Shown piece after piece: positions 1 to 64,000 of a stretch of DNA of 64,000 nucleotides (the first letter of the stretch is position 1; the number at the start of each line of letters is the position of its first letter). Location of the stretch: contig NZ_CP156688.1 of NCBI RefSeq assembly GCF_040616545.1, forward strand, positions 1,054,001 through 1,118,000, read 5' to 3'. The notes under the pieces are model-generated. The model was not told the origin of the DNA. It did no database searches and was given only the letters and a program-made list of their open reading frames with translations. A program made the position numbers and the translations under genes. The DNA comes from Akkermansia muciniphila. GTDB taxonomy: Bacteria; Verrucomicrobiota; Verrucomicrobiia; Verrucomicrobiales; Akkermansiaceae.

Positions 1-507
1 TTCGGCATGAACATCCTGGCTTATGATCCGCACCCTGACCAGTGCTTTGCGGAAGAAGCCGGTATCACGTACACCACGCTGGACGACCTTTACGCGCGGT
101 CCGACATCATCTCCCTGCACTGCCCCCTCACCCCGGAAACGGAATACCTGATCAACGCGGACTCCATCCGCAAAATGAAGGACGGCGTCATGATCATCAA
201 CACGGGGCGCGGCAAGCTGATCAACACGGAGATGCTGATTGACGGCCTGAAATCAAAGAAAGTGGGCTCCGCCGGCCTGGACGTGTACGAAGAGGAAGGG
301 GAATATTTTTATGAAGACAAATCAGACAGAATCATTGATGATGATACCCTGGCGCGGCTGCTCTCCTTCAACAACGTCATCCTGACCTCCCACCAGGGCT
401 TCTTCACGAAGGAGGCCCTGCACAATATTGCGGAAGTCACCCTGCACAACATCCGGGATTTTCTGGAAGGCAAACCCTTGGTGAACCGGGTCAGCCTCCA
501 CCAGTAA
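1..507 (+). CDS. ldhA: D-lactate dehydrogenase, NAD-dependent (C-terminal part, 5' end outside window)
   Basis: The reading frame is open from base 1, so the start lies before the window; 168 residues are visible. The fragment carries the end of the Rossmann domain (INTGRGKLINTEML, with the substrate-binding Arg), the acid/base Glu region GLDVYEEEGEYFYED and the catalytic His in TSHQGFFTKEA. These are signatures of the D-2-hydroxyacid dehydrogenase family, and the EEEGEYFYED insertion is typical of fermentative D-LdhA. The expected role is reduction of pyruvate to D-lactate with NADH reoxidation in the cytoplasm. Another D-2-hydroxyacid dehydrogenase specificity cannot be excluded without the N-terminus. 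Confidence 0.88.
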   Translation, partial: FGMNILAYDPHPDQCFAEEAGITYTTLDDLYARSDIISLHCPLTPETEYLINADSIRKMKDGVMIINTGRGKLINTEMLIDGLKSKKVGSAGLDVYEEEGEYFYEDKSDRIIDDDTLARLLSFNNVILTSHQGFFTKEALHNIAEVTLHNIRDFLEGKPLVNRVSLHQ

Positions 508-547
508 AAGCATGAGGCCGTGCTGAAAAGCCCGGTTTCCCGATACT

Positions 548-1588
548 CTACCGGATGGGAACGTCATAAAAAACAGTTTCATACCCCTGCTTCTCCATCA
601 TCTCCCGGCGCACCACGCGCATCACGTTCCTTTCATAATCCCAGCCCCCCAGCCACCACACCACGTTGTAAATGGCGGGGGCCCGGTACACGCATTCCAC
701 GGAAATCTCCGGAAGGGAGGCCTCCGCCGTACCTTCATCCGTGTTGGAAACCTCATGCTCATGCCTGACGACCCGGTAAAGCAGCAGGGTCGCCGTGTGA
801 CCGTCCAGATGGTTGATTACGATGAAGTAATCTTCCTCCGGCAGGGGAACCAGCTCCATCCAGCGCCGGTTGGCCGCCAGGCAGCTTTCTTCCGCCCCGC
901 AGGAAAAAACCACGGCTCTCATACCATTCGGCAACGATTCCGAACGAACGCGGTATCCATCCCCGGCAATCTCCTTCAGCAGGGCGGCCGGAACCACAGC
1001 GGCGGCAGGATTTTTCTTCATGTATTTCTCCTGCAAAGCAGGCGCCATATCCGGAATGGAGGGAGGCGTGCCTTCCGCTTTCTTTAAATTTTTAAAAACG
1101 GCCCGGCAAATTTTATCCGCCCTTTCCGGGTTTTCATACGTCTCCCCCGGCAGCAGGGAGTTCCGGAGCACGCCAGCGGGCAGGGAGCCGGAAAACAACA
1201 GCCGCGAACCGACTGGAACCACGGGTTTCCTGGCATTCTGAAATAGCTGCCTCTCCAGGGAAACGGAACAGCCGTTGAGCTGGAAAAACAGCTCCGCAGC
1301 AATCCAGTCCGTTCCCGCTTTCCCCTTCACACCGGGCCAGCTGTTTGCGGCCACGTCCTTCACCTGCACCAAACAGGGAACGGACGCGTTTTCCCGTTCT
1401 CCGGGAGGCAGGCTTTCCATATAGGCTTCCACACGGGCCGCCGCAGGGGACAGGAGCGTTTTTCCGGGCCTGATCAGGGGCTGCTCAAAAGGCTCCCGGT
1501 CAAAGTCGGACAGCGTTTTTTCAGCCTTCAGCATTCCCGCTCCCATCCCGGACAGGAGGAAAATCAGCAAATAACAGTTCATCATCAT
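548..1588 (-). CDS. Secreted protein of unknown function
   Basis: A 346-residue protein that I do not recognise. I prefer the ATG at 1588 because it puts a clean signal peptide at the N-terminus (MMMNCYLLIFLLSGMGAG, then a cut near LKAEK). The frame stays open to 1627, but those extra residues are polar and would bury the signal. The mature part is mixed alpha/beta with four Cys and a Trp-rich C-terminal segment (YNVVWWLGGWDYERNV). No catalytic motif is evident. It converges with the preceding lactate dehydrogenase gene and stands alone. Export to the periplasm or outer membrane is inferred from the signal peptide only. Confidence 0.6.
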   Translation of the reverse strand: MMMNCYLLIFLLSGMGAGMLKAEKTLSDFDREPFEQPLIRPGKTLLSPAAARVEAYMESLPPGERENASVPCLVQVKDVAANSWPGVKGKAGTDWIAAELFFQLNGCSVSLERQLFQNARKPVVPVGSRLLFSGSLPAGVLRNSLLPGETYENPERADKICRAVFKNLKKAEGTPPSIPDMAPALQEKYMKKNPAAAVVPAALLKEIAGDGYRVRSESLPNGMRAVVFSCGAEESCLAANRRWMELVPLPEEDYFIVINHLDGHTATLLLYRVVRHEHEVSNTDEGTAEASLPEISVECVYRAPAIYNVVWWLGGWDYERNVMRVVRREMMEKQGYETVFYDVPIR

Positions 1589-1929
1589 CGTAGTTGGGGT
1601 TACGCCGGACCACTGCCCGGCTATCATTGATTAAATGCTCCTGATGCATTGAGGACAAGCAGATTTTTACCTTTTTCCTCCTCTGCCTCCGGCTTGGAAT
1701 CTCCAGAATACTCCGTACCGGGACACGGCGCTTCCTTTCTGCCCAAAAATCCCTTCCCTGGAGCCTTCACAACAGGGATTCTGCGGATGGCCATGCAGCT
1801 GCTCCACCCTGGTGGCCGGGAAAAATACGGAAAAATCTTCCACTTTTTTATTGACCGCAACGGTATCTTGAAGGACAAGACCTGAGAAGATTCATCTCTG
1901 TTTCTCAACTATCAACACCCATATCCAAC
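1589..1929. other. Intergenic region without a supported gene
   Basis: Short open frames exist on both strands (for example 1624-1908 minus and 1649-1885 plus), but they are rich in Pro, Arg and Ser, lack recognisable motifs and overlap each other. The region probably carries divergent promoters for the two secreted-protein genes. I see no RNA gene or strong terminator. Confidence 0.4.
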
Positions 1930-2820
1930 ATGAAACTGCTCTTCCTTCTTCATGCCTCCCTGCTTCTTTGCATGACCGCCCAGGCCAAATTTCCGGCGGA
2001 CGGATTAATTAAAACGGCCTCCTCCGGCGTTATCCAGGGGAAGGCCATCCTGATGAAGGCTGAAGACGCGGAGCTTTCCAAAAGCAAGCTGGCAAAAATA
2101 CAGTCCAGCAAATTCATTGCCGGCATGGCGGAAAAAGACTCCGGCGCCAGTTGGGAAGTCAACGTGGCTAATGACGGCGAATACGTCATTGAAGTCTGGT
2201 ACACGTTCCCCTGGACAGCTTCCGCCACCGCCCAGTATGAGTTGAAATGCGGCGGCAGCGCCCCCTTCCTGTGGAACGTGCCCACCTCCGGCGGCGGCAC
2301 GGCAGACGGAGGCATCTACCACCTGGGCCGCATGAACCTGGCCAAGGGCAAGCAAACCTTCACGCTGAAGAAAAAAGGAAGGGACGGCATTTACGTCCGC
2401 TATATCCGGCTGATTCCCACCGCCATTTTCCCGGTAGTCCGGGCCGCCGCGAGCGGCAAAATCACGCTTCTGCCTGAAAACTGCCTCGTCACCCGCGCCC
2501 TGGCAAAAGACATGGGGAAATTCACCGTCCTGTCCCACTTCAATTCCGTCAGCTGGGACATTTACACCAAAAAAGGCGGCACCTACACGGTCACGACGGA
2601 TTACGCCATCGCGGACGCTCCCTCCACCCTGTTCAAGCTGGGTTATTCCGTCAATGACCAATTGACGGAATTCACCTTCCCGGGCACCGGGGGCTGGTCC
2701 CGGTTCGTCAAATACTCCCCCGGCACCATCACGCTGCCGCCGGGGAAATGCACTCTGACCGTCAAGGGAATCACCAGCGGGGCGGAGACGAAATCCGTGG
2801 TGCTCACGCCCGTTCCGTAA
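1930..2820 (+). CDS. Secreted protein with two beta-sandwich (carbohydrate-binding-like) modules
   Basis: The 296-residue product starts with a classic signal peptide (MKLLFLLHASLLLCMTAQA, cleavage about residue 19). Residues 40-155 read like a CBM6/CBM35-type jelly roll: an early AEDAEL segment, SWEVNVANDGEYVIEVWYTFP and GIYVRYIRLIPT at the end. A second similar module seems to occupy residues 175-296 (YTVTTDYAIADAP, WSRFVKYSPGTITLPPG). No catalytic module is present, so it is likely a binding or accessory protein for glycans at the cell surface. The fold is assigned by sequence pattern only. Confidence 0.6.
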   Translation: MKLLFLLHASLLLCMTAQAKFPADGLIKTASSGVIQGKAILMKAEDAELSKSKLAKIQSSKFIAGMAEKDSGASWEVNVANDGEYVIEVWYTFPWTASATAQYELKCGGSAPFLWNVPTSGGGTADGGIYHLGRMNLAKGKQTFTLKKKGRDGIYVRYIRLIPTAIFPVVRAAASGKITLLPENCLVTRALAKDMGKFTVLSHFNSVSWDIYTKKGGTYTVTTDYAIADAPSTLFKLGYSVNDQLTEFTFPGTGGWSRFVKYSPGTITLPPGKCTLTVKGITSGAETKSVVLTPVP

Positions 2821-3091
2821 GTCCCCCCGGACCGTTTTTGCAGGAACCTGTTCCCCACTCCGGAAAAGGCGACTGCGAAAATCCCTCTCCATTTCTTCAT
2901 TTTTCTTTACCTCCCTTCCCCCCTGTGGAATATAGGAGGCGGTTTGCCCGCCTGCCGGGCGGACCGCTACAGCACAGCCCCGCACCGGGATCTTTTCCGC
3001 AGGAAGGGCCCTTCCGGCACCGCGGCTGCGCGCCACGCAAATATCATCCATCTCTCTGCAAGCACGATCATTTTTTGCCGTACTTTATACC

Positions 3092-4249
3092 ATGAGCGCT
3101 CCGGTTCCCCTCTCTCCATCTGTCCTGGCTCCCAAACCGCATTATGCCGCCCTGGACGGCCTGCGCGGCGTGGCGGCCGTCATGGTGGTCCTGTTCCACA
3201 TGTTTGAAGGGAGCACAAGGGACTTCCAATTCCATACGGACCAGATCATCAACCACGGCTACCTGGCTGTGGACTTTTTCTTCATGCTCTCCGGATTCGT
3301 CATCGGATACGCCTATGACAACCGCTGGGGAAAAATGAGCCTATGGAACTTCTGCAAGCGAAGGCTGGTGCGCCTGCAGCCCATGGTGGTCATGGGCATG
3401 CTCCTGGGAGGCATCCTCTTCTACTTCCAGGGCTCCGAGATTTTCCCTAACCTGGCGGAAACCCCCGTGTGGAAAATGCTGCTGGTCATGACCGTGGGGT
3501 TCACCCTGCTGCCCGTGCCCGTCTCCCTGGACATCCGGGGGTGGACGGAAATGCACCCCCTGAACGGTCCTGCCTGGTCCCTCTTCTTCGAATACATCGC
3601 CAACATCCTTTACGCCGTGCTCATCAGGAAATTCACCAGCAGATGGCTGGCGGTCCTGGTATTCCTGGCGGGATGCGCCCTCATCCACCAATGCTACACG
3701 CAGGGCAACAACATCGGCGGCTGGACGCTGGACGTGGAACAATGCCGCGTGGGCCTCACGCGGCTCATGTTCCCCTTCTTCGGCGGGCTGCTCCTGTTCC
3801 GGCTGTGCAAGCCGGGACGGATCAGGCACGGCTTCTGGTGGTGCAGCCTGCTTCTGGCGGCGGCCCTGGCCATGCCGCATGTGGGCGGCGCGGAAAATTT
3901 CCATCTGAACGGCCTGTATGACGCCTTCTGCATCATCATCATCTTCCCGTTGGTGGTCTTCATGGGGGCCAGCGACATCCCCGGAGACATCTCCTCCCGG
4001 GCCAGCCGCTTCCTGGGAAACATCTCCTACCCCCTTTACATCACCCACTATCCCATTGTCTACATCTACCTGGCATGGGTGCACGACGCGGAAGTCCCCT
4101 TTTCCCGGGCTCTCCCCGTGGCGGTGGGCGTCCTTTTCCTCTGCATTGCCGTGGCCTACGGGTGCCTGAAGCTCTATGACGAACCCGTGCGCGCGTGGCT
4201 CTCCAGACGCGTGCTCGGCCGCCGCGCTCCGGAACCTCCCAAGGCGTAA
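3092..4249 (+). CDS. Acyltransferase 3 family membrane protein (OafA/YrhL-like)
   Basis: The product is 385 residues and strongly hydrophobic, with about ten membrane segments. The N-terminal family signature is clear: HYAALDGLRGVAAVMVVLFHMFEG with the conserved HxxxxLDGLRG-type start, followed by VDFFFMLSGFVIGYAY. Central GPAWSLFFEYIANILYA matches the usual NGPAWSL motif. Such proteins move acetyl or other acyl groups onto sugars of cell-surface polysaccharide, peptidoglycan or secondary metabolites. The acceptor cannot be told from sequence. It stands 102 bp upstream of a co-directional exporter gene, so co-transcription is possible. Confidence 0.88.
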   Translation: MSAPVPLSPSVLAPKPHYAALDGLRGVAAVMVVLFHMFEGSTRDFQFHTDQIINHGYLAVDFFFMLSGFVIGYAYDNRWGKMSLWNFCKRRLVRLQPMVVMGMLLGGILFYFQGSEIFPNLAETPVWKMLLVMTVGFTLLPVPVSLDIRGWTEMHPLNGPAWSLFFEYIANILYAVLIRKFTSRWLAVLVFLAGCALIHQCYTQGNNIGGWTLDVEQCRVGLTRLMFPFFGGLLLFRLCKPGRIRHGFWWCSLLLAAALAMPHVGGAENFHLNGLYDAFCIIIIFPLVVFMGASDIPGDISSRASRFLGNISYPLYITHYPIVYIYLAWVHDAEVPFSRALPVAVGVLFLCIAVAYGCLKLYDEPVRAWLSRRVLGRRAPEPPKA

Positions 4250-4351
4250 ACGGCGCCCCCGCAGACTCCCGGAAAAACAAACGGGAGCATCCCGGACAAA
4301 CATCTGCCTTGCCCCCGGCGCGGCCCAGCCGGATACTGGCGGTGGCCGTCC

Positions 4352-5761
4352 ATGGAAAAATTGCAGACATCCTCAAAAGCGCTGCGCTACCTGCCCTTTC
4401 TGGTGGCATCCGCATTCTTCATGCAGATGCTGGACGCCACTATCCTGAACACGGCCATTCCCACCATCGCCCGGAGCTTCCACAGCCACCCGCTCCAGCT
4501 CCATTCCCTGGTAACGGCGTACATGCTCACCGTCTGCGTCCTGATCCCGGCCTCCGGGTGGATTTCCGACAAGCTGGGCTCCCGCCGCACCTTCCTCTTC
4601 GCCATCTCCGTCTTCTCCGCGGGGTCCCTGCTCTGCGCCCTCTCCACCTCCGTCCCCATGATGACCGCCTGCCGCGTCATCCAGGGAATCGGGGGCGCCT
4701 TCCTGATGCCTGTGGGGCGGCTCGTGGTTCTTCGCTCCTACCCGCGCTCCATGTTCGTGAACGTCCTGAACATCGTGACCATTCCGGCGCTGCTGGGGCC
4801 GCTCCTGGGTCCGGTGCTGGGCGGCATCATCGTCCAGTACGCCTCCTGGCACTGGATCTTCCTGATCAACATTCCGGTGGGCATCGCGGGCCTGTGGGCC
4901 ACCTGGAAAATCATGCCGGACCTGAAAGCCGTCCGGGAACAGGGATTTGACTGGCCCGGGTTCCTCCTCTTCTCCTCCTCCGCCGTGCTGGTCACCATGG
5001 GCCTCTCCACCACAGGAGGCACGGAAGACAGGGAACGCATGATCCTGCTCATGTCTGCCGGAGGCGTGCTTCAGCTCCTGTACTGGGCGCTGGCGTTCCG
5101 GTTAAAGGCGCCCCTCTTCAGCCCCGCCCTGTTCCGCATCAGGAACTTCGCCATCGGCATCGCGGGCAACATCGTCTGCCGGTTGGGCGGAAGCTGCCTG
5201 CCTTACCTGATTCCGCTCTTCTTCCAGGTGGTGCTGGGCTACTCAGCCCTTCAATCCGGCATGTCCCTGATCCCCCTGGCGCTGAGCAACCTGCTGGCAA
5301 AAACGGTCGCGCCGCGGCTGCTCGGCAAATTCGGCTACCGGAACATCATGGTGGTCAACACTTTTACCATCGGAGCCCTGCTGGCGGCGTTCTACTTCGT
5401 CGGCCCCGGCACCAGTGAACTCACCCTGCTGGGTATGCTGGCTCTGCTGGGGGGAGCCAACTCCATTCAATTCACCTGCATGAACACCCTGACGCTGATC
5501 GACCTCCCCAACTCGGACGCCAGCAGCGGCAACTCCCTGCTCTCCACCATCATGCAATTATCCATCGCCGTCAGCATCGCCGCGGCTTCCCTGCTGCTGG
5601 ACAGCTTCGGCGGCCACTCGGCCACGTCCGGAACAGCGGTGGAAGCTGCCTTCCACGCCACCTTCGTCACCATTGGCATCACGGCGGCGGCCAGCTCCTT
5701 CATCTTTGCCCTGGTGGACAAGGACAAGGGCATTACCCGCAAACGGAAAAAAGCGGCCTGA
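4352..5761 (+). CDS. MFS exporter, DHA2 (EmrB/QacA-type) family
   Basis: A 469-residue membrane protein with about 14 hydrophobic segments, as expected for the drug:H+ antiporter-2 family. Family motifs are visible: LDATILNTAIPTIARSF in TM1 (motif D1), GWISDKLGSRRTFLFAI (motif A) and GPLLGPVLGGIIVQYASWHWIFLINIPVG (motif C and after). Proton-driven export of amphiphilic or toxic compounds is the family role, and the substrate is unknown. No membrane-fusion (EmrA) partner lies beside it. The start is an ATG that gives a short cytoplasmic lead before TM1. Confidence 0.88.
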   Translation: MEKLQTSSKALRYLPFLVASAFFMQMLDATILNTAIPTIARSFHSHPLQLHSLVTAYMLTVCVLIPASGWISDKLGSRRTFLFAISVFSAGSLLCALSTSVPMMTACRVIQGIGGAFLMPVGRLVVLRSYPRSMFVNVLNIVTIPALLGPLLGPVLGGIIVQYASWHWIFLINIPVGIAGLWATWKIMPDLKAVREQGFDWPGFLLFSSSAVLVTMGLSTTGGTEDRERMILLMSAGGVLQLLYWALAFRLKAPLFSPALFRIRNFAIGIAGNIVCRLGGSCLPYLIPLFFQVVLGYSALQSGMSLIPLALSNLLAKTVAPRLLGKFGYRNIMVVNTFTIGALLAAFYFVGPGTSELTLLGMLALLGGANSIQFTCMNTLTLIDLPNSDASSGNSLLSTIMQLSIAVSIAAASLLLDSFGGHSATSGTAVEAAFHATFVTIGITAAASSFIFALVDKDKGITRKRKKAA

Positions 5762-5781
5762 TGCCGGAGAGGCGCACCCGT

Positions 5782-6249
5782 TCAGGAACAGGAAACGCTC
5801 TCTCCCGTATCAATGGAGCAGCACTGCGCAAACTGGGCGCGGGACTCTTCCAGGGTGATCGGCTTCTTATCCGCCCCCAGGGCCACGTAAACCAGCTCCG
5901 CTTCCGTAATCTTGGCGATGTTGTTGCAGAGCTTCGTCAGGCGTTCCGCGTACACCTCCACCTTCACCGTGACGGAAGTGCGCCCCACCTTGATAATCTC
6001 CGTATAAAAGGAAACTACATCCCCCACCAGCACGGGAGCTTCAAACGTCAGGCTGCTGACCGCACGCGTCACAATATAGCGGCTCAGGGCATAACGCATG
6101 GCCGTATTGGCGCCCGCAAGGTCCACCTGGCTCATCACCCAGCCGCCGAACACTTCCCCGCTCTGATTGGTATCCGCGGGCATGGGCTCCACGCGCAAGG
6201 CGGGAATGCGGTCTTCCGGAAGCTGGGCATGTTGATAGGTACTTTCCAT
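5782..6249 (-). CDS. Acyl-CoA thioesterase, YciA-like hotdog family
   Basis: The 155-residue, single-hotdog-domain protein shows the YciA/BACH pattern: PADTNQSGEVFGGWVMSQVDLAGANTAM (the catalytic Asp and the helix that wraps the CoA site), then AVSSLTFEAPVLVGDVVSFYTEI and VKVEVYAERL. It hydrolyses acyl-CoA thioesters in the cytoplasm; chain-length preference is not predictable. The Cys-containing C-terminal tail (CCSIDTGESVSCS) is a little unusual. The gene converges with the MFS exporter gene, 20 bp apart. Confidence 0.9.
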   Translation of the reverse strand: MESTYQHAQLPEDRIPALRVEPMPADTNQSGEVFGGWVMSQVDLAGANTAMRYALSRYIVTRAVSSLTFEAPVLVGDVVSFYTEIIKVGRTSVTVKVEVYAERLTKLCNNIAKITEAELVYVALGADKKPITLEESRAQFAQCCSIDTGESVSCS

Positions 6250-6521
6250 AAATAAGAATAATTATAAATTAATGCAGTTATGCTCATCCATCCCGGCCCT
6301 CTTGTAAAGAGCAAAAAGCGGAAGCGGCGCAGGCCGCTCCCACGGTTTCCTTCCCTGTGCAGATCATCCCGGCCTGCATGACTGGTACAACAGACGCCGG
6401 AACTTTCCGTTCCATTCAAAATGAGAAAAAGAAAAAGGCATTCTTCTGCCGGACACGCGGATTTGTGCGTCTTATTCCCGCCATTTTTCACCATGGCGGC
6501 GGACAGGATTGTCCATTCCTT

Positions 6522-6782
6522 ATGGACCGTGATCGAGAACCCAAAACGAAAGAAGTGGACGGGGAAGAATGGCCTGCTTCCGACTTCGCGTACGTGCCGG
6601 ACCCTGAAAAGCCTTCCACCTGGAAACTGCCTATCTTCAACATGCACCACGTTGGAGGAGCCCTGGCCGCCATGACCAGCGATTACCGCGGCAATCCCGT
6701 GGAAATCCCGGAAGAAGACCGCCAGGCTGTCATGGACAAAATCCTGGCCCGTAAAGCGGAACTGGAACGGGAAAAAAAGTAA
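6522..6782 (+). CDS. Small protein resembling the DUF6582 phage-protein domain
   Basis: I choose the ATG at 6522 (86 residues). The frame is open back to a GTG at 6357, but those residues do not look coding. The core DFAYVPDPEKPSTWKLPIF followed by HHVGGALAAM and a Lys/Glu-rich C-terminal helix resembles the short 'FAYV..LPI.D..HVRNALA' module that is often found inside phage head-maturation proteases and as free small proteins. Function is unknown. A hairpin with a T-run follows at 6859-6887. No other phage gene is nearby, so it may be a domesticated fragment. The family match is from memory and tentative. Confidence 0.6.
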   Translation: MDRDREPKTKEVDGEEWPASDFAYVPDPEKPSTWKLPIFNMHHVGGALAAMTSDYRGNPVEIPEEDRQAVMDKILARKAELEREKK

Positions 6783-7152
6783 CTGCACTTTTCTTCCTTA
6801 ACCGGAACACAGCAGGGGACGAGTAATTTTCCACCTTCTACTTCCTTTATTTTTTACGTCCGGCAGGTAAAACCCGCCGGATTTTTTGTGCCCGTTTCCC
6901 GGCGTGCAAAAATTTCACGATACCACCGCGCTGCCAGGGCCAGGAAACTCCTCCTTCCCATATTTTTTGCCTTTGCGGGTGTAATGGCATGGAATTCCAG
7001 CGGCGGCTGTGGTAGGATTGCCGTGTTCCATCATCCTTGGAAAAAGGAAGCAGCACGGGGGCATTAAGACATTCTCCCTCCTGAAAACGGCGTCCATTCT
7101 TCGGCAAAGCCGGAACCCGCAGCGCCATTTCCTCCCCTTAAACGTAATCCGC
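6783..7152. other. Intergenic region upstream of the chromate-transporter pair
   Basis: Apart from the terminator at 6859-6887, I see no gene. Open frames on the minus strand (6847-7128, 6915-7220) and the extension of the plus frame from 7009 have no recognisable protein character. The promoter of the chr pair should lie in the last 150 bp. Confidence 0.4.
6859..6887 (+). terminator. Rho-independent terminator after the small DUF6582-like gene
   Basis: The stem TCCGGCAGG (6859-6867) pairs with CCCGCCGGA (6873-6881) with one A-C mismatch and a TAAAA loop, and is followed directly by six T. It lies 77 bp beyond the stop codon at 6782. Confidence 0.7.
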
Positions 7153-7722
7153 ATGACAGGAGAAAAAGTCAAAAGATGCCTCTGGTTATTCTGGATTAAC
7201 CTGTTCATCGGAGCTTTCACCTTTGGGGGCGGCTACATTGTCGTTCCCATGATCAGCAAGTACTTTGTCCGGAAAAAACGGTTGTTTTCCAAGGAGGAGC
7301 TTCTGTCCATGGCCGCTATCGCGCAATCTGCGCCCGGGGCCATTGCCGTCAACCTCTCTGCGCTGGCGGGGCACCGGACCGCAGGCATGGCCGGCGTAGT
7401 ATCCAGCTGCCTGGGAGCCGTCATTCCGCCGCTGATCATCCTCTCCATCGTATCCGTCTGGTATGACGCCTTCAGCTCCAATACCGCCGTGGAAGCGGTG
7501 CTGCGCGGCATGCAGGCGGGCGTGGCGGCGCTCATTGTGGACATTGTGGCGGACATGTGGCAGATGATTCTCCGCAGAAAATCCGCCCTGCTGAATGCCC
7601 TGGTGCCGGGCGCGTTCCTGGCCAGCTTCATCTTCCGCCTCAACATCGCCGCCATTCTGGCCGTGTGCTGCGTCCTGAGCCTCTGGCACGTCCGGAGAAC
7701 GCTGGGAAGGAGGGCCGGATGA
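7153..7722 (+). CDS. Chromate transporter family, first half-size subunit (ChrA N-domain type)
   Basis: The 189-residue product is one CHR domain. The start at ATG 7153 (MTGEKVKRCLWLFWINLFIGAFTFGGGYIVVPMI) puts the conserved FGGG..V.PM motif in the first membrane segment. Later come AQSAPGAIAVNLSALAGHRTAG (PGP/PGA motif) and GAVIPPLIILSIV. Two half-size CHR proteins usually act as a pair that moves chromate or another oxyanion across the cytoplasmic membrane. The true substrate in gut anaerobes is uncertain. The stop codon overlaps the start of the second half (ATGA), indicating translational coupling. Confidence 0.88.
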   Translation: MTGEKVKRCLWLFWINLFIGAFTFGGGYIVVPMISKYFVRKKRLFSKEELLSMAAIAQSAPGAIAVNLSALAGHRTAGMAGVVSSCLGAVIPPLIILSIVSVWYDAFSSNTAVEAVLRGMQAGVAALIVDIVADMWQMILRRKSALLNALVPGAFLASFIFRLNIAAILAVCCVLSLWHVRRTLGRRAG

Positions 7723-8285
7723 TGCAGGCGCTCTGGCAGCTTTTCAGCGTCTTTCTCCAGATCGGCGCGTTCAGCATCGGGGGCGGCTACGCCGTCATCC
7801 CCATGATCCGGGACCAGGTGGTGATTCACCAGGGCTGGATTACGCAGAAGGTCTTTACGGATATTATCACCATCTCCCAGATGACGCCGGGGCCGCTGGC
7901 CATCAACACCTCCACCTTCGTGGGGCTGCAAATCGCCGGCATTCCCGGAGCCGTGGCGGCCACCCTGGGATGCATCATTCCCGGCGTGGCCGCGGCGCTG
8001 CTGCTGCACCTCTTTTTCCAGAGGCACAAAAGGTCCGTTTACGTCTCCGGGGTTCTGGAAGGCTTGAAAGCAGCTTCCGTGGGACTGATCATGTCCGCCG
8101 GGGGCACCATCCTGATGCTGACCTTCTGCGGCACCTTTGACTGGCACGCCATCACGGAGGTGGATATTCCGAGCATCATCCTCTTCAGCGCGGCCCTGTT
8201 CATCCTGCGGAAATGGAAGATGAACCCCATCCTGCTGATGAGCCTGACGGGATTGGCCGGGTATTTTATTTACGGATTGTCCTGA
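7719..8285 (+). CDS. Chromate transporter family, second half-size subunit (ChrA C-domain type)
   Basis: The 188-residue product starts at the ATG overlapping the upstream stop. It repeats the CHR-domain pattern of its neighbour: FSIGGGYAVIPMIRD, then ISQMTPGPLAINTSTFVG (a canonical PGP) and GCIIPGVAAALLLHLFF. The frame is open further upstream to 7557, but that part lies inside the first subunit gene and is not used. Paired, antiparallel half-transporters are common in this family. The two proteins should form a heterodimer in the inner membrane. Confidence 0.88.
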   Translation: MMQALWQLFSVFLQIGAFSIGGGYAVIPMIRDQVVIHQGWITQKVFTDIITISQMTPGPLAINTSTFVGLQIAGIPGAVAATLGCIIPGVAAALLLHLFFQRHKRSVYVSGVLEGLKAASVGLIMSAGGTILMLTFCGTFDWHAITEVDIPSIILFSAALFILRKWKMNPILLMSLTGLAGYFIYGLS

Positions 8286-8598
8286 AGCAACCGCCCTGCC
8301 GGTTGACCTTCCATCCGGTAATTTTTCCTGATAACAAATTGGAGAAATTTAAAAGTATTCAAGGAAGAGCGGGATTGGAAAGTTTTATCCTGATCAAGGG
8401 GAATATTATTCAGAATAACATTATATCCATGAATATCAATGACATGTTAGCATAAAAACCCGTCTTCCCCTGAACGGATAACGCGGGCTCCGGTCATCAC
8501 GGAGAAGAGAAGCGGAACACCGGAGAAGAAATGGAGCCGCCAGGCAGGAATATTCATTCTTCCGGCAGTACCGCGCCAACAGCACGATTAATGAAAAA
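8286..8598. other. AT-rich intergenic region upstream of the SDR gene
   Basis: This 313-bp gap is distinctly AT-rich between about 8330 and 8460, unlike the flanking genes. It includes a partly symmetric GGGAATATTATTCAGAATAA segment near 8400. It likely holds the SDR promoter. No coding frame of convincing quality is present. Confidence 0.4.
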
Positions 8599-9498
8599 AT
8601 GAGCACAAAAGATATTCGCAAGATGCAGGACCCCCGCCATGAATTCCACCGGGAAGGGTATGAAAAACAGCAGCAGGAAGCCCCCGGCCTGCAATCCGAA
8701 ATGAAGCCCGTGCCGGACGCCGGGGAAGAAAGCTATCAGGGTACCGGCAAGCTCCGCGGCCGGAAAGCCCTGGTCACGGGCGGGGATTCGGGCATAGGCC
8801 GCGCGGCCGCCATTGCCTATGCCCGTGAAGGAGCGGATGTGGCCCTGAATTATCTTCCGGAAGAACAAAGCGACGCGGAGGAAGTGGCGGAACTGATCAG
8901 GAAGGAAGGGAGAAAGGCCGTTCTGCTGCCCGGAGACCTCAGCGATGAATCCTTCTGCAAGCAGCTCATCAGGGACGCGCTGGAAAAACTGGGCGGCCTG
9001 GACATCCTGGCGCTGGTGGCCGGCAAGCAGGTGGCCGTGGAAGACATTCAGGACATTACCACGGAGCAGTTGACCAAGACATTTGAAGTGAACGTCTTCT
9101 CCCTGTTCTGGATTGCCAAGGCCGTCCTCCCCCACCTCAAGCCCGGGGCGAGCATCATCACCTGTTCCTCCATCCAGGCCTATCAGCCGGGCAAAAACCT
9201 GATTGACTATGCCTCCACGAAAGCAGCCATCATCGCCTTCAGCCGCGCCCTGGCCAAGCAGGTGGCCTCCAAGGGAATCCGGGTCAATGTGGTGGCGCCG
9301 GGCCCGGTCTGGACGCCCCTGCAGGTGACGGGAGGCCAGCTTCAGGAAGACCTGCCGGAATTCGGCCAAAAAACGCCCCTCAAGCGCGCCGGACAGCCTG
9401 TGGAACTATCCGGACTGTACGTCTTCCTGGCGTCCCAGGAATCCAGCTTCATCACTGCGGAAGTCTTCGGCGTCACGGGAGGAATGCACCTGTCCTGA
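8599..9498 (+). CDS. SDR-family oxidoreductase, YghA/general-stress type
   Basis: A 299-residue classical short-chain dehydrogenase. The cofactor site is [22 protein letters not shown] (TGxxxGIG about residues 58-64). The catalytic Ser lies in ITCSS and the Tyr-Lys pair in DYASTKAAI. The long polar N-terminal lead (residues 1-50, with [13 protein letters not shown]) is typical of the YghA / B. subtilis YdaD-YhdF stress subgroup rather than of FabG. The expected reaction is NAD(P)-dependent oxidoreduction of an alcohol or carbonyl, substrate unknown. It is a single gene behind an AT-rich promoter region. Confidence 0.88.
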
Positions 9499-9665
9499 GG
9501 CGGACATCCGCGGAACCGGAAAAGGATGCGAGCCGCTTTACCCCCGCAGGCGCCTGTCTTTCCGGCAGAGCTGAACCCTTGGCCTTCTGTTCCCTTCCCG
9601 GGTTCCGGGAAGGGACGCTCCCGCCGTTCCGGAGCAGGCCCCGGCGGCATGAATTCCCTCTCAAA

Positions 9666-11789
9666 TCAGGCGAATCCCATCAGGCGCGCCGTTCCCGCCA
9701 CCAGAATGCACATGGCAACGCCGCAGACCGTCGGGATGGCAAAGGCAAGCAGGGCCCACTTCCATTTGCCCGTCTCCTTGCGGACCGTAAGAACGGCGGT
9801 GGAACACGGCCAGTGCATCAGGGAAAACAGCATGGTGCACAACGCCGTCACCCAGGTCCAGCCGTTGTCCGTCAGGAGGGATTTCAACTGGTTCATGTCA
9901 TCCATGTCCATCATGTTGTCGGAAGCCAGGTACCCCATGATGATCAGGGGAAAGACGATTTCATTGGCCGGAATGCCCAGAATAAACGCCATCAGGATCA
10001 CGCCGTCCAGCCCCATGAGGCGCCCGGCGGGGTCCAGCCACTGCGTGCCGTGCACCAGCAGGCTGGCGTCTCCCAAACGGATATTCGCCATCAGCCAGAT
10101 GATGATCCCGGCGGGAGCCGCCACCATCACCGCGCGCCACAGGACGGCCAGCGTCCTGTCCATGAAGGAACGGACAATCACCTTCCCGATCTGGGGCTTG
10201 CGGTAGGGGGGCAGTTCCAGGGTAAAGGAGGACGGCGTCCCCTTCAAAATCGTATGGGACAGCAGGGCCGTTACGGCGAACGTCATCCCCACGCCCAGGC
10301 CGATCAGAAGCACCAGCCCCGCAACGGAGGCCAGCGGCTGCAATCCGGAAGCTACGGACCCGGCAAAGAACATGGTCATGAGCGCGATCAGCGTGGGGAA
10401 CCTGCCGTTGCAGGGAACAAAATTGTTCGTCAAAATGGCGACGAGCCTTTCCCGCGGGGAATCAATGATCCGGCACCCCGTGATTCCCGCCGCATTGCAC
10501 CCGAACCCCATGCACATGGTCAGCGCCTGCTTGCCGCAGCCGCAGCACTTCTGGAACACCTTGTCCATATTGAACGCCACCCGGGGCAGATAGCCGGAAT
10601 CCTCCAGCAGCGTGAACAGGGGGAAAAAGATGGCCATGGGGGGCAGCATCACGGAGACGACCCATGCCACCACGCGGTAAACGCCCAGTACCAGCACGCC
10701 GTGCAGCCATTCCGGAGCATGCGCCAGGCGGAACAGGGCCGTCAGGGCCTCCTGGCCTTCCCCAAGCAGGTCCGCCAGCCACTGGGAAGGGTAATTGGCC
10801 CCCACAATGGTGATCCAGAAAATGAGCACCAGCAGGACGAACATGAGGGGATAAGCCGTCCACCGGCCCATTAGCACCTTGTCAATGCGCCTGTCGCGCC
10901 CCAGGCCCCCGCCGTCCGGCAGGATGACCACTCCCTGGCACAGCCGCTCCGCCCGTTCCACAAAGGCGGCCGCCACACGGTCGCCGAAAGATTCGCCGGA
11001 AGAGGGATCCGCCGCGGACGCCTCACGGAGGATGTTCTCCACCTCCTTCTCTTTCCTTAAATCATTTCCCGCATACTGCGCCAGAAGCCCGAGCGTTCCT
11101 TCATCCCCCTCCAGCAGCTTGACGGACGCCCAGCGTGCTTCCAGACCGTTCAGGGAACAGCCGGCAACGGCGACTTCCAAACGCTCCAGCCACGGTTCCA
11201 GGTCCTTCCCGTAGGACAGGTGGCGGGAAGGGCGCCTTTCTCCGGACCACGCCATCTGCTGCACCGTCTCCGCCAGAACCTTCAGCCCCTCCCCCCTGGC
11301 GGCTGCCGCCGGAACCACGGGCACTCCAAGACGCTCTTCCAGAAGAGGGCAGTTGATGCGGATGCCCTTGCGCCGGGCCTCGTCCATCAGATTGACGCAG
11401 ACCACCACATTTCCCGTCGTTTCCATGACCTGGAGGGCCAGATTCAAATCCCGCTCCAGATTGGTGGCGGAACAGACCACGATGACGGCATCCGCATGGC
11501 CAAAACAGATGAAATCCCGCGCCGCCTCCTCATCCGAGGAACAGGCCAGCAGGGAATACGTACCCGGCGTATCCACCAGCAGGTACTCCCGGGAACCGCG
11601 CCCCACGATACCCTCCGCACGGACCACCGTCTTCCCGGGCCAGTTCCCGGTATGCTGGCGCAGCCCCGTCAGCGCGTTGAACACCGTGCTTTTCCCCACA
11701 TTGGGAGCGCCCGCCAGCGCCACAACAGGCATGCGCTTTTCCACCGGGCCGCAAGAACCGTCCCGTTCCTCTTCACTATTCGGACTCAC
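9666..11789 (-). CDS. feoB: Ferrous iron transporter FeoB
   Basis: The 707-residue product begins at GTG 11789, preceded by AAGGAGA at good spacing; longer upstream frames run into feoA. Residues 20-190 form the GTPase domain: GAPNVGKST (G1), VDTPGTYSLL (G3) and NLMDE (G4). A helical GDI-like region follows, then the membrane part with GCGKQALTMCMGFGCNAAGI, the Cys-containing gate motif, and a second gate around PCNGRFPTLIALM. It moves Fe2+ across the inner membrane, powered or gated by nucleotide hydrolysis. It is the last gene of a three-gene unit after the regulator and feoA. Its length fits the family. Confidence 0.96.
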   Translation of the reverse strand: MSPNSEEERDGSCGPVEKRMPVVALAGAPNVGKSTVFNALTGLRQHTGNWPGKTVVRAEGIVGRGSREYLLVDTPGTYSLLACSSDEEAARDFICFGHADAVIVVCSATNLERDLNLALQVMETTGNVVVCVNLMDEARRKGIRINCPLLEERLGVPVVPAAAARGEGLKVLAETVQQMAWSGERRPSRHLSYGKDLEPWLERLEVAVAGCSLNGLEARWASVKLLEGDEGTLGLLAQYAGNDLRKEKEVENILREASAADPSSGESFGDRVAAAFVERAERLCQGVVILPDGGGLGRDRRIDKVLMGRWTAYPLMFVLLVLIFWITIVGANYPSQWLADLLGEGQEALTALFRLAHAPEWLHGVLVLGVYRVVAWVVSVMLPPMAIFFPLFTLLEDSGYLPRVAFNMDKVFQKCCGCGKQALTMCMGFGCNAAGITGCRIIDSPRERLVAILTNNFVPCNGRFPTLIALMTMFFAGSVASGLQPLASVAGLVLLIGLGVGMTFAVTALLSHTILKGTPSSFTLELPPYRKPQIGKVIVRSFMDRTLAVLWRAVMVAAPAGIIIWLMANIRLGDASLLVHGTQWLDPAGRLMGLDGVILMAFILGIPANEIVFPLIIMGYLASDNMMDMDDMNQLKSLLTDNGWTWVTALCTMLFSLMHWPCSTAVLTVRKETGKWKWALLAFAIPTVCGVAMCILVAGTARLMGFA

Positions 11790-11812
11790 CGGGTCTCCTT
11801 CATTGGCTGGTT

Positions 11813-12037
11813 TCAGGCGGACTTGACGGTAATCAATTCCAGATCGGAAGACCTGAACGCCATCACCGTTCCGCGCACAAGAAAGGCAACGGGGTCGCCG
11901 AACGGCCCGCGTTCCAGGCATTCCACCCGGGTTCCTGGAATCATGCCTATATCCATCAACCGCCTTCTCAGGCGGCTTTCCACTCCCAGAGACTCAATCC
12001 TGGCGGCTTTTCCTTCAGGCAACTGGTTTAATGTCAT
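11813..12037 (-). CDS. feoA: FeoA, SH3-like accessory protein for FeoB
   Basis: A 74-residue protein with the full FeoA pattern: an N-terminal LNQLPEGKAARIESL, LRRRLMDIGMIPGTRVECLERGPFGDPVAFLVRGTVMAFR and a final strand. FeoA is a small cytosolic SH3-fold protein required for FeoB activity. Its gene sits 23 bp upstream of feoB and 27 bp downstream of the regulator gene, consistent with one operon. Confidence 0.95.
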   Translation of the reverse strand: MTLNQLPEGKAARIESLGVESRLRRRLMDIGMIPGTRVECLERGPFGDPVAFLVRGTVMAFRSSDLELITVKSA

Positions 12038-12064
12038 GGTCAGTTTATCCTTTCTATTAATTGT

Positions 12065-12721
12065 TCATGCAGAAATTTCCACAAGGATGGCATCAGCGGC
12101 GGCTACCGGCAATTCCAGCCGGCGCCCTTCCCGGGCTTCCACCAGAAACGCGCCGCAATGCGCGCCTTCTTCCAGGAGGGCCACTTTTTCATGAAGGCGA
12201 ATGCCGCAGGAGGCGAGAAGCTCCAGCAGTTCTTTTGACTCCGGCACACGCCTGACCACCGCCGGAATCCCTGCCGGAAGGTCGGACAGCCGGGAAAGCG
12301 GCCCTTCCTGCGGTCCCTGCTTCTTCCTGCCCGGTATCTTTCTCCCGTGGGGGCACATCTCCGGGTAACCCAGAAAACGGTCCAGCTTTTCCATCAACTG
12401 CGGTGAAGCCGCATGTTCCAGCTTTTCCGCTTCCTCATGCACGTCCCCCCACGCATATCCCAGATGGTCTACCAGGAAAACCTCCCACAGCCGGTGAATG
12501 CGCACCAGCCGCACGGCGGCTTCCTCCCCTTTCCGCGTCAGGCGGATGGAGCGTTTCTCCACGCTTTCCACCAGGCCTTCCTTTTCCATCTTCCGGATAA
12601 TTTCACTGACGGAAGCGGCGGAAACGCCCAGATCATCCGCAATATGCCTGTTGCTGACGCGCTCAGCATTCTGCTGGAGTCTGGCAATTGCTTTTAAATA
12701 ATCTTCACGGCTGCTGGTCAT
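12065..12721 (-). CDS. DtxR/MntR-family metal-dependent transcriptional regulator
   Basis: The 218-residue protein has the family order. Residues 1-65 are a winged helix (REDYLKAIARLQ, ADDLGVSAASVSEIIRKMEKEGLV). Then comes the metal-binding/dimerisation domain (RIHRLWEVFLVDHLGYAWGDVHEEAEKLEHAASPQLMEKLDRFLGYPEMCPHG, supplying the His, Glu and Cys ligands). A C-terminal SH3/FeoA-like domain occupies residues 145-218. It should repress on binding Fe2+ or Mn2+. Being first in the feoAB operon, and having an operator-like palindrome 24 bp upstream, it probably controls iron uptake and itself. Confidence 0.92.
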   Translation of the reverse strand: MTSSREDYLKAIARLQQNAERVSNRHIADDLGVSAASVSEIIRKMEKEGLVESVEKRSIRLTRKGEEAAVRLVRIHRLWEVFLVDHLGYAWGDVHEEAEKLEHAASPQLMEKLDRFLGYPEMCPHGRKIPGRKKQGPQEGPLSRLSDLPAGIPAVVRRVPESKELLELLASCGIRLHEKVALLEEGAHCGAFLVEAREGRRLELPVAAADAILVEISA

Positions 12722-12744
12722 GGCGCTGATGCTTTCCTTTGTTA

Positions 12745-12758
12745 TAAGGTATACCTAA
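12745..12758 (-). promoter_or_regulatory. Candidate DtxR/MntR operator upstream of the feo operon
   Basis: TAAGGTATACCTAA contains the perfect palindrome AGGTATACCT with one mismatched pair further out. It resembles DtxR- and MntR-type boxes (TTAGG...CCTAA) and lies 24-37 bp upstream of the regulator start, overlapping where a promoter should be. Assignment is by resemblance and position. Confidence 0.55.
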
Positions 12759-13029
12759 CAAAATGCTATTTCGCTCAAATAAAAAAGCTTCTCCCGTGTC
12801 AGCAAGGCCATTTTCCATACGGAAAATGGCTGTGGGCAGCCGGCGGACGGGAATAAGGCGGCACGCGTCATTGCCGGGCTGTTCCTGAAAGGCACTCCCC
12901 TGCCCGGCATCTTTGAACCGTCCCTTCCGGAGAAGGAAAAACAGGGCCGTTCCTGAACAGGGGCCCCGTTAAAAGCCATCCCCGGTTGATGGAAAATCCC
13001 TCCCCGGCGGCATAAACACAGTCCCCTGC
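12759..13029. other. Intergenic region between the feo promoter and the ibr-like operon
   Basis: No gene is supported. A perfect hairpin lies at 12807-12830 (GCCATTTTCC, loop ATAC, GGAAAATGGC), about 200 bp beyond the end of the HTH gene. It could stop transcription from the ibr-like operon, but no T-run follows it in that direction. Confidence 0.4.
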
Positions 13030-13224
13030 TTACCTTTTCAATTCCTCCGCAATTCTGCCGAGGTTTTTTTCCGTTGCCGTCCTCAATTTGTCCTGCTGTT
13101 TCCAGTACCACGCCGTTCTCTCGGATACTCCGGCCTGCTCCGCCAGCCAGCGCACGGCGCCGCTCGTGTCACAGCCCGTTTTCTTCTGGATGGCTTCCAG
13201 CAATTGAGTGACATCTTTGTTCAT
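13030..13224 (-). CDS. Small helix-turn-helix DNA-binding protein
   Basis: The 64-residue product has the shape of a single HTH domain: VTQLLEAIQKKTGC, then AVRWLAEQAGVSERTAWYWKQQDKL, where LAEQAGVS is helix 2 and ERTAWYWK the recognition helix, and a Lys/Arg-rich end. The gene begins 9 bp after the ParB-like gene, so it is the third cistron of the unit. Likely jobs are autoregulation or a DNA-targeting subunit. The length and isolated HTH resemble small phage regulators, but the family is not identified. Confidence 0.72.
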   Translation of the reverse strand: MNKDVTQLLEAIQKKTGCDTSGAVRWLAEQAGVSERTAWYWKQQDKLRTATEKNLGRIAEELKR

Positions 13225-13233
13225 GGACTGGTG

Positions 13234-13749
13234 TCATTTTGATTCCCACGCCCGGCTGAATTCGCTGTTATGAAACAGGGCGGCAATACCGCTGAGCTGC
13301 TTGAGGCGCAGCAGTTCCGCTGCGTCCATGCCCAGGTTTTTAAGTATCCACGCATCCGACATGCCCGCTTCCGTCAATTCCCGGATAATGTTGGTCATGA
13401 GTTCAATATTATGAGAGCCACGGGCACGGTTGTGCCTGATGGTGGAGGCCATGCGGTTTCCAAGGGGCTTGTCGATAACGGCCACCGGCACCATGCCTTC
13501 CTCCCGCTCGTAGATATCGCGGTGTATTTTCATGATCTGGCAGCGGTGGAACCCGTCAACGATTTCATAGGTGCCGTCCTCCAGTTTATAACAGACAATC
13601 GGCATCGTATAGCCGTCTTCCTTGATGCTCTGGTAAAGCAGCTTCATTTCGGGGGGAGCCACACTATTCGGGTTGTAGGCATTGGAGCGGATTTGGTCCA
13701 GTGGAACACGCCGAATCCTGTAGACGGGGGATGGAGAAGAGGTGTTCAT
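13234..13749 (-). CDS. ibrB: ParB/Srx-fold protein, IbrB-like
   Basis: I start at ATG 13749 (171 residues), which overlaps the upstream stop as ATGA; the frame extends upstream but inside ibrA. Residues 10-110 form a ParB/sulfiredoxin-type nucleotide-binding domain: RIRRVPLDQIRSNAYNPN, MKLLYQSIKEDGYTMPIV, EIVDGFHRCQIMK (D65, H68, R69) and STIRHNRARGSHN. The rest is helical (NLGMDAAELLRLKQLSG). In E. coli, IbrB with IbrA controls immunoglobulin-binding surface proteins, and the pair also occurs on phages and islands. It probably acts together with the adjacent PAPS-reductase-like protein. The reaction is unknown. Confidence 0.85.
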   Translation of the reverse strand: MNTSSPSPVYRIRRVPLDQIRSNAYNPNSVAPPEMKLLYQSIKEDGYTMPIVCYKLEDGTYEIVDGFHRCQIMKIHRDIYEREEGMVPVAVIDKPLGNRMASTIRHNRARGSHNIELMTNIIRELTEAGMSDAWILKNLGMDAAELLRLKQLSGIAALFHNSEFSRAWESK

Positions 13750-15041
13750 GAAATATTGCGGTATTTGTTGACGGCGGCACGGCGCCGGGCAAGCGCCCCC
13801 TTGGTAGGGCTGAATCCGGCATATCTGCAAAAGTAGTCATTCTTCATGATACAGATGCACATGCGCTTGTAGGAGGGTACCTGCCGGAAATTGCTGACGG
13901 GCATGTCGTCGGGGTATCCCATGAATTGAACGACGTCGCGCCCGCCGTAGCGCCTCGACTTCCCCGTCACGGTGGCCAGAGGGTAGGCGGCCAGCACTTC
14001 ATCAGCGGTTCCGGGATCAACGGTGCCCCCTTTTGTCCAGTATTTTTTGGATTTTTCAAGAATGCTGTTGTAGTGGGCTGCCGTTTTCGCGTCCATCGTG
14101 GAAAGCAGGAATTCATAATAGGACTTCCATGTATGGCCGGGAGGCAGCTTGATGGTTTTCCATCCCATGGCCGTTGTGCCTCCGTACAGGCCCGTAAAGT
14201 TGACGCCGTTGACGCGCCCGATCATGCGTGCCCAGTTGGCGGGATCAATGACTTTGTAAAGTTTCAGGCTTTCCTGGGCACAATCATTGAAGGGGCTGGC
14301 CACCCGCATTTGCCCGGCAGTGAGGCCCGCGTGGTACAAAAGGTCATAAAGGCGGTTGTAGTCAAAACCAAAACGGGCGTTGGCCGTCCAAATATCGCTG
14401 ACACGCCAGTCGTACAAAGGGTAGGCATTGACGGTTACGGCATCCGTCTGCGTAATCCACTTTCTGCCTTTATAGGATCTCCTTTTATTGCCGCGCGCAA
14501 CGGCTGCGTACCTGTTCAGGCTCTCATCCGCCCGCAGCCCCACCATGACGGCGGTGCTTCCGTGCTGCCTGGCAAAGTGGCGTGAGAGCTTGTCCTGGAA
14601 CTCGTAATCCACCATGCCGTGCCGGAACGGAACGTCCAGATTCCCTTCATGAATCACATAGGGGTTTTCCGGCATGGGCCGCACCCACAGTTTTTTTTGG
14701 GCGGCGTCCCACGGCGTCCAGTAGGGCTCCCCCAGGGCGCAGGCCGACTGGGCCTTGACCGGCACGCAATACCACATTTTACGGATGCCGGGGAATTGTT
14801 CCAGAAACGTCCGGGTTACGTACTCGGTCGTCATCTGGTACTGGGCCTCATAGTCGAGATGGTACATGGTCAGCTTGTCCAGCAGACCTTGTTCATCCGC
14901 ATAATTGTAGCAGAGATTGAGCATGACGCCGCTATCCTTGCCGCCTGAGAAAGACACCAGAACATGGTCAAACTCCTGGAAGCAGTAGGCGATGCGTTCC
15001 AGCGCTGCTTCATAGACGTTTTTGTCCAGGTAGGTTTTCAC
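13746..15041 (-). CDS. ibrA: PAPS-reductase-family (DUF3440) protein, IbrA-like
   Basis: The 431-residue product starts at GTG 15041. Residues 1-220 are an adenine-nucleotide alpha-hydrolase domain with an intact PP-loop (VSFSGGKDSG, residues 30-38), plus GLRADESLNRYAAV and YPLYDWRVSDIWTA, all typical of PAPS/APS reductases. The C-terminal half is the DUF3440 region (ASPFNDCAQESLKLYKVIDPANWARMIGRVNGVNF). Assimilatory sulfate reduction is unlikely, because no sulfate genes are near and the ParB-like partner gene overlaps it. Adenylating or thiolating chemistry directed at a nucleic acid or protein is an inference. This is the first gene of a three-gene unit. Confidence 0.88.
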   Translation of the reverse strand: MKTYLDKNVYEAALERIAYCFQEFDHVLVSFSGGKDSGVMLNLCYNYADEQGLLDKLTMYHLDYEAQYQMTTEYVTRTFLEQFPGIRKMWYCVPVKAQSACALGEPYWTPWDAAQKKLWVRPMPENPYVIHEGNLDVPFRHGMVDYEFQDKLSRHFARQHGSTAVMVGLRADESLNRYAAVARGNKRRSYKGRKWITQTDAVTVNAYPLYDWRVSDIWTANARFGFDYNRLYDLLYHAGLTAGQMRVASPFNDCAQESLKLYKVIDPANWARMIGRVNGVNFTGLYGGTTAMGWKTIKLPPGHTWKSYYEFLLSTMDAKTAAHYNSILEKSKKYWTKGGTVDPGTADEVLAAYPLATVTGKSRRYGGRDVVQFMGYPDDMPVSNFRQVPSYKRMCICIMKNDYFCRYAGFSPTKGALARRRAAVNKYRNIS

Positions 15042-15068
15042 AATTTTTCCAGAATCTTTCTTGCATCA

Positions 15069-15203
15069 CGCCTGAAGCAGCCTGCCGGCAGGCAACCTGC
15101 CGGAGACGCGCCAATCAGCCATGCCTGCCGGCGGCTCCTTTGCCAACCAAGGCTGCCACGCCTTCATGCCCGCGTAATGGTAAATAACATCGTGTCTCGC
15201 CAT
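15069..15203 (-). CDS. Possible 45-residue leader protein upstream of ibrA
   Basis: Reading the minus strand from ATG 15203 gives a 44-45 residue frame (MARHDVIYHYAGMKAWQPWL at its start) ending 28 bp before ibrA. It has three Trp and a balanced composition, but part of it runs through a repeated CTGCCGGCAGG tract (15085-15145), which could create the frame by chance. I recognise no family. If real, it would be the first cistron of the ibr-like unit. Confidence 0.25.
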
Positions 15204-15258
15204 GTTTTAAAATGCGCAGCAGATTACGATCCGTTGTTTTTCTGCAACAATACTAACC

Positions 15259-15307
15259 TACTGAATTATTGGAGCAGGTCAATGTTTTTACTGCAATTAT
15301 TTCAGTA
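15259..15307 (-). promoter_or_regulatory. Operator-like inverted repeat upstream of the ibr-like operon
   Basis: TACTGAATTATTG (15259-15271) and CAATTATTTCAGTA (15294-15307) form a near-perfect inverted repeat with a 22-bp gap, in an AT-rich tract unlike its surroundings. The right-hand arm is itself extended as TTTACTGCAATTATTTCAGTAA. A TTGACC (minus strand, near 15280) lies between the arms as a possible -35. The position, about 220 bp upstream of ibrA, suits a promoter controlled by the small HTH protein. Confidence 0.4.
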
Positions 15308-15874
15308 ATTTTACTGTGATTTGCCCTCTTGTCAAATACCCATGCTTTTTCACGAGTAACGCCATTCAAGGAGCGCCGCTTCCATCGCGGCACGGTTCCC
15401 CTCTCTTTGCCCGGGGAGCCATATTATTTCAGAATCAATGCACCGGAACGGGAATCAAAATGGAATGGAACCTGTTGAGGATTCCGCTGTTTTAATTCTT
15501 TCAGCGGAGAATGCACGGCATCCTTTTTACTGGTGGCCCGGTTAAGATACAGGATGATGCCGCTCTCCAGCCTCTTTCACTAAGGGTTCTCTCAAGCGCC
15601 CTCCTGCGGGCTCATTTTTCAAATGGCGATACAGCCGTTATTCTTCCCTTGAAGAAAAAATACCCGGTTTTCTTTGCAAAAGCCGGACAACCTGGCGGAA
15701 TACGGCCCCGTCACCACCCGCTTGGAGCATATTTTGCCGGATTTACTTTCCAGCGCTTCATGAGTCTATCCGGTAAGCGCGGTTTTACGCCGGAACGGAA
15801 TCAAAAAATGATATTGGGTCAGCATTTATGGCTGTTTCCCCACGATTTTTCACCTTTCCAGCCCCGGAACAGGC
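15308..15874. other. Gene-free region between the ibr-like operon and tRNA-Asn
   Basis: A frame from 15511 to 15900 (plus) exists, but its product is Pro/Arg/Phe-rich, has no motif and runs into the tRNA terminator, so I do not call it. The stretch reads like decayed or regulatory DNA downstream of the tRNA 3' end, a position often used by integrating elements. No integrase remnant and no second copy of the tRNA end were seen. Confidence 0.4.
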
Positions 15875-15913
15875 AAAAAAGAAGCCCCGTAAGTCGTTGA
15901 ACTTACAGGGCTT
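15875..15913 (-). terminator. Rho-independent terminator of tRNA-Asn
   Basis: AAGCCCCGTAAGT (15882-15894) pairs with ACTTACAGGGCTT (15901-15913) around loop CGTTGA, with one mismatch. On the minus strand it is followed by a run of T (bases 15875-15880 are AAAAAA on plus). It lies just beyond the 3' end of the tRNA gene. Confidence 0.8.
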
Positions 15914-15924
15914 TAGAAAAAGAA

Positions 15925-17274
<1,350 letters not shown>

Positions 17275-17289
17275 GACGCCTTTTTCCAG

Positions 17290-17319
17290 CCCCGCAGGCG
17301 CATTCCGGTGCCTGCGGGG
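17290..17319 (+). terminator. Hairpin terminator after leuB
   Basis: CCCCGCAGGC (17290-17299) and GCCTGCGGGG (17310-17319) form a perfect 10-bp stem 15 bp after the leuB stop. The T-tract after it is weak, so the termination mechanism is uncertain. Confidence 0.55.
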
Positions 17320-17400
17320 TATTCCGCTTCCGGAGGAGAGAGACCCTGCCTCCATTTTTCCATATATTCCCGGGTTTTTCCGGTTCTTCATTCAACGATC

Positions 17401-18441
17401 ATGAACGTTCTTATCATCGGCCAGGGAATCGCGGGAAGCTGCCTGGCATGGGAATTGAAACGCCGCGGCACGGATTTCACCATTACGGACCGCCCTGTTG
17501 CGGAAACGGCTTCCCGTGTGGCGGCCGGGCTGGTGAATCCCCTGACGGGCCGGGCCTTCCGCCCCGGCTGGCGGCAGGAGGAGTGCTTGTCCGCAGCAGC
17601 AGATTTTTATCCGGAAACGGAACGGGAACTGGGCGGCTCCTGGTGGCAGAAGACCCCGATTTTCCGGGAACTGGAAACGGAGGACCAGCTTGAAATCTGG
17701 CAGGAGCGCCAGATGGCCCCGGAATCCAGCCCCTATGCCGGGCCCCTTTTTCCGTGGCCCGAACACTGGAAAGGACAGGGAAAAGCCGCTTATACGCGCG
17801 GTTCCGCCGTCCTTCACGTGGAGGACATGGTCAATGCCATGCGGCGGTTTTTCACGGAACAGGGCCGTTTTGCGGAAGCGGACGTGTCTCCCGCAGACAT
17901 CCAGCCGGATGAAGACGGCCTTTTCCACTGGAACGGACGGATTTTCACTCATGTGGTCTGGTGCACCGGCTGGGAGGCCGGATGCCATCCGGACATGGCC
18001 CCGCTGAAAGGACGCCCTTCCAAGGGCACAATTCTGGACCTGGACCTGAAGGAGCTGGACTGGCACGCGGGTATCCTGCACTTTGGCCGCTGGCTGGTTC
18101 ACAACGGCTCTTTCTGGCGCTTCGGCGCTACGTACGCGTGGGCGTGGGAAGCTCCCGGCATTCCGGAGGCGCCTGCCGTCCAGGAATTGATGCTGGACCT
18201 GGTCAGGCGCTATTCCGGAGAGATGAACGTCATCCGCGCACGCGCCGCCGTGCGCCCCATCATCCGGCGCAGCCAGCCCGTCGCCGGACCCATTCCGGGC
18301 CTGAACGGCCAGTATGTCTTTTCCGGGCTGGGCAGCAAGGGAGTGACCACCTCCCCGTGGTCGGCGGCCCGACTGGCGGAACATCTTGTGCACGGCGCGG
18401 AACTGCCGCCGGACCTGCTGCCCGCCGCGCTGTGGAAATAA
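17401..18441 (+). CDS. FAD-dependent oxidoreductase of the DAO (glycine/D-amino-acid oxidase) family
   Basis: The 346-residue protein starts at ATG 17401 with a dinucleotide-binding motif (VLIIGQGIAGSCLAWELKRRG, GxGxxG) and the family follow-up ASRVAAGLVNPLTGRAF, which is usual for FAD-linked amine oxidases and MnmC-C-like proteins. C-terminal RAAVRPIIRRSQPVAGPIPGLNGQYVFSGLGSKGVTTSPWSA closes the FAD site. It may oxidise an amine or act as a tRNA-modification-type MnmC2-like enzyme, and the substrate is not determined. It stands between leuB and the rhomboid gene on the same strand. Confidence 0.82.
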   Translation: MNVLIIGQGIAGSCLAWELKRRGTDFTITDRPVAETASRVAAGLVNPLTGRAFRPGWRQEECLSAAADFYPETERELGGSWWQKTPIFRELETEDQLEIWQERQMAPESSPYAGPLFPWPEHWKGQGKAAYTRGSAVLHVEDMVNAMRRFFTEQGRFAEADVSPADIQPDEDGLFHWNGRIFTHVVWCTGWEAGCHPDMAPLKGRPSKGTILDLDLKELDWHAGILHFGRWLVHNGSFWRFGATYAWAWEAPGIPEAPAVQELMLDLVRRYSGEMNVIRARAAVRPIIRRSQPVAGPIPGLNGQYVFSGLGSKGVTTSPWSAARLAEHLVHGAELPPDLLPAALWK

Positions 18442-18526
18442 TGCGGCGCGGTTCCTCCCCCTTCCTTGAACGGGACGGGTATTTTCCTTGTCAAAACGCC
18501 CTGAACACGATTACATTCGGCCTTAT

Positions 18527-19405
18527 ATGCGAGCGGAGAACGAGAACTGGGGAAATACGGTACGGCAGCATTTGTTTGACCAGCGCGGCGCCGTCATAGT
18601 GCACTGGCTGATCCTGGTTAATGTGGTCGTCTTCATGCTCGGGTTCTTCTTCCAGGTGGAGATTCCGCGGAATATTTACCCTCCCGGCCGCCTGGACCTG
18701 ATTCAGCTTTACGGGGCCTACAGCGAATATACATGCTTTCATGAAGGGGAGCTGTGGCGCCTGTTCACCTACCAGTTCCTGCATGCCAACCTGGGCCACA
18801 TCCTGTTCAACATGATTGCCCTGTGGTTTTTTGGCCCGGTGGTGGAGGAACGCTTCGGCCACCTGCGCTTCCTGCTGTATTACCTGTTCTGCGGGGTGGC
18901 TGCGGCCCTGTTCTCCTCCCTGCTGGGGTACATGGGATTTTTTGATCCGGAGTGGCGCTTCATTCCCATGGTGGGGGCTTCCGGCTCCATTTACGGCATC
19001 ATGGCCGCGTGCGCGGTGCTTTTTCCGCATGCGCGGGTCCAGCTTCTGTTCCCTCCGGTCAATCTGAGCGTCCGCCAGTTCGCGCTGGCCGTGCTGGGCA
19101 TTGCCTGCGCCGTCATTATCTTCCAGTGGAGCAATGCAGGCGGTGAAGCGGGCCACCTGGGCGGCATGTTTGCCGGATTTATCCTGACCCTGCTGATCCT
19201 GTGGAAGGAAAAACTGTCCTCCCCCAAGGCACGGGTCGTTCCTTCCTCCCATCAGTCTCCGGCACGCCCAGCACGCCATTCCGCCAATAACCGCTTCCCT
19301 TCCGAAGAAGAGGTGAATGACATTATGGAAAAAATATCCCGGTCCGGCGTGTCCAGCCTCACAGAAGAGGAGCGGGAAATCCTCCGGAGGGCCTCCCGGC
19401 GCTGA
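18527..19405 (+). CDS. Rhomboid family intramembrane serine protease
   Basis: From ATG 18527 the protein has 292 residues (a TTG at 18488 is an in-frame alternative). Six or seven membrane segments carry the rhomboid elements: GELWRLFTYQFLHANLGHILFNMIALWFFGPVVEE (the L1 loop W-R and the HxxxxHxxxN stretch of TM2), VGASGSIYGIM with the nucleophile Ser about residue 153, and EAGHLGGMFAGF with the catalytic His. A cytoplasmic C-terminal tail of about 60 residues is predicted helical (EEEVNDIMEKISRSG). It cleaves membrane proteins within the bilayer; substrates are unknown. Confidence 0.93.
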   Translation: MRAENENWGNTVRQHLFDQRGAVIVHWLILVNVVVFMLGFFFQVEIPRNIYPPGRLDLIQLYGAYSEYTCFHEGELWRLFTYQFLHANLGHILFNMIALWFFGPVVEERFGHLRFLLYYLFCGVAAALFSSLLGYMGFFDPEWRFIPMVGASGSIYGIMAACAVLFPHARVQLLFPPVNLSVRQFALAVLGIACAVIIFQWSNAGGEAGHLGGMFAGFILTLLILWKEKLSSPKARVVPSSHQSPARPARHSANNRFPSEEEVNDIMEKISRSGVSSLTEEEREILRRASRR

Positions 19406-19478
19406 ATAATCCGGCAGATATTTTTATTTGTTCTGCTATTTTTCTTTATTTTTTGGTATTCCCCGCTAGCATGGGGAA

Positions 19479-21014
19479 ATGATGACCCGGCTGTATTCTT
19501 CCACCGTGTTGGGCGTGGATGGCATAGAGGTGGAGGTGGAAGTGGATTTCCGCCCCATGGCGGAAAAACGCATCTTTATCGTGGGCTTGCCGGATACGGC
19601 CGTCAAGGAGAGCGGCCAGCGCGTGGATACGGCCATCCAGAACAGCGGGCTGCCTTTCCAGCAGGGAATTTTTGTCGTCAACCTGGCCCCGGCGGATTTA
19701 AGGAAGCAGGGGCCGGCCTTTGATCTTCCCATTGCCCTGGGAATGATTGCCGGAGCGGCGGAAACGGAGATTGACGCTTCTAGCTGGTGCATCATGGGAG
19801 AACTGGCCCTGGATGGCACCGTACGCCCCGTACAAGGCACCCTGCCACAGATTATGGAGGCGAGGCGCATGGGACGGAAACGCATCATGCTGCCCTGCGC
19901 CAATGCCCATGAGGGGGCGCCGGTGCAGGGCGTGGATATTTATCCCGTCTCCTCCCTGCGGGAAGCCTGGCAGCTGCTCACCTCCGCCGCCCTGCCCGCT
20001 CCTTTCACAAATTCCGCGGCGAAAGAACAAAGTGATGGAGAAAAGGAAATTGCCGTGGATTTTGACGAGATCAAGGGGCAATCCTACGCCCGCCGCGCCA
20101 TGGAGATTGCCGCGGCGGGAGGCCACAACATCCTGCTCAGCGGTTCTCCGGGATCCGGCAAATCCATGCTGGCCCAGCGGCTTCCGACCATCCTGCCCCC
20201 GCTGAGCCGGGAAGAAGCCCTGGAAACCAGTAAAATCCATTCCGCATGCGGACTCTTGAAACGGGGAAACGGGCTGGTGGCGCGCCGGCCGTTCCGGGCA
20301 CCGCACCACACCATATCGGATGCGGGGCTGATGGGCGGAGGGGCAAATATCACTCCGGGGGAAGTGTCCCTGGCCCATAACGGCGTCCTGTTTCTGGATG
20401 AACTGCCGGAGTTCCGCCGCGCCGCTCTGGAAACCCTGCGGCAGCCGCTGGAATCCGGCCATGTGGTGATTTCCCGCGCCTCCGGCACCATGACGTTTCC
20501 CTGCCGCTTTATGCTGGCGGCAGCCATGAATCCGTGCCCCTGCGGGTATCTGGGGGACAGAAGGAGAACCTGCACGTGTGCCCCGGCGCAGATTGCCCGC
20601 TACCGCCGGAAGATTTCAGGGCCGCTTCTGGACCGGTTTGACCTGCTGATGGAAGTTCCCGCCGTGGACCCTTCCATCCTGGCTTCCGCGCCAGCCGGGG
20701 AATGCTCCTCCAGCATCCGGGAGCGCGTCATGGCGGCCCGGCGGCTCCAGTGCAGCAGGTATGCCGGCACTCCATTCCGCAGCAACGCGGCGCTTTCCGG
20801 AAAAGCCCTGCAAAGGTACTGCCGCCTGCGGCCGGAAGGCCGGGACATTCTGCTCCGCGCCGTGGAGGAACTGTCCCTTTCCGCCCGGGCCTATGACCGC
20901 ATCCTGAAAGTGGCCCGCACCATAGCGGACCTGGAGGGTAACCCGGAAATCCAGGATTCCCATTTGTATGAGGCCGTGCAGTACCGGGCTTTTGAGCACT
21001 CCCTCCGGGAATAA
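19479..21014 (+). CDS. comM: ComM/YifB-family Mg-chelatase-like AAA+ ATPase
   Basis: A 511-residue protein with the standard layout. The N-terminal ChlI-like domain (residues 1-165) contains VEVDFRPMAEKRIFIVGLPDTAVKES. The AAA+ core has Walker A GSPGSGKSML about residue 222 and Walker B VLFLDELPEF about 304. The Cys-rich insert NPCPCGYLGDRRRTCTC is typical of the family, followed by LLDRFDL and a C-terminal helical lid. ComM hexamers act as branch-migration helicases that help integrate incoming DNA during natural transformation. It is a single gene. Confidence 0.94.
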   Translation: MMTRLYSSTVLGVDGIEVEVEVDFRPMAEKRIFIVGLPDTAVKESGQRVDTAIQNSGLPFQQGIFVVNLAPADLRKQGPAFDLPIALGMIAGAAETEIDASSWCIMGELALDGTVRPVQGTLPQIMEARRMGRKRIMLPCANAHEGAPVQGVDIYPVSSLREAWQLLTSAALPAPFTNSAAKEQSDGEKEIAVDFDEIKGQSYARRAMEIAAAGGHNILLSGSPGSGKSMLAQRLPTILPPLSREEALETSKIHSACGLLKRGNGLVARRPFRAPHHTISDAGLMGGGANITPGEVSLAHNGVLFLDELPEFRRAALETLRQPLESGHVVISRASGTMTFPCRFMLAAAMNPCPCGYLGDRRRTCTCAPAQIARYRRKISGPLLDRFDLLMEVPAVDPSILASAPAGECSSSIRERVMAARRLQCSRYAGTPFRSNAALSGKALQRYCRLRPEGRDILLRAVEELSLSARAYDRILKVARTIADLEGNPEIQDSHLYEAVQYRAFEHSLRE

Positions 21015-21137
21015 CCCCGCTCCGGCTGGCGGAAAGCCGTGTTTTCCCACATTCCGGAAGTTCGCCCTTTTCAAACGTAACGGGAAAAGGAGGCGGGGGA
21101 CAAATCCCGCTTCCCTCCCGGTTGGCGGAATGGCTGT

Positions 21138-21836
21138 TCACCGGCTCCGGTACCTCCGTACGGCCAGCGCGCCCAGGCCCAGCATCCCCAGGGAGACGGA
21201 ACCCGGTTCCGGAACAATCTCATAGGCCACCTGAATGTTGGAGAGCGTGTAAGGGGAGGTGGCGGAGCCCGCACCGCCGCGCACTCCTGCAACTACCTTG
21301 TAACCCTCTCCCCACGCCAGGGGGGCATCCGCCATGTTCAGGGAGACGGTCGTCGTCCTGGAGGTGGAATTAAAGGTGAAGCTTTCCATGGCGGAGAGGT
21401 CCTGGACAAGCGTTCCGGCAGAGTCATAAACCGCCAGAACCATGACGTAGCTGGTAATGACGGAGGCTGGCGTATCACAGGAAAAAACGATGGAGGAGAC
21501 AAGGTCCCCCTGCTCCGGACCTCCCAGCACCATGGCAAAGGAGTCTCCGGCCACGCCGCTCCTGCCGCACAGGATGATGGAGCCGACGTTCTCGTTGTTG
21601 ATCCAGGTTCCTTCTCCATTTTGGGGCCAGTTGGCCAGGCTGTTGTTATTGCCTCCCGCATAGACGCCAAACCCGCGGGTCCTTACCTTATCCAGAAGCT
21701 GGTTCCCCGTCTGCGGCGCCATGGTTGCCGTTTGCGGCAAATTGGCCGATTCAGGCAGTTCAGCAATAATGGTGGCGGCATTCGCGGCCAGTACGCTGGC
21801 GCAGCTTATTAATACAGCACAATATCTACTTTTCAT
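21138..21836 (-). CDS. PEP-CTERM sorting-signal protein
   Basis: The 232-residue product has a signal peptide (MKSRYCAVLISCASVLAANA) and a textbook PEP-CTERM tail: VPEPGSVSLGMLGLGALAVRRYRSR, that is, the PEP motif, a short hydrophobic helix and an Arg cluster. The body is a Ser/Thr/Gly-rich beta domain (GGNNNSLANWPQNGEGTWINNENVGSIILCG). Such proteins are processed by an exosortase and exported, often into extracellular matrix or surface layers. The exosortase gene is not in this window. A 16-bp palindrome lies 13 bp before the start. Confidence 0.88.
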   Translation of the reverse strand: MKSRYCAVLISCASVLAANAATIIAELPESANLPQTATMAPQTGNQLLDKVRTRGFGVYAGGNNNSLANWPQNGEGTWINNENVGSIILCGRSGVAGDSFAMVLGGPEQGDLVSSIVFSCDTPASVITSYVMVLAVYDSAGTLVQDLSAMESFTFNSTSRTTTVSLNMADAPLAWGEGYKVVAGVRGGAGSATSPYTLSNIQVAYEIVPEPGSVSLGMLGLGALAVRRYRSR

Positions 21837-21848
21837 AAGTTACACACC

Positions 21849-21864
21849 ATAATAAATTTATTAT
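21849..21864. promoter_or_regulatory. Perfect AT palindrome upstream of the PEP-CTERM gene
   Basis: ATAATAAATTTATTAT is a perfect 16-bp palindrome starting 13 bp upstream of the start codon at 21836. Its place in the leader or promoter suggests an operator or an mRNA structure at the ribosome site. Low complexity makes chance occurrence possible. Confidence 0.35.
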
Positions 21865-22180
21865 GTTATGTCAATTTACAATTAAGAAGAAAAGTCTTTG
21901 AATTTTCCGCTTTTTCTGAAATCTGGCGCATCTTCTTGAGGTTGAAAGGCCGAAGCGTTTCCCGGAACGCGCCCTTGCTGGATTTTTCTTTATAACCCTA
22001 TTAAAATACCTATTTTACGTGGAATTAAGCTTTGGAATAAGGGGAAAATGAAATGAAGTTATTTTTCTGCGGAGTTTCCGCAGGTTTTTACAGGGGAGGG
22101 GAGGCTCCTGCTCCGGGAAATGGTCTTTCCGGAGGCGTTCCACACTCCGTGCCATCCCGGCCTTCCCCATACCACACACA
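21865..22180. other. Intergenic region between the PEP-CTERM gene and metY
   Basis: This is AT-rich near 21890-22050. No credible gene is present; the long plus-strand frame that begins at 22053 and runs to 25058 is antisense to metY and two radical-SAM genes. No RNA gene was recognised. Confidence 0.4.
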
Positions 22181-22220
22181 GAGCAGCCGTTCCGCGGAGA
22201 TGCCCGCGGAACGGCTGCTC
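22181..22220. terminator. Long perfect hairpin downstream of metY
   Basis: GAGCAGCCGTTCCGCG (22181-22196) and CGCGGAACGGCTGCTC (22205-22220) form a perfect 16-bp stem with an 8-base loop, 25 bp past the metY stop. No T-run follows on the minus strand. It may be a Rho-independent-like end, an RNA stabiliser or a REP-like palindrome. Confidence 0.55.
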
Positions 22221-22244
22221 GTACGAGAAAGGAAAGACCAGGGT

Positions 22245-23534
22245 TTAACGGATGGCTTCCAGAGCCTGACCGAGGTCTGCAATAATGTCTTCCGCGGCTT
22301 CCGTCCCTACGGAAAAGCGGATGAGGTCGGGCCGGACACCCGCTTCCATGAGCTGTTCATCCGTCAACTGGCGGTGCGTATGGCTGGCGGGATGGAGAAC
22401 GCAGGTGCGGGAATCCGCCACATGGGTGACGATGGCGGCCAGTTTCAGGCTGTCCATGAATTTGATGGCGCGGTCACGGCCGCCCCGGATACCGAAGGTG
22501 ACCACCCCGCAGGATTGCCCGCCGCGGAATTGCTTCTGCGCCAGGTCATGATACTTGTTGGACGGCAGGCCCGGATAGTTGATCCAGGCCACTTCCTCCC
22601 GGTTTTCCAGGAATTCCGCCACCTTTTGCGCGTTTTCACAGTGACGGGGCACACGCAGGTGCAGGGTTTCCAGGCCCAGGTTGAGCAGGAAGGCGTTCTG
22701 CGGGGACTGGATGGAACCCAGGTCGCGCATGAGCTGGACGGTCGCCTTGGTGATGTAGGCGCCCTTGCCGAAGCTCTTGCTGTAGGAAAGCCCGTGGTAG
22801 GAGGGGTCCGGCTCCGTCAGGCCCGGGAATTTGTCCCTATGGGCTTCCCAGTCAAAGTTGCCGCTGTCCACAATGGCTCCGCCCACTGCCGTGGCATGGC
22901 CGTCCATATACTTGGTGGTGGAGTGGGTGACAATGTCCACGCCCCATTCAAAGGGACGGCAGTTGATGGGCGTGGCAAAGGTATTGTCCACGATCAGGGG
23001 AACGCCGTGCGCATGGGCGATGTCCGCCATCTTGCTGATGTCCAGCACACAAAGCGTGGGATTGGAAATGGTTTCCGCAAACAGGGCTTTCGTATTGGGG
23101 CGGAAGGCCTTGGCTATTTCCTCCGCCGGGGCGTCCTGGTCCACAAAGGTGACTTCTATGCCCATCTTGCGGAAAGTGACGGCAAAAAGGTTGTACGTCC
23201 CCCCGTAAATGGAAGCGGCGCTGACGATGTGGTCTCCGGCCTCGCAGATGTTGAAAACGGCAAAGAAGGAAGCCGCCTGTCCGGAGGAGGTCAGGATGGC
23301 GGCCACGCCGCCTTCCAACTCCGCGATTTTTCTGGCAACCGCTTCATTGGTGGGATTCTGAAGGCGCGTGTAAAAGAATCCGGCTTCTTCCAGATCGAAC
23401 AATTTGGCCATTTGCTCGCTGGTTTCATACTTGAACGTGGTGCTCTGGTAAATGGGCAATACGCGGGGTTCTCCCTTTTTGGGGGTCCAGCCCGCCTGCA
23501 CGCACAGCGTTTCCGGTCTCAGTTCCTGACTCAT
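22245..23534 (-). CDS. metY: O-acetylhomoserine sulfhydrylase / aminocarboxypropyltransferase
   Basis: The 429-residue, PLP-dependent Cys/Met-metabolism enzyme starts at ATG 23534 (MSQELRPETLCVQAGWTPKKG). Visible motifs are the N-terminal YQSTTFKYET, YTRLQNPTNEAVARKIAELEGGVAAILTSSGQAA, the PLP-ring region VDNTFATPINC, and the Schiff-base Lys in THSTTKYMDGHATAVGGAIVD. The length (about 430) and the long 'HYGLSYSKSFG'-like insert distinguish MetY from shorter MetB/MetZ. It makes homocysteine from O-acetylhomoserine and sulfide in the cytoplasm. The hairpin at 22181-22220 follows it. Confidence 0.94.
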   Translation of the reverse strand: MSQELRPETLCVQAGWTPKKGEPRVLPIYQSTTFKYETSEQMAKLFDLEEAGFFYTRLQNPTNEAVARKIAELEGGVAAILTSSGQAASFFAVFNICEAGDHIVSAASIYGGTYNLFAVTFRKMGIEVTFVDQDAPAEEIAKAFRPNTKALFAETISNPTLCVLDISKMADIAHAHGVPLIVDNTFATPINCRPFEWGVDIVTHSTTKYMDGHATAVGGAIVDSGNFDWEAHRDKFPGLTEPDPSYHGLSYSKSFGKGAYITKATVQLMRDLGSIQSPQNAFLLNLGLETLHLRVPRHCENAQKVAEFLENREEVAWINYPGLPSNKYHDLAQKQFRGGQSCGVVTFGIRGGRDRAIKFMDSLKLAAIVTHVADSRTCVLHPASHTHRQLTDEQLMEAGVRPDLIRFSVGTEAAEDIIADLGQALEAIR

Positions 23535-23654
23535 GATGCAGGGATGCTATGCCATGCCGCGTGCCTTGTAAAGCAGGGAAAAGCGCGGTTTTCTTCCTGT
23601 ACGCAGTGCAGCGTGGGGCATCCCTGGCTGTGCCGGGCAAAGCCTTGTGCGGAA

Positions 23655-24902
23655 TCAGTCGGCTTCCGGCAGAGGGGTGGAAATTTCCTCTTCCGTCAGG
23701 TAGCAGCCGGGGTCGGACCCGTACCAGTGCCCGTTGGCGAACGCGGCACGGGTGCGGAAGCCGCCCCCGCACAGGGCAAAGTGCACGCAGCGGCCGCAGC
23801 GGCCTTCAATCTTTTTCTGCCGTTCCAGGGGGTCGTCGGACCCGCGCAGTTCAGGCAGCATGTCCGCCGCAGCGCCCGCCTTGGCGTCCCAAAGGTCGGA
23901 AAACAGGTTGGCCTTCACATTGCCCAGCGTGACGGACTGCCAGAACTGGTCCGGATGCACGGTGCCCTGGGTGTCAATGTTGGCAATGCCGCGGCCGGAG
24001 CTGTTCGCCCCGCCGCCGTTCCACTGGAGGAGGTTCAGCGTGTCCTTGGCCAGCGGGGAACCTTCCCGGAGCTGGCGCAGCAGCAGGTAAATGCCGTCCG
24101 CGGGCTGGGTAACGGTCAGCACTTCACGGTTCTTGCCCTCCGCCTTCCACTGCTCCACACGGGCAATCAGGGTGTCCATGGCATGGCGCGCCTCTTCCTG
24201 CGTCAGGGTCTGCACCTCCACGCCGCGGCCCGTGGGAACCAGATGGTAGAAGCAGACGCGCTGGATGTCATTGGCGTCAATGAAGTCCAGAATCTGCTCC
24301 ATGCACTGCACGTTGTTGCGGGTCAGCGTCAGGCGCAGGCCCGTTTTCTGCCCCACTTCACTGCAGAGCTTGAAACCGCGCACCGCCTGTTCAAAAGAGC
24401 CTTCCACTCCGCGGAACTTGTCATGGACGGCGCCGATGCCGTCCAGGGAAATTCCCACGTACGCCACGCCCAGTTCTTTGAACCGCGCGGCGGCTTCCGG
24501 CGTAATGCGGGTGCCGTTCGTGGAAATGGTCACCTTCAGCCCTTTTCCGGTGGCGCGTTCCAGCAGCTCCATGAAGCGCGGATGCACCAGCGGCTCCCCT
24601 CCGGAGAACAGCAGGGCGTTCACCTTGTAGTCCGCCAGATCGTCAATGACCGCGCAGCACTGGTCCCAGTCCAGCTCCCCTTCAAATTTCCTGGCGGAGG
24701 CGTCCGCATAGCAATGCACGCACTTGAGGTTGCAGGTGCGCGTGATGTTCCAGACCACAATGGGCTTCCGGACGCGGGAAGAGGCCGGAGCGCAGGATTC
24801 CACGGCACCTCCCGCAGAGCGGCCGTGCCCGTGGCCCTGCCCGTATCTCAAATGGTCCGCGGGCTGTTCCGCCCCTGTCCAAAGTCTGGTAATATTAATC
24901 AT
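23655..24902 (-). CDS. ahbC: Radical SAM/SPASM protein, AhbC-like (12,18-didecarboxysiroheme deacetylase type)
   Basis: The 415-residue protein has the radical-SAM cluster CNLKCVHC (C57, C61, C64), GGEP in LLFSGGEPLVHPRF and the SAM-binding ISTNGTRI. A C-terminal SPASM region has CGRCVHFALCGGGFRTRA and ends GCYLTEEEI. The opening INITRLWTG...DHLRYGQG, VVWNITRTCNLKCVHCYADA and the DPGCYLTEEEI end follow the AhbC/NirJ pattern of the siroheme-dependent haem route. An odd His/Gly-rich insert (GQGHGHGRSAGG) precedes the core. Its start overlaps the end of the second radical-SAM gene by 8 bp. The assignment is by recalled motif, so a related peptide-modifying SPASM enzyme is possible. Confidence 0.72.
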   Translation of the reverse strand: MINITRLWTGAEQPADHLRYGQGHGHGRSAGGAVESCAPASSRVRKPIVVWNITRTCNLKCVHCYADASARKFEGELDWDQCCAVIDDLADYKVNALLFSGGEPLVHPRFMELLERATGKGLKVTISTNGTRITPEAAARFKELGVAYVGISLDGIGAVHDKFRGVEGSFEQAVRGFKLCSEVGQKTGLRLTLTRNNVQCMEQILDFIDANDIQRVCFYHLVPTGRGVEVQTLTQEEARHAMDTLIARVEQWKAEGKNREVLTVTQPADGIYLLLRQLREGSPLAKDTLNLLQWNGGGANSSGRGIANIDTQGTVHPDQFWQSVTLGNVKANLFSDLWDAKAGAAADMLPELRGSDDPLERQKKIEGRCGRCVHFALCGGGFRTRAAFANGHWYGSDPGCYLTEEEISTPLPEAD

Positions 24903-25956
24903 GGTGTTGTGAAAGCCTGGGCTGGTAGGGGCAGAGGTTGTCTTCCGCCATCATGTCTCCGTAAACGGCATAGGCGCGGGAACGGGAGCCGCCGCAGACG
25001 GTGCGGTACTCGCACCGGCCGCATTTGCCCTGCAGCGCGTTGTCGTCCCGGAGTTTGAGGAAAAGGGGGTGCGTGCGGTAGATTTCCCCCGGATCGTCCG
25101 TCCGGACGTTTCCCGCCGTAACGGGAAGGAAGCCGGAAGGCTGGATTTCCCCGGTATGGGAGATAAACATGATCCCCTTGCCGTCCCGGGTGGGGATGGC
25201 GCGGCGCGCAGGCTTGCTCCCCTGCGCGCGGGCTTCCTGAAGGGCTACACGGCGGTAATGGTGCCCTTCCGTGGTTTTGACGCCGAAGGGGACTTCACGG
25301 CTTACCTTGCTGAGTTTTTCCCAGACGGCCTCCACTTCTTCCGCCGTGGGCATTTCATCCATGGCGGCGCGGCCCGTGGGCACCAGCAGGAACACGCTCC
25401 ACATTCCCGGCTCCATCTTCTTCATCAGCCCCACAAAGTCGTCAAACTCGCCCAAGGTGCTTCTGGTGATGGTGGTGTTGATTTGCAGGTGCATGCCCGC
25501 CTCCTTTGCCATTTCCGCCGCTCGGAGGGTCCGTTCATACGTGTGGGGAACGCCGCGGAAGGCGTCATGCGTAGCCTCATGCGCACCGTCCAGGCTCAGG
25601 GACATGCTTTGGACCCCGGCCTCCTTCAAGGCATGAAAGTCCGCATGCAGCAGCCGGGCGGTAGCGGCGGGGCTCAACGCCACGTGCAGCCCCTTTCCCG
25701 CCGCCGCGCGGATCAATTCCAGAATGTCCGGCCTCATGACGGGGTCCCCGCCCGTCAGTACCAGCATGGGGGGACGCAACTCCGCCAATTGGTCAATCAG
25801 GCGCAGGGCTTCCTCATGGGTCAATTCATCAGGATGAGGCCGCGGCTGGGCCACGGCGCGGCAATGTTTGCACGCCAGCGCGCAGGCGCGCGTCACTTCC
25901 CAGAAAACCAGGAAGGGGCGTTCATTGAGATCTGTTTCACTAAAAATCGGTCGCAT
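24895..25956 (-). CDS. Radical SAM/SPASM protein, AhbD-like / TIGR04053-type
   Basis: The 353-residue protein begins MRPIFSETDLNERPFLVFWEVTRAC and holds the cluster CALACKHC (C25, C29, C32), VLTGGDPVMRPDILELI, ALSPAATARLL and SLSLDGAHEATHDAFRGV. A SPASM region near the end has CGRCEYRTVCGGSRSRAYAVYGD. Phrases such as 'FWEVTRACxLxCKHCRA' and 'MWSVFxLVPTGRA' match the TIGR04053 group, close to AhbD haem synthase. With the overlapping AhbC-like gene downstream, it could complete Fe-coproporphyrin-to-haem conversion. The exact family is inferred without a search. Confidence 0.7.
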   Translation of the reverse strand: MRPIFSETDLNERPFLVFWEVTRACALACKHCRAVAQPRPHPDELTHEEALRLIDQLAELRPPMLVLTGGDPVMRPDILELIRAAAGKGLHVALSPAATARLLHADFHALKEAGVQSMSLSLDGAHEATHDAFRGVPHTYERTLRAAEMAKEAGMHLQINTTITRSTLGEFDDFVGLMKKMEPGMWSVFLLVPTGRAAMDEMPTAEEVEAVWEKLSKVSREVPFGVKTTEGHHYRRVALQEARAQGSKPARRAIPTRDGKGIMFISHTGEIQPSGFLPVTAGNVRTDDPGEIYRTHPLFLKLRDDNALQGKCGRCEYRTVCGGSRSRAYAVYGDMMAEDNLCPYQPRLSQHHD

Positions 25957-26027
25957 TCCTCAGGACAGTCACTTTAGAACAATTATAATTTTTGACCAGT
26001 CCAAAAGAGGGGCATTCCCCAGAAAGT

Positions 26028-26822
26028 TCACTTGGCCGCCTCTTCACGGATTTTCTGAACTTCCTTAGGCAATTCGGAAAGGGAATTCAGGGCTTCCTTC
26101 AGGTTCTTGGAGGCATCCGGAGAAAGCATGATGGCCGTCACATGCTTGACGATGGGCTGCATCATTTCCACAAGCTGCTGCTGCACTCCCGTCAGCTTGG
26201 CCTGCTGGTTGCGGGTGAGGGGCGGCAGGGCGGCCTGCTTTTTGGCAATGTCCAGCAGAGCGGCCCGGTAATGCCCTATCTGGTTTACGGCAGCCTTGCT
26301 GGTTTCCTCATCCTTCACCCTGGACAGGGAGTCATCCAGCTTCTTGACTTCATCCACGGTTTTAGCCAGCAGGGTTTCATGCGTGTTGCCCTCCGCATCC
26401 TTCGGGAACGGCTCCGCCTGCGCCAGTTCCGTCTGGACGGACTGCAAATCCATCAAAGCCTTCTGCAAGTCAGGCGTGAGCAGGCCTTCTTTTTTCAAAC
26501 GGGCCAGGGATTTCACCAACTCACCGGAAATCTTCTGCACTTCCGTCATCTGGGCGGAAATCTGCGCCTGCTCCTGCGGCGTGGCGCCGGGCAGCTCCAA
26601 CTGCCTTTTCCCAAGGTCTACCAGCTTTTCACGCACCTTTTTAACCGTTTTCACGGCGTCCGCCGCTCCGGGCTCATCCGTCACCTTGTCCAGCGCCGCC
26701 GTAATTTCATGCATGCTGGCAACGCTCTGTTTGGTCAGGGAAAGATGGGTGTCCTGGGCAAATGCGGGGGCCGTCATGCAGACGGCAGCGCCCAGGCCGA
26801 TGAAAGCAACTGTTTTATTCAT
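26028..26822 (-). CDS. Exported helical (coiled-coil-like) protein of unknown function
   Basis: The 264-residue product has a signal peptide (MNKTVAFIGLGAAVCMTAPAFAQ, cleavage after AFA) and then almost continuous amphipathic helix rich in Lys, Glu, Leu, Gln and Ala (for example VKKVREKLVDLGKRQLEL, ELVKSLARLKKEGLL). No Cys is in the mature chain and no catalytic motif is seen. It reads like a periplasmic helical-bundle protein. It is a single gene, and its function is unknown. Confidence 0.65.
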   Translation of the reverse strand: MNKTVAFIGLGAAVCMTAPAFAQDTHLSLTKQSVASMHEITAALDKVTDEPGAADAVKTVKKVREKLVDLGKRQLELPGATPQEQAQISAQMTEVQKISGELVKSLARLKKEGLLTPDLQKALMDLQSVQTELAQAEPFPKDAEGNTHETLLAKTVDEVKKLDDSLSRVKDEETSKAAVNQIGHYRAALLDIAKKQAALPPLTRNQQAKLTGVQQQLVEMMQPIVKHVTAIMLSPDASKNLKEALNSLSELPKEVQKIREEAAK

Positions 26823-27043
26823 GATGGGAAAGCCTTTCCGCGTGGAAAGATACTTCTTCCTTCATCTCCCGTCAATCGTGACGGTCGTCACGAAGGACAA
26901 CCCCTTCTTTTCTACATACGGTCAGTGACAGGCAAGCACTCTTTTATGCCTTTGTAAAAGCCATTTCCCCGCCCGGGCAGGGCTCTCTTTTCACCTGTAA
27001 ACGCTGTAGCCATGATAGGGGCTCAACCACTAATTAATACGAT

Positions 27044-27493
27044 ATGGCTCAATTAACAATACAACAATTTCTAGGATACAGCCCCGATGATAGAGGCCGC
27101 TTCATCAATCATATGGCCCGGTTCGGACAGCACGTTGATACCGTTCTCGGCAGTGTCGCCAGGACTGATTACCCCTGGGATATTCCCGGCGGCTGGGAGG
27201 GCTGGTTCCAGGTTGAATTTGCCACGTACCTCACTATGAACAATATTGATCATGAACGGGAAAACGGCATCCAGGGATACGGAACGCCTGATTTCCTTTT
27301 TTCAAATGGCCCTTATCTTGCCCCCATTGAAATCAAATGCCATCATCCGGGCAGCAATATTACGCAAGATGCCTTAGCGGATGTGGCTAAACTGCAACAA
27401 ACCAAGAGGAGTTTCCACCATGCCCATACTCTTACCGGCACCGTGGGCGGAGTCAACCCTCCCAACATGGAAATTTACTACTGCGGACAATAA
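27044..27493 (+). CDS. Small PD-(D/E)XK nuclease-like protein
   Basis: The 149-residue product shows the core of a restriction-endonuclease fold: a helix with E58 (GWFQVEFATYLTMNN), then TPDFLFSN with D83 and PIEIKCHHPG with E96-x-K98, spaced as in PD-(D/E)XK enzymes. The rest (DVAKLQQTKRSFHHAHTL) would supply the last helices. It has no methylase, no DNA-recognition domain and no partner gene. It is AT-richer than its neighbours and is closed by a strong bidirectional terminator, which suggests acquisition. It could be an orphan nuclease, a defence remnant or a decayed restriction subunit; activity is not proven. Confidence 0.6.
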   Translation: MAQLTIQQFLGYSPDDRGRFINHMARFGQHVDTVLGSVARTDYPWDIPGGWEGWFQVEFATYLTMNNIDHERENGIQGYGTPDFLFSNGPYLAPIEIKCHHPGSNITQDALADVAKLQQTKRSFHHAHTLTGTVGGVNPPNMEIYYCGQ

Positions 27494-27506
27494 GACTTTA
27501 ACATTA

Positions 27507-27542
27507 AAAAGGGCTGTCTGCTCCATTGCAGACAGCCCTTTT
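27507..27542. terminator. Strong bidirectional terminator between convergent genes
   Basis: AAAAGGGCTGTCTGC (27507-27521) and GCAGACAGCCCTTTT (27528-27542) form a perfect 15-bp stem with loop TCCATT and T-runs on both strands. It serves the nuclease-like gene on plus and the TIGR04073 gene on minus. Confidence 0.88.
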
Positions 27543-27563
27543 GAAATTTTCAACAGTCGGACC

Positions 27564-27998
27564 TTAGTCGCGCTGCTGGCGGGAGTACTTGTAGTAGCTC
27601 TGGAAGCTGAGTTCCGCCGGGAATTCGCTCAAGCCGCCGTTGGGGTTGTATTCCTTAAGGCCGCTCATGCCGCAACGTCCCTGATAAGGGGGCTTGTACG
27701 TGCACTTGTAAGTGGGGGCCCAGAACGTGACCAGCTCATAGATGCCGTAGCCCATGCGTTCAAGCATGGTAGCGGTGCCATCAACAATGCCCACGGAAAA
27801 ACCGGCATAGTCGCCTTCACGGCTGGTCCAGTTGATCACTCCAAGCGGAATTTCCTCAACGGAATAAATGAGGTTGGCGATGGCGCGGCCCAGCTTGCGG
27901 GTGGGGGTGTATTCGGAAGCGGGAGGAGCCTGAATGTCCGCACTGGCGACACCGATGGCGCCGGCGGCAAAAAGAGCTGAGATGATGGCACGTTTCAT
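27564..27998 (-). CDS. Exosortase system-associated protein, TIGR04073 type
   Basis: The 144-residue exported protein has a signal peptide (MKRAIISALFAAGAIGVASA). Its core, YTPTRKLGRAIANLIYSVEEIPLGVINWTS and GIVDGTATMLERMGYGIYELVTFWAP, is the KLGRGxxN..xxxxEIP pattern that I recall for TIGR04073, a family restricted to genomes with PEP-CTERM/exosortase systems. Its molecular role is not known. Its presence agrees with the two PEP-CTERM proteins in this window. Confidence 0.78.
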   Translation of the reverse strand: MKRAIISALFAAGAIGVASADIQAPPASEYTPTRKLGRAIANLIYSVEEIPLGVINWTSREGDYAGFSVGIVDGTATMLERMGYGIYELVTFWAPTYKCTYKPPYQGRCGMSGLKEYNPNGGLSEFPAELSFQSYYKYSRQQRD

Positions 27999-28055
27999 AC
28001 TGATTGTTTATATAGTACAATTTGTCGAGGAAAAGCAACTCAAAAAAACAAAAAA

Positions 28056-29066
28056 TCAATCTAATTCCGGCCGCGGGTCACGCGTCATGAGCTCCACAAG
28101 CGCTTCCATCGGCGGCTTGGATTCATAAAGAACGGAATACACGGCGTCAATCAGGGGCGTCCTGACTCCCAGCTTCCGCGCAATTTCATAGACAGAGAGC
28201 GTGTTGGGCACCCCTTCCGCCACCATGCCCAGGGTGTCCAGGATTTCCTGGAGGCTTTTCCCTTCCGCCAGCCTCCGGCCCACCGTCTGGTTGCGGGAGT
28301 GGCGGGAATAGCAGGTGACAATGAGATCTCCCACGCCGGAGAGGCCCATGAAGGTTTCCCTGCGGCCTCCGCTGGCTACGCCGATGCGCGTCATTTCCGC
28401 CAGGCCGCGGGTCAGCAGGGCGGCCTGGGCGTTATCCCCCAGCTTCAGGCCCTCGCACAGTCCGGCGCCGATGGCGAAGACGTTCTTGATGGTTCCCCCC
28501 AGCTGCATCCCGATGATGTCCGTGGCGGAGTAAACGCGGAAGGTTTTGGAAACGAAGATTTGCTGCACCCAGTCCGCATACTTGGGGTCCTCAAAACCGA
28601 TCAGGGAGGCGGACGGAAGGCCCAGGCAGATGTCTTCCGCATGGTTGGGGCCGGAAAGCACGCCTATGGGGTTGGAGGGCAGGTACTCCTGAAGGATCTC
28701 CGTCATTCTTTTATGGGTGCCCTGTTCAATGCCCTTGGTGCAGGAGACGATGACGGCGTCCGGCCGCACCGGGAGGCCGCGCAGCCGCTGCGCCACGGAA
28801 CGCATGGCTACGGAAGGCACCACTACTACGATGAGTTCCGCATCCTTCACCTGCTCCAGGTCACATGTGGGGTGGATGTTGGGAGCCAGGGGAGCGGCGG
28901 TCTCGGACAGGACCGGGCTGCGCCTCGTTTCCGCAAGCTGGCGGGCCTGCGCTTCTTCCGGCGTCCACAGGACGACTTCACATTCGCGGGTGGCCAGGAC
29001 CATGGACAGGGCCGTACCCCAGGAACCGGCGCCGATGACTGCTATTTTATGTAACCGATTCATCAT
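28056..29066 (-). CDS. gpsA: NAD(P)-dependent glycerol-3-phosphate dehydrogenase
   Basis: The 336-residue enzyme has the N-terminal Rossmann motif AVIGAGSWGTALSMVLA, SCTKGIE, VLSGPNHAEDI, the catalytic Lys in QLGGTIKNVFAIGAG and SGVGDLIVTCYSRHSRNQTVG, all in GpsA order. It reduces dihydroxyacetone phosphate to sn-glycerol-3-phosphate for phospholipid synthesis. The start follows the plsY stop by one base (a second ATG is next), so the two genes are coupled. Together they supply and acylate the glycerol-phosphate backbone. Confidence 0.96.
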   Translation of the reverse strand: MMNRLHKIAVIGAGSWGTALSMVLATRECEVVLWTPEEAQARQLAETRRSPVLSETAAPLAPNIHPTCDLEQVKDAELIVVVVPSVAMRSVAQRLRGLPVRPDAVIVSCTKGIEQGTHKRMTEILQEYLPSNPIGVLSGPNHAEDICLGLPSASLIGFEDPKYADWVQQIFVSKTFRVYSATDIIGMQLGGTIKNVFAIGAGLCEGLKLGDNAQAALLTRGLAEMTRIGVASGGRRETFMGLSGVGDLIVTCYSRHSRNQTVGRRLAEGKSLQEILDTLGMVAEGVPNTLSVYEIARKLGVRTPLIDAVYSVLYESKPPMEALVELMTRDPRPELD

Positions 29067-29067
29067 C

Positions 29068-29724
29068 TTACTTGGACTTTTTGGAATAGAAGGAGTGCTC
29101 CGTTCCGTTGAGGAGCCTCACGATATTGGAACGGTGCTTGAGAATGACCAGCGCCCCCACCACGGTAAAAAAGGCAACGTAAAGTATCTGGGGAGAAACG
29201 GCCCCATCCCGGCAAAGCGGGTAGGACCACCACCCGGCGGCGATCATCGCCGCGGCAGCGACCAGGCTGGCCAGCGACACGATGCCGGATATTACCATGA
29301 GCACCAGCCACACGCCCAGAGCCACACAGGCCACCACCGGATTGAGGGCAAATAAGACGCCCGCGGTTGTCGCCACGCCTTTTCCGCCCCTGAACCCAAG
29401 GAAACAGGTATAGGTATGGCCGAGCACCACGGCAAAACAGACGAGAACCACCACGGCGTTGAAATCCCAGCCGCCCGCATCCCCCGTCAAAAACGGCAGC
29501 CAGTTCAAGGCGCCGAACACGGGCACGAATCCCTTCAAAAAGTCCAGGATGAAAACGGAGAGGCCCCACTTCCAGCCCAGCACGCGCCATGCATTGGTAG
29601 CCCCTATGTTGCGGGAACCCTGCTGCCTCAGGTCAAGGCCCCTGACCCTGCCGGCAAGGTAGCCGAACGGAACCGCTCCAACCAGGTAGGAGGCTGCAAT
29701 ATAGAGAACTATCCAGGCAATCAT
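29068..29724 (-). CDS. plsY: Glycerol-3-phosphate acyltransferase PlsY
   Basis: I start at ATG 29724 (218 residues), which places the first membrane segment (MIAWIVLYIAASYLVGAVPFGYLAGR) at the N-terminus; 12 extra residues upstream are possible but polar. The three PlsY motifs are seen: GSRNIGATNAWRVLG, FRGGKGVATTAGVL with GHTYTCFLGFRGGKG before it, and the C-terminal LKHRSNIVRLLNGTEHSF. This membrane enzyme transfers acyl from acyl phosphate to glycerol-3-phosphate. It is the first gene of the plsY-gpsA pair. PlsX is not in the window. Confidence 0.95.
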   Translation of the reverse strand: MIAWIVLYIAASYLVGAVPFGYLAGRVRGLDLRQQGSRNIGATNAWRVLGWKWGLSVFILDFLKGFVPVFGALNWLPFLTGDAGGWDFNAVVVLVCFAVVLGHTYTCFLGFRGGKGVATTAGVLFALNPVVACVALGVWLVLMVISGIVSLASLVAAAAMIAAGWWSYPLCRDGAVSPQILYVAFFTVVGALVILKHRSNIVRLLNGTEHSFYSKKSK

Positions 29725-29878
29725 GTCGTGCGGAGGGTATTCTACCCCCCCGCCAGTCAAATGACAATGGGGAAATCATCTCGCCGCCAGTTCTTTCCGG
29801 CGCCTCCGTTCCAGCGGAAACGCGGAATATTCAGGGCCCCGCCAATTTCCGGTCCCGGCACGCTCCGGCGGCACCGTT

Positions 29879-30664
29879 TTATTTGTCTTCAGTCCCCGGC
29901 TTCCGCATCACGGCGGCCCAGACGGAGGCATTGTCCTGCTGGGGTTCCAGCATGTCCTTCACCTGCTCCATGATGGTTTCCGCCAGCTTCCGGCTGGAAC
30001 AGTCACGGGCTTTCTGAAGGGCCAGGAAGGAAGGCTCCCTAAGCAGCTCGCACCAGACCTGCAGGCCGTCCGAACAGGCCAGCACCGCATCCCCGGGGTG
30101 CAGGAGCAGGGGAACGGCGCTGATGTCCACCAGCTCCATGGGGCCGCCCATGACAGCGGAACGTAGCACGCAGCGCTGGCGCAGGGCGCCCTGGAGGGAC
30201 ATTTCCCCCTTCCGGTAAAGACAATCCGCAATCGGCCTCATGGAGTGGTCTTCATTCAGGCGGTCCATGCGGAAGCTGTCCGCTCCGCTCCACAGGTAGA
30301 GGGGGGAATCCCCCACGCTGATCCACCACAGGGAGCGGTCACGGATGAAGACGGCCAGCAGCGTGGTTCCGGATTCCTCCGGTTCCTTCTGGATGGAGGC
30401 CAGCGCACGGTTGGCGGCATGCAGGGCTTCCGTCAGCCGTTCCGGAATATCCTCCACCGCGCTTTCTGCAAAAGCCCCGGCAAATTCCTCCGCCACCACG
30501 CAGGAGGCGCAGTCCCCGCGGAGATGGCCCCCCATGCCGTCGCACACAATCCCCAGCATCCCGCCGGCGGCGGGAAGGCTTTTAACCACGTCTTCCTGCT
30601 CACGGCGTTTGCCGATCCATTGGGCGGAAGCGCAGTCCAGGGTATCCGGGGTGCGGGGAGCCAT
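29879..30664 (-). CDS. PP2C-family Ser/Thr protein phosphatase
   Basis: A 261-residue, single-domain PPM phosphatase with the metal-binding Asp residues in GIVCDGMGGHLRGDCAS, WISVGDSPLYLWSGA, VLACSDGLQVW and the final DNASVWAAVM. The N-terminal RKQEDxxxx-type motif appears as GKRREQEDVVK. It probably dephosphorylates Ser/Thr residues set by a Hanks-type kinase; none is adjacent. The gene lies 16 bp downstream of lysS on the same strand and may share its transcript. Confidence 0.9.
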   Translation of the reverse strand: MAPRTPDTLDCASAQWIGKRREQEDVVKSLPAAGGMLGIVCDGMGGHLRGDCASCVVAEEFAGAFAESAVEDIPERLTEALHAANRALASIQKEPEESGTTLLAVFIRDRSLWWISVGDSPLYLWSGADSFRMDRLNEDHSMRPIADCLYRKGEMSLQGALRQRCVLRSAVMGGPMELVDISAVPLLLHPGDAVLACSDGLQVWCELLREPSFLALQKARDCSSRKLAETIMEQVKDMLEPQQDNASVWAAVMRKPGTEDK

Positions 30665-30680
30665 GCGGCCAGGGGGTAAA

Positions 30681-32162
30681 TTAACTGTCTTTGCGCTTCA
30701 GCTGCGGGAACAGCAGGACGTCACGGATGGAGGAAGCGCCCGTCAGCATCATGATGACGCGGTCAATGCCGATGCCGATGCCGCCTGCGGAAGGCATGCC
30801 GTATTCCAGCGTTTCAATGAAGTCGTAATCCACGCGCTGGGTTTCTCCGGCGGCCTGGTGTTCCAGGCGCTCCTTCTGCACGTCCGGATCATTCAGTTCC
30901 GAGTAACCGGGGGAAATTTCCTGCCCGTTGATTACCAGTTCATACACGTCCACCACGTCCGGGTTTTCCCGGTTCAACTTGGCCAGGGGTACCAGGTCCT
31001 TCGCCACATGGGTGACAAAGCAGGGGTTCATGGTTTTTTCCTCCACCAGCTTTTCATATACCTGCTGGGAGACGTCCACATCCTTCATATCCGGGCTGAT
31101 TTCCACGTCCAGCTCTTCACAGCGGGCCCGGCGTTCCTCCGGAGAAATGTCAAACCAGTCCTGTCCGGCCACGCCGCGGATCAGATCCTGATAGTCGGCG
31201 CGCTTCCAGGGGCGGGAGAGGTCAATCGTGTAAAGCACGTTGCCTTCCGCATCCTTGTGGTCAATCTGGAGGCCTCCGCAGAACTTTTCCGCCAGGTGGC
31301 AGATGAGCTCTTCCACCATGTTGGCCATGGTTTCAAAATCCCCGCAGGCGCAGTAGGCTTCCAGCATGGTGAATTCCGGGTTGTGGCGGCGGTCGATGCC
31401 TTCATTGCGGAAGCTGCGGTTGAGTTCAAAAATCTTGGTGAAGCCGCCCACCATCAGGCGCTTGAGGAAGAGTTCCGGAGCAATGCGGAGCGTCAGCGGC
31501 ATGTCCAGCGCGTTATGGTAGGTTTCAAACGGCTTGGCGGCGGCGCCCCCGGCCACGTCCTGAAGCATGGGGGTCTCCACCTCCAGATAGCCGCGGTCCT
31601 GAAGAAAGCGGCGCATCTCCGCAATCATGAGGGAGCGCGTGACGAACAGGGCCGCGCTTTCCTCATTGGCAATGAGGTCCAGATGGCGCTTGCGGTACGT
31701 GACTTCCTTGTCAGCCAGGCCATGCCATTTGTCCGGCAGCGGACGCAGGCTCTTGGAAAGAATGGTCAGGCCGGAAACCTTCACGGTGGGTTCCCCGGTG
31801 CGGGTCAGGAATGTGGTGCCCTTGATGCCGATCCAGTCCCCGCGGTCCAGGAGCTTCCACAGCTTCCAGGTAGTTTCATCCACCTCATTCTTGTGCAGGA
31901 ACCCCTGGATTTTGCCGCGCACGTCCCCGATGACGAAAAACTGGGATTTCCCCATGTCGCGAATGGCCAGCAGGCGGCCGGCCACAGCCTCCTGTTTGTC
32001 TTCCTTGAAATCGGCTTTCAATCCGGCGGGAGTGTTGGTCACGTCAAATCTTGCGCCGTAGGGGTCTATTCCCAGCTCGCGGATCTTGGCGAGCTTGTCG
32101 CGGCGCACGGCAATGAGTTCGGATTCCGTCGTATTCGGATGTGCCTGCTGTTGTTCGGACAT
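30681..32162 (-). CDS. lysS: Lysyl-tRNA synthetase, class II
   Basis: The 493-residue synthetase has an OB-fold anticodon domain (residues 60-150, GRLLAIRDMGKSQFFVIGD) and the class II catalytic core: motif 2 LNRSFRNEGIDRRHNPEFTML and motif 3 GGIGIGIDRVIMMLT, with ETPML as the motif 1 end. The length is standard. It charges tRNA-Lys. It is the probable first gene of a pair with the PP2C phosphatase. Confidence 0.97.
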   Translation of the reverse strand: MSEQQQAHPNTTESELIAVRRDKLAKIRELGIDPYGARFDVTNTPAGLKADFKEDKQEAVAGRLLAIRDMGKSQFFVIGDVRGKIQGFLHKNEVDETTWKLWKLLDRGDWIGIKGTTFLTRTGEPTVKVSGLTILSKSLRPLPDKWHGLADKEVTYRKRHLDLIANEESAALFVTRSLMIAEMRRFLQDRGYLEVETPMLQDVAGGAAAKPFETYHNALDMPLTLRIAPELFLKRLMVGGFTKIFELNRSFRNEGIDRRHNPEFTMLEAYCACGDFETMANMVEELICHLAEKFCGGLQIDHKDAEGNVLYTIDLSRPWKRADYQDLIRGVAGQDWFDISPEERRARCEELDVEISPDMKDVDVSQQVYEKLVEEKTMNPCFVTHVAKDLVPLAKLNRENPDVVDVYELVINGQEISPGYSELNDPDVQKERLEHQAAGETQRVDYDFIETLEYGMPSAGGIGIGIDRVIMMLTGASSIRDVLLFPQLKRKDS

Positions 32163-32506
32163 AGTGCGGGGATTTTAAAGGCTTGCCTCCGTTTTGGCTA
32201 GTGCATTGTCAGGCAGGGGAACATTTTTGGGCGGGAGCCTTGAAGAGGGTTGCGTTCACCCCTCCTTTCCGGGGCCCACGCTTCCGCACGAGCGGAGGAC
32301 CGCCAGCGGCTCTTCCGGACGGCCCCGGAGAACCACGCAAGAGACAATATTCAAAGGATTTGAAGGGAAACTGGTCTTATTATTAAAAAACAGCCAACAA
32401 AACCCCGTTTACGCATAATTGCTTTTACCTTTGGCGTCAGACATGTTATAACTGTCTCCGTTAAGGCGCACCTTATTTATCAATTATATACTATCCGTGC
32501 AGACTT
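32163..32506. other. Divergent promoter region between lysS and nifJ
   Basis: 344 bp without a gene. It becomes AT-rich toward nifJ (32380-32500), where TTGCTTTTACC (32411) followed by GTTATAACTG (32444), and later TATATACTAT, are possible promoter elements. The start of the strongly codon-biased nifJ at 32507 suggests that this promoter is active. No RNA gene was recognised. Confidence 0.4.
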
Positions 32507-35500
32507 ATGAGTGATCAGACAACCGTAACTTACAGCACGATTGACGCTAACGAAGCCGTAGCCTCCGTAGCCTATCGTTTTTCTGAAGTCATTGCCATTT
32601 ACCCCATTACACCGTCTTCTCCCATGGGTGAATCAGCTGAAAGCTGGTCCGCTGTGAACCGGAAGAACCTGTGGGGCACCGTTCCTTCCGTTGTGGAAAT
32701 GCAGAGTGAAGGCGGCGCCGCCGGCGCAGTCCACGGCGCCCTCCAGACCGGAGCCATGGCAACCACCTTCACCGCATCCCAGGGCCTTCTGCTGATGATC
32801 CCGAACATGTTCAAGATCGCAGGGGAACTGACTCCGGCCGTGTTCCATGTGGCCGCCCGTTCCCTGGCCTACCAGGGCCTCTCCATCTTCGGCGACCACA
32901 GCGACGTGATGAGCGCCCGCTCCTGCGGCTGGGCCATGCTGTGCGGCTCCTCCACGCAGGAAGCTGCGGACTTTGCCGCCATTTCCCACGCCGCCACGCT
33001 GGAATCCCGCGTTCCGTTCATGAACTTCTTTGACGGCTTCCGCACATCCCATGAAATCGGCAAGATTGCAGACATCACGGACGATACGCTGAACGGCATG
33101 ATCAAGCAGGAATGGGTGGACTCCTTCCGCGAGCGCGCCCTGACGCCTGACGCTCCCGTGCTGCGCGGCACCGCCCAGAACCCGGACGTTTACTTCCAGG
33201 GCCGTGAAACGGTCAACCAGTTCTATGAAGCCACCCCCGCCATCGTGCAGAAGGCCATGGACAGGTTTGCAGGCCTCACGGGCCGTTCCTACCATCTGGT
33301 GGACTACACCGGCGCCCCGGACGCTGCACGCGTCATCATCCTGATGGGCTCCGGCGCTGAAGCCGTGGAAGAAACGGTGGAAGCCATGATTGCCCGTGAA
33401 AACGCCAAGGTGGGCGTGCTGAAGGTGCGCCTGTTCCGCCCCTTCCCCGCCGCGGAACTGATCAAGGCCCTTCCCTCCACGGTCAAAAAGATCGCCGTGC
33501 TGGACCGCACCAAGGAACCCGGTTCCCAGGGTGAACCGCTCCATCAGGACGTCATCCAGGCCCTCTTTGATGCCCAGGGCTCCGGCACGCTCTCCTTCAC
33601 CAACGGCATGCCCAAGGTGGTAGGCGGCCGCTACGGCCTTTCCTCCAAGGAATTCACTCCCGCCATGGTCAAGGGCATCTATGACAGCCTGGAACAGGAC
33701 GCCCCCAAGAACCACTTCACCATCGGCATTAACGACGACGTGCTGGGCACCAGTATTCCGTACGATGAAGATTACTCCACGGAAGCGGACGACGTGACGC
33801 GCGCCATGTTCTTCGGCCTCGGTTCCGACGGCACCGTGGGCGCCAACAAGGACGCCATCAAGATCATCGGCCAGCATACGGACCTGTATGTGCAGGGCTA
33901 CTTCGTGTACGACTCCAAGAAGGCCGGTTCCTCCACCATCTCACACCTGCGCTTCGGTCCGCGCCCGATCAAGTCCACGTACCTAATCACCAAGGCCAAC
34001 TTCCTGGCGCTGCACCAGCCCACGCTGCTGAACCTGTTTGACTTCCTGAAGAACGCCGCCAACGGCGCCACCTTCCTGATGAACAGTCCGCACCCCGCGG
34101 ACAAGCTGTGGGACACGCTGCCCGCACGCATGCAGCAGCAGATTCTGGACAAGAACCTCAAGCTTTACACGATTGACGCCTTCTCCGTGGCCCGCAAGAC
34201 GGGCATGGGCGGCCGCATCAACATGATCATGCAGACCTGCTTCTTCAAGCTGGCCGGCGTGATTCCCGCTGACGAGGCCATCGGCTACATCAAAAAAGCC
34301 ATTGCCAAGACCTACGCCAAGAAGGGCCAGGAAGTGGTTGACAAGAACATCGCCGCTGTGGACGCCACCCTGGAAAACCTGCACCGGGTGGACACCACCG
34401 GCAAGACCATCACCGGCCATGCCATTCCCCCCGTCATGTCCGCAGACGCTCCGGACTACGTCCAGAACGTCCTCGGCAAAATGATGTGCGGTGAAGGGGA
34501 CAGCATCCCCGTCAGCCAGATGCCCGTGGACGGCACGTTCCCGAACGGCACTTCCCAGTATGAAAAGCGCAATCTGGCGCTGGACCTGCCGGAATGGGAC
34601 CCCGCCATCTGCATCCAGTGCGGCAAGTGCACGGCCGTTTGCCCGCACGCCGCCATCCGCAGCAAGTTCTTTGCCCCGGACGCCCTCTCCAGCGCGCCCG
34701 CGAGCTTTGAGTCCCTGGATGCCAAGCATCCGGACTGGAAGGGTGAAAAATTCGTCATCCAGGTCTCCCCGAACGACTGCACGGGCTGCACGCTCTGCTC
34801 CGACGTCTGCCCGGCCAAGAGCAAGACGGACCCGACCCACAAGGCCCTGACCATGGTTCCCGCCGAGAAGATTCACGACAGGGAAGAAGCCAACTGGGAC
34901 TTCTTCATGAGCCTTCCGGACGTGGACCGCACCAAGGTAAGGACGGACAACATCCGCTCCATGCAGGTGCTGCGCCCGCTGTTCGAATTCTCCGGCGCCT
35001 GCGCCGGCTGCGGTGAAACCCCGTACGTGAAGATGCTCTCCCAGCTCTTCGGCAACCGCCTGGTGGTCGCCAATGCCACGGGCTGCTCCTCCATCTACGG
35101 CGGCAACCTGCCCACCACCCCGTGGTCCCATGATGCGGAAGGACGCGGACCGGCCTGGTCCAACTCCCTCTTTGAAGACAACGCCGAATTCGGCCTTGGC
35201 TTCCGCGTCTCCCTGGACAAGCAGATGGAACACGCCATCGAGCTCCTCCGTGACGCCGCCGGGATCGTGGGCCAGGAACTGGTTGACCAGATCCTGACCA
35301 ACCCGCAGAAGGATGAGGCGGACATCGAACAGCAGCGTGAAAACGTCGCCGAACTCAAGAAGAGAATCACCGGCAAGCCGGAATGCGCACGCCTCCTGAC
35401 CATGGCGGACAAGCTTGTCCGCAAAAGCGTCTGGATCCTCGGCGGCGACGGCTGGGCCTATGACATCGGCTACGGCGGCCTGGACCACATCCTTGCCAGC

Positions 35501-36085
35501 GGCAAGAACGTGAAGGTGCTGGTCATGGATACGGAAGTATACTCCAACACCGGCGGCCAGTGCTCCAAGTCCACCCCGCGCGCTGCCGTGGCCAAGTTCG
35601 CCACAACCGGTAAGCCCGGCGTGAAGAAGGACCTGGGCCTGATGGCCATGACCTACGGCAACGTGTATGTGGCCTCCGTCGCCCTCGGCGCAAAGGACGA
35701 GCACACGCTGAAGGCCTTCGTGGAAGCGGAAGCCTATGACGGCCCCGCCATCATCATCGCCTACTCTCACTGCATCTCCCACGGCATCAACATGGCCAAG
35801 GGCCTGCAGCAGCAGAAGGCATGGGTGGACACAGGCCGCATCCTGCTCTACCGCTACAATCCGGACCTGGCCCTCCAGGGCAAGAGCCCGCTGATTGTGG
35901 AAGGCAAGGGCCCGAAGGGCGACCTGCGCGACGTACTCCTCAGCGAAAACCGCTTCAAGCTTCTGGCCAAGACCAACAAGGAAGGCTTTGAAAAGCTCCT
36001 TGAAGAAGCCCAGAAGGACGTCTGGCACCGCTGGAACCTGTACCAGAGCATTGCCAACATGGGCGCCGACAAGCCCGCGGAATAA
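32507..36085 (+). CDS. nifJ: Pyruvate:ferredoxin (flavodoxin) oxidoreductase, single-chain
   Basis: The 1192-residue fused PFOR has its domains in order. Domain I, residues 10-250, has YPITPSSPMGESAE binding the TPP pyrimidine. Domains II-IV (CoA and gamma) follow with GLGSDGTVGANK. A two-cluster ferredoxin domain has CIQCGKCTAVCP at about residue 702 and CTGCTLCSDVCP at about 758. The TPP domain has CAGCGETPYVKML about 832, GDGWAYDIGYGGLDH and the NTGGQCSKSTPRAA loop. It oxidises pyruvate to acetyl-CoA and CO2 with reduction of ferredoxin in the anaerobic cytoplasm. Codon use is strongly biased, suggesting high expression. A terminator follows at 36108. Confidence 0.97.
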   Translation: MSDQTTVTYSTIDANEAVASVAYRFSEVIAIYPITPSSPMGESAESWSAVNRKNLWGTVPSVVEMQSEGGAAGAVHGALQTGAMATTFTASQGLLLMIPNMFKIAGELTPAVFHVAARSLAYQGLSIFGDHSDVMSARSCGWAMLCGSSTQEAADFAAISHAATLESRVPFMNFFDGFRTSHEIGKIADITDDTLNGMIKQEWVDSFRERALTPDAPVLRGTAQNPDVYFQGRETVNQFYEATPAIVQKAMDRFAGLTGRSYHLVDYTGAPDAARVIILMGSGAEAVEETVEAMIARENAKVGVLKVRLFRPFPAAELIKALPSTVKKIAVLDRTKEPGSQGEPLHQDVIQALFDAQGSGTLSFTNGMPKVVGGRYGLSSKEFTPAMVKGIYDSLEQDAPKNHFTIGINDDVLGTSIPYDEDYSTEADDVTRAMFFGLGSDGTVGANKDAIKIIGQHTDLYVQGYFVYDSKKAGSSTISHLRFGPRPIKSTYLITKANFLALHQPTLLNLFDFLKNAANGATFLMNSPHPADKLWDTLPARMQQQILDKNLKLYTIDAFSVARKTGMGGRINMIMQTCFFKLAGVIPADEAIGYIKKAIAKTYAKKGQEVVDKNIAAVDATLENLHRVDTTGKTITGHAIPPVMSADAPDYVQNVLGKMMCGEGDSIPVSQMPVDGTFPNGTSQYEKRNLALDLPEWDPAICIQCGKCTAVCPHAAIRSKFFAPDALSSAPASFESLDAKHPDWKGEKFVIQVSPNDCTGCTLCSDVCPAKSKTDPTHKALTMVPAEKIHDREEANWDFFMSLPDVDRTKVRTDNIRSMQVLRPLFEFSGACAGCGETPYVKMLSQLFGNRLVVANATGCSSIYGGNLPTTPWSHDAEGRGPAWSNSLFEDNAEFGLGFRVSLDKQMEHAIELLRDAAGIVGQELVDQILTNPQKDEADIEQQRENVAELKKRITGKPECARLLTMADKLVRKSVWILGGDGWAYDIGYGGLDHILASGKNVKVLVMDTEVYSNTGGQCSKSTPRAAVAKFATTGKPGVKKDLGLMAMTYGNVYVASVALGAKDEHTLKAFVEAEAYDGPAIIIAYSHCISHGINMAKGLQQQKAWVDTGRILLYRYNPDLALQGKSPLIVEGKGPKGDLRDVLLSENRFKLLAKTNKEGFEKLLEEAQKDVWHRWNLYQSIANMGADKPAE

Positions 36086-36107
36086 ACCGTACGGCCACTG
36101 AACTTCA

Positions 36108-36143
36108 ACGCCCCTGCACGGTTCGTCCGGCAGGGGCGTTTTT
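36108..36143 (+). terminator. Rho-independent terminator of nifJ
   Basis: ACGCCCCTG (36108-36116) and CAGGGGCGT (36131-36139) pair perfectly and are followed by TTTT (36140-36143). The hairpin is 23 bp after the nifJ stop. Confidence 0.85.
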
Positions 36144-36160
36144 GCAGCCGGAAAACGTGT

Positions 36161-36262
36161 TCATGCCGCGGGGATATGCTCTTCCACCGCGTCTTTGATG
36201 GCCATTTTGCCGGACATAAGGGCCTCCCGGCCTTTATCAAAGGCGTCCAGCCATGTCTGCAC
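36161..36262 (-). pseudogene. Short coding-like remnant, C-terminus of an unknown protein
   Basis: On the minus strand a 33-residue frame from GTG 36262 reads like real protein (QTWLDAFDKGREALMSGK, then an acidic helix ending EEHIPAA). In-frame sequence continues upstream as ANSRDGIN but meets a stop about 110 bp back with no ATG start. It could be the tail of a gene whose 5' part was lost, or a tiny protein. I do not recognise the family. Confidence 0.3.
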
Positions 36263-36508
36263 GTTTATTCCGTCCCGGGAGTTCGCAACGCTCCCTGATG
36301 GTCTTCCTTGCCCTCTGCCCCATGGAGTGGTTCATTCCCGTGCGGCAGTAAAATGACCCATGCAAAGGAAACAATCCGGCCCTTGTCCTGTACAGGGTCC
36401 CATCCCATGGCCAACCGGCACCCCCCTGAACGCAATCATCCGGCTCTGAAAAAATCAAAGCCGGATGAGCTATTTCGTTTAATTTACAGAAGGTTATTTC
36501 TTCAACAA
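36263..36508. other. Intergenic region, no supported gene
   Basis: Only short overlapping frames with unlikely compositions occur here. The hairpin around 36440-36464 (ATCCGGCTCTGA and CAAAGCCGGAT) lies 45 bp downstream of the GH123-like gene stop and may terminate it; on the minus strand it is followed by a short run of mixed T. Confidence 0.35.
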
Positions 36509-38644
36509 TTATTTCCGTGAAGCCTCCGCTGTCTTGCGGATGATTTCACGGGCCTTGCGCACGTCATCCTCGTGGGAATCGCCGCGGCTTTTTTCCACGG
36601 TGAAAAGTTTAGAAAGCTCCTCATCCATGCGGGCCACAGCGGCTTTCGCCTTAGGATTCTTCGCAGCGCGGGCACGCAGAATATTGACCTTTTCAAATTC
36701 TTCCAGTCCGTCGCGGAGTTTTTCAAACCGCAGGGAACTGAGGTTTCCAGGATAAACCAGGTAGCAGTCTCCCGCGGGCCAGTTGCCGAAGTCCGTTTTT
36801 TCAAACGGATTGCGGTTCCAGGAATTGTAGGCCCATCTCAGAAAACCGTCCAGATGGTTGGCGGCGGCAAAGAGAGGCAGCCATTCCGCCTCCGCCAGCG
36901 GGGAAACGGTGAAGGTATTGGGCTTTTTGGGATGGACGCAAACGTAGAAGGTCGTCTTTTTCCCTTCCTTCTTGCGCTGCGCCAGCAGATCGCCCATGAC
37001 TGTGCCCGCATGGTCAATCACGGGAGAGACGTCATACACGTCCCGGGTCATGGCGGTAGGGCGGTTGACGGCGGAGACGATCTTGAATTCCGGAGCGTAC
37101 TTGTCCAGCACGTTCTTGGCCGCCTTCACCATGGCGTCCGGCCGTTCATCCAGCCCGATGCAGGTCTTGTCCAGCCATCCCTTGCTCTTGACGTGCTTGC
37201 GGAAATCCGCCAGGAAAGGCCCCCAGATGGCTTCGTAGGAAGGATCGTCCGGCTTGAGGTCCAGGAACTTGTATTTTCCGGTAGCTTCATCCAGATAACG
37301 GACTTTCATGTTCCACGGAATCATGGTGTAGCAGGATATCTGGCCCTTGACGCCCACCTCGTTCATCATGAAGGAAACCCATTTGTCAAAGTTGGCGTAG
37401 TTCCAGCGCATGGTTCCGTTTTTGTCCTTGATCCATTCGATCATGGGCGGGAACCAGTCGTAAGTCTGGGCGTTCCAGGCTTCATCAATCAGGGAGCAGG
37501 TAATGGCTTTCTGTCCGGCGTCCGCCAGCCTCTTCATCACCGGCTTCATCAGCGCGAAATGTTCCGGAGACCACGGCTCCACATCATGCCAGCGGGCCAC
37601 GGCCTGCGGATGCTGCCAAAGGTCCAGGTGAACCTGCCAGTTGGCGGGCGCAGGCAGAGATTCCGGAGCCACTTCCAGAACTACGGGAACGCTCACGGGA
37701 GAGCCGCTTTCAGCGGAAACCACTATTTTTCCCTTGTACACGTCGGGTTTGGCGGATGGGGGAATGTTGACTTCCACCCAGACGGGGCGCACGCCTCCCG
37801 CCTGGAGGTCGCAGGTGTTTTCACTGCCTATGATATCTGAAATGAGCCTGTTGCCCCCCTTGGTGTAGCGTATCATGGAGGTCCGGACGGGAATCACCTG
37901 TCCGGCAGCGTTTTTTACCCCGGCGCAGGCTGCGGACAACTGGGGCTGCGCCTGGGAAGACCAGACGGCAATCTGCCCGCCGGCACGCTCACCCCTCCAG
38001 CCGGACAGGCGCACGGCATCCTGGAGCATTTCCTGCCCGGGCGCGCCGCTGTAAGGGATGCGGTCATAGTCCTTCACCGCTGCGGCTTGCAGGTTCAGCG
38101 CGGCATCAGGGCCGTAACCCTTGATTTCCACCAGATGCCCCCCTTTATCATTGCCGACGCTGTTGCCCAGAAAAGTGATTTTGACGTACCGGACCGTCTG
38201 GGGATTGAATTTGAAGGGAACGCCTTCCGAAGTGGCGGCAATGCTGTTGGAAGACTGGTCCGCCAGCATTTTCCAATTCCTGCCGTCTTCGGAACCTTCT
38301 ATTTTATATTTGTAAATGCGGCCCCCCTCCCAATACGGCCAGACATGCAGGGCGGAAAGCGTGCGGGGCTTCCCCATGTCTATCTGGAGCCAGACGGGAA
38401 TGCCCTCACAGCCCCAGTATTTGCCCGCGTTGTTCGCCTGGCCGTCCACGGCCAGTTCCGGACGGTCATTGCCGTAATGCCCGGAAGCGGTTACTTTGGC
38501 CCCGGAAAACAGGTTGCCTGCATCACCCGCCGCTCCGGCGGAAACCAGGGCGGGTTCGTACAAGGGGTGCCTGTCCGGGGACTGGGCGTGAACAAAAGAC
38601 GTTAAGGCAATAACGGAACACACAGGAAAAAGAAAACGGCGCAT
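36509..38644 (-). CDS. Secreted GH123-like glycosidase (DUF4091) with F5/8-type C domain
   Basis: I start at ATG 38644 (711 residues), which gives the signal peptide MRRFLFPVCSVIALTSFVHA. Residues 45-175 form a discoidin/F5-8 (CBM32-like) module: SGHYGNDRPELAVDGQANN, WLQIDMGKPRTLSALHVWPYW and QTVRYVKITFLGN. A beta-sandwich linker (VPVVLEVAPESLPAP) leads to a TIM-barrel with DUF4091 features, including an Asp-Glu pair in CIGLDERPDAMVKA about residue 497 and LDGFLRWAYNSWNRNPF. GH123 enzymes are beta-N-acetylgalactosaminidases using substrate-assisted catalysis, which fits mucin or glycolipid glycan use. The exact specificity is unproven. Confidence 0.85.
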   Translation of the reverse strand: MRRFLFPVCSVIALTSFVHAQSPDRHPLYEPALVSAGAAGDAGNLFSGAKVTASGHYGNDRPELAVDGQANNAGKYWGCEGIPVWLQIDMGKPRTLSALHVWPYWEGGRIYKYKIEGSEDGRNWKMLADQSSNSIAATSEGVPFKFNPQTVRYVKITFLGNSVGNDKGGHLVEIKGYGPDAALNLQAAAVKDYDRIPYSGAPGQEMLQDAVRLSGWRGERAGGQIAVWSSQAQPQLSAACAGVKNAAGQVIPVRTSMIRYTKGGNRLISDIIGSENTCDLQAGGVRPVWVEVNIPPSAKPDVYKGKIVVSAESGSPVSVPVVLEVAPESLPAPANWQVHLDLWQHPQAVARWHDVEPWSPEHFALMKPVMKRLADAGQKAITCSLIDEAWNAQTYDWFPPMIEWIKDKNGTMRWNYANFDKWVSFMMNEVGVKGQISCYTMIPWNMKVRYLDEATGKYKFLDLKPDDPSYEAIWGPFLADFRKHVKSKGWLDKTCIGLDERPDAMVKAAKNVLDKYAPEFKIVSAVNRPTAMTRDVYDVSPVIDHAGTVMGDLLAQRKKEGKKTTFYVCVHPKKPNTFTVSPLAEAEWLPLFAAANHLDGFLRWAYNSWNRNPFEKTDFGNWPAGDCYLVYPGNLSSLRFEKLRDGLEEFEKVNILRARAAKNPKAKAAVARMDEELSKLFTVEKSRGDSHEDDVRKAREIIRKTAEASRK

Positions 38645-38695
38645 GTACACACTACGTGCCGGAATTCCATTTTCTCTCAAAAAAGAATATTTCCG

Positions 38696-39463
38696 CTATT
38701 CCGCCAGAGGCCGTACCGGAATGCCCCTGGAGGCAAAGTAGGTTTTGGCTTCCGGCACCGTATATTCGCCAAAGTGGAAGATGGAAGCCGCCAGGACGGC
38801 GTCCGCCTTTCCCTCCACCAGCACTTCCACCATGTGGTCCAGGTTGCCCGCTCCGCCGCTGGCGATCACGGGAATGCGCACGGCCTCACTGACGGCACGG
38901 GTCAGTTCAATATCGTAACCCGTCTTGGCCCCGTCCGCATCCATGCTGGTCAGCAGGATTTCCCCCGCTCCGCGGCGTTCCGCCTCCACGGCCCATTCCA
39001 CGGCATCCAGCCCCACGAATTTACGGCCGCCATGGGTGGAAACGCCCCATTTTCCGGGAGCCTGCCTCTTGGCGTCAATGGCCACGACGATGCACTGGCT
39101 GCCGAAGGCCGCGGCCCCCTCATTAATCAGGTCCGGGCGGTTGATGGCCGCCGTATTGAGAGAGACCTTGTCCGCCCCGGCCAGAAGCATTTCCCGCATG
39201 TCCTTCACGGAGCGGATGCCTCCGCCCACGGTCAGCGGCATGAAGCAGCAGGCCGCCGTGCGGCGCACCACGTCCACCATGGTGGCGCGGCCGTCGGAAG
39301 AAGCGGTAATATCCAGAAAAACAAGTTCGTCCGCCTGCTGGGCATCATACGCCCTGGCGCATTCCACCGGATCCCCGGCGTCCCTCAAATTGACGAAGTT
39401 GGTTCCCTTGACGACTCTGCCGTCCGTCACGTCCAGACACGGAATGATTCTTTTTGCCAGCAC
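38696..39463 (-). CDS. hisF: Imidazole glycerol phosphate synthase subunit HisF
   Basis: The 255-residue TIM-barrel starts at GTG 39463 ([21 protein letters not shown]); the upstream extension to 39529 is not conserved. Catalytic Asp in PCLDV and Asp in [15 protein letters not shown] are present, as are phosphate-binding VGGGIRS and IASGGAGN. It cyclises the HisH-derived ammonia adduct to imidazole glycerol phosphate and AICAR in histidine synthesis. No hisH or other his gene adjoins it, so the pathway is dispersed. Confidence 0.96.
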
Positions 39464-39707
39464 GCCCCTATAAAGCCATCCCGTCCGGGAAAGAAAAAGC
39501 TTAAAATATGCCTTTCCTCCGGAAAGCATTCATCAAAAAGTTTCCGTCTTCCCGCTCCGCGCTCCGGGATTGACTCTTATTGACATTACCTTTGATTTTT
39601 AAACGCATTCTCTGAAGTTCAACAAAAAATGACACGGATTTCCGCTCTGTCCAAGCGTTTTTCGGCCCCGTGACAGCCGAATGGTGGCCATGGCAAATGC
39701 GGGAAAG

Positions 39708-39890
39708 CGGATAGCAAATCCGTGTCAATACTAAATATTTCATATTAAATGTATATTTCACATTTCATCCATTATTTTGTCGGAAGTTTTTCTTAAGAAA
39801 ATATGTTGGGGAAAAAATATAATTCATTAAATATAATCAATCTTTGTTTGTTTTTTAGAATACCGGCATAGATGCCGGATTTGCTATCCG
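39708..39890. repeat. Perfect 15-bp inverted repeat pair, 153 bp apart
   Basis: CGGATAGCAAATCCG (39708-39722) and its exact reverse complement CGGATTTGCTATCCG (39876-39890) bracket an AT-rich segment. Each arm is itself a small hairpin (CGGAT...ATCCG). The arms resemble those of the repeat at 59225/59392, including the flanking GTCAA after the left arm. This is a REP/REPIN-like pair or recombination site. Confidence 0.6.
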
Positions 39891-39900
39891 TTCTAAAAAC
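39850..39900 (+). promoter_or_regulatory. Nested hairpin in the autotransporter leader
   Basis: The outer stem GTTTTTTAGAA (39850-39860) pairs with TTCTAAAAAC (39891-39900), one T bulged. Inside, CCGGCA (39863-39868) pairs with TGCCGG (39873-39878), loop TAGA, and the right inverted-repeat arm forms a further small stem. It ends 30 bp before the ATG, so it could act as a terminator/attenuator or as an RNA switch. Confidence 0.45.
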
Positions 39901-39930
39901 AATGCGCTTCAAACAAGCGAATTCATCATC

Positions 39931-42900
39931 ATGAGACTCACTCTCCCTCTCCCATTGCTCCGCATTTTACTGGCCTCTCTGCTGGTTCCCGTATCCTTGT
40001 CCTTCTCCGCCTCAGCCGGGACAATAACGGACAAGACACTCACTCAGGCGGATGCCGACAACCAAGTTCGTTATAATACGGAAAAGCTCACGTATACCTC
40101 ACCAGGTACCGGGTATAGGTTTGTTCTCGGAGATGGTCCCATGAATATGACCGTCTCGGAAAGCATTACTTACTCTGGGTACACCTACGATTATCCAGGA
40201 CAAACGAAGGCGGCCAATGACGGCTGGACCTCTTCCGGCGTCATCGTAGCCGACTCTGTGAAAGGTAATGTGATTCAGGGGTATGCGGGAGGCTGGGACG
40301 ATTATTCAGACCGCAATACGATCAAGGGGGATGCGGACAGAAGCTATGACCTGGTTTTCTCCGGCAATGCAGCGGAAAGGACAACGCCCGTGACTCGATA
40401 TCCTTCATCTCTTTCCGCCGGAGGCGGCGCCGTCTATCTTACCAATGCCGGTATGAGTGATTTGAACCTGCTGTCTTTTGTAAATAACACTCTCGACAAC
40501 CAACTGCCTTCGATAACTCAGGGATACACTACCTATTATTCGCAAGCAGAGGGCGGCGCCTTATGGATAAGCAAGGGAATCGTGTCAAATATCAATGAAA
40601 TCCGTTTTGAGGGCAATACGGTTTCCTCCATGGCACGTACCAACGGAGGGGCTGCTTTTATGGATGGAGAAACCCTGATGGAAAACATCGGCTCCCTCAC
40701 TTTTGAAAACAACAGGGCCACTTCTCCCGAGTGGACGATGGGAGGAGCTCTTTATTTGCAAGGAACGGCCACCATTCAGAACACGGAGTCCGTTTCCTTT
40801 ATCAACAATGTTTCCGAAATGAATAAAGAGGGCGGTGAAGCCTACGGGGGAGGATTGGCCAGTAACGAGGGAGGCATGAAGTTTTATTTCAAATCCGTCG
40901 GCCGTCTTCTGTTTTCAGGAAATACCGTAACACAGGCGGCAGCGCTGGATTCCGGATGGAAAGGATTAGGCAGACTGTGGGGGGGAGCCGTCTTTCATTC
41001 CGGCCAGTTTTACGTGCAGGATTCGGGAGAAGTGGAGTTCACGAACAATAGCGCTGATGGGACAGCTCATGCCGTCGGCTCTGCAAGTGTGCAAGGAGGA
41101 GCTATTTGTTCCACAGGTGCTGTGGTGTTCAAAGGCAATAACAGCATTCTTTTTGAGAACAACAGAGCGCTCAGACACCCGGACGCCATCAGGGACAACA
41201 TGCCCGATGTTACCGCCTCTTCTTCCGTAGGAGCTTTTGGAGGAGCTGTCCAGGCTCCCCTTATGCAATTTATCAACAACTATGGAGATGTCATTTTCCG
41301 GAACAATTATGCGACGGATCGTGGAGGGGCCCTGTATATTGATGTGCCGGTAAGCGGAGCGGGATCAACGAGCTGGCTTTCCGCCGATGACGGTGATATC
41401 ACGTTCAGGGGAAATACTCATCAACTGGCCTCCTCCAATGAAAGAAATTCGGGAGTGGCCAATGCAGTCTGGCTCGAACCGTCCTGGAATATTGTGACGG
41501 GTAAACCGGCTATCCTGCATATCCGGGCAATGGAAGGACATTGCGTCAATTTTTATGATCCTGTTTGTTCCGCAATCGACGGCAGCCCCAGAGACAAGTA
41601 CCACACTGAAAACTCCTACGAGAGGGCAACGATTTCCTTAGGCACCTATTTTTCCTTTGATGAAGAGGGCGGTATGGTGGAGAAGTATACCGGCATTATC
41701 CGCTTTTCCGGTGAATTTGTCCGTGATACTTTGGCAGGTTCGGAAGGCATGGTCGATTACGCCGAGCGCCTCGCGGAATCGAAGAAATCTATTCTTCATG
41801 CCACAGTCAATCAGTATAGCGGCACGCTCCTGCTGGAACACGGCGTGACGTTCGGAACCCGTGGTACGGGAGACCTGGACGATGAGAACAACAAAACCGG
41901 AACAGTCTTTCTGCAATACAGGGGAATACTTGATATCAGCGGCAGCGCCGAACATGGGGAGACAACTCTTGCGGGACGAAACATCGAGTTTGCCGGAACC
42001 GGTCATCCAGGACAGCAGGAGGACACTGCCAATAACAGGCCTTTTGTTCCCGCTGATCCCGATGCCGTGATGTCCATATTAAGACCTGGCGACATGGTCC
42101 ATTTCGATGCTGACCGTATTGACATGAGCTCCGGCATGACGATTGATTTTGCCCACCACATGACGACGACGGGATTTGCCGACATCAGCGCCATTCGCGT
42201 GACGGCAGATAGATTTGTCCTTGGCGGCACTTTGGGGATTCAAGACAATGCGGTTGACTCCAACTACTACTACGCAGACAACCGCTGGGCTCAAACTCAT
42301 TCATTCTCCCTGTTTTTGGATGAAAACGGCACCCATGAAGGGGATTTTGATGCGGTAAAATCTCTGGCTACCGGGTCCGACCGGGTGGACAGCCCCTATG
42401 CCTACACGGGCTCCTGGAGCCACCAGTGGGTGGATGCCGACGGAGACGGCTTCCCGGAACAACTCCAACTGGTCTGGACTCCCGGTGAAGAAGCCGCCAT
42501 CCGGGACATCCTTCCGGAACTGGCAGGGACTCTGGCCATGAACTCCATGTGGTCCAGCGCCGCCAACGCTCTTGGGATGTCCCGGGCCGCCCTGGGCCAT
42601 CTGGATGCCCTGCGCTTCATCGCCGGACCGGAAAACAACTACTGGGTCAAGGGCATGGGGGATTTCCTCAACCACGCTTCCGAGGGAGCCCGTGACGGCT
42701 TTGACTATCACGGTGGCGGCTATTCCGTAGGAGCGGACAGGAAAATCACTTCCCACACCGTCCTTGGCCTGGGTTTTGGAGACCTGTACGGCAAGATGAA
42801 CGGGCGCAGCTTTGCGGGGGATATTGACCAGCAGACGCGCACCGGCATGCTCTACGGGGGATGGCACAAGGTTCTCAACAGGAAGAATACCCTGCTGGTG

Positions 42901-43458
42901 ACGGGAACGGCAGGCTATGGCTGGACGGACAACAAGATGAATTCCTTCCATACGGGCGGCCAGTCCCATGGCAAGTGGACCAACGAAACTCTGTTTGGAA
43001 CGCTGACCGGGAAGTGGAGCCGCCGGGTAGACGAGACCGTGGCGATGGAGGTCATGCTGGGGCTGGAGTATACGGACGTGACGCAGGAGGCGTTTACGGA
43101 AACGGGCTGGGACGCGAGGCGCTTTGAGCAGGGACATTTGAAGAACCTGAGCGTACCGGTGGGAGTGGGCCTGACGCACCGCAGTGAGCTGAAAGGGAGG
43201 GAATGGATTAACAGCGCGATGGTGAGCTACGTGCCTGACGTGTACCGTGAGAACCCGGGAGCGCAGGCGGAGCGGCTGCTCAACGGGTACCGGTGGGAAG
43301 CGCAGGGAACGTCTCCGGACCGGAATGCGGTGAGGGTGAACGTGAACAGCGCATTACAGTTGAACGCGCGCTGGAGGACGTATGCGGGGTACGAGTTTGA
43401 GGGAAGGAGCAAGGCCACGGCCCACCGATTTAATGCCGGTGTCAGTTATGCCTATTGA
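39931..43458 (+). CDS. Large autotransporter (type Va-like) surface protein
   Basis: The 1175-residue protein has a signal peptide (LPLLRILLASLLVPVSLSFSASAG). Residues 30-880 form a repetitive beta-helix passenger with many GGAVY/GGAL..NN-type turns (AGGGAVYLTNAG, GGALWISKG, GGALYIDVPV), as in polymorphic outer-membrane proteins. The last 280 residues are an autotransporter barrel (YWVKGMGDFLNHASEGARDGF, GFGDLYGKMNG, YEFEGRSKATAHRFNAGVSYAY, ending in an aromatic). It should be secreted through its own barrel and displayed on the outer membrane. It is a single gene with a structured leader and a hairpin terminator after it. Confidence 0.93.
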   Translation: MRLTLPLPLLRILLASLLVPVSLSFSASAGTITDKTLTQADADNQVRYNTEKLTYTSPGTGYRFVLGDGPMNMTVSESITYSGYTYDYPGQTKAANDGWTSSGVIVADSVKGNVIQGYAGGWDDYSDRNTIKGDADRSYDLVFSGNAAERTTPVTRYPSSLSAGGGAVYLTNAGMSDLNLLSFVNNTLDNQLPSITQGYTTYYSQAEGGALWISKGIVSNINEIRFEGNTVSSMARTNGGAAFMDGETLMENIGSLTFENNRATSPEWTMGGALYLQGTATIQNTESVSFINNVSEMNKEGGEAYGGGLASNEGGMKFYFKSVGRLLFSGNTVTQAAALDSGWKGLGRLWGGAVFHSGQFYVQDSGEVEFTNNSADGTAHAVGSASVQGGAICSTGAVVFKGNNSILFENNRALRHPDAIRDNMPDVTASSSVGAFGGAVQAPLMQFINNYGDVIFRNNYATDRGGALYIDVPVSGAGSTSWLSADDGDITFRGNTHQLASSNERNSGVANAVWLEPSWNIVTGKPAILHIRAMEGHCVNFYDPVCSAIDGSPRDKYHTENSYERATISLGTYFSFDEEGGMVEKYTGIIRFSGEFVRDTLAGSEGMVDYAERLAESKKSILHATVNQYSGTLLLEHGVTFGTRGTGDLDDENNKTGTVFLQYRGILDISGSAEHGETTLAGRNIEFAGTGHPGQQEDTANNRPFVPADPDAVMSILRPGDMVHFDADRIDMSSGMTIDFAHHMTTTGFADISAIRVTADRFVLGGTLGIQDNAVDSNYYYADNRWAQTHSFSLFLDENGTHEGDFDAVKSLATGSDRVDSPYAYTGSWSHQWVDADGDGFPEQLQLVWTPGEEAAIRDILPELAGTLAMNSMWSSAANALGMSRAALGHLDALRFIAGPENNYWVKGMGDFLNHASEGARDGFDYHGGGYSVGADRKITSHTVLGLGFGDLYGKMNGRSFAGDIDQQTRTGMLYGGWHKVLNRKNTLLVTGTAGYGWTDNKMNSFHTGGQSHGKWTNETLFGTLTGKWSRRVDETVAMEVMLGLEYTDVTQEAFTETGWDARRFEQGHLKNLSVPVGVGLTHRSELKGREWINSAMVSYVPDVYRENPGAQAERLLNGYRWEAQGTSPDRNAVRVNVNSALQLNARWRTYAGYEFEGRSKATAHRFNAGVSYAY

Positions 43459-43498
43459 CAGAGCCTGATTGCAGGCGGCGGAAAACCGCCCCAAAGAG

Positions 43499-43529
43499 CC
43501 CGGTCTCTCACCAGAAGGGAGAGACCGGG
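43499..43529 (+). terminator. Hairpin terminator after the autotransporter gene
   Basis: CCCGGTCTCTC (43499-43509) and GAGAGACCGGG (43519-43529) form a perfect 11-bp stem with a 9-base loop 40 bp after the stop, followed by TGTTCTT. Confidence 0.75.
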
Positions 43530-43861
43530 TGTTCTTCCATTTGTTGACGCTCGATGCACCGTCAAAGTGCCAGCATTCCAAGAATATACAAATAGTGATG
43601 ATATTTAAGGCATCGTGACACTTTCCATTCCGGAACCGTCCTGCTCTTCCGGGCATGGCATCCCTGCTGGCAAAACGCCGCCGGAACCGATCATTCCGGA
43701 AAACGTTCCCGGCGCCTTTCCGCGGGAACGCAGCCCCCACTCTCCGCATACAAGTGCGGCAGCGTATTCCCTTATCCGGCCATTACGGGAGGGCTGCATC
43801 CCGGTTAATAGCTTCCCTTTCCGTTTTCAGGTGCTAGACTCCGGGCAAGGCATCTCCACCC
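43530..43861. other. Intergenic region, no supported gene
   Basis: Short frames on both strands lack protein character. The region presumably carries the promoter of the trkH-trkA unit near 43780-43850. Confidence 0.35.
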
Positions 43862-45610
43862 ATGACAACCACACGCTCGGGATTTACCAAACTTGCAGCT
43901 ATCTGCATTGCCATCCTTCTGGGGGCGGTCATCTGGGAGCTGGGGTGGCCTCTGACGCATGCGGAGCATGAGTGGTCGCGCCTGATTGCGGCCGTGGCCA
44001 CGCTGGGCCACCTGGCGGGCGTGCTGGGCTCCTATTTCCGGAAGGAGATCAACCGCCCTTCCCTGAGGCTTCTTATTTTCCAGATTATCTGCTGCGTGCT
44101 GATCTTCCTTCTGATCGCCAGGGAGCAGCAGGAGGACAGTTACATGAGGTTTACGGAGCTATCCCGCCTGGTGATTACGGCCGGGCTGATCGCCATTCCC
44201 ACGCTGATGTCCCTGACCAGGATTTTTGAATGGCTGCTGGGCAAGCAGAAAAAAGGACGCCCGCTGATGGCTCCCGCCATGCAGTTCGTGACCTCCCTGG
44301 GAGTGGTCATTCTGGCTGGCACCGGGCTTCTCCTGCTCCCCAATTCCACATATCCGGGCATCACGCTGAGCTTTACGGACGCCCTGTTCACCAGCACCAG
44401 CGCCGTGTGCGTCACCGGGCTGAACGCCGTGGACTTCGCCAACACCTTCACCCCGCTGGGGGAAATGTTCGCGCTTGCCCTGATCCAGATCGGCGGCTTC
44501 GGCATTATGACGTTCGCCTACTTTGTGGCCATGGTGGCGGGCCAGGGCTTTTCCCTGCGTGACCGCGTGCTGCTGACGGACCTGCTGGACGAAGGCAACC
44601 TGGGGTCCGTGGTCTCCTTCATCACCACCATTGTAGTCAGCACGCTGTTCATTGAACTGTGCGGCGCCGTCCTCCTGTACCTTTCCTGGGAAGGGAAGGA
44701 CATCAATCTGATGGGAGAGCCCCTGTGGTGGCATTCCCTCTTCCATTCCGTTTCCGCCTTCTGCAACGCGGGCTTTTCCACGTTCCCGATGAATCTGATG
44801 GAGCCGGGCATCCGCCTGTGCTACAGCGGTCAGGCCGTCATCATGGCGCTGATCGTATGCGGCGGCCTGGGATTCGGCATTTACAAGGAAATCAATTCCC
44901 GCCTGGTCAACCGCTTTCTGGCCAAGCACCGCCGACTGCGCATGCAGTGGACCCCGTATTTCAAACTGGTGATGATCGCCACGGGCATTCTGCTGGCAGG
45001 GGGCGCCCTGGCCATCTTCGCGGTGTCCGCTCCCCACACTTCGGAACCGCTGGGCCAGCATCTCTGGAGCTGCCTTTTTGACAGCGTCACGGCCCGTACG
45101 GCGGGATTCAACATCAGTGATTACAGCCGCTACCTGCCCGCGGCTAGCCTCATCATGTGCGGCCTGATGGTGGTAGGCGGCAGCCCCGGCGGCACGGCAG
45201 GCGGCATGAGAACCACCACCTGCGCCATTGCAGGCGCGGAAATCCTGCGCATCCTCCGCGGCCGGGACCATGTGGAATTCTTCCACCGCCGCATTGAGCA
45301 GCGCACCGTGGCGCGGTGCGTGATCACGGTGGTGGTCTCCTGCGCCTGGATCGGCTGCTTCACCATTCTTATTTGCAGCCTGGAGCCCGCCATGAGCTCA
45401 CTGGATATCTTCTTTGAAAACTGCAGCGCTTTTGCTACGGTAGGCGTGTCACGGGGAATCACGCCCAATCTGAGCGACCCTTCCAAATATCTTCTCATCA
45501 TCAACATGCTCGCCGGCCGCGTGGGGCTTTTCGCCTTCCTCATCGCCCTGGCCGGCACCCCCACCCCGCGGCATTACCGCTATCCATCCGTCAAAATCCC
45601 GTTAACCTGA
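43862..45610 (+). CDS. trkH: TrkH/KtrB-family potassium channel-like transporter subunit
   Basis: The 582-residue membrane protein has an N-terminal pair of extra membrane segments (residues 10-60 and 75-95), then the four-fold M1-P-M2 repeats: TSTSAVCVTGLNAVDF, HSVSAFCNAGFSTFPMN, DSVTARTAGFNISDYS and ENCSAFATVGVSRGITPN carry the filter-type Gly of each pore loop. GGSPGGTAGGMRTTT is a strong family motif. It imports K+ with the cytosolic gating ring formed by the trkA product downstream (gap about 10 bp). The longer N-terminus points to the Trk/Ktr variant common in this phylum. Confidence 0.93.
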   Translation: MTTTRSGFTKLAAICIAILLGAVIWELGWPLTHAEHEWSRLIAAVATLGHLAGVLGSYFRKEINRPSLRLLIFQIICCVLIFLLIAREQQEDSYMRFTELSRLVITAGLIAIPTLMSLTRIFEWLLGKQKKGRPLMAPAMQFVTSLGVVILAGTGLLLLPNSTYPGITLSFTDALFTSTSAVCVTGLNAVDFANTFTPLGEMFALALIQIGGFGIMTFAYFVAMVAGQGFSLRDRVLLTDLLDEGNLGSVVSFITTIVVSTLFIELCGAVLLYLSWEGKDINLMGEPLWWHSLFHSVSAFCNAGFSTFPMNLMEPGIRLCYSGQAVIMALIVCGGLGFGIYKEINSRLVNRFLAKHRRLRMQWTPYFKLVMIATGILLAGGALAIFAVSAPHTSEPLGQHLWSCLFDSVTARTAGFNISDYSRYLPAASLIMCGLMVVGGSPGGTAGGMRTTTCAIAGAEILRILRGRDHVEFFHRRIEQRTVARCVITVVVSCAWIGCFTILICSLEPAMSSLDIFFENCSAFATVGVSRGITPNLSDPSKYLLIINMLAGRVGLFAFLIALAGTPTPRHYRYPSVKIPLT

Positions 45611-45620
45611 ACATACCGTT

Positions 45621-46325
45621 ATGAGATATACCGTTATCGGCCTGGGCCAGTTTGGGCAGGAGCTCTGCACGGAGCTCTCCGCCCGCAATATTGAAGTAGT
45701 GGCCGTGGCTTCCACGGATGAAGAACTGGAGCAGATCAAGGACCTGGTGACTTATGCCGTGGTGACGGATTACACCAATCCGGCCGCCTTGCGGGAACTG
45801 GAGCTGGACGACCAGTCCGCCGTCATCGTCGCCATCGGGGACAGCTTTGAAGAAAACCTTCTCGTCGTCACGCACCTCCAGAAAATGGGCGTGCGCTATA
45901 TCTACGCCCGCGTGATGAGCCCGGTGCACGAGCACATCCTCAGCCAGATGAACGTGTACGCGCTCATCAACCTGTCCCGCGTGGCTTCCAAGCAGCTCGC
46001 CAGCCAGCTGGAATCCCCTGAATTCCTGCGGGTCTCCCCCATGGATGAAAACCACAGCATCGTGGAAATAGCCGTGCCACGCATCTGGGTGGGCAAGCGG
46101 CTCCGGGATGTGGGCCTGCGCACGGAGCACCACCTCAACCTGCTCACCATCCGCCGCGGAGAAGCCCAGACCCCGCAGGGGCGCCGGGAAATTCTTTCCA
46201 TCCCGCGCATTCCCGTCATCGGCACCCCTTCTCCGGACCTCGTCTTTGAAGACCACGACATCCTGATTCTGTTCGGCAAGGAAACGAACCTGATTGAATT
46301 CGCCCAGCTCTCCAAGGGCCTGTAA
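45621..46325 (+). CDS. trkA: TrkA/KtrA-type RCK gating protein for potassium uptake
   Basis: The 234-residue protein has an N-terminal RCK/Rossmann domain (RYTVIGLGQFGQELCTELSARNIEVVAV, GxGxxG, with VVTDYTNPAALREL) and a C-terminal RCK-C domain (residues 140-225, HSIVEIAVPRIWVGKRLRDVGLR). One RCK copy is present, as in KtrA, so it should assemble as an octameric ring that senses nucleotides. The gene follows trkH by 10 bp and is certainly co-transcribed. Confidence 0.94.
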   Translation: MRYTVIGLGQFGQELCTELSARNIEVVAVASTDEELEQIKDLVTYAVVTDYTNPAALRELELDDQSAVIVAIGDSFEENLLVVTHLQKMGVRYIYARVMSPVHEHILSQMNVYALINLSRVASKQLASQLESPEFLRVSPMDENHSIVEIAVPRIWVGKRLRDVGLRTEHHLNLLTIRRGEAQTPQGRREILSIPRIPVIGTPSPDLVFEDHDILILFGKETNLIEFAQLSKGL

Positions 46326-46358
46326 ATCCGGACCAGCGCCATTCCGGGAACCCGGCTT

Positions 46359-49300
46359 TCAGGACAGCTCTTCAAAAGCGGTCATCAGGCGCTTTTCAGA
46401 GATGCGCCCCTTGACGGAGATGGCGGGGGCGAAGACGGCCAGACGGTATTCTTCCAGCAAATAGCCGTACTGCGTCCAGCGCGGGTCGCCGTTATGTTCC
46501 GGCAGGCTCTGATGCCAGGGAAGGTACACGCGTTCAAAGAGGTCCAGGCGTTCCAGCTCTTTGGCCAGAGGCTGCTGGCCGATGCGCCTGATGCGTTCCG
46601 CGATGCCCTGCATGTACCGTTTCAGGTCCGGCAGATGTTCCGCTCCATGCGCCCACAGGAAGCGGGGGCGGAGCAGCCAGTCAAGCTGGCGGCGGAGGTC
46701 AGCCGTGATGCGCTCCGTATGGCGCACGCCCTGCTGCGCGGCCATAAAGTCCCTGGCGGCATGTTCCGTGGCCGCTACCAATTCCCATACGTCCGCTACG
46801 CTGTGCGCGGCGTCAAAAAGGTTCTGGCGCAGGCTCATTTCCGCAGCGGCGAATTGGGCCGCCGTGCGCGGAAGGGGGCGGCCCATGGCAAGCTCCGCGG
46901 AGACGTCCACCAGGTCGTCCGGATTGGTGGACGGGTCCCGGCCAAGCATGTGCAGGGAGAGTTTCCCTTCCAGCTTCAGCGGGAATTTTTTGCGGAGGTG
47001 GTTGAGCTGGTCCGCCTGGCGCAGGCGCATGAAGCGCAGGCACCCTCCCCGGTGGGATTCCGCCGCGCGCAGTTCATCCTCAAAAACGCGGACGCCTACG
47101 GACGCGCCTTCATCCACCAGGGCCACGTAACCCGGCCTGCCCGCCACATCTACCGTGCGTTCCAAATCTCCGCAGGTCCATTCCTTCATGCCCGTAACGG
47201 AGACGATGTCCGCCGCCGTTTCCCGGAACCGGCGGGAAAGCTTTTTGCCCAGCCGCCCGTTTAGCTCCGCAACGTCCGTACCCATGGCAAGCTCTTCGCC
47301 TTCGTCGTCGCACACCCAGATTTTCGTCACCAGCTCCGCAGGGATGCGGTTCATGTCAAAGAAGGAGGGAGCGCAGAATCGCCCGGTTTCCGCTTCCACG
47401 AATTCCGCCAGCTTCTGCGCCAGCGGTCCGTCCGGCTCCAGGCCATGCCGGAGTTCCGCAAAATAGGCGGCCTTCTGGCTGATGGGCTGGAGGAAGACGC
47501 GCAAGTCCTTGGGAAGGGTGCGCAGCAGGCACTCCGCCCGCTGGGCCAGATGGCCCGGCACGCCCCATTCCGGCAGCCATTCAGGCACGTCCGGCAACTG
47601 GTCAATGTGAACGCCCAGCGTCACGCCGTCATCTTCCGCTCCGGGATCATTCTGGTAATACACGGCATACTCCGCTCCGGCACACATCATTTCATCCGGG
47701 AAGCCGTCCAGCAGGTCCCTGCCCCAGAAGTCATACATGGCCTCCTGCGGCGGAACGTGCAGGGCGTCCGGATCTTTTTTCTCCACACTGCCGGCCCAGC
47801 GCAGAAAGGCCTTGGCCGTGCAGCAGTCCTGCGGAATGAGCCTGTCAAAGAATTCATAAACGCCTTCCTCGCACCAGACCTGGTCCGGGCGGCGCAGCTT
47901 CAGTTCTATCTGCCGCACCTCCTCCCGGAGCGTTTCCAGATGGGTGATGCAGGCGGGCCTGGTGCGGAAGCCGCCGCCCAGCAGCCCTTCCCGGATCATG
48001 ATTTCCCGCGCATGGGCCGGATTGATGCGTCCATAGTGTACGCGCCTGTTGTCAATAATGCGCAGGCCGCCGCACACCACGCGCTCCACGGCGTAAACCG
48101 CTCCCTGCTCCTTGTCCCACCTGGCTCCGGAATAATGGGATTCACACAAGTGGGGGGCCACCTGCTCCACCCATTCCGGCTCCAGCCGGGCGGCGCGGCG
48201 CATCCACAGGCGCGTGGTGTCCACCAGCTCCACGCCCATCACCCATTCACTGCGCTTTTTGCGGCGGAACAGGCCGGAACCGGGAAAGATGCCGAAGGAA
48301 CGCCCCCCGGCGCCGCGGTATTCACGGTTGTCCGCATCCCAGAGCCCGAACTGTCTGGGGACGCCAGCCAGGATGCTCCGGTGAATCATGGCAAAGGACG
48401 CCTGGCGCTCCGTTTCCGCCTCCAGGGGAGGAATCTTGCATTTCAGGGTTTCCCGGACCAGGCGGGAAAGGTCTTCCCACAGGTTGAACCATTCCATCAT
48501 GCGGTTGAAGTTGAGGAAGTTTTTCCCGCACCATTTCCGGAGCTGGTTTTTGCGCCAGCGGCGCCCCTCCCTGAATTCCCATGCGGCCTTCCAGAGCTTG
48601 AGCAGGGACAGGAAATCGCTGTCTTCATCCTTCCACTGGGCGTGGGCCTGGTCCGCCTTCTGCGCGGCGTCCGCCGGGCGTTCCCGCGGGTCCATAATCC
48701 CCAGCCCGGCCACAATCACCAGCATTTCAGGGAGGGCCTGTTCATGCTGCGCTTCCAGCAGCATGCGGCCCAGGCGCGGGTCAATGGGCAGGCGCGCCAG
48801 CTTCCTCCCCATGGGCGTGAGTTGCCGGGCCTTGTCCAGGGCGCCGATTTCCCGCAGGGTACGGTAGCCTTCCGTCACCAGTTTGGAGGAAGGAGGGTCC
48901 GGAAGGGGAAACTCCGGCATTTCCGGAAGACCGAGGTCTTTCATCCTGAGAAGAGCCCCGGCCAGGGCGCTGCGCCTGATTTCCGGGTCCGTAAAGTCCG
49001 GCCTGTCCTCCCAATCCTCCTCACTGTACAGGCGGATGCATACGCCCTCGCACACGCGCCCGCAGCGGCCCGCGCGCTGGCGGGCGCTGGCCTTGGAGAC
49101 GGGTTCTATCTGGAGCCGCTGCACCTGGCGCGCCGGGCTGTACCGGCTGACGCGCGCCACCCCGGAATCAATGACGTAAATGATCCCGGGAATGGTCAGG
49201 GATGTTTCCGCCACATTGGTCGCCAGCACAATGCGGCGGCAGCCCTGCTCCGGATGAAAAATCCTCTGCTGGTCCGCCAGTCCCAGCCTGGCAAAGAGCG

Positions 49301-50048
49301 GCAGGATACGCGTATTCCTTAAATTCCGGCCTTCCAGTTTTTCCGCCACTTCACGTATTTCACGCTCTCCGGGGAGGAAAACGAGCACGTCCCCGCGGTC
49401 GTCCAGGGTATCCAGCCAGTCCACGGCGCGCGCCACATGGGCGGGAAGTTCTTCATCGTCACGCAGAGGCGGCAGGTAATGAAGGTCCACCGGGTAAGTA
49501 CGGCCCTCCACCTGGATAATGGGCGCGCCGCCGAAGAATTCGGAAAAGCCCCCCGCATCCAGCGTAGCGGAGCTGATGACCAGCCGCAGGTCCTTGCGCC
49601 TGTCCAGCAGAAGCCTCAGGTAACCCAGCAGAAAATCAATGTTGAGGCTTCGTTCATGGGCTTCATCCAGAATCAGGGTATGGTACTGGCGCAGGTCCGG
49701 ATCATGCTGCGTTTCCGCCAGTAGAATGCCGTCCGTCATGAACTTCAGGCGCGTATCCGGCCCGGCTTTTTCCTCAAAACGCACCTGGTAGCCCACCAGG
49801 CCGCCCAGCTCGCAGTTCAGTTCTTCCGCCACGCGGCGGGAAACGGATGCCGCAGCCAGCCTCCGGGGCTGGGTGCACCCCACCCTGCCCCGCGCCTCCC
49901 CGGCAAGCTCCATGGCCATCTTGGGAAGCTGGGTGGTCTTGCCGGACCCGGTCTCACCCACCACCACAATGACCTGATGCTCCCGCATGGCCGCCAGAAT
50001 GTCATCCCGGCGGCGGGAAATGGGAAGGTCCGGATAAGTGATGTTCAT
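46359..50048 (-). CDS. hrpA: ATP-dependent RNA helicase HrpA (DEAH)
   Basis: The 1229-residue helicase starts at ATG 50048 (MNITYPDLPISRRRDDILAAM); the frame extends 27 bp further, but into the ilvN terminator. Motifs: GETGSGKTTQ (Walker A, about residue 31), LDEAHERS (DEAH), SSATL, VFLPGERE, LATNVAETSLTIPGI and QRAGRCGR. Helicase-associated and OB-fold regions follow, then the long HrpA-specific C-terminal DUF3418 half. The length is usual for bacterial HrpA. Its role is in RNA processing and in rescue of stalled ribosomes. It faces trkA convergently. Confidence 0.96.
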   Translation of the reverse strand: MNITYPDLPISRRRDDILAAMREHQVIVVVGETGSGKTTQLPKMAMELAGEARGRVGCTQPRRLAAASVSRRVAEELNCELGGLVGYQVRFEEKAGPDTRLKFMTDGILLAETQHDPDLRQYHTLILDEAHERSLNIDFLLGYLRLLLDRRKDLRLVISSATLDAGGFSEFFGGAPIIQVEGRTYPVDLHYLPPLRDDEELPAHVARAVDWLDTLDDRGDVLVFLPGEREIREVAEKLEGRNLRNTRILPLFARLGLADQQRIFHPEQGCRRIVLATNVAETSLTIPGIIYVIDSGVARVSRYSPARQVQRLQIEPVSKASARQRAGRCGRVCEGVCIRLYSEEDWEDRPDFTDPEIRRSALAGALLRMKDLGLPEMPEFPLPDPPSSKLVTEGYRTLREIGALDKARQLTPMGRKLARLPIDPRLGRMLLEAQHEQALPEMLVIVAGLGIMDPRERPADAAQKADQAHAQWKDEDSDFLSLLKLWKAAWEFREGRRWRKNQLRKWCGKNFLNFNRMMEWFNLWEDLSRLVRETLKCKIPPLEAETERQASFAMIHRSILAGVPRQFGLWDADNREYRGAGGRSFGIFPGSGLFRRKKRSEWVMGVELVDTTRLWMRRAARLEPEWVEQVAPHLCESHYSGARWDKEQGAVYAVERVVCGGLRIIDNRRVHYGRINPAHAREIMIREGLLGGGFRTRPACITHLETLREEVRQIELKLRRPDQVWCEEGVYEFFDRLIPQDCCTAKAFLRWAGSVEKKDPDALHVPPQEAMYDFWGRDLLDGFPDEMMCAGAEYAVYYQNDPGAEDDGVTLGVHIDQLPDVPEWLPEWGVPGHLAQRAECLLRTLPKDLRVFLQPISQKAAYFAELRHGLEPDGPLAQKLAEFVEAETGRFCAPSFFDMNRIPAELVTKIWVCDDEGEELAMGTDVAELNGRLGKKLSRRFRETAADIVSVTGMKEWTCGDLERTVDVAGRPGYVALVDEGASVGVRVFEDELRAAESHRGGCLRFMRLRQADQLNHLRKKFPLKLEGKLSLHMLGRDPSTNPDDLVDVSAELAMGRPLPRTAAQFAAAEMSLRQNLFDAAHSVADVWELVAATEHAARDFMAAQQGVRHTERITADLRRQLDWLLRPRFLWAHGAEHLPDLKRYMQGIAERIRRIGQQPLAKELERLDLFERVYLPWHQSLPEHNGDPRWTQYGYLLEEYRLAVFAPAISVKGRISEKRLMTAFEELS

Positions 50049-50060
50049 GATGGAGGGGAG

Positions 50061-50092
50061 AAAAAAACCCTGCAAGAACGTCCTGCAGGGTT
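50061..50092 (-). terminator. Rho-independent terminator of ilvN
   Basis: On the minus strand AACCCTGCA pairs with TGCAGGGTT (50084-50092 with 50066-50074), followed by a run of T (plus strand A at 50061-50067). It lies 27 bp past the ilvN stop and directly before the hrpA start. Confidence 0.82.
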
Positions 50093-50118
50093 TGATGGAA
50101 AAGCCGGAAAGGGTTTCT

Positions 50119-50601
50119 TTACTGCCGGGGTTTGGGAAGGGCGATGCGTCCGCTGCGCGTCAGCATCTGCACATCGTAATCCTCAATGAGGGACAGGAAA
50201 CGGTCAATCTTGTGTTCGCCGCCCGTCACTTCAATGGTCAGGGCGTCCCGCGTGACATCCACGATGTTCGCGCCCAGAATCTGGCAGAATTCAATGACTT
50301 CATGCCGCGTGGCGGAATCTACGCCAATGCGGGTCAGCACCGTCTCCCGGTACACGTTGTCCGTATTGCGGAAATCTACAACTTCCACCGTGTTGACGAG
50401 TTTTTCCAGATGCTTGATGATCTGGTCAAGCACGTCTTCCTTTTCACGTACGACGATGGTCATCCGTGAAAAGCGCGGGTCCTGGCTAGGGGCAACGTTC
50501 AACGAATGAATATTGTAGCCCCGTCCACTGAACAAACCGGCAATGCGGGCAAGCACGCCAAATTTGTTTTCAACAAGTACGGAGATAGTATGACGAGTCA
50601 T
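50119..50601 (-). CDS. ilvN: Acetolactate synthase small (regulatory) subunit
   Basis: The 160-residue protein has an N-terminal ACT domain (HTISVLVENKFGVLARIAGLFSGRGYNIHSLNVAPSQDP, SRMTIVV) and the C-terminal ALS-SS domain (HEVIEFCQILGANIVDVTRDALTIEVTG). It confers valine feedback control on the catalytic IlvB/I subunit in branched-chain amino acid synthesis. The large-subunit gene is not adjacent, which is unusual since the pair is normally an operon. It carries its own terminator. Confidence 0.95.
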   Translation of the reverse strand: MTRHTISVLVENKFGVLARIAGLFSGRGYNIHSLNVAPSQDPRFSRMTIVVREKEDVLDQIIKHLEKLVNTVEVVDFRNTDNVYRETVLTRIGVDSATRHEVIEFCQILGANIVDVTRDALTIEVTGGEHKIDRFLSLIEDYDVQMLTRSGRIALPKPRQ

Positions 50602-50724
50602 AATTTTAATTTCTTAAAGGTGATGCATTATAGGCGCTTCCGGCTGCCAGTCAAGCCCGCGGAAGAATGATGCCGGAAAACGCTTTCCCGCAGGAGGCTC
50701 CGGAAGACGCAGGATTAGCGGGAT

Positions 50725-52227
50725 TCAGAGTTCCCGCGGAACGATGGCGCTGCTCCTTGTCGCCGTGGGGATGCGGGGCAGCAACGTCTTTTCGGAAACC
50801 GGACGGGCATCCACCTTCACGTTGAACTGCTGTCCGTCACGGGAAACGGTGAGCAGGGCCGGCCCTTCCCTCAGGGCTCTGACTAGCGCATCCATGGTGC
50901 TGACGCTCTCGTGGTTCACGGCAAAGACCATATCTCCCGCCTGCAAAATCTGCCCCACGGATTTCTTGGGATTCACTTGGATGACCAGCAGGCCCCGCGC
51001 GCCGATGGATTGCTCCTCCGCCGTAAGTTCACGCAGGTGCATGCCCACTCCCTCCATGAAATCCTCCCAGGGAGAGGGGACGTTCTTCAGGATGCTGTCC
51101 CCCACCTTCAGGGTGACATTCATTTTTTGTCCCTTGCGCCAGATTTTCAGCCGGAATTTGTCGCCTATGGAAAGATTTTCTATGCGGTCCTTTACATCCT
51201 TGTCCGTCTGGATGGGCACTTCATTAAAGCTCAGCATCACGTCCCCCGTTTGAAGACCTGCCTGCTCCGCCGGGGAACCGGGCTTCACGATGTTGACCAC
51301 GGCGCCTCCGGCTTCATGATAGTCCAGGAAACTGCGGAGGGGCGGCGTATTGCGTACAATGTCCAGCCCCAGATATCCCCTCATGGGGCGTCCATGCCTG
51401 CAAATCTGCTCAAAGGTGTGCACCACAAGATTGGAGGGAATGGCGAAGCCGATGCCCGCGTAGTTCTTTTCCACGTTGGGAAGCACCGATTTGTTGATGC
51501 CGATGACTTCACCGCGGATGTTGATGAGGGGTCCGCCGGAATTGCCGGGGAAGATGCTGGCATCCGTCTGGATCAGGTCCAGGCCGGAATCCACCAGCTT
51601 GCGCTCCCTGGCGCTGATGATGCCGCGGGAAACCGTCGTTCCAAGACCATAGGGGTTGCCGCAGGCCAGAACGATCATGCCGGGAGCAATCTCGTCACTG
51701 TTGCCGAACGGAAGAGGGGTAAAGGTCATTGGGTTTTCCACCTGCAGCACGGCGATGTCCAGCTCCGGGTCCACCCCCACCAGCCGCACGGAAACGCTTT
51801 TCCCGTTGCTCAGCGTGACGCGCAGAGCATGCTTGTTCTGAATGACATGGTAGGCCGTGATGATGTGCCCTTCTTCAGTGACAATGACGCCGGAACCCAG
51901 GCCGTGAACCGCCAGCCTTTTCTCCACCGTGGAATCCCCGTCCTCGGAAGGCTGCGGAACGGTGGCCACCCCGGTAGTGTCTATGCTGACCAGCACGCGC
52001 TCCACCAGCCGGGCTACACGGGAATATTCTTCATTGAGCTGGTGCAGGATGGGAACGTCCTCCTCCTTGAGTTCGGACTCCCGCGCCATGGTAAAAACCT
52101 CAGACCGGAAGGAAACGTTCTTTTCCGTTACGCGGCTGTTCCATCTCCAATAGGCAACGGCGACCACGGTCATCATAACCGTCATCATGATGACAAGTAA
52201 CGCCCGTGTCCATATGGTTGATCTCAT
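50725..52227 (-). CDS. HtrA/DegP-like S1C serine protease with two PDZ domains, membrane-anchored
   Basis: I start at ATG 52227 (500 residues), which puts a single N-terminal membrane anchor at residues 8-28 (RALLVIMMTVMMTVVAVAYWRW). The trypsin-like domain has an intact triad: H127 in HIITAYHVIQ, D157 in DPELDIAVL and S230 in FPGNSGGPLI. Residues about 305-390 form a PDZ (VVNIVKPGSPAEQAGLQTGDVMLSFNEVPIQ) and a second PDZ follows (ARGLLVIQVNPKKSVGQILQAGDMVFAVN). It should degrade misfolded envelope proteins in the periplasm. A coiled segment (ESELKEEDVPILHQLNEEYSRV) precedes the protease domain. Confidence 0.93.
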   Translation of the reverse strand: MRSTIWTRALLVIMMTVMMTVVAVAYWRWNSRVTEKNVSFRSEVFTMARESELKEEDVPILHQLNEEYSRVARLVERVLVSIDTTGVATVPQPSEDGDSTVEKRLAVHGLGSGVIVTEEGHIITAYHVIQNKHALRVTLSNGKSVSVRLVGVDPELDIAVLQVENPMTFTPLPFGNSDEIAPGMIVLACGNPYGLGTTVSRGIISARERKLVDSGLDLIQTDASIFPGNSGGPLINIRGEVIGINKSVLPNVEKNYAGIGFAIPSNLVVHTFEQICRHGRPMRGYLGLDIVRNTPPLRSFLDYHEAGGAVVNIVKPGSPAEQAGLQTGDVMLSFNEVPIQTDKDVKDRIENLSIGDKFRLKIWRKGQKMNVTLKVGDSILKNVPSPWEDFMEGVGMHLRELTAEEQSIGARGLLVIQVNPKKSVGQILQAGDMVFAVNHESVSTMDALVRALREGPALLTVSRDGQQFNVKVDARPVSEKTLLPRIPTATRSSAIVPREL

Positions 52228-52436
52228 GGAAATGCCTTGCCGTAGCAACGGTCAAACTGTTTGCGCCTTAATACCGGGGAGATGCCTGAAAACGGGCGTG
52301 GAAGACTCCATCCATCTTTTGACATTCCGCTCCTATTGATACTATTTAAGCATAATTTCTTCAAACGAAAAAAGTTTCAAATGACAAATACGTCTTTTAA
52401 CAAGGCGTGTTTTATGATACCTACGGGTACGGTTTT

Positions 52437-53543
52437 ATGGGCACCAGCACTTTACAACAACCAGCCATTTACCTCGTTTTTGGAACGGATGAAGGAATGG
52501 TGCGTGAAAAGGCTTCCGGCATCTTTACCGCCCTGACGGAAGGAACGAATGAATTTTCCCATGAAATACTGGAAGCGGCCTGCGGCGATTCCGACGAAGC
52601 GGACCAGGTGACGCGCCAGGTCATGGAAGCCCTGCGCACGCTTCCCTTCTTCCCGGGCCGCAAGGTGGTCTGGATGAAGAACTGCAATTTTCTGGGGGAT
52701 TCCGTCACGGGGCGCTCCTCCACCACGGAGGCCGCTCTTGATTCCCTCAGGCATTTGCTGGAAGGCGGCCTAGGACCGGACGTCCTGCTGCTTATTTCCG
52801 CCTCTGAATTTGACAAGCGCCGTTCCTTTAACAAATTCCTGCTCCAATCCGCCGCCGCGGAGGAACTGAACAAGCCGGACATCACCAAGGCCGGCTGGGA
52901 AGGCAGCCTGATGCCCCTGATCAACAAGGAAGCTGGAGCACGGGGCCTGAGCTTTGACTCCGCCGCCCTGGAGTTGTTCATTCACCGCGTCAGCGAATCT
53001 TCCCGCCAGATCATCTCCGAAATTGAAAAACTGGACCTCTACCTGGGCGCGGACAGGCGCACCGTGATGCCGGAGGATGTGGAGCGCATGGTTCCGCTGA
53101 CGCGCACGGGCGTTATTTTTGAAATTTCACGCGCCCTGGAAAATAAAAAGAGTGATGCGGCCATCTCCCTCATTGACTTCCAACTGGAACGCGGTGAAAA
53201 CGCTATCACGATCATGCGCGCCGCGTTCATCCCAACGCTGAGAAATCTGCTCGCCGCCAGGCTTTTATGTGACGCGTTCAACCTGAAGCCTACCAACTTC
53301 AAGGAATTTACGGCCCGCATCTCTTCCCTGCCCTCCTATGCAGCTGCCCTGATTCCCCTGAAAAAAGACGGCACTCCCAATGCGTACCCGCTTTTCCTGG
53401 CGGCGCAGAACGCCTCCAAATTCAAAACCGAACGGTTGAAGCAAACCCTGAAGGAATGCATGAAGGCAGACAAGGCCCTGGTGTCTTCCTCGCTTGATCC
53501 GCGCCTGATTCTGCACCGTCTTGCCATCTGTTCCGCATCCTGA
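52437..53543 (+). CDS. holA: DNA polymerase III delta subunit
   Basis: The 368-residue clamp-loader subunit starts at ATG 52437 (MGTSTLQQPAIYLVFGTDEGMVRE), where the conserved YLxxGxDExxxxE strand-helix begins. The N-terminal domain shows LRTLPFFPGRKVVWMKNCNFL and LLISASEFDKRRSFNKFL. Domain III includes REIxxEIEKLxLY (SSRQIISEIEKLDLYLG). With HolB and DnaX it loads the beta clamp, whose gene dnaN is 6 kb away. Its stop codon overlaps the mnmG start. Confidence 0.92.
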   Translation: MGTSTLQQPAIYLVFGTDEGMVREKASGIFTALTEGTNEFSHEILEAACGDSDEADQVTRQVMEALRTLPFFPGRKVVWMKNCNFLGDSVTGRSSTTEAALDSLRHLLEGGLGPDVLLLISASEFDKRRSFNKFLLQSAAAEELNKPDITKAGWEGSLMPLINKEAGARGLSFDSAALELFIHRVSESSRQIISEIEKLDLYLGADRRTVMPEDVERMVPLTRTGVIFEISRALENKKSDAAISLIDFQLERGENAITIMRAAFIPTLRNLLAARLLCDAFNLKPTNFKEFTARISSLPSYAAALIPLKKDGTPNAYPLFLAAQNASKFKTERLKQTLKECMKADKALVSSSLDPRLILHRLAICSAS

Positions 53544-55420
53544 TGAATTCATCTTCTTCCCAAGCCTCCCCCCTGTTTGACGTTCTTGTCGTCGGCGCCG
53601 GGCACGCAGGCATTGAGGCGGCGTTGGCGGCCTCCCGCCTGGGATGTTCCGTCGCCGTCCTGACCCACAATCTGGATACGATTGGACAAATGTCCTGCAA
53701 CCCGGCCATCGGGGGGCTTGCCAAGGGCCACATTGTCCGGGAAATAGATGCCATGGGAGGAGCCATGGGACTGAACACGGACGCCACCGCCATCCAGTTC
53801 CGCATGCTGAACGCCTCCAAGGGCCCCAGCGTGCGCGCCCCCCGTGCCCAGTGCGATAAAACAGCCTACCGCGCACGAATGAAAATGGTTCTGGAAACCG
53901 CTCCCGGCGTGCGTTTGTTCCAGGGAGATGTGGTCCGGCTACTCGTAAACGGAGAACAACAGGTGACGGGGGCCGTCACCTCCCTTGATTACACCATCTG
54001 CGCGCGCAGCGTAGTCATCTGCTCCGGAACCTTCATGCAGGGTCTGCTGCATGTGGGGCTTCAGCACGTGACTGGCGGACGCATGGGCTGCGCCCCTTCC
54101 AGCCTCTCCACGGACCTGGCCACTCTGGGCTTTCAGGTAGAGCGGCTTAAAACAGGAACTTCTCCGCGCGTCAATGGCAGGTCCATAAACTTTTCCGTCT
54201 GTGAAGTGCAGCCGGGAGACACCCCGGAAGCCCTGTTCAGCTACCGTTCCCGCGACGTGCTGAAACGTTCTTCCGAGCCCTTCTGCACTCTGAACACGTG
54301 GGGAGACGAAGATTTCCGGATGGAGCAGATGCCATGCTGGATTACCTACACCAACCAGGCTACGCATGACATCATCCGGGAGAATTTAAAATTCAGCCCT
54401 CTTTACAGCGGCATCATAGAAGGCATAGGGCCCCGTTACTGCCCCTCCATTGAAGATAAAATCGTGCGCTTCGCGGAAAAAACGAGCCACCAGGTATTCC
54501 TGGAACCGGAAGGGCGCGGCACGGAGGAATTCTATCTCAACGGCGTTTCCACCTCCCTGCCCTACTCCGCCCAATGCGATTTCATCCACACCATTCCCGG
54601 CCTGGAAAATGCCCAGCTCATCCGGCCCGGATATGCGGTGGAATATGACTTCTGCCCGCCCACCCAGCTGCATCCCACGCTGGAAACCAAGCTGGTGGAA
54701 AACCTGTACTTTGCGGGACAGATCAACGGTACCTCCGGTTATGAAGAAGCCGCCGCGCAAGGTTTAATGGCGGGAACAAACGCAGCGCTGAAGGTGCTGG
54801 ACAAACCCTCCCTGGTGCTGCGCCGGGACCAATCCTACATTGGCGTCATGATAGACGACCTGGTCACCAAAGGCACGGACGAACCCTACCGCATGTTCAC
54901 CAGCCGCGCGGAATTCAGGCTTCTGCTGCGCCAGGACAATGCGGACCTGCGCCTGGCCCCCCTCGCTTTTGAAACTGGTCTTATTACTCGTAAGGAATTC
55001 CTGAAAACGGAAGCGCGGCAAAACGCCATTGAAGAGGGAACCGCAAAAGCCTCCCTTGTTAAACATGAAGGCGCCCCTCTGTCCACCTGGCTCAAGAGGC
55101 CCGGCAATGACTGGACCATGCTGCCTGAAGAACTGAAAAAAATGTTCCACGTGGAACATTTGGATGCCATTGCCACGGATATCCAGTATGAAGGACACAT
55201 TGAAAGGCAGAAAAAACAGGCGGAGAAAATCACAAGGATGGAAAGCAAAACCATCCCTGCCGACATTGATTACGAACAAGTTCATGCCTTAAAAAAGGAG
55301 GCCGTCATCAAGCTGGGAAAGATACGCCCCGGCACCATCGGGCAGGCATCACGCATTCCGGGCATTACTCCGGCAGATATAGCCCTGCTGCTTGTACATC
55401 TGCAAAAGCGCGGAAGATAG
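53543..55420 (+). CDS. mnmG: tRNA uridine-34 5-carboxymethylaminomethyl modification enzyme MnmG (GidA)
   Basis: The 625-residue flavoprotein has the FAD site VVGAGHAGIEAALAASRLG, NPAIGGLAKGHIVREIDAMGG and NTDATAIQFRMLNASKGPSVRAPRAQCDK, the Cys-containing TGTSPRVNGRSINF region and the C-terminal GidA-assoc domain (YEGHIERQKKQAEKI, DIDYEQVHALKKEAVIKL). With MnmE it modifies wobble uridine in several tRNAs. Its ATG overlaps the holA stop. The coding sequence contains a perfect parS palindrome at 55143-55158, and mnmG is often beside oriC. Confidence 0.97.
   Translation: MNSSSSQASPLFDVLVVGAGHAGIEAALAASRLGCSVAVLTHNLDTIGQMSCNPAIGGLAKGHIVREIDAMGGAMGLNTDATAIQFRMLNASKGPSVRAPRAQCDKTAYRARMKMVLETAPGVRLFQGDVVRLLVNGEQQVTGAVTSLDYTICARSVVICSGTFMQGLLHVGLQHVTGGRMGCAPSSLSTDLATLGFQVERLKTGTSPRVNGRSINFSVCEVQPGDTPEALFSYRSRDVLKRSSEPFCTLNTWGDEDFRMEQMPCWITYTNQATHDIIRENLKFSPLYSGIIEGIGPRYCPSIEDKIVRFAEKTSHQVFLEPEGRGTEEFYLNGVSTSLPYSAQCDFIHTIPGLENAQLIRPGYAVEYDFCPPTQLHPTLETKLVENLYFAGQINGTSGYEEAAAQGLMAGTNAALKVLDKPSLVLRRDQSYIGVMIDDLVTKGTDEPYRMFTSRAEFRLLLRQDNADLRLAPLAFETGLITRKEFLKTEARQNAIEEGTAKASLVKHEGAPLSTWLKRPGNDWTMLPEELKKMFHVEHLDAIATDIQYEGHIERQKKQAEKITRMESKTIPADIDYEQVHALKKEAVIKLGKIRPGTIGQASRIPGITPADIALLLVHLQKRGR
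55143..55158. promoter_or_regulatory. parS: parS partition site (perfect palindrome) inside mnmG
   Basis: TGTTCCACGTGGAACA is a perfect 16-bp palindrome matching the bacterial ParB-binding consensus TGTTnCACGTGnAACA. It falls within the mnmG coding region, about 2 kb from the proposed oriC. A near copy follows dnaN. Confidence 0.88.
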
Positions 55421-56071
55421 CATCCCGGATATCCGGCTCTGTTTTCCCGGAACTTTTAAAAACGGCTCCGCAGATGATGGAAAACATCATGCACAGTATT
55501 TAGCCGTTTTACTGCCGCCTACACCCCCGGCTTCCGTTCGTTCCCGGTCATTTTTCCTTCAGCATCGCGGCCTGTTTGCCTTGCATACCGGTTCACCGCC
55601 ACATGCATTCATGCTTGCAGGATAGCCTTTTCTACCATCAGTTTGATCAACATTTTCCCGGCTGCCAATATTTCCTCCGCGGCATAGGATTCCCCGTCAA
55701 AAAGAAACAGGAACAAAAAAGAAGCGCATACACCGGGGAAAAGATGGCCCTTTGGCAGGAACGTCAGTAATTGAAGCCATGTTTCCGGCTTCAACCCCGG
55801 AAGAAGGGGGAAGCGGAACACAACGATTATTCTTCCGGCAGCTCCGGAACGGCAAATAAAAATATCCGGCAGGATTCATCTGCCTTTTCCTTAAACAGTC
55901 TCATCTGCGGCGGAGAGAACTCACGCATTTCCGCATGGATTGATCGCCATAAGAAAAACGAACCACGGGAGGAAGGAAAAATGGAGGAAACCATCTACGC
56001 AGCCGCTTCAGGAATCAGTCCCGTATCCCCGCCGGAACATTCCGGACAGCGGGTAAAAATAGCCGCTGCCA
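55421..56071. other. Gene-free 651-bp region between convergent mnmG and ribD
   Basis: No frame here is convincing. The best is minus 55609-55821, whose last 30 residues (DGESYAAEEILAAGKMLIKL) look helical, but its N-terminal half is Leu/Phe/Pro-rich and non-protein-like; it could be a remnant. A perfect 8-bp stem TTGAAGCC/GGCTTCAA occurs at 55770-55793. The stretch may be a decayed gene or part of the origin-proximal partition zone. Confidence 0.4.
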
Positions 56072-57127
56072 TTACCGGTAGCGCACGTTACCGCGGATGC
56101 ACACGTCATTCCCAAAGGTTCTCACAACAGGCTGATTGAGATAGGCTTCGCGTTCCAGGAATGCGCCGCCCTCCACTCCACCGGCGCCTCCTCCCGTGAT
56201 CATGGGAGCGTAAAATCCCACCCATTCGTCAACCAGGCCTGCTTTCAGGAATTCCTTAACTAGGCATCCTCCGGCTTCCAGCAGGATGGTTCCGATTTTC
56301 CTGTCACTATAAAGATTTTGTAGCAGTTCCAAATAGTTGGAAACATTCTCCACAATCAGGGTACGGTCACGGAATTCATCCGTCAGGCAAATGGAATCCG
56401 CAGGTATGGACGCTGCGTCATGAGTCAGGACAATGCGCCAGGGCTGCTCTTTCAGGGGAGAAATAGGGCGGTCCGGAGTCCTGATCGTCAGGGAAGGATT
56501 ATCCATGCGCATGGTATTTCCTCCCGTGAGAATGGCATCGCACTCCGCACGGAGGGTGTGCACAAAAGCCCTGGATTCTTCGTTCGTCAGCCATTGGGAA
56601 CGTTCCGGACTGCGTGAAATGCGGCCATCCAGGGACATGGCGCTTTTCGCGACCACCCACGGACGCCCTTCCAGCATGTTCAGCCGGAACCCCCGGATCA
56701 GGCGGTCGCACTCCTTTTCCAGAATTCCCTGCGTGACTTGGATTCCCGCACGTTGAAGAATTTCAGCGGCAGCGCCGCGGTGCCTGGGATTGGGATCCTC
56801 CGAACCGTAAACCACCCGTTTGAAATGATGTTCCAGAATGGCTTCCGTACAGGGCGGCGTTTTTCCGGTAGTGCTGCATGGCTCCAGAGTGACGTACAGG
56901 GTGGAATCCGCAAACAGCCCGGCGTTTCCTCTGGCTGTTCCATCAGCTATGGCATTCCTTTCCGCATGGGGAAGACCGGCTTTTTCATGAAACCCGGAAC
57001 CGATTACCCGGTTCCCATGAACAATGACCGCTCCTACACAGGGGTTCGGCGCTGTCAGCCCGATTCCGTTTGCGGCCAGTTCAACGGCCATGTTCATCCA
57101 GCGGGCGTCCTGGTCCTCTGTGTTCAT
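56072..57127 (-). CDS. ribD: Bifunctional riboflavin enzyme RibD (deaminase/reductase)
   Basis: The 351-residue enzyme starts at ATG 57127, preceded by AAGGT at proper spacing. Residues 1-145 form the deaminase: H54-A-E56 in LPHAERNAI and the zinc Cys C84 and C93 in LEPCSTTGKTPPC. Residues 150-351 form the reductase (GRPWVVAKSAMSLDGRIS, DAILTGGNTMRMDNPSLTIR and LEAGGCLVKEFLKAGLVDEWVGF). It carries out the second and third steps of riboflavin synthesis. It is a single gene transcribed away from the proposed origin. Confidence 0.95.
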   Translation of the reverse strand: MNTEDQDARWMNMAVELAANGIGLTAPNPCVGAVIVHGNRVIGSGFHEKAGLPHAERNAIADGTARGNAGLFADSTLYVTLEPCSTTGKTPPCTEAILEHHFKRVVYGSEDPNPRHRGAAAEILQRAGIQVTQGILEKECDRLIRGFRLNMLEGRPWVVAKSAMSLDGRISRSPERSQWLTNEESRAFVHTLRAECDAILTGGNTMRMDNPSLTIRTPDRPISPLKEQPWRIVLTHDAASIPADSICLTDEFRDRTLIVENVSNYLELLQNLYSDRKIGTILLEAGGCLVKEFLKAGLVDEWVGFYAPMITGGGAGGVEGGAFLEREAYLNQPVVRTFGNDVCIRGNVRYR

Positions 57128-57164
57128 GCAGACCTTGTAACACGAATCCCGGAGGGAGGACAAT

Positions 57165-57375
57165 CACGTTGTGTGATTGAAGAATATTAGATATAACAAT
57201 ATTAAATTCCTTCTTCTTCTACCGTGTGCCTCATGTGAACAACGTTTTTATCCCTTAGCCATGAAGGAATTGCAAGACTCTGCAAATGTGAATAAATTCA
57301 GCCCATAGAAATGTGCATAACATCTGAATAACTTATTCACACAATACTCACACTTAATTGACGCATCCGTTCACA
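57165..57375. other. oriC: Probable chromosomal replication origin (oriC): DnaA boxes and AT-rich unwinding element
   Basis: Three exact matches to the DnaA box TTATnCACA are seen: 57287-57295 (TGTGAATAA), 57312-57320 (TGTGCATAA) and 57333-57341 (TTATTCACA). Weaker ones lie at 57234-57242 (one mismatch), 57344-57352 and 57367-57375. An AT-rich element at about 57180-57210 adjoins the cluster. mnmG, holA and dnaN lie within 5 kb and parS sites flank both sides. The function is inferred from this combination. Confidence 0.8.
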
Positions 57376-57448
57376 CGGTTATTGGCATGCGGACGGGACA
57401 GTGCATTCCGTCTTGCAGAGGCGCCGGAAGAAATCATACCATTCATGC

Positions 57449-58366
57449 ATGAGGGCTGCCAGACTGATTTACACCCCGGCGATAGACCTTACCTTTCCCG
57501 CAACGGGCCCTGAAAGGCCTTTCTGCGGCTTTTCCGTGGCGGGGGTGAGTATAGCCGCGTATTGTGCTTCCCGGCTCCGGGAAGCGGGCTTTGAGACGGT
57601 TTTGAATTCTGGAGAAGCCGTTCCGGAAGGAACCGGGGAAATAGTGGAAGTGTCCATGCATCATTTCTCTCCGCAGGCTGCCGCGCGGCTTGCCGCCTGC
57701 GGGGCAGGGGAAGCGTGGAGCGGGGAAGGACGCCTGCTGGCGCGGAAGCGGCAGGGAAGCGGGCTGAAACGCGTTTTCACGCGGCAGGAGGCTCCGGTGG
57801 AGCGCCTGGTTTATCCCTGGGACCTGCTGGCGTGGCAGGAAAGAGTGATGGAGGGGATGGAAGGAGGGAGTTTTTCCGCGCAGGATGGCATTCACGTTAC
57901 GGGGGCGCTCCGGGTGGGGAAGGGCACCGTGGTGATGCCGGGCGTGGTGGTGGAGGGGGCCGTCTGGGTGGGGGACGGATGCAGGATAGGGCCCAATTGC
58001 CATTTGCGCGGCTGTGTCTCCATCGGGAACGGCTGCGTGGCGGGGCAGGGGGTAGAACTGAAAAATTGCATCATCGGGGATAACACCTTTATTCCGCATT
58101 TGAGCTATGCGGGAGATTCCATCATCGGCGCGGATGTCAACTTCGGAGCCGGAACGGTGTGCTCCAATTTCCGGCATGACGGAAGAAAGCACAGGATGAT
58201 GGCGGGTGGAAGGCTGGAGGATACGGGAAGGGACAAGCTGGGCGCCGTCATCGGGGATCATGTGCGCCTGGGAGCCAATACCGTCGTTTTGCCCGGCAGG
58301 GTAATTCCTCCCGGAACCTGGACCATGCCGGGAGAGGTGTTCACGGGAGGCATGAACCAGGACTGA
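57449..58366 (+). CDS. Left-handed beta-helix (hexapeptide-repeat) protein, GlmU/nucleotidyltransferase-like
   Basis: The 305-residue product starts at ATG 57449. The C-terminal half (residues 145-300) is a hexapeptide-repeat helix: ALRVGKGTVVMPGVVVEGAV, CRIGPNCHLRGCVSIGNGC, NCIIGDNTFIPHLSYAGDSIIGADVNFGAGTVCSNFRHDG, closest to the acetyltransferase part of GlmU-type bifunctional enzymes. The N-terminal 130 residues lack the GxGTRM pyrophosphorylase loop and may be a degenerate domain. An acetyl- or acyltransferase on a sugar nucleotide is likely, substrate unknown. A strong terminator follows, and the gene reads away from the origin. Confidence 0.78.
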   Translation: MRAARLIYTPAIDLTFPATGPERPFCGFSVAGVSIAAYCASRLREAGFETVLNSGEAVPEGTGEIVEVSMHHFSPQAAARLAACGAGEAWSGEGRLLARKRQGSGLKRVFTRQEAPVERLVYPWDLLAWQERVMEGMEGGSFSAQDGIHVTGALRVGKGTVVMPGVVVEGAVWVGDGCRIGPNCHLRGCVSIGNGCVAGQGVELKNCIIGDNTFIPHLSYAGDSIIGADVNFGAGTVCSNFRHDGRKHRMMAGGRLEDTGRDKLGAVIGDHVRLGANTVVLPGRVIPPGTWTMPGEVFTGGMNQD

Positions 58367-58380
58367 ATTCCCGGAACGCG

Positions 58381-58424
58381 AAAAGGCCGCATGCGGAGGA
58401 ATCCCTCCGTGCATGCGGCCTTTT
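58381..58424. terminator. Strong bidirectional terminator
   Basis: AAAAGGCCGCATGC (58381-58394) and GCATGCGGCCTTTT (58411-58424) pair perfectly, continued by GGAGG/CCTCC inside. T-runs exist on both strands. It separates the beta-helix gene from the convergent PEP-CTERM gene. Confidence 0.88.
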
Positions 58425-58444
58425 AATCAAAAGGGGAAATGGCT

Positions 58445-59176
58445 TTAACGCCTCCGGCGGCGCATCATCAGGGCGGCCAGGCCAAGCAGGCTAAGGGAAG
58501 CCGTAGCCGCTTCCGGCACGGGAAGCACCACGCCGTCATAAAACTTGATGTTGTTGATGTCCATGGTTCCGTTCATGGGGCGCACTTCTCCAAAGGAGGA
58601 GCCGAACTGAGAGCCTGTCAGAGCCGGAGAGGACGGATTCCAGCCCGTAATGGTGCCCGCCAGAGCGCCGTTGACGTAAACGGAAAGCGTCTGGGAGGAA
58701 AGATCGGAGACGATGCTGAAGTTGTTCCACGTATCCTGCTGAAGGTCCGTCCAGGTCACGCCCGTGTTAATGTTGCCGCCGGTTTGGCCTCCGAACCCCT
58801 TGTTATAAAAATAAAGCTCTCCGGCTTCATTGAATTCCAGGACCATGCTGTTGGATTCTCCGGAAACCGTTCCATTGGAATACAGGCTGAAAACGTCTTT
58901 CCACGCATTGCCGGTGGAACTCAGGTTCTTCAGGTCGAAGCTGACGGTAAAACTGCCTGAAATTCCCGCTATGCCGGAATTGTAGGGCGTGCCTCCGCCG
59001 GAGCCGCTGCCGAAAGTGGCATAATCGTTGCCGGTTGTATAAGTGAATGAACCGTTCCAGCCGGGAGCAGTTATTTGCGTTCCTTCCGTGGTCCACTCCC
59101 AGGAATAAACGGGAGAAGCCGCGTGGGCGATGCCTGCCGCAGCCAGTAAAGCCAAAATAATGAATGAACGTTTCAC
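58445..59176 (-). CDS. PEP-CTERM protein with LamG-like jelly-roll domain
   Basis: The 243-residue product has a signal peptide (MKRSFIILALLAAAGIAHA) and a concanavalin/LamG-like domain (residues 30-200: GSFTVSFDLKNLSSTGNAW, VLEFNEAGELYFYNK, TWNNFSIVSDLSSQTLSVYV, MDINNIKFYDGV). The sorting tail VPEAATASLSLLGLAALMMRRRRR has PEA in place of PEP but the same hydrophobic helix and Arg block. It is likely an exosortase substrate at the cell surface, possibly glycan-binding. It is the second such protein here, after the one at 21138. Confidence 0.87.
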   Translation of the reverse strand: MKRSFIILALLAAAGIAHAASPVYSWEWTTEGTQITAPGWNGSFTYTTGNDYATFGSGSGGGTPYNSGIAGISGSFTVSFDLKNLSSTGNAWKDVFSLYSNGTVSGESNSMVLEFNEAGELYFYNKGFGGQTGGNINTGVTWTDLQQDTWNNFSIVSDLSSQTLSVYVNGALAGTITGWNPSSPALTGSQFGSSFGEVRPMNGTMDINNIKFYDGVVLPVPEAATASLSLLGLAALMMRRRRR

Positions 59177-59631
59177 AGAAATTCTCTTTATTGTTTGAAA
59201 TTGCAGGAGCTTGGTGGAAAAGTAGCGGATTTCGAATCCGGGGTCAAATTATTTTTTTAAGAACAAGCCGGTTAACAAAAAGAAAGATCACGGAAAAATA
59301 AAAGCATGAAAGGAAACATAAACGGCGTTTCTTCCGGATAGTGTATATTGTTCAATGAATTTGCCGCTTTCCAGAAGAAAAAGAACAGCATCCGGATTCG
59401 AAATCCGCGTGGGCCGTCAACCGGAAGTTGTTCGCCGGGGAACGGACTTTTAAGAATACTTAAATAATTTGAAAAACCGTTTCATGCAAGATATGCCCGG
59501 AGAAATAGCATATTACTACATATGGTATGCTTTTAAAAAAATACTGCCAAATATTAGGGTTTGACGGAGAAATGGCTTGAATCACAGGAGGCACTTATGA
59601 GAGGATGCGAGGCAGATAAAAGCACAGACAC
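59177..59631. other. Divergent region between the PEP-CTERM gene and dnaN
   Basis: This 455-bp AT-rich region carries the 17-bp inverted repeat at 59225/59392 and presumably the dnaN promoter (TTAAGAATACTTAAATAATT near 59449). No exact DnaA box and no credible coding frame is seen. dnaA itself is not beside dnaN. Confidence 0.45.
59225..59408. repeat. Perfect 17-bp inverted repeat pair, 150 bp apart
   Basis: GCGGATTTCGAATCCGG (59225-59241) and its exact reverse complement CCGGATTCGAAATCCGC (59392-59408) flank an AT-rich 150-bp segment. Each arm can fold on itself (CGGATT...AATCCG). Size, spacing and arm sequence parallel the pair at 39708/39876. It is likely the same element family. Confidence 0.65.
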
Positions 59632-60732
59632 ATGAAGTTTACCATTTCCAAGCAAGTATTTCTCGACGGTCTGAGACAGGTTGCCAGCGTGGTGTCTTCC
59701 AAGACGACGCTGCCCATTCTTTCCAACGTCAAGATTGAAGCTGAAAACGGCCAGGTACGTTTTACGGCTACTGATCTTGATGTATGCATTACCGGCGTAG
59801 TTCCCGCGAACGTGCTGCGCGAGGGCACCGTGACTCTTCCCGCCAAAAAGCTGGTGAGCATCATCAGCGAACTTCCTGAAGCCGAAGTTCAGGTGGACGT
59901 CAACCAGCGCAACCAGGCGACGGTAGAATGCGGCCGCTCCCAATTCAAGCTGAACGGCCTTCCGGCGGACGAATTCCCCGAATTGCCTTCCTTTGAACAG
60001 GCGACCGTTTACCAGGTGGACCAGAATTTGCTGCGCGACTGCATCCGCCGCACGGAATACGCCATTTCCACGGACACCACCCGCTACGTGCTGAACGGCA
60101 TCTCCCTTTCCTTCCGCAACGGCAAGATGACCCTGGTGGCTACGGACGGCCGCCGTCTGGCCCTGGCGGAAACCGCCCTGGAATTCCCGGAAGAACAGCA
60201 GCTGGACGCCATCCTGCCCACCAAGGCTGTCGGTGAACTCCGCCGCCTTCTGGATGAAGTGGGAACCGTCACCATCCGGTTCACCCGCAACCAGGCCGCT
60301 TTTGAAATCAATGATACGCTTTTAATCAGCAAGCTGATTGACGGCAATTATCCGAACTACCGCCAGGTCATCCCGACGGATTGCAAGGAAAGCATAGAAC
60401 TTCCCTGCGGTGAACTGCTGGAAACCGTGCGCCGCGTTTCCCTCCTCTCCGTGGACAAGAGCACGAACATCAAGCTGAACTTCCGTGAAAATGAGCTGGA
60501 AGTGGCCTCCAGCGCGGAAGGTGTGGGTGAAGCCCATGAATCCATGACGATCACTTATGCGGGAAGGCCGCTCTCCATTTCCTTCAACCCGGATTTCTTC
60601 ATGGCCCCCCTGAAGACGATGGCCGGGGATACGATCATTACGCTGAACCTCATTGATGAAATGAGCCCGGGCGTGCTGAAGATTGGCGATGAGTTCCTGT
60701 ACGTGCTCATGCCGATGAGATCTCCCAACTGA
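59632..60732 (+). CDS. dnaN: DNA polymerase III beta subunit (sliding clamp)
   Basis: The 366-residue protein begins MKFTISKQVFLDGLRQVASVVSSKTTLPILSNVKIEA, the standard clamp start, and shows three equivalent domains: LPAKKLVSIISELPEAEV, RCxxxTEYAISTDTTRYVLNGI (as DCIRRTEYAIST) and a C-terminal FxMAPLK / LMPMRSPN end (the usual ...YVxMPxR). The clamp tethers polymerase to DNA. dnaA and recF do not flank it. Its place 2.3 kb from the DnaA-box cluster supports an origin here. Confidence 0.96.
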   Translation: MKFTISKQVFLDGLRQVASVVSSKTTLPILSNVKIEAENGQVRFTATDLDVCITGVVPANVLREGTVTLPAKKLVSIISELPEAEVQVDVNQRNQATVECGRSQFKLNGLPADEFPELPSFEQATVYQVDQNLLRDCIRRTEYAISTDTTRYVLNGISLSFRNGKMTLVATDGRRLALAETALEFPEEQQLDAILPTKAVGELRRLLDEVGTVTIRFTRNQAAFEINDTLLISKLIDGNYPNYRQVIPTDCKESIELPCGELLETVRRVSLLSVDKSTNIKLNFRENELEVASSAEGVGEAHESMTITYAGRPLSISFNPDFFMAPLKTMAGDTIITLNLIDEMSPGVLKIGDEFLYVLMPMRSPN

Positions 60733-60766
60733 TTTTGACTGGTACAAAATCGTTCATACAAGGAAC

Positions 60767-60797
60767 AGGCGCCGTGGAAGCATGGCGCCTGTTTTTT
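60767..60797 (+). terminator. Rho-independent terminator of dnaN
   Basis: CAGGCGCC (60766-60773) and GGCGCCTG (60785-60792) form an 8-bp stem, followed by TTTTTT. It lies about 35 bp past the dnaN stop. Confidence 0.8.
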
Positions 60798-60826
60798 ATG
60801 GGTTGACCGTGAAGGTACAGGCAAGG

Positions 60827-60835
60827 TTATTCACA
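60827..60835 (+). promoter_or_regulatory. Isolated DnaA box after dnaN
   Basis: TTATTCACA is an exact DnaA-box match, identical to the one at 57333, standing 5 bp before the parS-like site. A single box outside the main cluster may titrate DnaA or be an auxiliary origin element. Confidence 0.6.
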
Positions 60836-60839
60836 TTAA

Positions 60840-60855
60840 TGTTCTACGTGGAACA
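60840..60855. promoter_or_regulatory. parS: parS-like partition site, one mismatch
   Basis: TGTTCTACGTGGAACA differs from the perfect copy inside mnmG by one base (T for C at position 6). The central ACGTGGAACA half is intact. Non-coding, about 3.5 kb from the DnaA-box cluster on the side opposite to the mnmG site. Confidence 0.75.
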
Positions 60856-61037
60856 TTTTTCATTTTCCACCGTCCGGACGCGGGCGGAAAGAAGGGTTTC
60901 CCTGTTTAAAAGACCATGCACGGGCCCTGGGGGCAGGGAAGAAACGGCGTGAGAATCCTTCCGGCGCCGGAAGGCATGGGTTGGGAATCCGGAAGGGCAG
61001 GGCGGAAAGCCGGATAGCCCGGCTATCCGCATGCCTG

Positions 61038-61478
61038 TTATTCGCTCAACAGTCCGGGAGCGGAAAATAAATCCGGAGCCACGTGGAAAGGATAGGAACC
61101 GGAGGCGTGGAGAATGGCTTCCCGGACGGGAGGCAGGGAACTGAAGCAGGCGGATTCCACATTCAGGATGCGGCCGTCTTTCAGTTCAATCATCAGTCCC
61201 GGTTCCGCTTCATGATCCGGCGTACATCCTATGCGTTCAATAAGTTCCCACGGAATTTCCCTGCGTGAAATGCTGTTGCCCCACGCCAGGGAGGTGGAAG
61301 TAACGGTCAGGAAGTAGGGCCTGCCCAGGAGGACGGGAAGCCACAGGAACAACAGGAGGGCGCCGAGGAGAAAGCTCCACCAGCCGGATCCGAAGAAAGC
61401 CCAGACCAGGCCGCACCCCAGGGTGCCGAGGAGCCTTCCTCCCAGCCGGTAACTGCGGTAGGAATAGTAAGTGTTCAT
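61038..61478 (-). CDS. Small membrane protein of unknown function
   Basis: From ATG 61478 the protein has 146 residues (a TTG at 61493 is an alternative). Two adjacent hydrophobic segments (LLGTLGCGLVWAFFGSGWW and FLLGALLLFLWLPVLLG) are followed by a PH-domain-like soluble part (FLTVTSTSLAWGNSISRREIPWELIERIG, LMIELKDGRILNVESACF). This layout resembles bacterial PH (bPH2-type) membrane proteins. No function is assigned. Confidence 0.7.
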   Translation of the reverse strand: MNTYYSYRSYRLGGRLLGTLGCGLVWAFFGSGWWSFLLGALLLFLWLPVLLGRPYFLTVTSTSLAWGNSISRREIPWELIERIGCTPDHEAEPGLMIELKDGRILNVESACFSSLPPVREAILHASGSYPFHVAPDLFSAPGLLSE

Positions 61479-61580
61479 GAGTTGCGAAGCCAATGAAGCG
61501 TCAGATGCGGACGGGGGATGAAAACCCCCAGCCGTATTCTATACGGTACTCTCTGATTCCTGCGAAGACAAGAGGATAAG

Positions 61581-62639
61581 TCAGGAAATCCAGTCCAGCA
61601 TCTCACGCGGCACGGAGCCCCGGGAGCGGATCAGGGAGAGGAAGGCTTCCTCTATTTCCGGCGGCGGCGGAAAGATGCCCGGCCTGGCGCGGCCTGCCGC
61701 AAGTTCCACGGCTCCCCGGTTGTGGAGAGCCAGGGGAGGGTCTATGTAGCACATTCGCGTAGGGTCCGGCAGAATGAAGTTGAGGGGGCGCCCTCCGTTC
61801 AGCAGGCGCTCCTTCGGAATCTCCGGCCCCCATTCGTCCTCCACTCCCATATTGGCCAGCAGAACGCCGGAGGAGCGGATCACGGCCGGGTCAATCACCC
61901 CTGACAGGGCATGGCGCCTGCCTGTGGCCGTGACGGCGCAGAATGCCTGTTTAACTGCGTTGCTGAGCGCTTTTCCATCCGCTGCATGGATGAAGGAGGC
62001 GGAAGGAGCGGGAAGAGGCTTTTCCTCCACATCCGCCACGGTGACGTTCAAGCCCCGGCTGAGGGCGTGCAGAACGATTCCTCGGCCCACTTTTCCGCAG
62101 CCGATGACGACGAGCGTGCGCCCCGGGCCGCTTTCCGCCCCCAGCGCCTCCAGGGCGCGGAAAAAGCTTTCCCCGGTTCCCAGGCAGGTTTCTATCTGCT
62201 TGATCCTTCCGGCATCCACCATCCACACGGGCTGCGGGCAGCCCGCATAGCGCTGTGCTCCTGACCGGGTCAGCTCCACATACCCGCAGCGGCTGAGGAC
62301 ATGGCTGAGCGCCCCGGCGCAGTCCATGACCACGTCATAGGGGCCTTCCGTCCGTTCCGCCTCCGCCACGGGTATTCCGTACCGGCCCAGCAGCGCGACC
62401 GTTTCCGGATCATGGGGCATCACGGGAGAGACGGCTGCCGTCAAGTCCGCTCCCGCCGCCAGCAGGGCGGCGTATTTGGCGCAGGTATTCCGGAACACAG
62501 GGGAGGCGTCAATGACGCGGCATCCTTCCAACGGGCGGCTTTCCAACCACGTTTCATACTGGTGCAGAAGCACGGGAAATTCCTCCCGCCGGTAAAAGGG
62601 GGACAAATCTTCCAGAATGCACGCCGGGTCCACAGGCAT
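61581..62639 (-). CDS. Adenosylhomocysteinase-like NAD-binding protein
   Basis: I use ATG 62639 (352 residues). The C-terminal two-thirds show an SAHase-style NAD domain: RTLVVIGCGKVGRGIVLHALSRGLNVTVAD (GxGxxG), then ADGKALSNAVKQAFCAVTATG and SSGVLLANMGVEDEWGPEIP. The N-terminal part has only vague resemblance (AAGADLTAAVSPVMPHDPETVALLGRYGIPV, DVVMDCAGALSHV). It is shorter than true AhcY (about 430) and lacks the usual C-terminal K-Y pair. It may act on a related nucleoside or dehydrogenase substrate. No methyl-cycle gene adjoins it. Confidence 0.65.
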   Translation of the reverse strand: MPVDPACILEDLSPFYRREEFPVLLHQYETWLESRPLEGCRVIDASPVFRNTCAKYAALLAAGADLTAAVSPVMPHDPETVALLGRYGIPVAEAERTEGPYDVVMDCAGALSHVLSRCGYVELTRSGAQRYAGCPQPVWMVDAGRIKQIETCLGTGESFFRALEALGAESGPGRTLVVIGCGKVGRGIVLHALSRGLNVTVADVEEKPLPAPSASFIHAADGKALSNAVKQAFCAVTATGRRHALSGVIDPAVIRSSGVLLANMGVEDEWGPEIPKERLLNGGRPLNFILPDPTRMCYIDPPLALHNRGAVELAAGRARPGIFPPPPEIEEAFLSLIRSRGSVPREMLDWIS

Positions 62640-62841
62640 GGCGGTATTGTAGGGTCTTCGCCGGAAGGGGACAACCTTTCTCTGCCATGGAGAGAAAGTA
62701 TCCATGCAGCTTGCAAAACAGGGGCATGATGGTAATTTGATTCAGCCTTATTTCTTATTGCGCCTGCTGCGGGTCACGGCCCTTGACGTGTTGAACAGCC
62801 AGCAGTGTTGCAGAGTGTCCTGATTAAACAAATGGCAAGGT

Positions 62842-63180
62842 ATGGAGGAAATGGACCATCAACAGAAAAAAGGCACACCGGAAAGGTGGAAAAGAATAGT
62901 GACGGTTGATCTTTTTTCCCAAGGGAACAAAGGAGAGAGGAGCTGTTCCACCGTGAGCTATATGATTTTCATCATGCTGATTGTTCCGATGGCGTATTAC
63001 ATTCTTCCAAGGGAGATAGGGGGCAATAGAGGAACGCTGCTGGCAATATCGCTCGGAATATTGATATGGATGGCATCATTCTTCAATGTTTTTACTATAT
63101 ATAAAAAGTCAAAATTTTTATTCACTCTTCTGTATTTATTTCCTATTTGCGGAGTGGTCATTTCATGGATGCTCCGTTAA
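62842..63180 (+). CDS. Small membrane protein of unknown function
   Basis: The 112-residue product has a basic soluble lead (HQQKKGTPERWKRIVTVD) and three hydrophobic segments (YMIFIMLIVPMAYYILP, LLAISLGILIWMASFFNVF, FLFTLLYLFPICGVVISWML). The start could be ATG 62842 or 62851. Base composition is clearly more AT-rich than the neighbours, which hints at acquisition. No family is recognised. Confidence 0.5.
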   Translation: MEEMDHQQKKGTPERWKRIVTVDLFSQGNKGERSCSTVSYMIFIMLIVPMAYYILPREIGGNRGTLLAISLGILIWMASFFNVFTIYKKSKFLFTLLYLFPICGVVISWMLR

Positions 63181-63267
63181 ATTTACATGGAATATTGCGT
63201 CCTGGCTGATACATCAGCCAGCAGGTAATTTTTTGAGAAAAAGCCGTCTCACGGAGATCAGGCTATA

Positions 63268-63300
63268 AAAAATCCCGCATCCGTCAGGATGCAGGATTTT
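63268..63300. terminator. Bidirectional hairpin terminator
   Basis: AAATCCCGCATCC (63270-63282) pairs with GGATGCAGGATTT (63287-63299) with one C-A mismatch and loop GTCA; A- and T-runs lie on both sides. It separates the small membrane protein from the convergent L,D-transpeptidase gene. Confidence 0.78.
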
Positions 63301-63327
63301 ATTGAATGGAGTATTGCGGCGCATGGC

Positions 63328-64000
63328 CTAGGATTGCACCGGAGGGGCTTTCTGCACTTCCGGCACGGGCAGGGGAGTCCGCTGGATGGTCACGGGCGTT
63401 CCCACGCTGGTTTGCTTGTAGAGAATTTCCGCGACGTTCCGCGGCAGGCGGACGCAGCCGTGGGAGATGGGATGGCGCCGCACTTTCCCTACGTGCAGGC
63501 CCAGGCCCGCGTTGGTGAGCCGCTGCCAGTAAGGCATGGGGGAACCGTCAAAGCGGCCGCCCTCCGGAACAGGGTCCGTGGATTCAGCGTTGTAGTTGAT
63601 GCATTTGCCTTCGGCATCATACATCTTGCCGTAAAGGTTGGAGGCGTGGTCTTCCTTTTTGGAGATGACCGTGTAGTCCCCCGTCTTGGTCGGATAGGCC
63701 TTGACGCCGGAGGAGAGGGGAAAGTCCATGGCGACCAGGCCGTCTACCAGGTACTGGCCCCGCTGCTCGTCCAGGCAGACGAAGATTTTGCGGGATTTCT
63801 TCGGCTTGCGGTTCAGCAGGGTGTCATCCTTGTACACGTCATACGTTTTCCGGTAGTCCTTGCGGGCTACAAAGTGGGCATACGTGGAGGGATGGAACGG
63901 GTTTTTATACTCCGGGACGGATTTGTCCACGGCACGCGGGTCCGGCAGGGCCGGGTGGCCCTTGCCGGAGTGGGAGCAGGACGTCCACCCCATGAGAACC
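63328..64000 (-). CDS. L,D-transpeptidase (YkuD domain), start outside window
   Basis: The frame runs to the window edge: before M-G-W-T-S-C-S the codons read V-L, so the true start and most of the signal or lipobox (TSC) lie beyond 64000. Visible are 224 residues. The YkuD domain spans about residues 70-205 and has the catalytic motif HPISHGCVRLPRNVAEILY (HxxSHGCxR), preceded by IFVCLDEQRGQYLVDGL and SSGVKAYPTKTGDYTV. It cross-links peptidoglycan or anchors proteins in the periplasm. The Ser/His-rich opening after the Cys suggests a lipoprotein. Confidence 0.92.
   Translation of the reverse strand, partial: VLMGWTSCSHSGKGHPALPDPRAVDKSVPEYKNPFHPSTYAHFVARKDYRKTYDVYKDDTLLNRKPKKSRKIFVCLDEQRGQYLVDGLVAMDFPLSSGVKAYPTKTGDYTVISKKEDHASNLYGKMYDAEGKCINYNAESTDPVPEGGRFDGSPMPYWQRLTNAGLGLHVGKVRRHPISHGCVRLPRNVAEILYKQTSVGTPVTIQRTPLPVPEVQKAPPVQS

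Follow-up and report, generated by a model that had tools for sequence, protein, structure and literature searches.

Positions 57161 to 57386 of the window very probably form the chromosomal replication origin (oriC) of an Akkermansia species close to A. muciniphila. The window is the whole 64,000-nucleotide stretch analysed here, contig positions 1,054,001 to 1,118,000 of a genome assembled as one contig of 3,055,113 bp. The original prediction had proposed a probable oriC in the gap beside ribD, and that proposal is backed by a switch of the sampled GC skew at the gap, a dif-like site near the antipode, and a parS site 2.1 kb away. For a gut bacterium that has been studied extensively, the locus offers an origin candidate resolved to the base; numbering of this assembly begins at dnaA, 1.11 Mb from where replication probably starts. 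The ribD-gap locus should be used when growth rate is estimated from read depth, when gene dosage is considered, and in vectors that carry the chromosomal origin.

A cluster of DnaA boxes adjoins an AT-rich tract beside ribD

With TTATNCACA taken as the exact DnaA box, all three exact boxes named in the original prediction (57287, 57312, and 57333) were located, and the weaker boxes described around them correspond to one-mismatch boxes at 57234 and 57323 (Table 1). The clustering of the boxes, not their number across the window, stands out: TTWTNCACA occurred 5 times in the whole window versus 2.65 expected, and at least 5 were reached in 13 of 100 shuffles. When 57164 to 57439 was shuffled 5,000 times with dinucleotides preserved, no shuffle contained three exact boxes and none contained five boxes at up to one mismatch. 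The contig carries 42 exact copies of TTATNCACA, and only at the ribD gap do three fall within 55 bp, a degree of clustering beyond chance (1 in 200,000 trials with 42 uniformly scattered boxes). The genome also encodes a DnaA with the box-binding domain (TIGR00362 above cut-off; PF08299).

Table 1. Features of the candidate origin and its surroundings (window coordinates)
Feature	Position	Strand	Basis or conservation
holA	52407..53543	+	TIGR01128 above cut-off
mnmG (gidA)	53543..55420	+	TIGR00136 above cut-off
parS-type palindrome TGTTCCACGTGGAACA, inside mnmG	55143..55158	+	published consensus at up to 2 mismatches
ribD	56072..57127 (start 57127 assumed)	-	TIGR00326 above cut-off
Probable oriC core (inverted repeat, AT-rich tract, trinucleotide run, box array, right-hand block)	57161..57386		box cluster, skew switch, conservation
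Inverted repeat CAATCAC-5-GTGATTG, ribD side	57161..57179		read from sequence
AT-rich tract, presumed DNA unwinding element	57180..57209		low stability; conservation
Trinucleotide run (TTC-TTC-TTC-TAC-C side), presumed DnaA-trio array	57209..57223	+	strand and register inferred
Degenerate box-like 9-mer, TGTGCCTCA on +, two mismatches vs TGTGNATAA, abuts box 57234-57242	57225..57233	-	read from sequence
DnaA box TTGTTCACA, one mismatch	57234..57242	-	TGTGAACAA unchanged in 5/5 loci
DnaA box TTATTCACA, exact	57287..57295	-	unchanged in 5/5 loci
DnaA box TTATGCACA, exact	57312..57320	-	TGTGNATAA in 4/5 loci; TGCGCATAA in L024
DnaA box TTATTCAGA, one mismatch	57323..57331	-	G004: none within one mismatch
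DnaA box TTATTCACA, exact	57333..57341	+	unchanged in 5/5 loci
Conserved block TTCACACGGTTATTGG, right of boxes	57370..57385		14/21 positions of 57366-57386 invariant (five loci)
Hexapeptide-repeat (left-handed beta-helix) transferase-like gene	57449..58366 (start 57449 assumed)	+	PF00132
dnaN	59632..60732	+	TIGR00663 above cut-off
Outlying exact DnaA box, 3' of dnaN	60827..60835	+	present in 5/5 loci (window + four relatives)
Second parS-like palindrome TGTTCTACGTGGAACA, 3' of dnaN	60840..60855	+	one mismatch vs first; 5/5 loci

The AT-rich tract said to adjoin the boxes was recovered as a low-stability tract at about 57180 to 57209. Its 40-bp window from 57182 was the 30th least stable of 63,961, low but not the lowest, and its rank was 175 of 63,941 with 60-bp windows and 391 of 63,901 with 100-bp windows. 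We do not argue for a hairpin within the tract, because the single-strand DNA fold was no better than those of shuffles (z = -0.61; 48 of 200 as good). Across five loci, the boxes and the AT-rich tract were conserved, and the spacer between box 57234-57242 and the four boxes at 57287-57341 was variable (42 of 46 positions invariant in 57180-57225 versus 10 of 43 in the spacer). The inverted repeat on the ribD side was the same in the window, L024, and G017 and was not retained in G004 and L025.

Among the neighbouring genes, mnmG, holA, and dnaN were said to lie close by and ribD to flank the gap, and all four passed NCBIfam equivalog cut-offs. The gene on the other flank had been described as encoding an unassigned beta-helix protein; the beta-helix stands, but the protein can be assigned as a hexapeptide-repeat protein (Pfam Hexapep), its best NCBIfam match being the C-terminal part of Arch_glmU, under the cut-off of that model. 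The gene beside the gap showed 96% identity in A. muciniphila CSUN-56 AmIII. The setting had also been presented as unusual. This is borne out for the absence of dnaA, but the proximity of mnmG and dnaN is less odd than was implied; both genes are common neighbours of bacterial origins. A search of 56000 to 61500 for a regulatory RNA (e.g., a riboswitch) upstream of ribD gave no Rfam match at gathering thresholds. The open reading frame at 58445-59176, between the hexapeptide-repeat gene and dnaN, has a signal-like start and a C-terminal hydrophobic segment followed by an arginine run; it is PEP-CTERM-like by eye and had no Pfam match.

A trinucleotide run beside the first boxes may be a cytosine-centred DnaA-trio array

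Origins distant from dnaA are already known; the (NTC)n element that adjoins the first boxes here is less expected. On the plus strand of the window, the run reads 3'-CCA TCT TCT TCT TCC-5', heading away from the boxes; in the genus as a whole, the element next to the first box is TTC-ATC-ATC-ATC or TTC-TTC-TTC. We found (NTC)3 and then a box (up to two mismatches) within 16 bp in 19 of 27 genus loci versus 0.35 expected, an expectation that does not make a clean test because the pattern was picked after the sequences had been viewed. Among the 23 loci with at least two NTC units, the TC nearest the box was preceded by A at 18 loci, by T at 4, and by G at 1.

The published definition of the basal unwinding system asks for a box with no more than two mismatches and then, within 16 bp, (.A.)3 or more (PMC8287927, as given in the available part of that paper). 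The first boxes of the window do not fit this definition, and the middle-A run reported for the window goes with a weak box lying on the far side; relatives with (ATC)n-type elements satisfy it. On the presumed trio strand, (NTC)n reads 3'-NCT-5', with cytosine at the centre. We scanned 29 loci (27 from the genus, G041, and L025) for runs of at least three and at least four units with each middle base. Observed (expected) loci were 24 (6.39) and 17 (1.33) for C, 26 (14.90) and 17 (6.02) for A, 29 (16.93) and 27 (7.71) for T, and 6 (5.53) and 0 (1.06) for G. Middle C therefore exceeds chance the most among the four bases; the joint conservation of T and C makes T high as well. Of the 24 loci with a middle-C run of three or more units, 2 (G001 and G012) have it away from the element. 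A middle base carrying an amino group, as A and C both do, recurs at period 3 beside a box in the window, here as a middle-C run of five in the presumed register.

Our first reading, in which the middle A had turned into T, was replaced by the cytosine register in light of substitutions made in Bacillus subtilis (PMC10721633). In the experiments as described in the available portion of that paper, changing the middle A to C kept the strand-separation rate and gave better growth than G or T, and C was tolerated because the amino group contacting Asn187 was retained (PMC10721633). A T register is possible. Tentatively, and at somewhat less than even probability, we suggest that Akkermansia and at least one other family of the order use cytosine-centred trios (3'-NCT-5') instead of adenine-centred 3'-GAT-5'. 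At the alignment position that we take to be Asn187 of B. subtilis, Asn was present in all 32 DnaA rows covering it, the 33rd row (G011) being blank. Cytosine-centred trios, if real, would be a natural version of the swap tolerated in B. subtilis, and the noncanonical run makes testable which feature of the DnaA-trio DnaA truly needs.

Alternatively, the locus may be the origin while the run serves to bind a different protein or is a pyrimidine tract that only eases melting, a reading to which we give a nearly even chance. The A. muciniphila clade fails the middle-adenine rule, with no (.A.)3 within 16 bp of the first box; conservation of T and C together allows more than one register; and the post hoc choice of the NTC pattern also counts in favour of this alternative. 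It is opposed by the retention of phase, unit number, and distance to the first box at those 19 of 27 genus loci, by the use of the same place beside a box in G041, a member of another family, and by the tolerance of a middle cytosine in B. subtilis (PMC10721633, in the part available).

The form of the run varies among relatives. G041 carries TCT-TCT-TCT beside its box and G013 carries a GTC-TTC-TTC run, and because these two have TTC-type runs, the ATC type looks derived within the genus on the DnaA tree, which has few outgroups. The DnaA of the A. muciniphila clade (L001) is itself divergent, scoring 181 to 185 bits against PF00308 versus 201 to 237 bits in the other full-domain matches (split G027 pieces aside); its stem branch measures 0.89, and it carries changes at positions that are constant elsewhere (e.g., EEFF to EEFL). 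Several changes fall in the trio-contacting region. Coevolution of the TTC run with this divergent DnaA was considered and is unsupported, because G013 and G041 pair TTC-type runs with normally scoring DnaA (217 and 231 bits, respectively). A second, short DnaA-type AAA+ match in a 216-amino-acid frame elsewhere in the genome (L002, G000:C1:2804325-2804678; E = 8.6e-6) is possibly Hda-like.

GC skew, a dif-like site, and parS converge on the ribD gap

GC skew was sampled over about 12% of the chromosome, with the arms bordered by oriC and the dif-like site and the stretch spanning dif and the antipode excluded from the arm counts. The sampled skew was negative in 22 of 23 left-arm stretches and positive in 17 of 19 right-arm stretches, the exceptions being 1,070,001 (+0.023), 2,000,001 (-0.025), and 2,530,001 (-0.030). 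Inside the window, the cumulative G-C count reached its minimum at 57535, with the last box about 0.2 kb away. The skew check proposed with the original prediction thus came out in its favour: the sampled skew switches at the ribD gap, placing the candidate at the skew minimum.

A predicted dif has been reported for A. muciniphila ATCC BAA-835 (PMC3025954, available in part). Here, a scan of the sampled stretches placed a dif-like 28-mer near the antipode, at 2,632,477, dividing the circle into arms of 1.521 and 1.534 Mb (49.8/50.2). It matched 23 of 28 positions of a dif consensus, and the next best site elsewhere in these stretches matched 20. The same 28-mer is found in G004 at 2,812,040, again near half-way. 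The KOPS-like motif GGGNAGGG pointed mostly away from oriC on both arms, with 40 forward and 6 reverse occurrences in 10 right-hand stretches and 17 forward and 42 reverse occurrences in 18 left-hand stretches. Separately, the exact antipode of oriC has two directly repeated exact DnaA boxes about 0.3 kb away (L042, G000:C1:2639184-2639214). These boxes are 6.7 kb from the dif-like site, and their placement may be chance.

We scanned for parS with the published consensus at up to two mismatches, as in PMC10197239 (method as given in the part available). The palindrome inside mnmG was the sole match in the genome, 2.1 kb from the nearest exact box. The near-match 3' of dnaN is about 3.5 kb from oriC on the side opposite the mnmG site, and two parS-like sites were reached in 1 of 100 window shuffles. 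At 60827-60855, an exact DnaA box stands beside the parS-like palindrome, both being present in five of five loci, and this pair may give the origin region a second site for ParB or DnaA.

The cluster sits between divergently transcribed genes, and other close box pairs occur in the genome (e.g., 1,153,411/1,153,479 and 2,639,184/2,639,206), as would be expected if it were a DnaA-regulated promoter or a DnaA-titration site, with the origin elsewhere. We consider this highly improbable: the skew switch, parS, and the dif-like site converge on the ribD gap, the boxes in G023 stay beside ribD despite a different right-hand gene, and 57000-57600 contains one sigma-70-like promoter, no more than in shuffles. 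One of the other pairs, two exact boxes 68 bp apart and 42 kb from oriC (L013:3411-3487, G000:C1:1153411-1153487), lies upstream of an NrdR-like gene start by eye and is a candidate DnaA-regulated promoter.

As the original prediction held, the origin candidate is not next to dnaA, which occupies contig positions 1 to 1407, 1.11 Mb away; the locus is therefore not of the dnaA-dnaN type in which oriC adjoins dnaA, although dnaN is 2.3 kb from it. An origin at dnaA, where the assembly numbering starts, has precedent in the many bacterial origins that adjoin dnaA and in Methylacidiphilum infernorum of the same phylum, whose origin was mapped 250 nt upstream of dnaA (PMC2474590, available in part), but it is contradicted by the skew (-0.078 and -0.080 on either side, with no sign change) and by the boxes (none with one mismatch or fewer between -1.5 and +2.5 kb; nearest exact boxes 23.6 and 87 kb off), leaving it hardly credible.

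Proposed initiation and comparison with known origins

As in the basal unwinding system (PMC8287927, in the part available), the layout fits a DnaA that nucleates on boxes and then spreads along one strand of the run. From the observed positions of the boxes, skew switch, parS, and dif-like site and their conservation, we infer DnaA binding, melting, strand choice, helicase loading, and trio reading along the following lines. DnaA made from a gene 1.11 Mb away would fill the box array at 57234-57341 and, from the tandem boxes at 57225-57242 nearest the AT-rich tract, would extend onto one strand of the run at 57209-57223. The strands would melt at about 57180-57225 and the helicase would be loaded there; two forks would leave in opposite directions and meet near dif, 1.52 to 1.53 Mb away. 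ParB at the flanking parS sites may help to separate the new origins.

The E. coli box pattern and unwinding element are unlike those of the Akkermansia candidate. The candidate does resemble the E. coli-type oriC in having a box array beside an AT-rich tract, near mnmG and apart from dnaA (PMC10225481 and PMC8287927, both available in part). The E. coli-type origin is flanked by gidA/mnmG (PMC10225481) and lies between it and mioC, whereas here ribD separates mnmG from oriC, dnaN is on the other side, and parS sites flank the locus. The co-oriented boxes, short spacer, trinucleotide run, and then AT-rich DNA resemble the B. subtilis-type basal unwinding arrangement (PMC8287927), but the middle base in the A. 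muciniphila clade is not adenine, and a T and a C are conserved instead (3'-NCT-5').

No paper on DnaA boxes or an unwinding element in Akkermansia was among the matches listed in our literature search. DoriC presumably holds an origin prediction for this organism. In a Hi-C study, the origin of strain YL44 was placed by skew and parS, and coverage was said to agree; in the available part of that paper the position is approximate (PMC10197239). The approach was the same as ours and the locus is probably the same as the ribD gap, but here the boxes and presumed unwinding element are given at base level. The same study of 12 gut bacteria including YL44 noted no systematic coincidence between origins and dnaA (PMC10197239), and the Ori-Finder authors make this point for origins in general (PMC10225481), each as worded in the available text. 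The origin of M. infernorum was likewise placed by GC skew, but it lies beside dnaA, and the Akkermansia candidate lies away from it (PMC2474590).

The box cluster stays with ribD in most of the genus loci examined

Two relatives assembled as one contig gave similar pictures, with arms assigned by hand from the sampled-skew table. The homologous gap in G004 is at 1,237.9 kb, with parS 1.9 kb off and a weaker parS match at 285,758, and the sampled skew was negative in 11 of 11 left-arm stretches and positive in 8 of 9 right-arm stretches. The gap in G015 is at 425 kb and holds three exact boxes, with parS 1.6 kb off; all 11 stretches on the left arm and 8 of 9 on the right arm fit, and dnaA is at 2.81 Mb.

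We scored clusters at 3 per exact box and 1 per one-off box within 200 bp, calling a score of at least 7 strong. Strong clusters were present at 20 of the 27 genus ribD loci, and 15 of 27 had three or more exact boxes. Among the seven loci without a strong cluster, two have one weak box and G012 is at a contig end; given these seven, some species may have a decayed or relocated origin site, or a different box consensus. Outside the genus, none of three loci had a box cluster beside ribD.

G041 belongs to another family of the order and has dnaA next to dnaN, both at the start of the contig. Its sampled skew changes sign between 300 and 500 kb, with all 10 stretches negative on one side of that switch and all 10 positive on the other. 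The minimum within 482-502 kb was at 497,358, on a box at 497,351; mnmG and two parS sites are about 8 kb away, and dnaA-dnaN is about 0.5 Mb away. Each of the four single-contig genomes examined thus has its skew minimum apart from dnaA. The position of dnaN varied, within 3 kb of the boxes in the present genome (G000), G004, and G017, 27 kb from them in G015, and with dnaA in G041. Far from the skew minimum of G015, a further group of four exact and two one-off DnaA boxes lies within 180 bp (L217, G015:C1:2148629-2148808), beside an open reading frame that is phage-like by eye.
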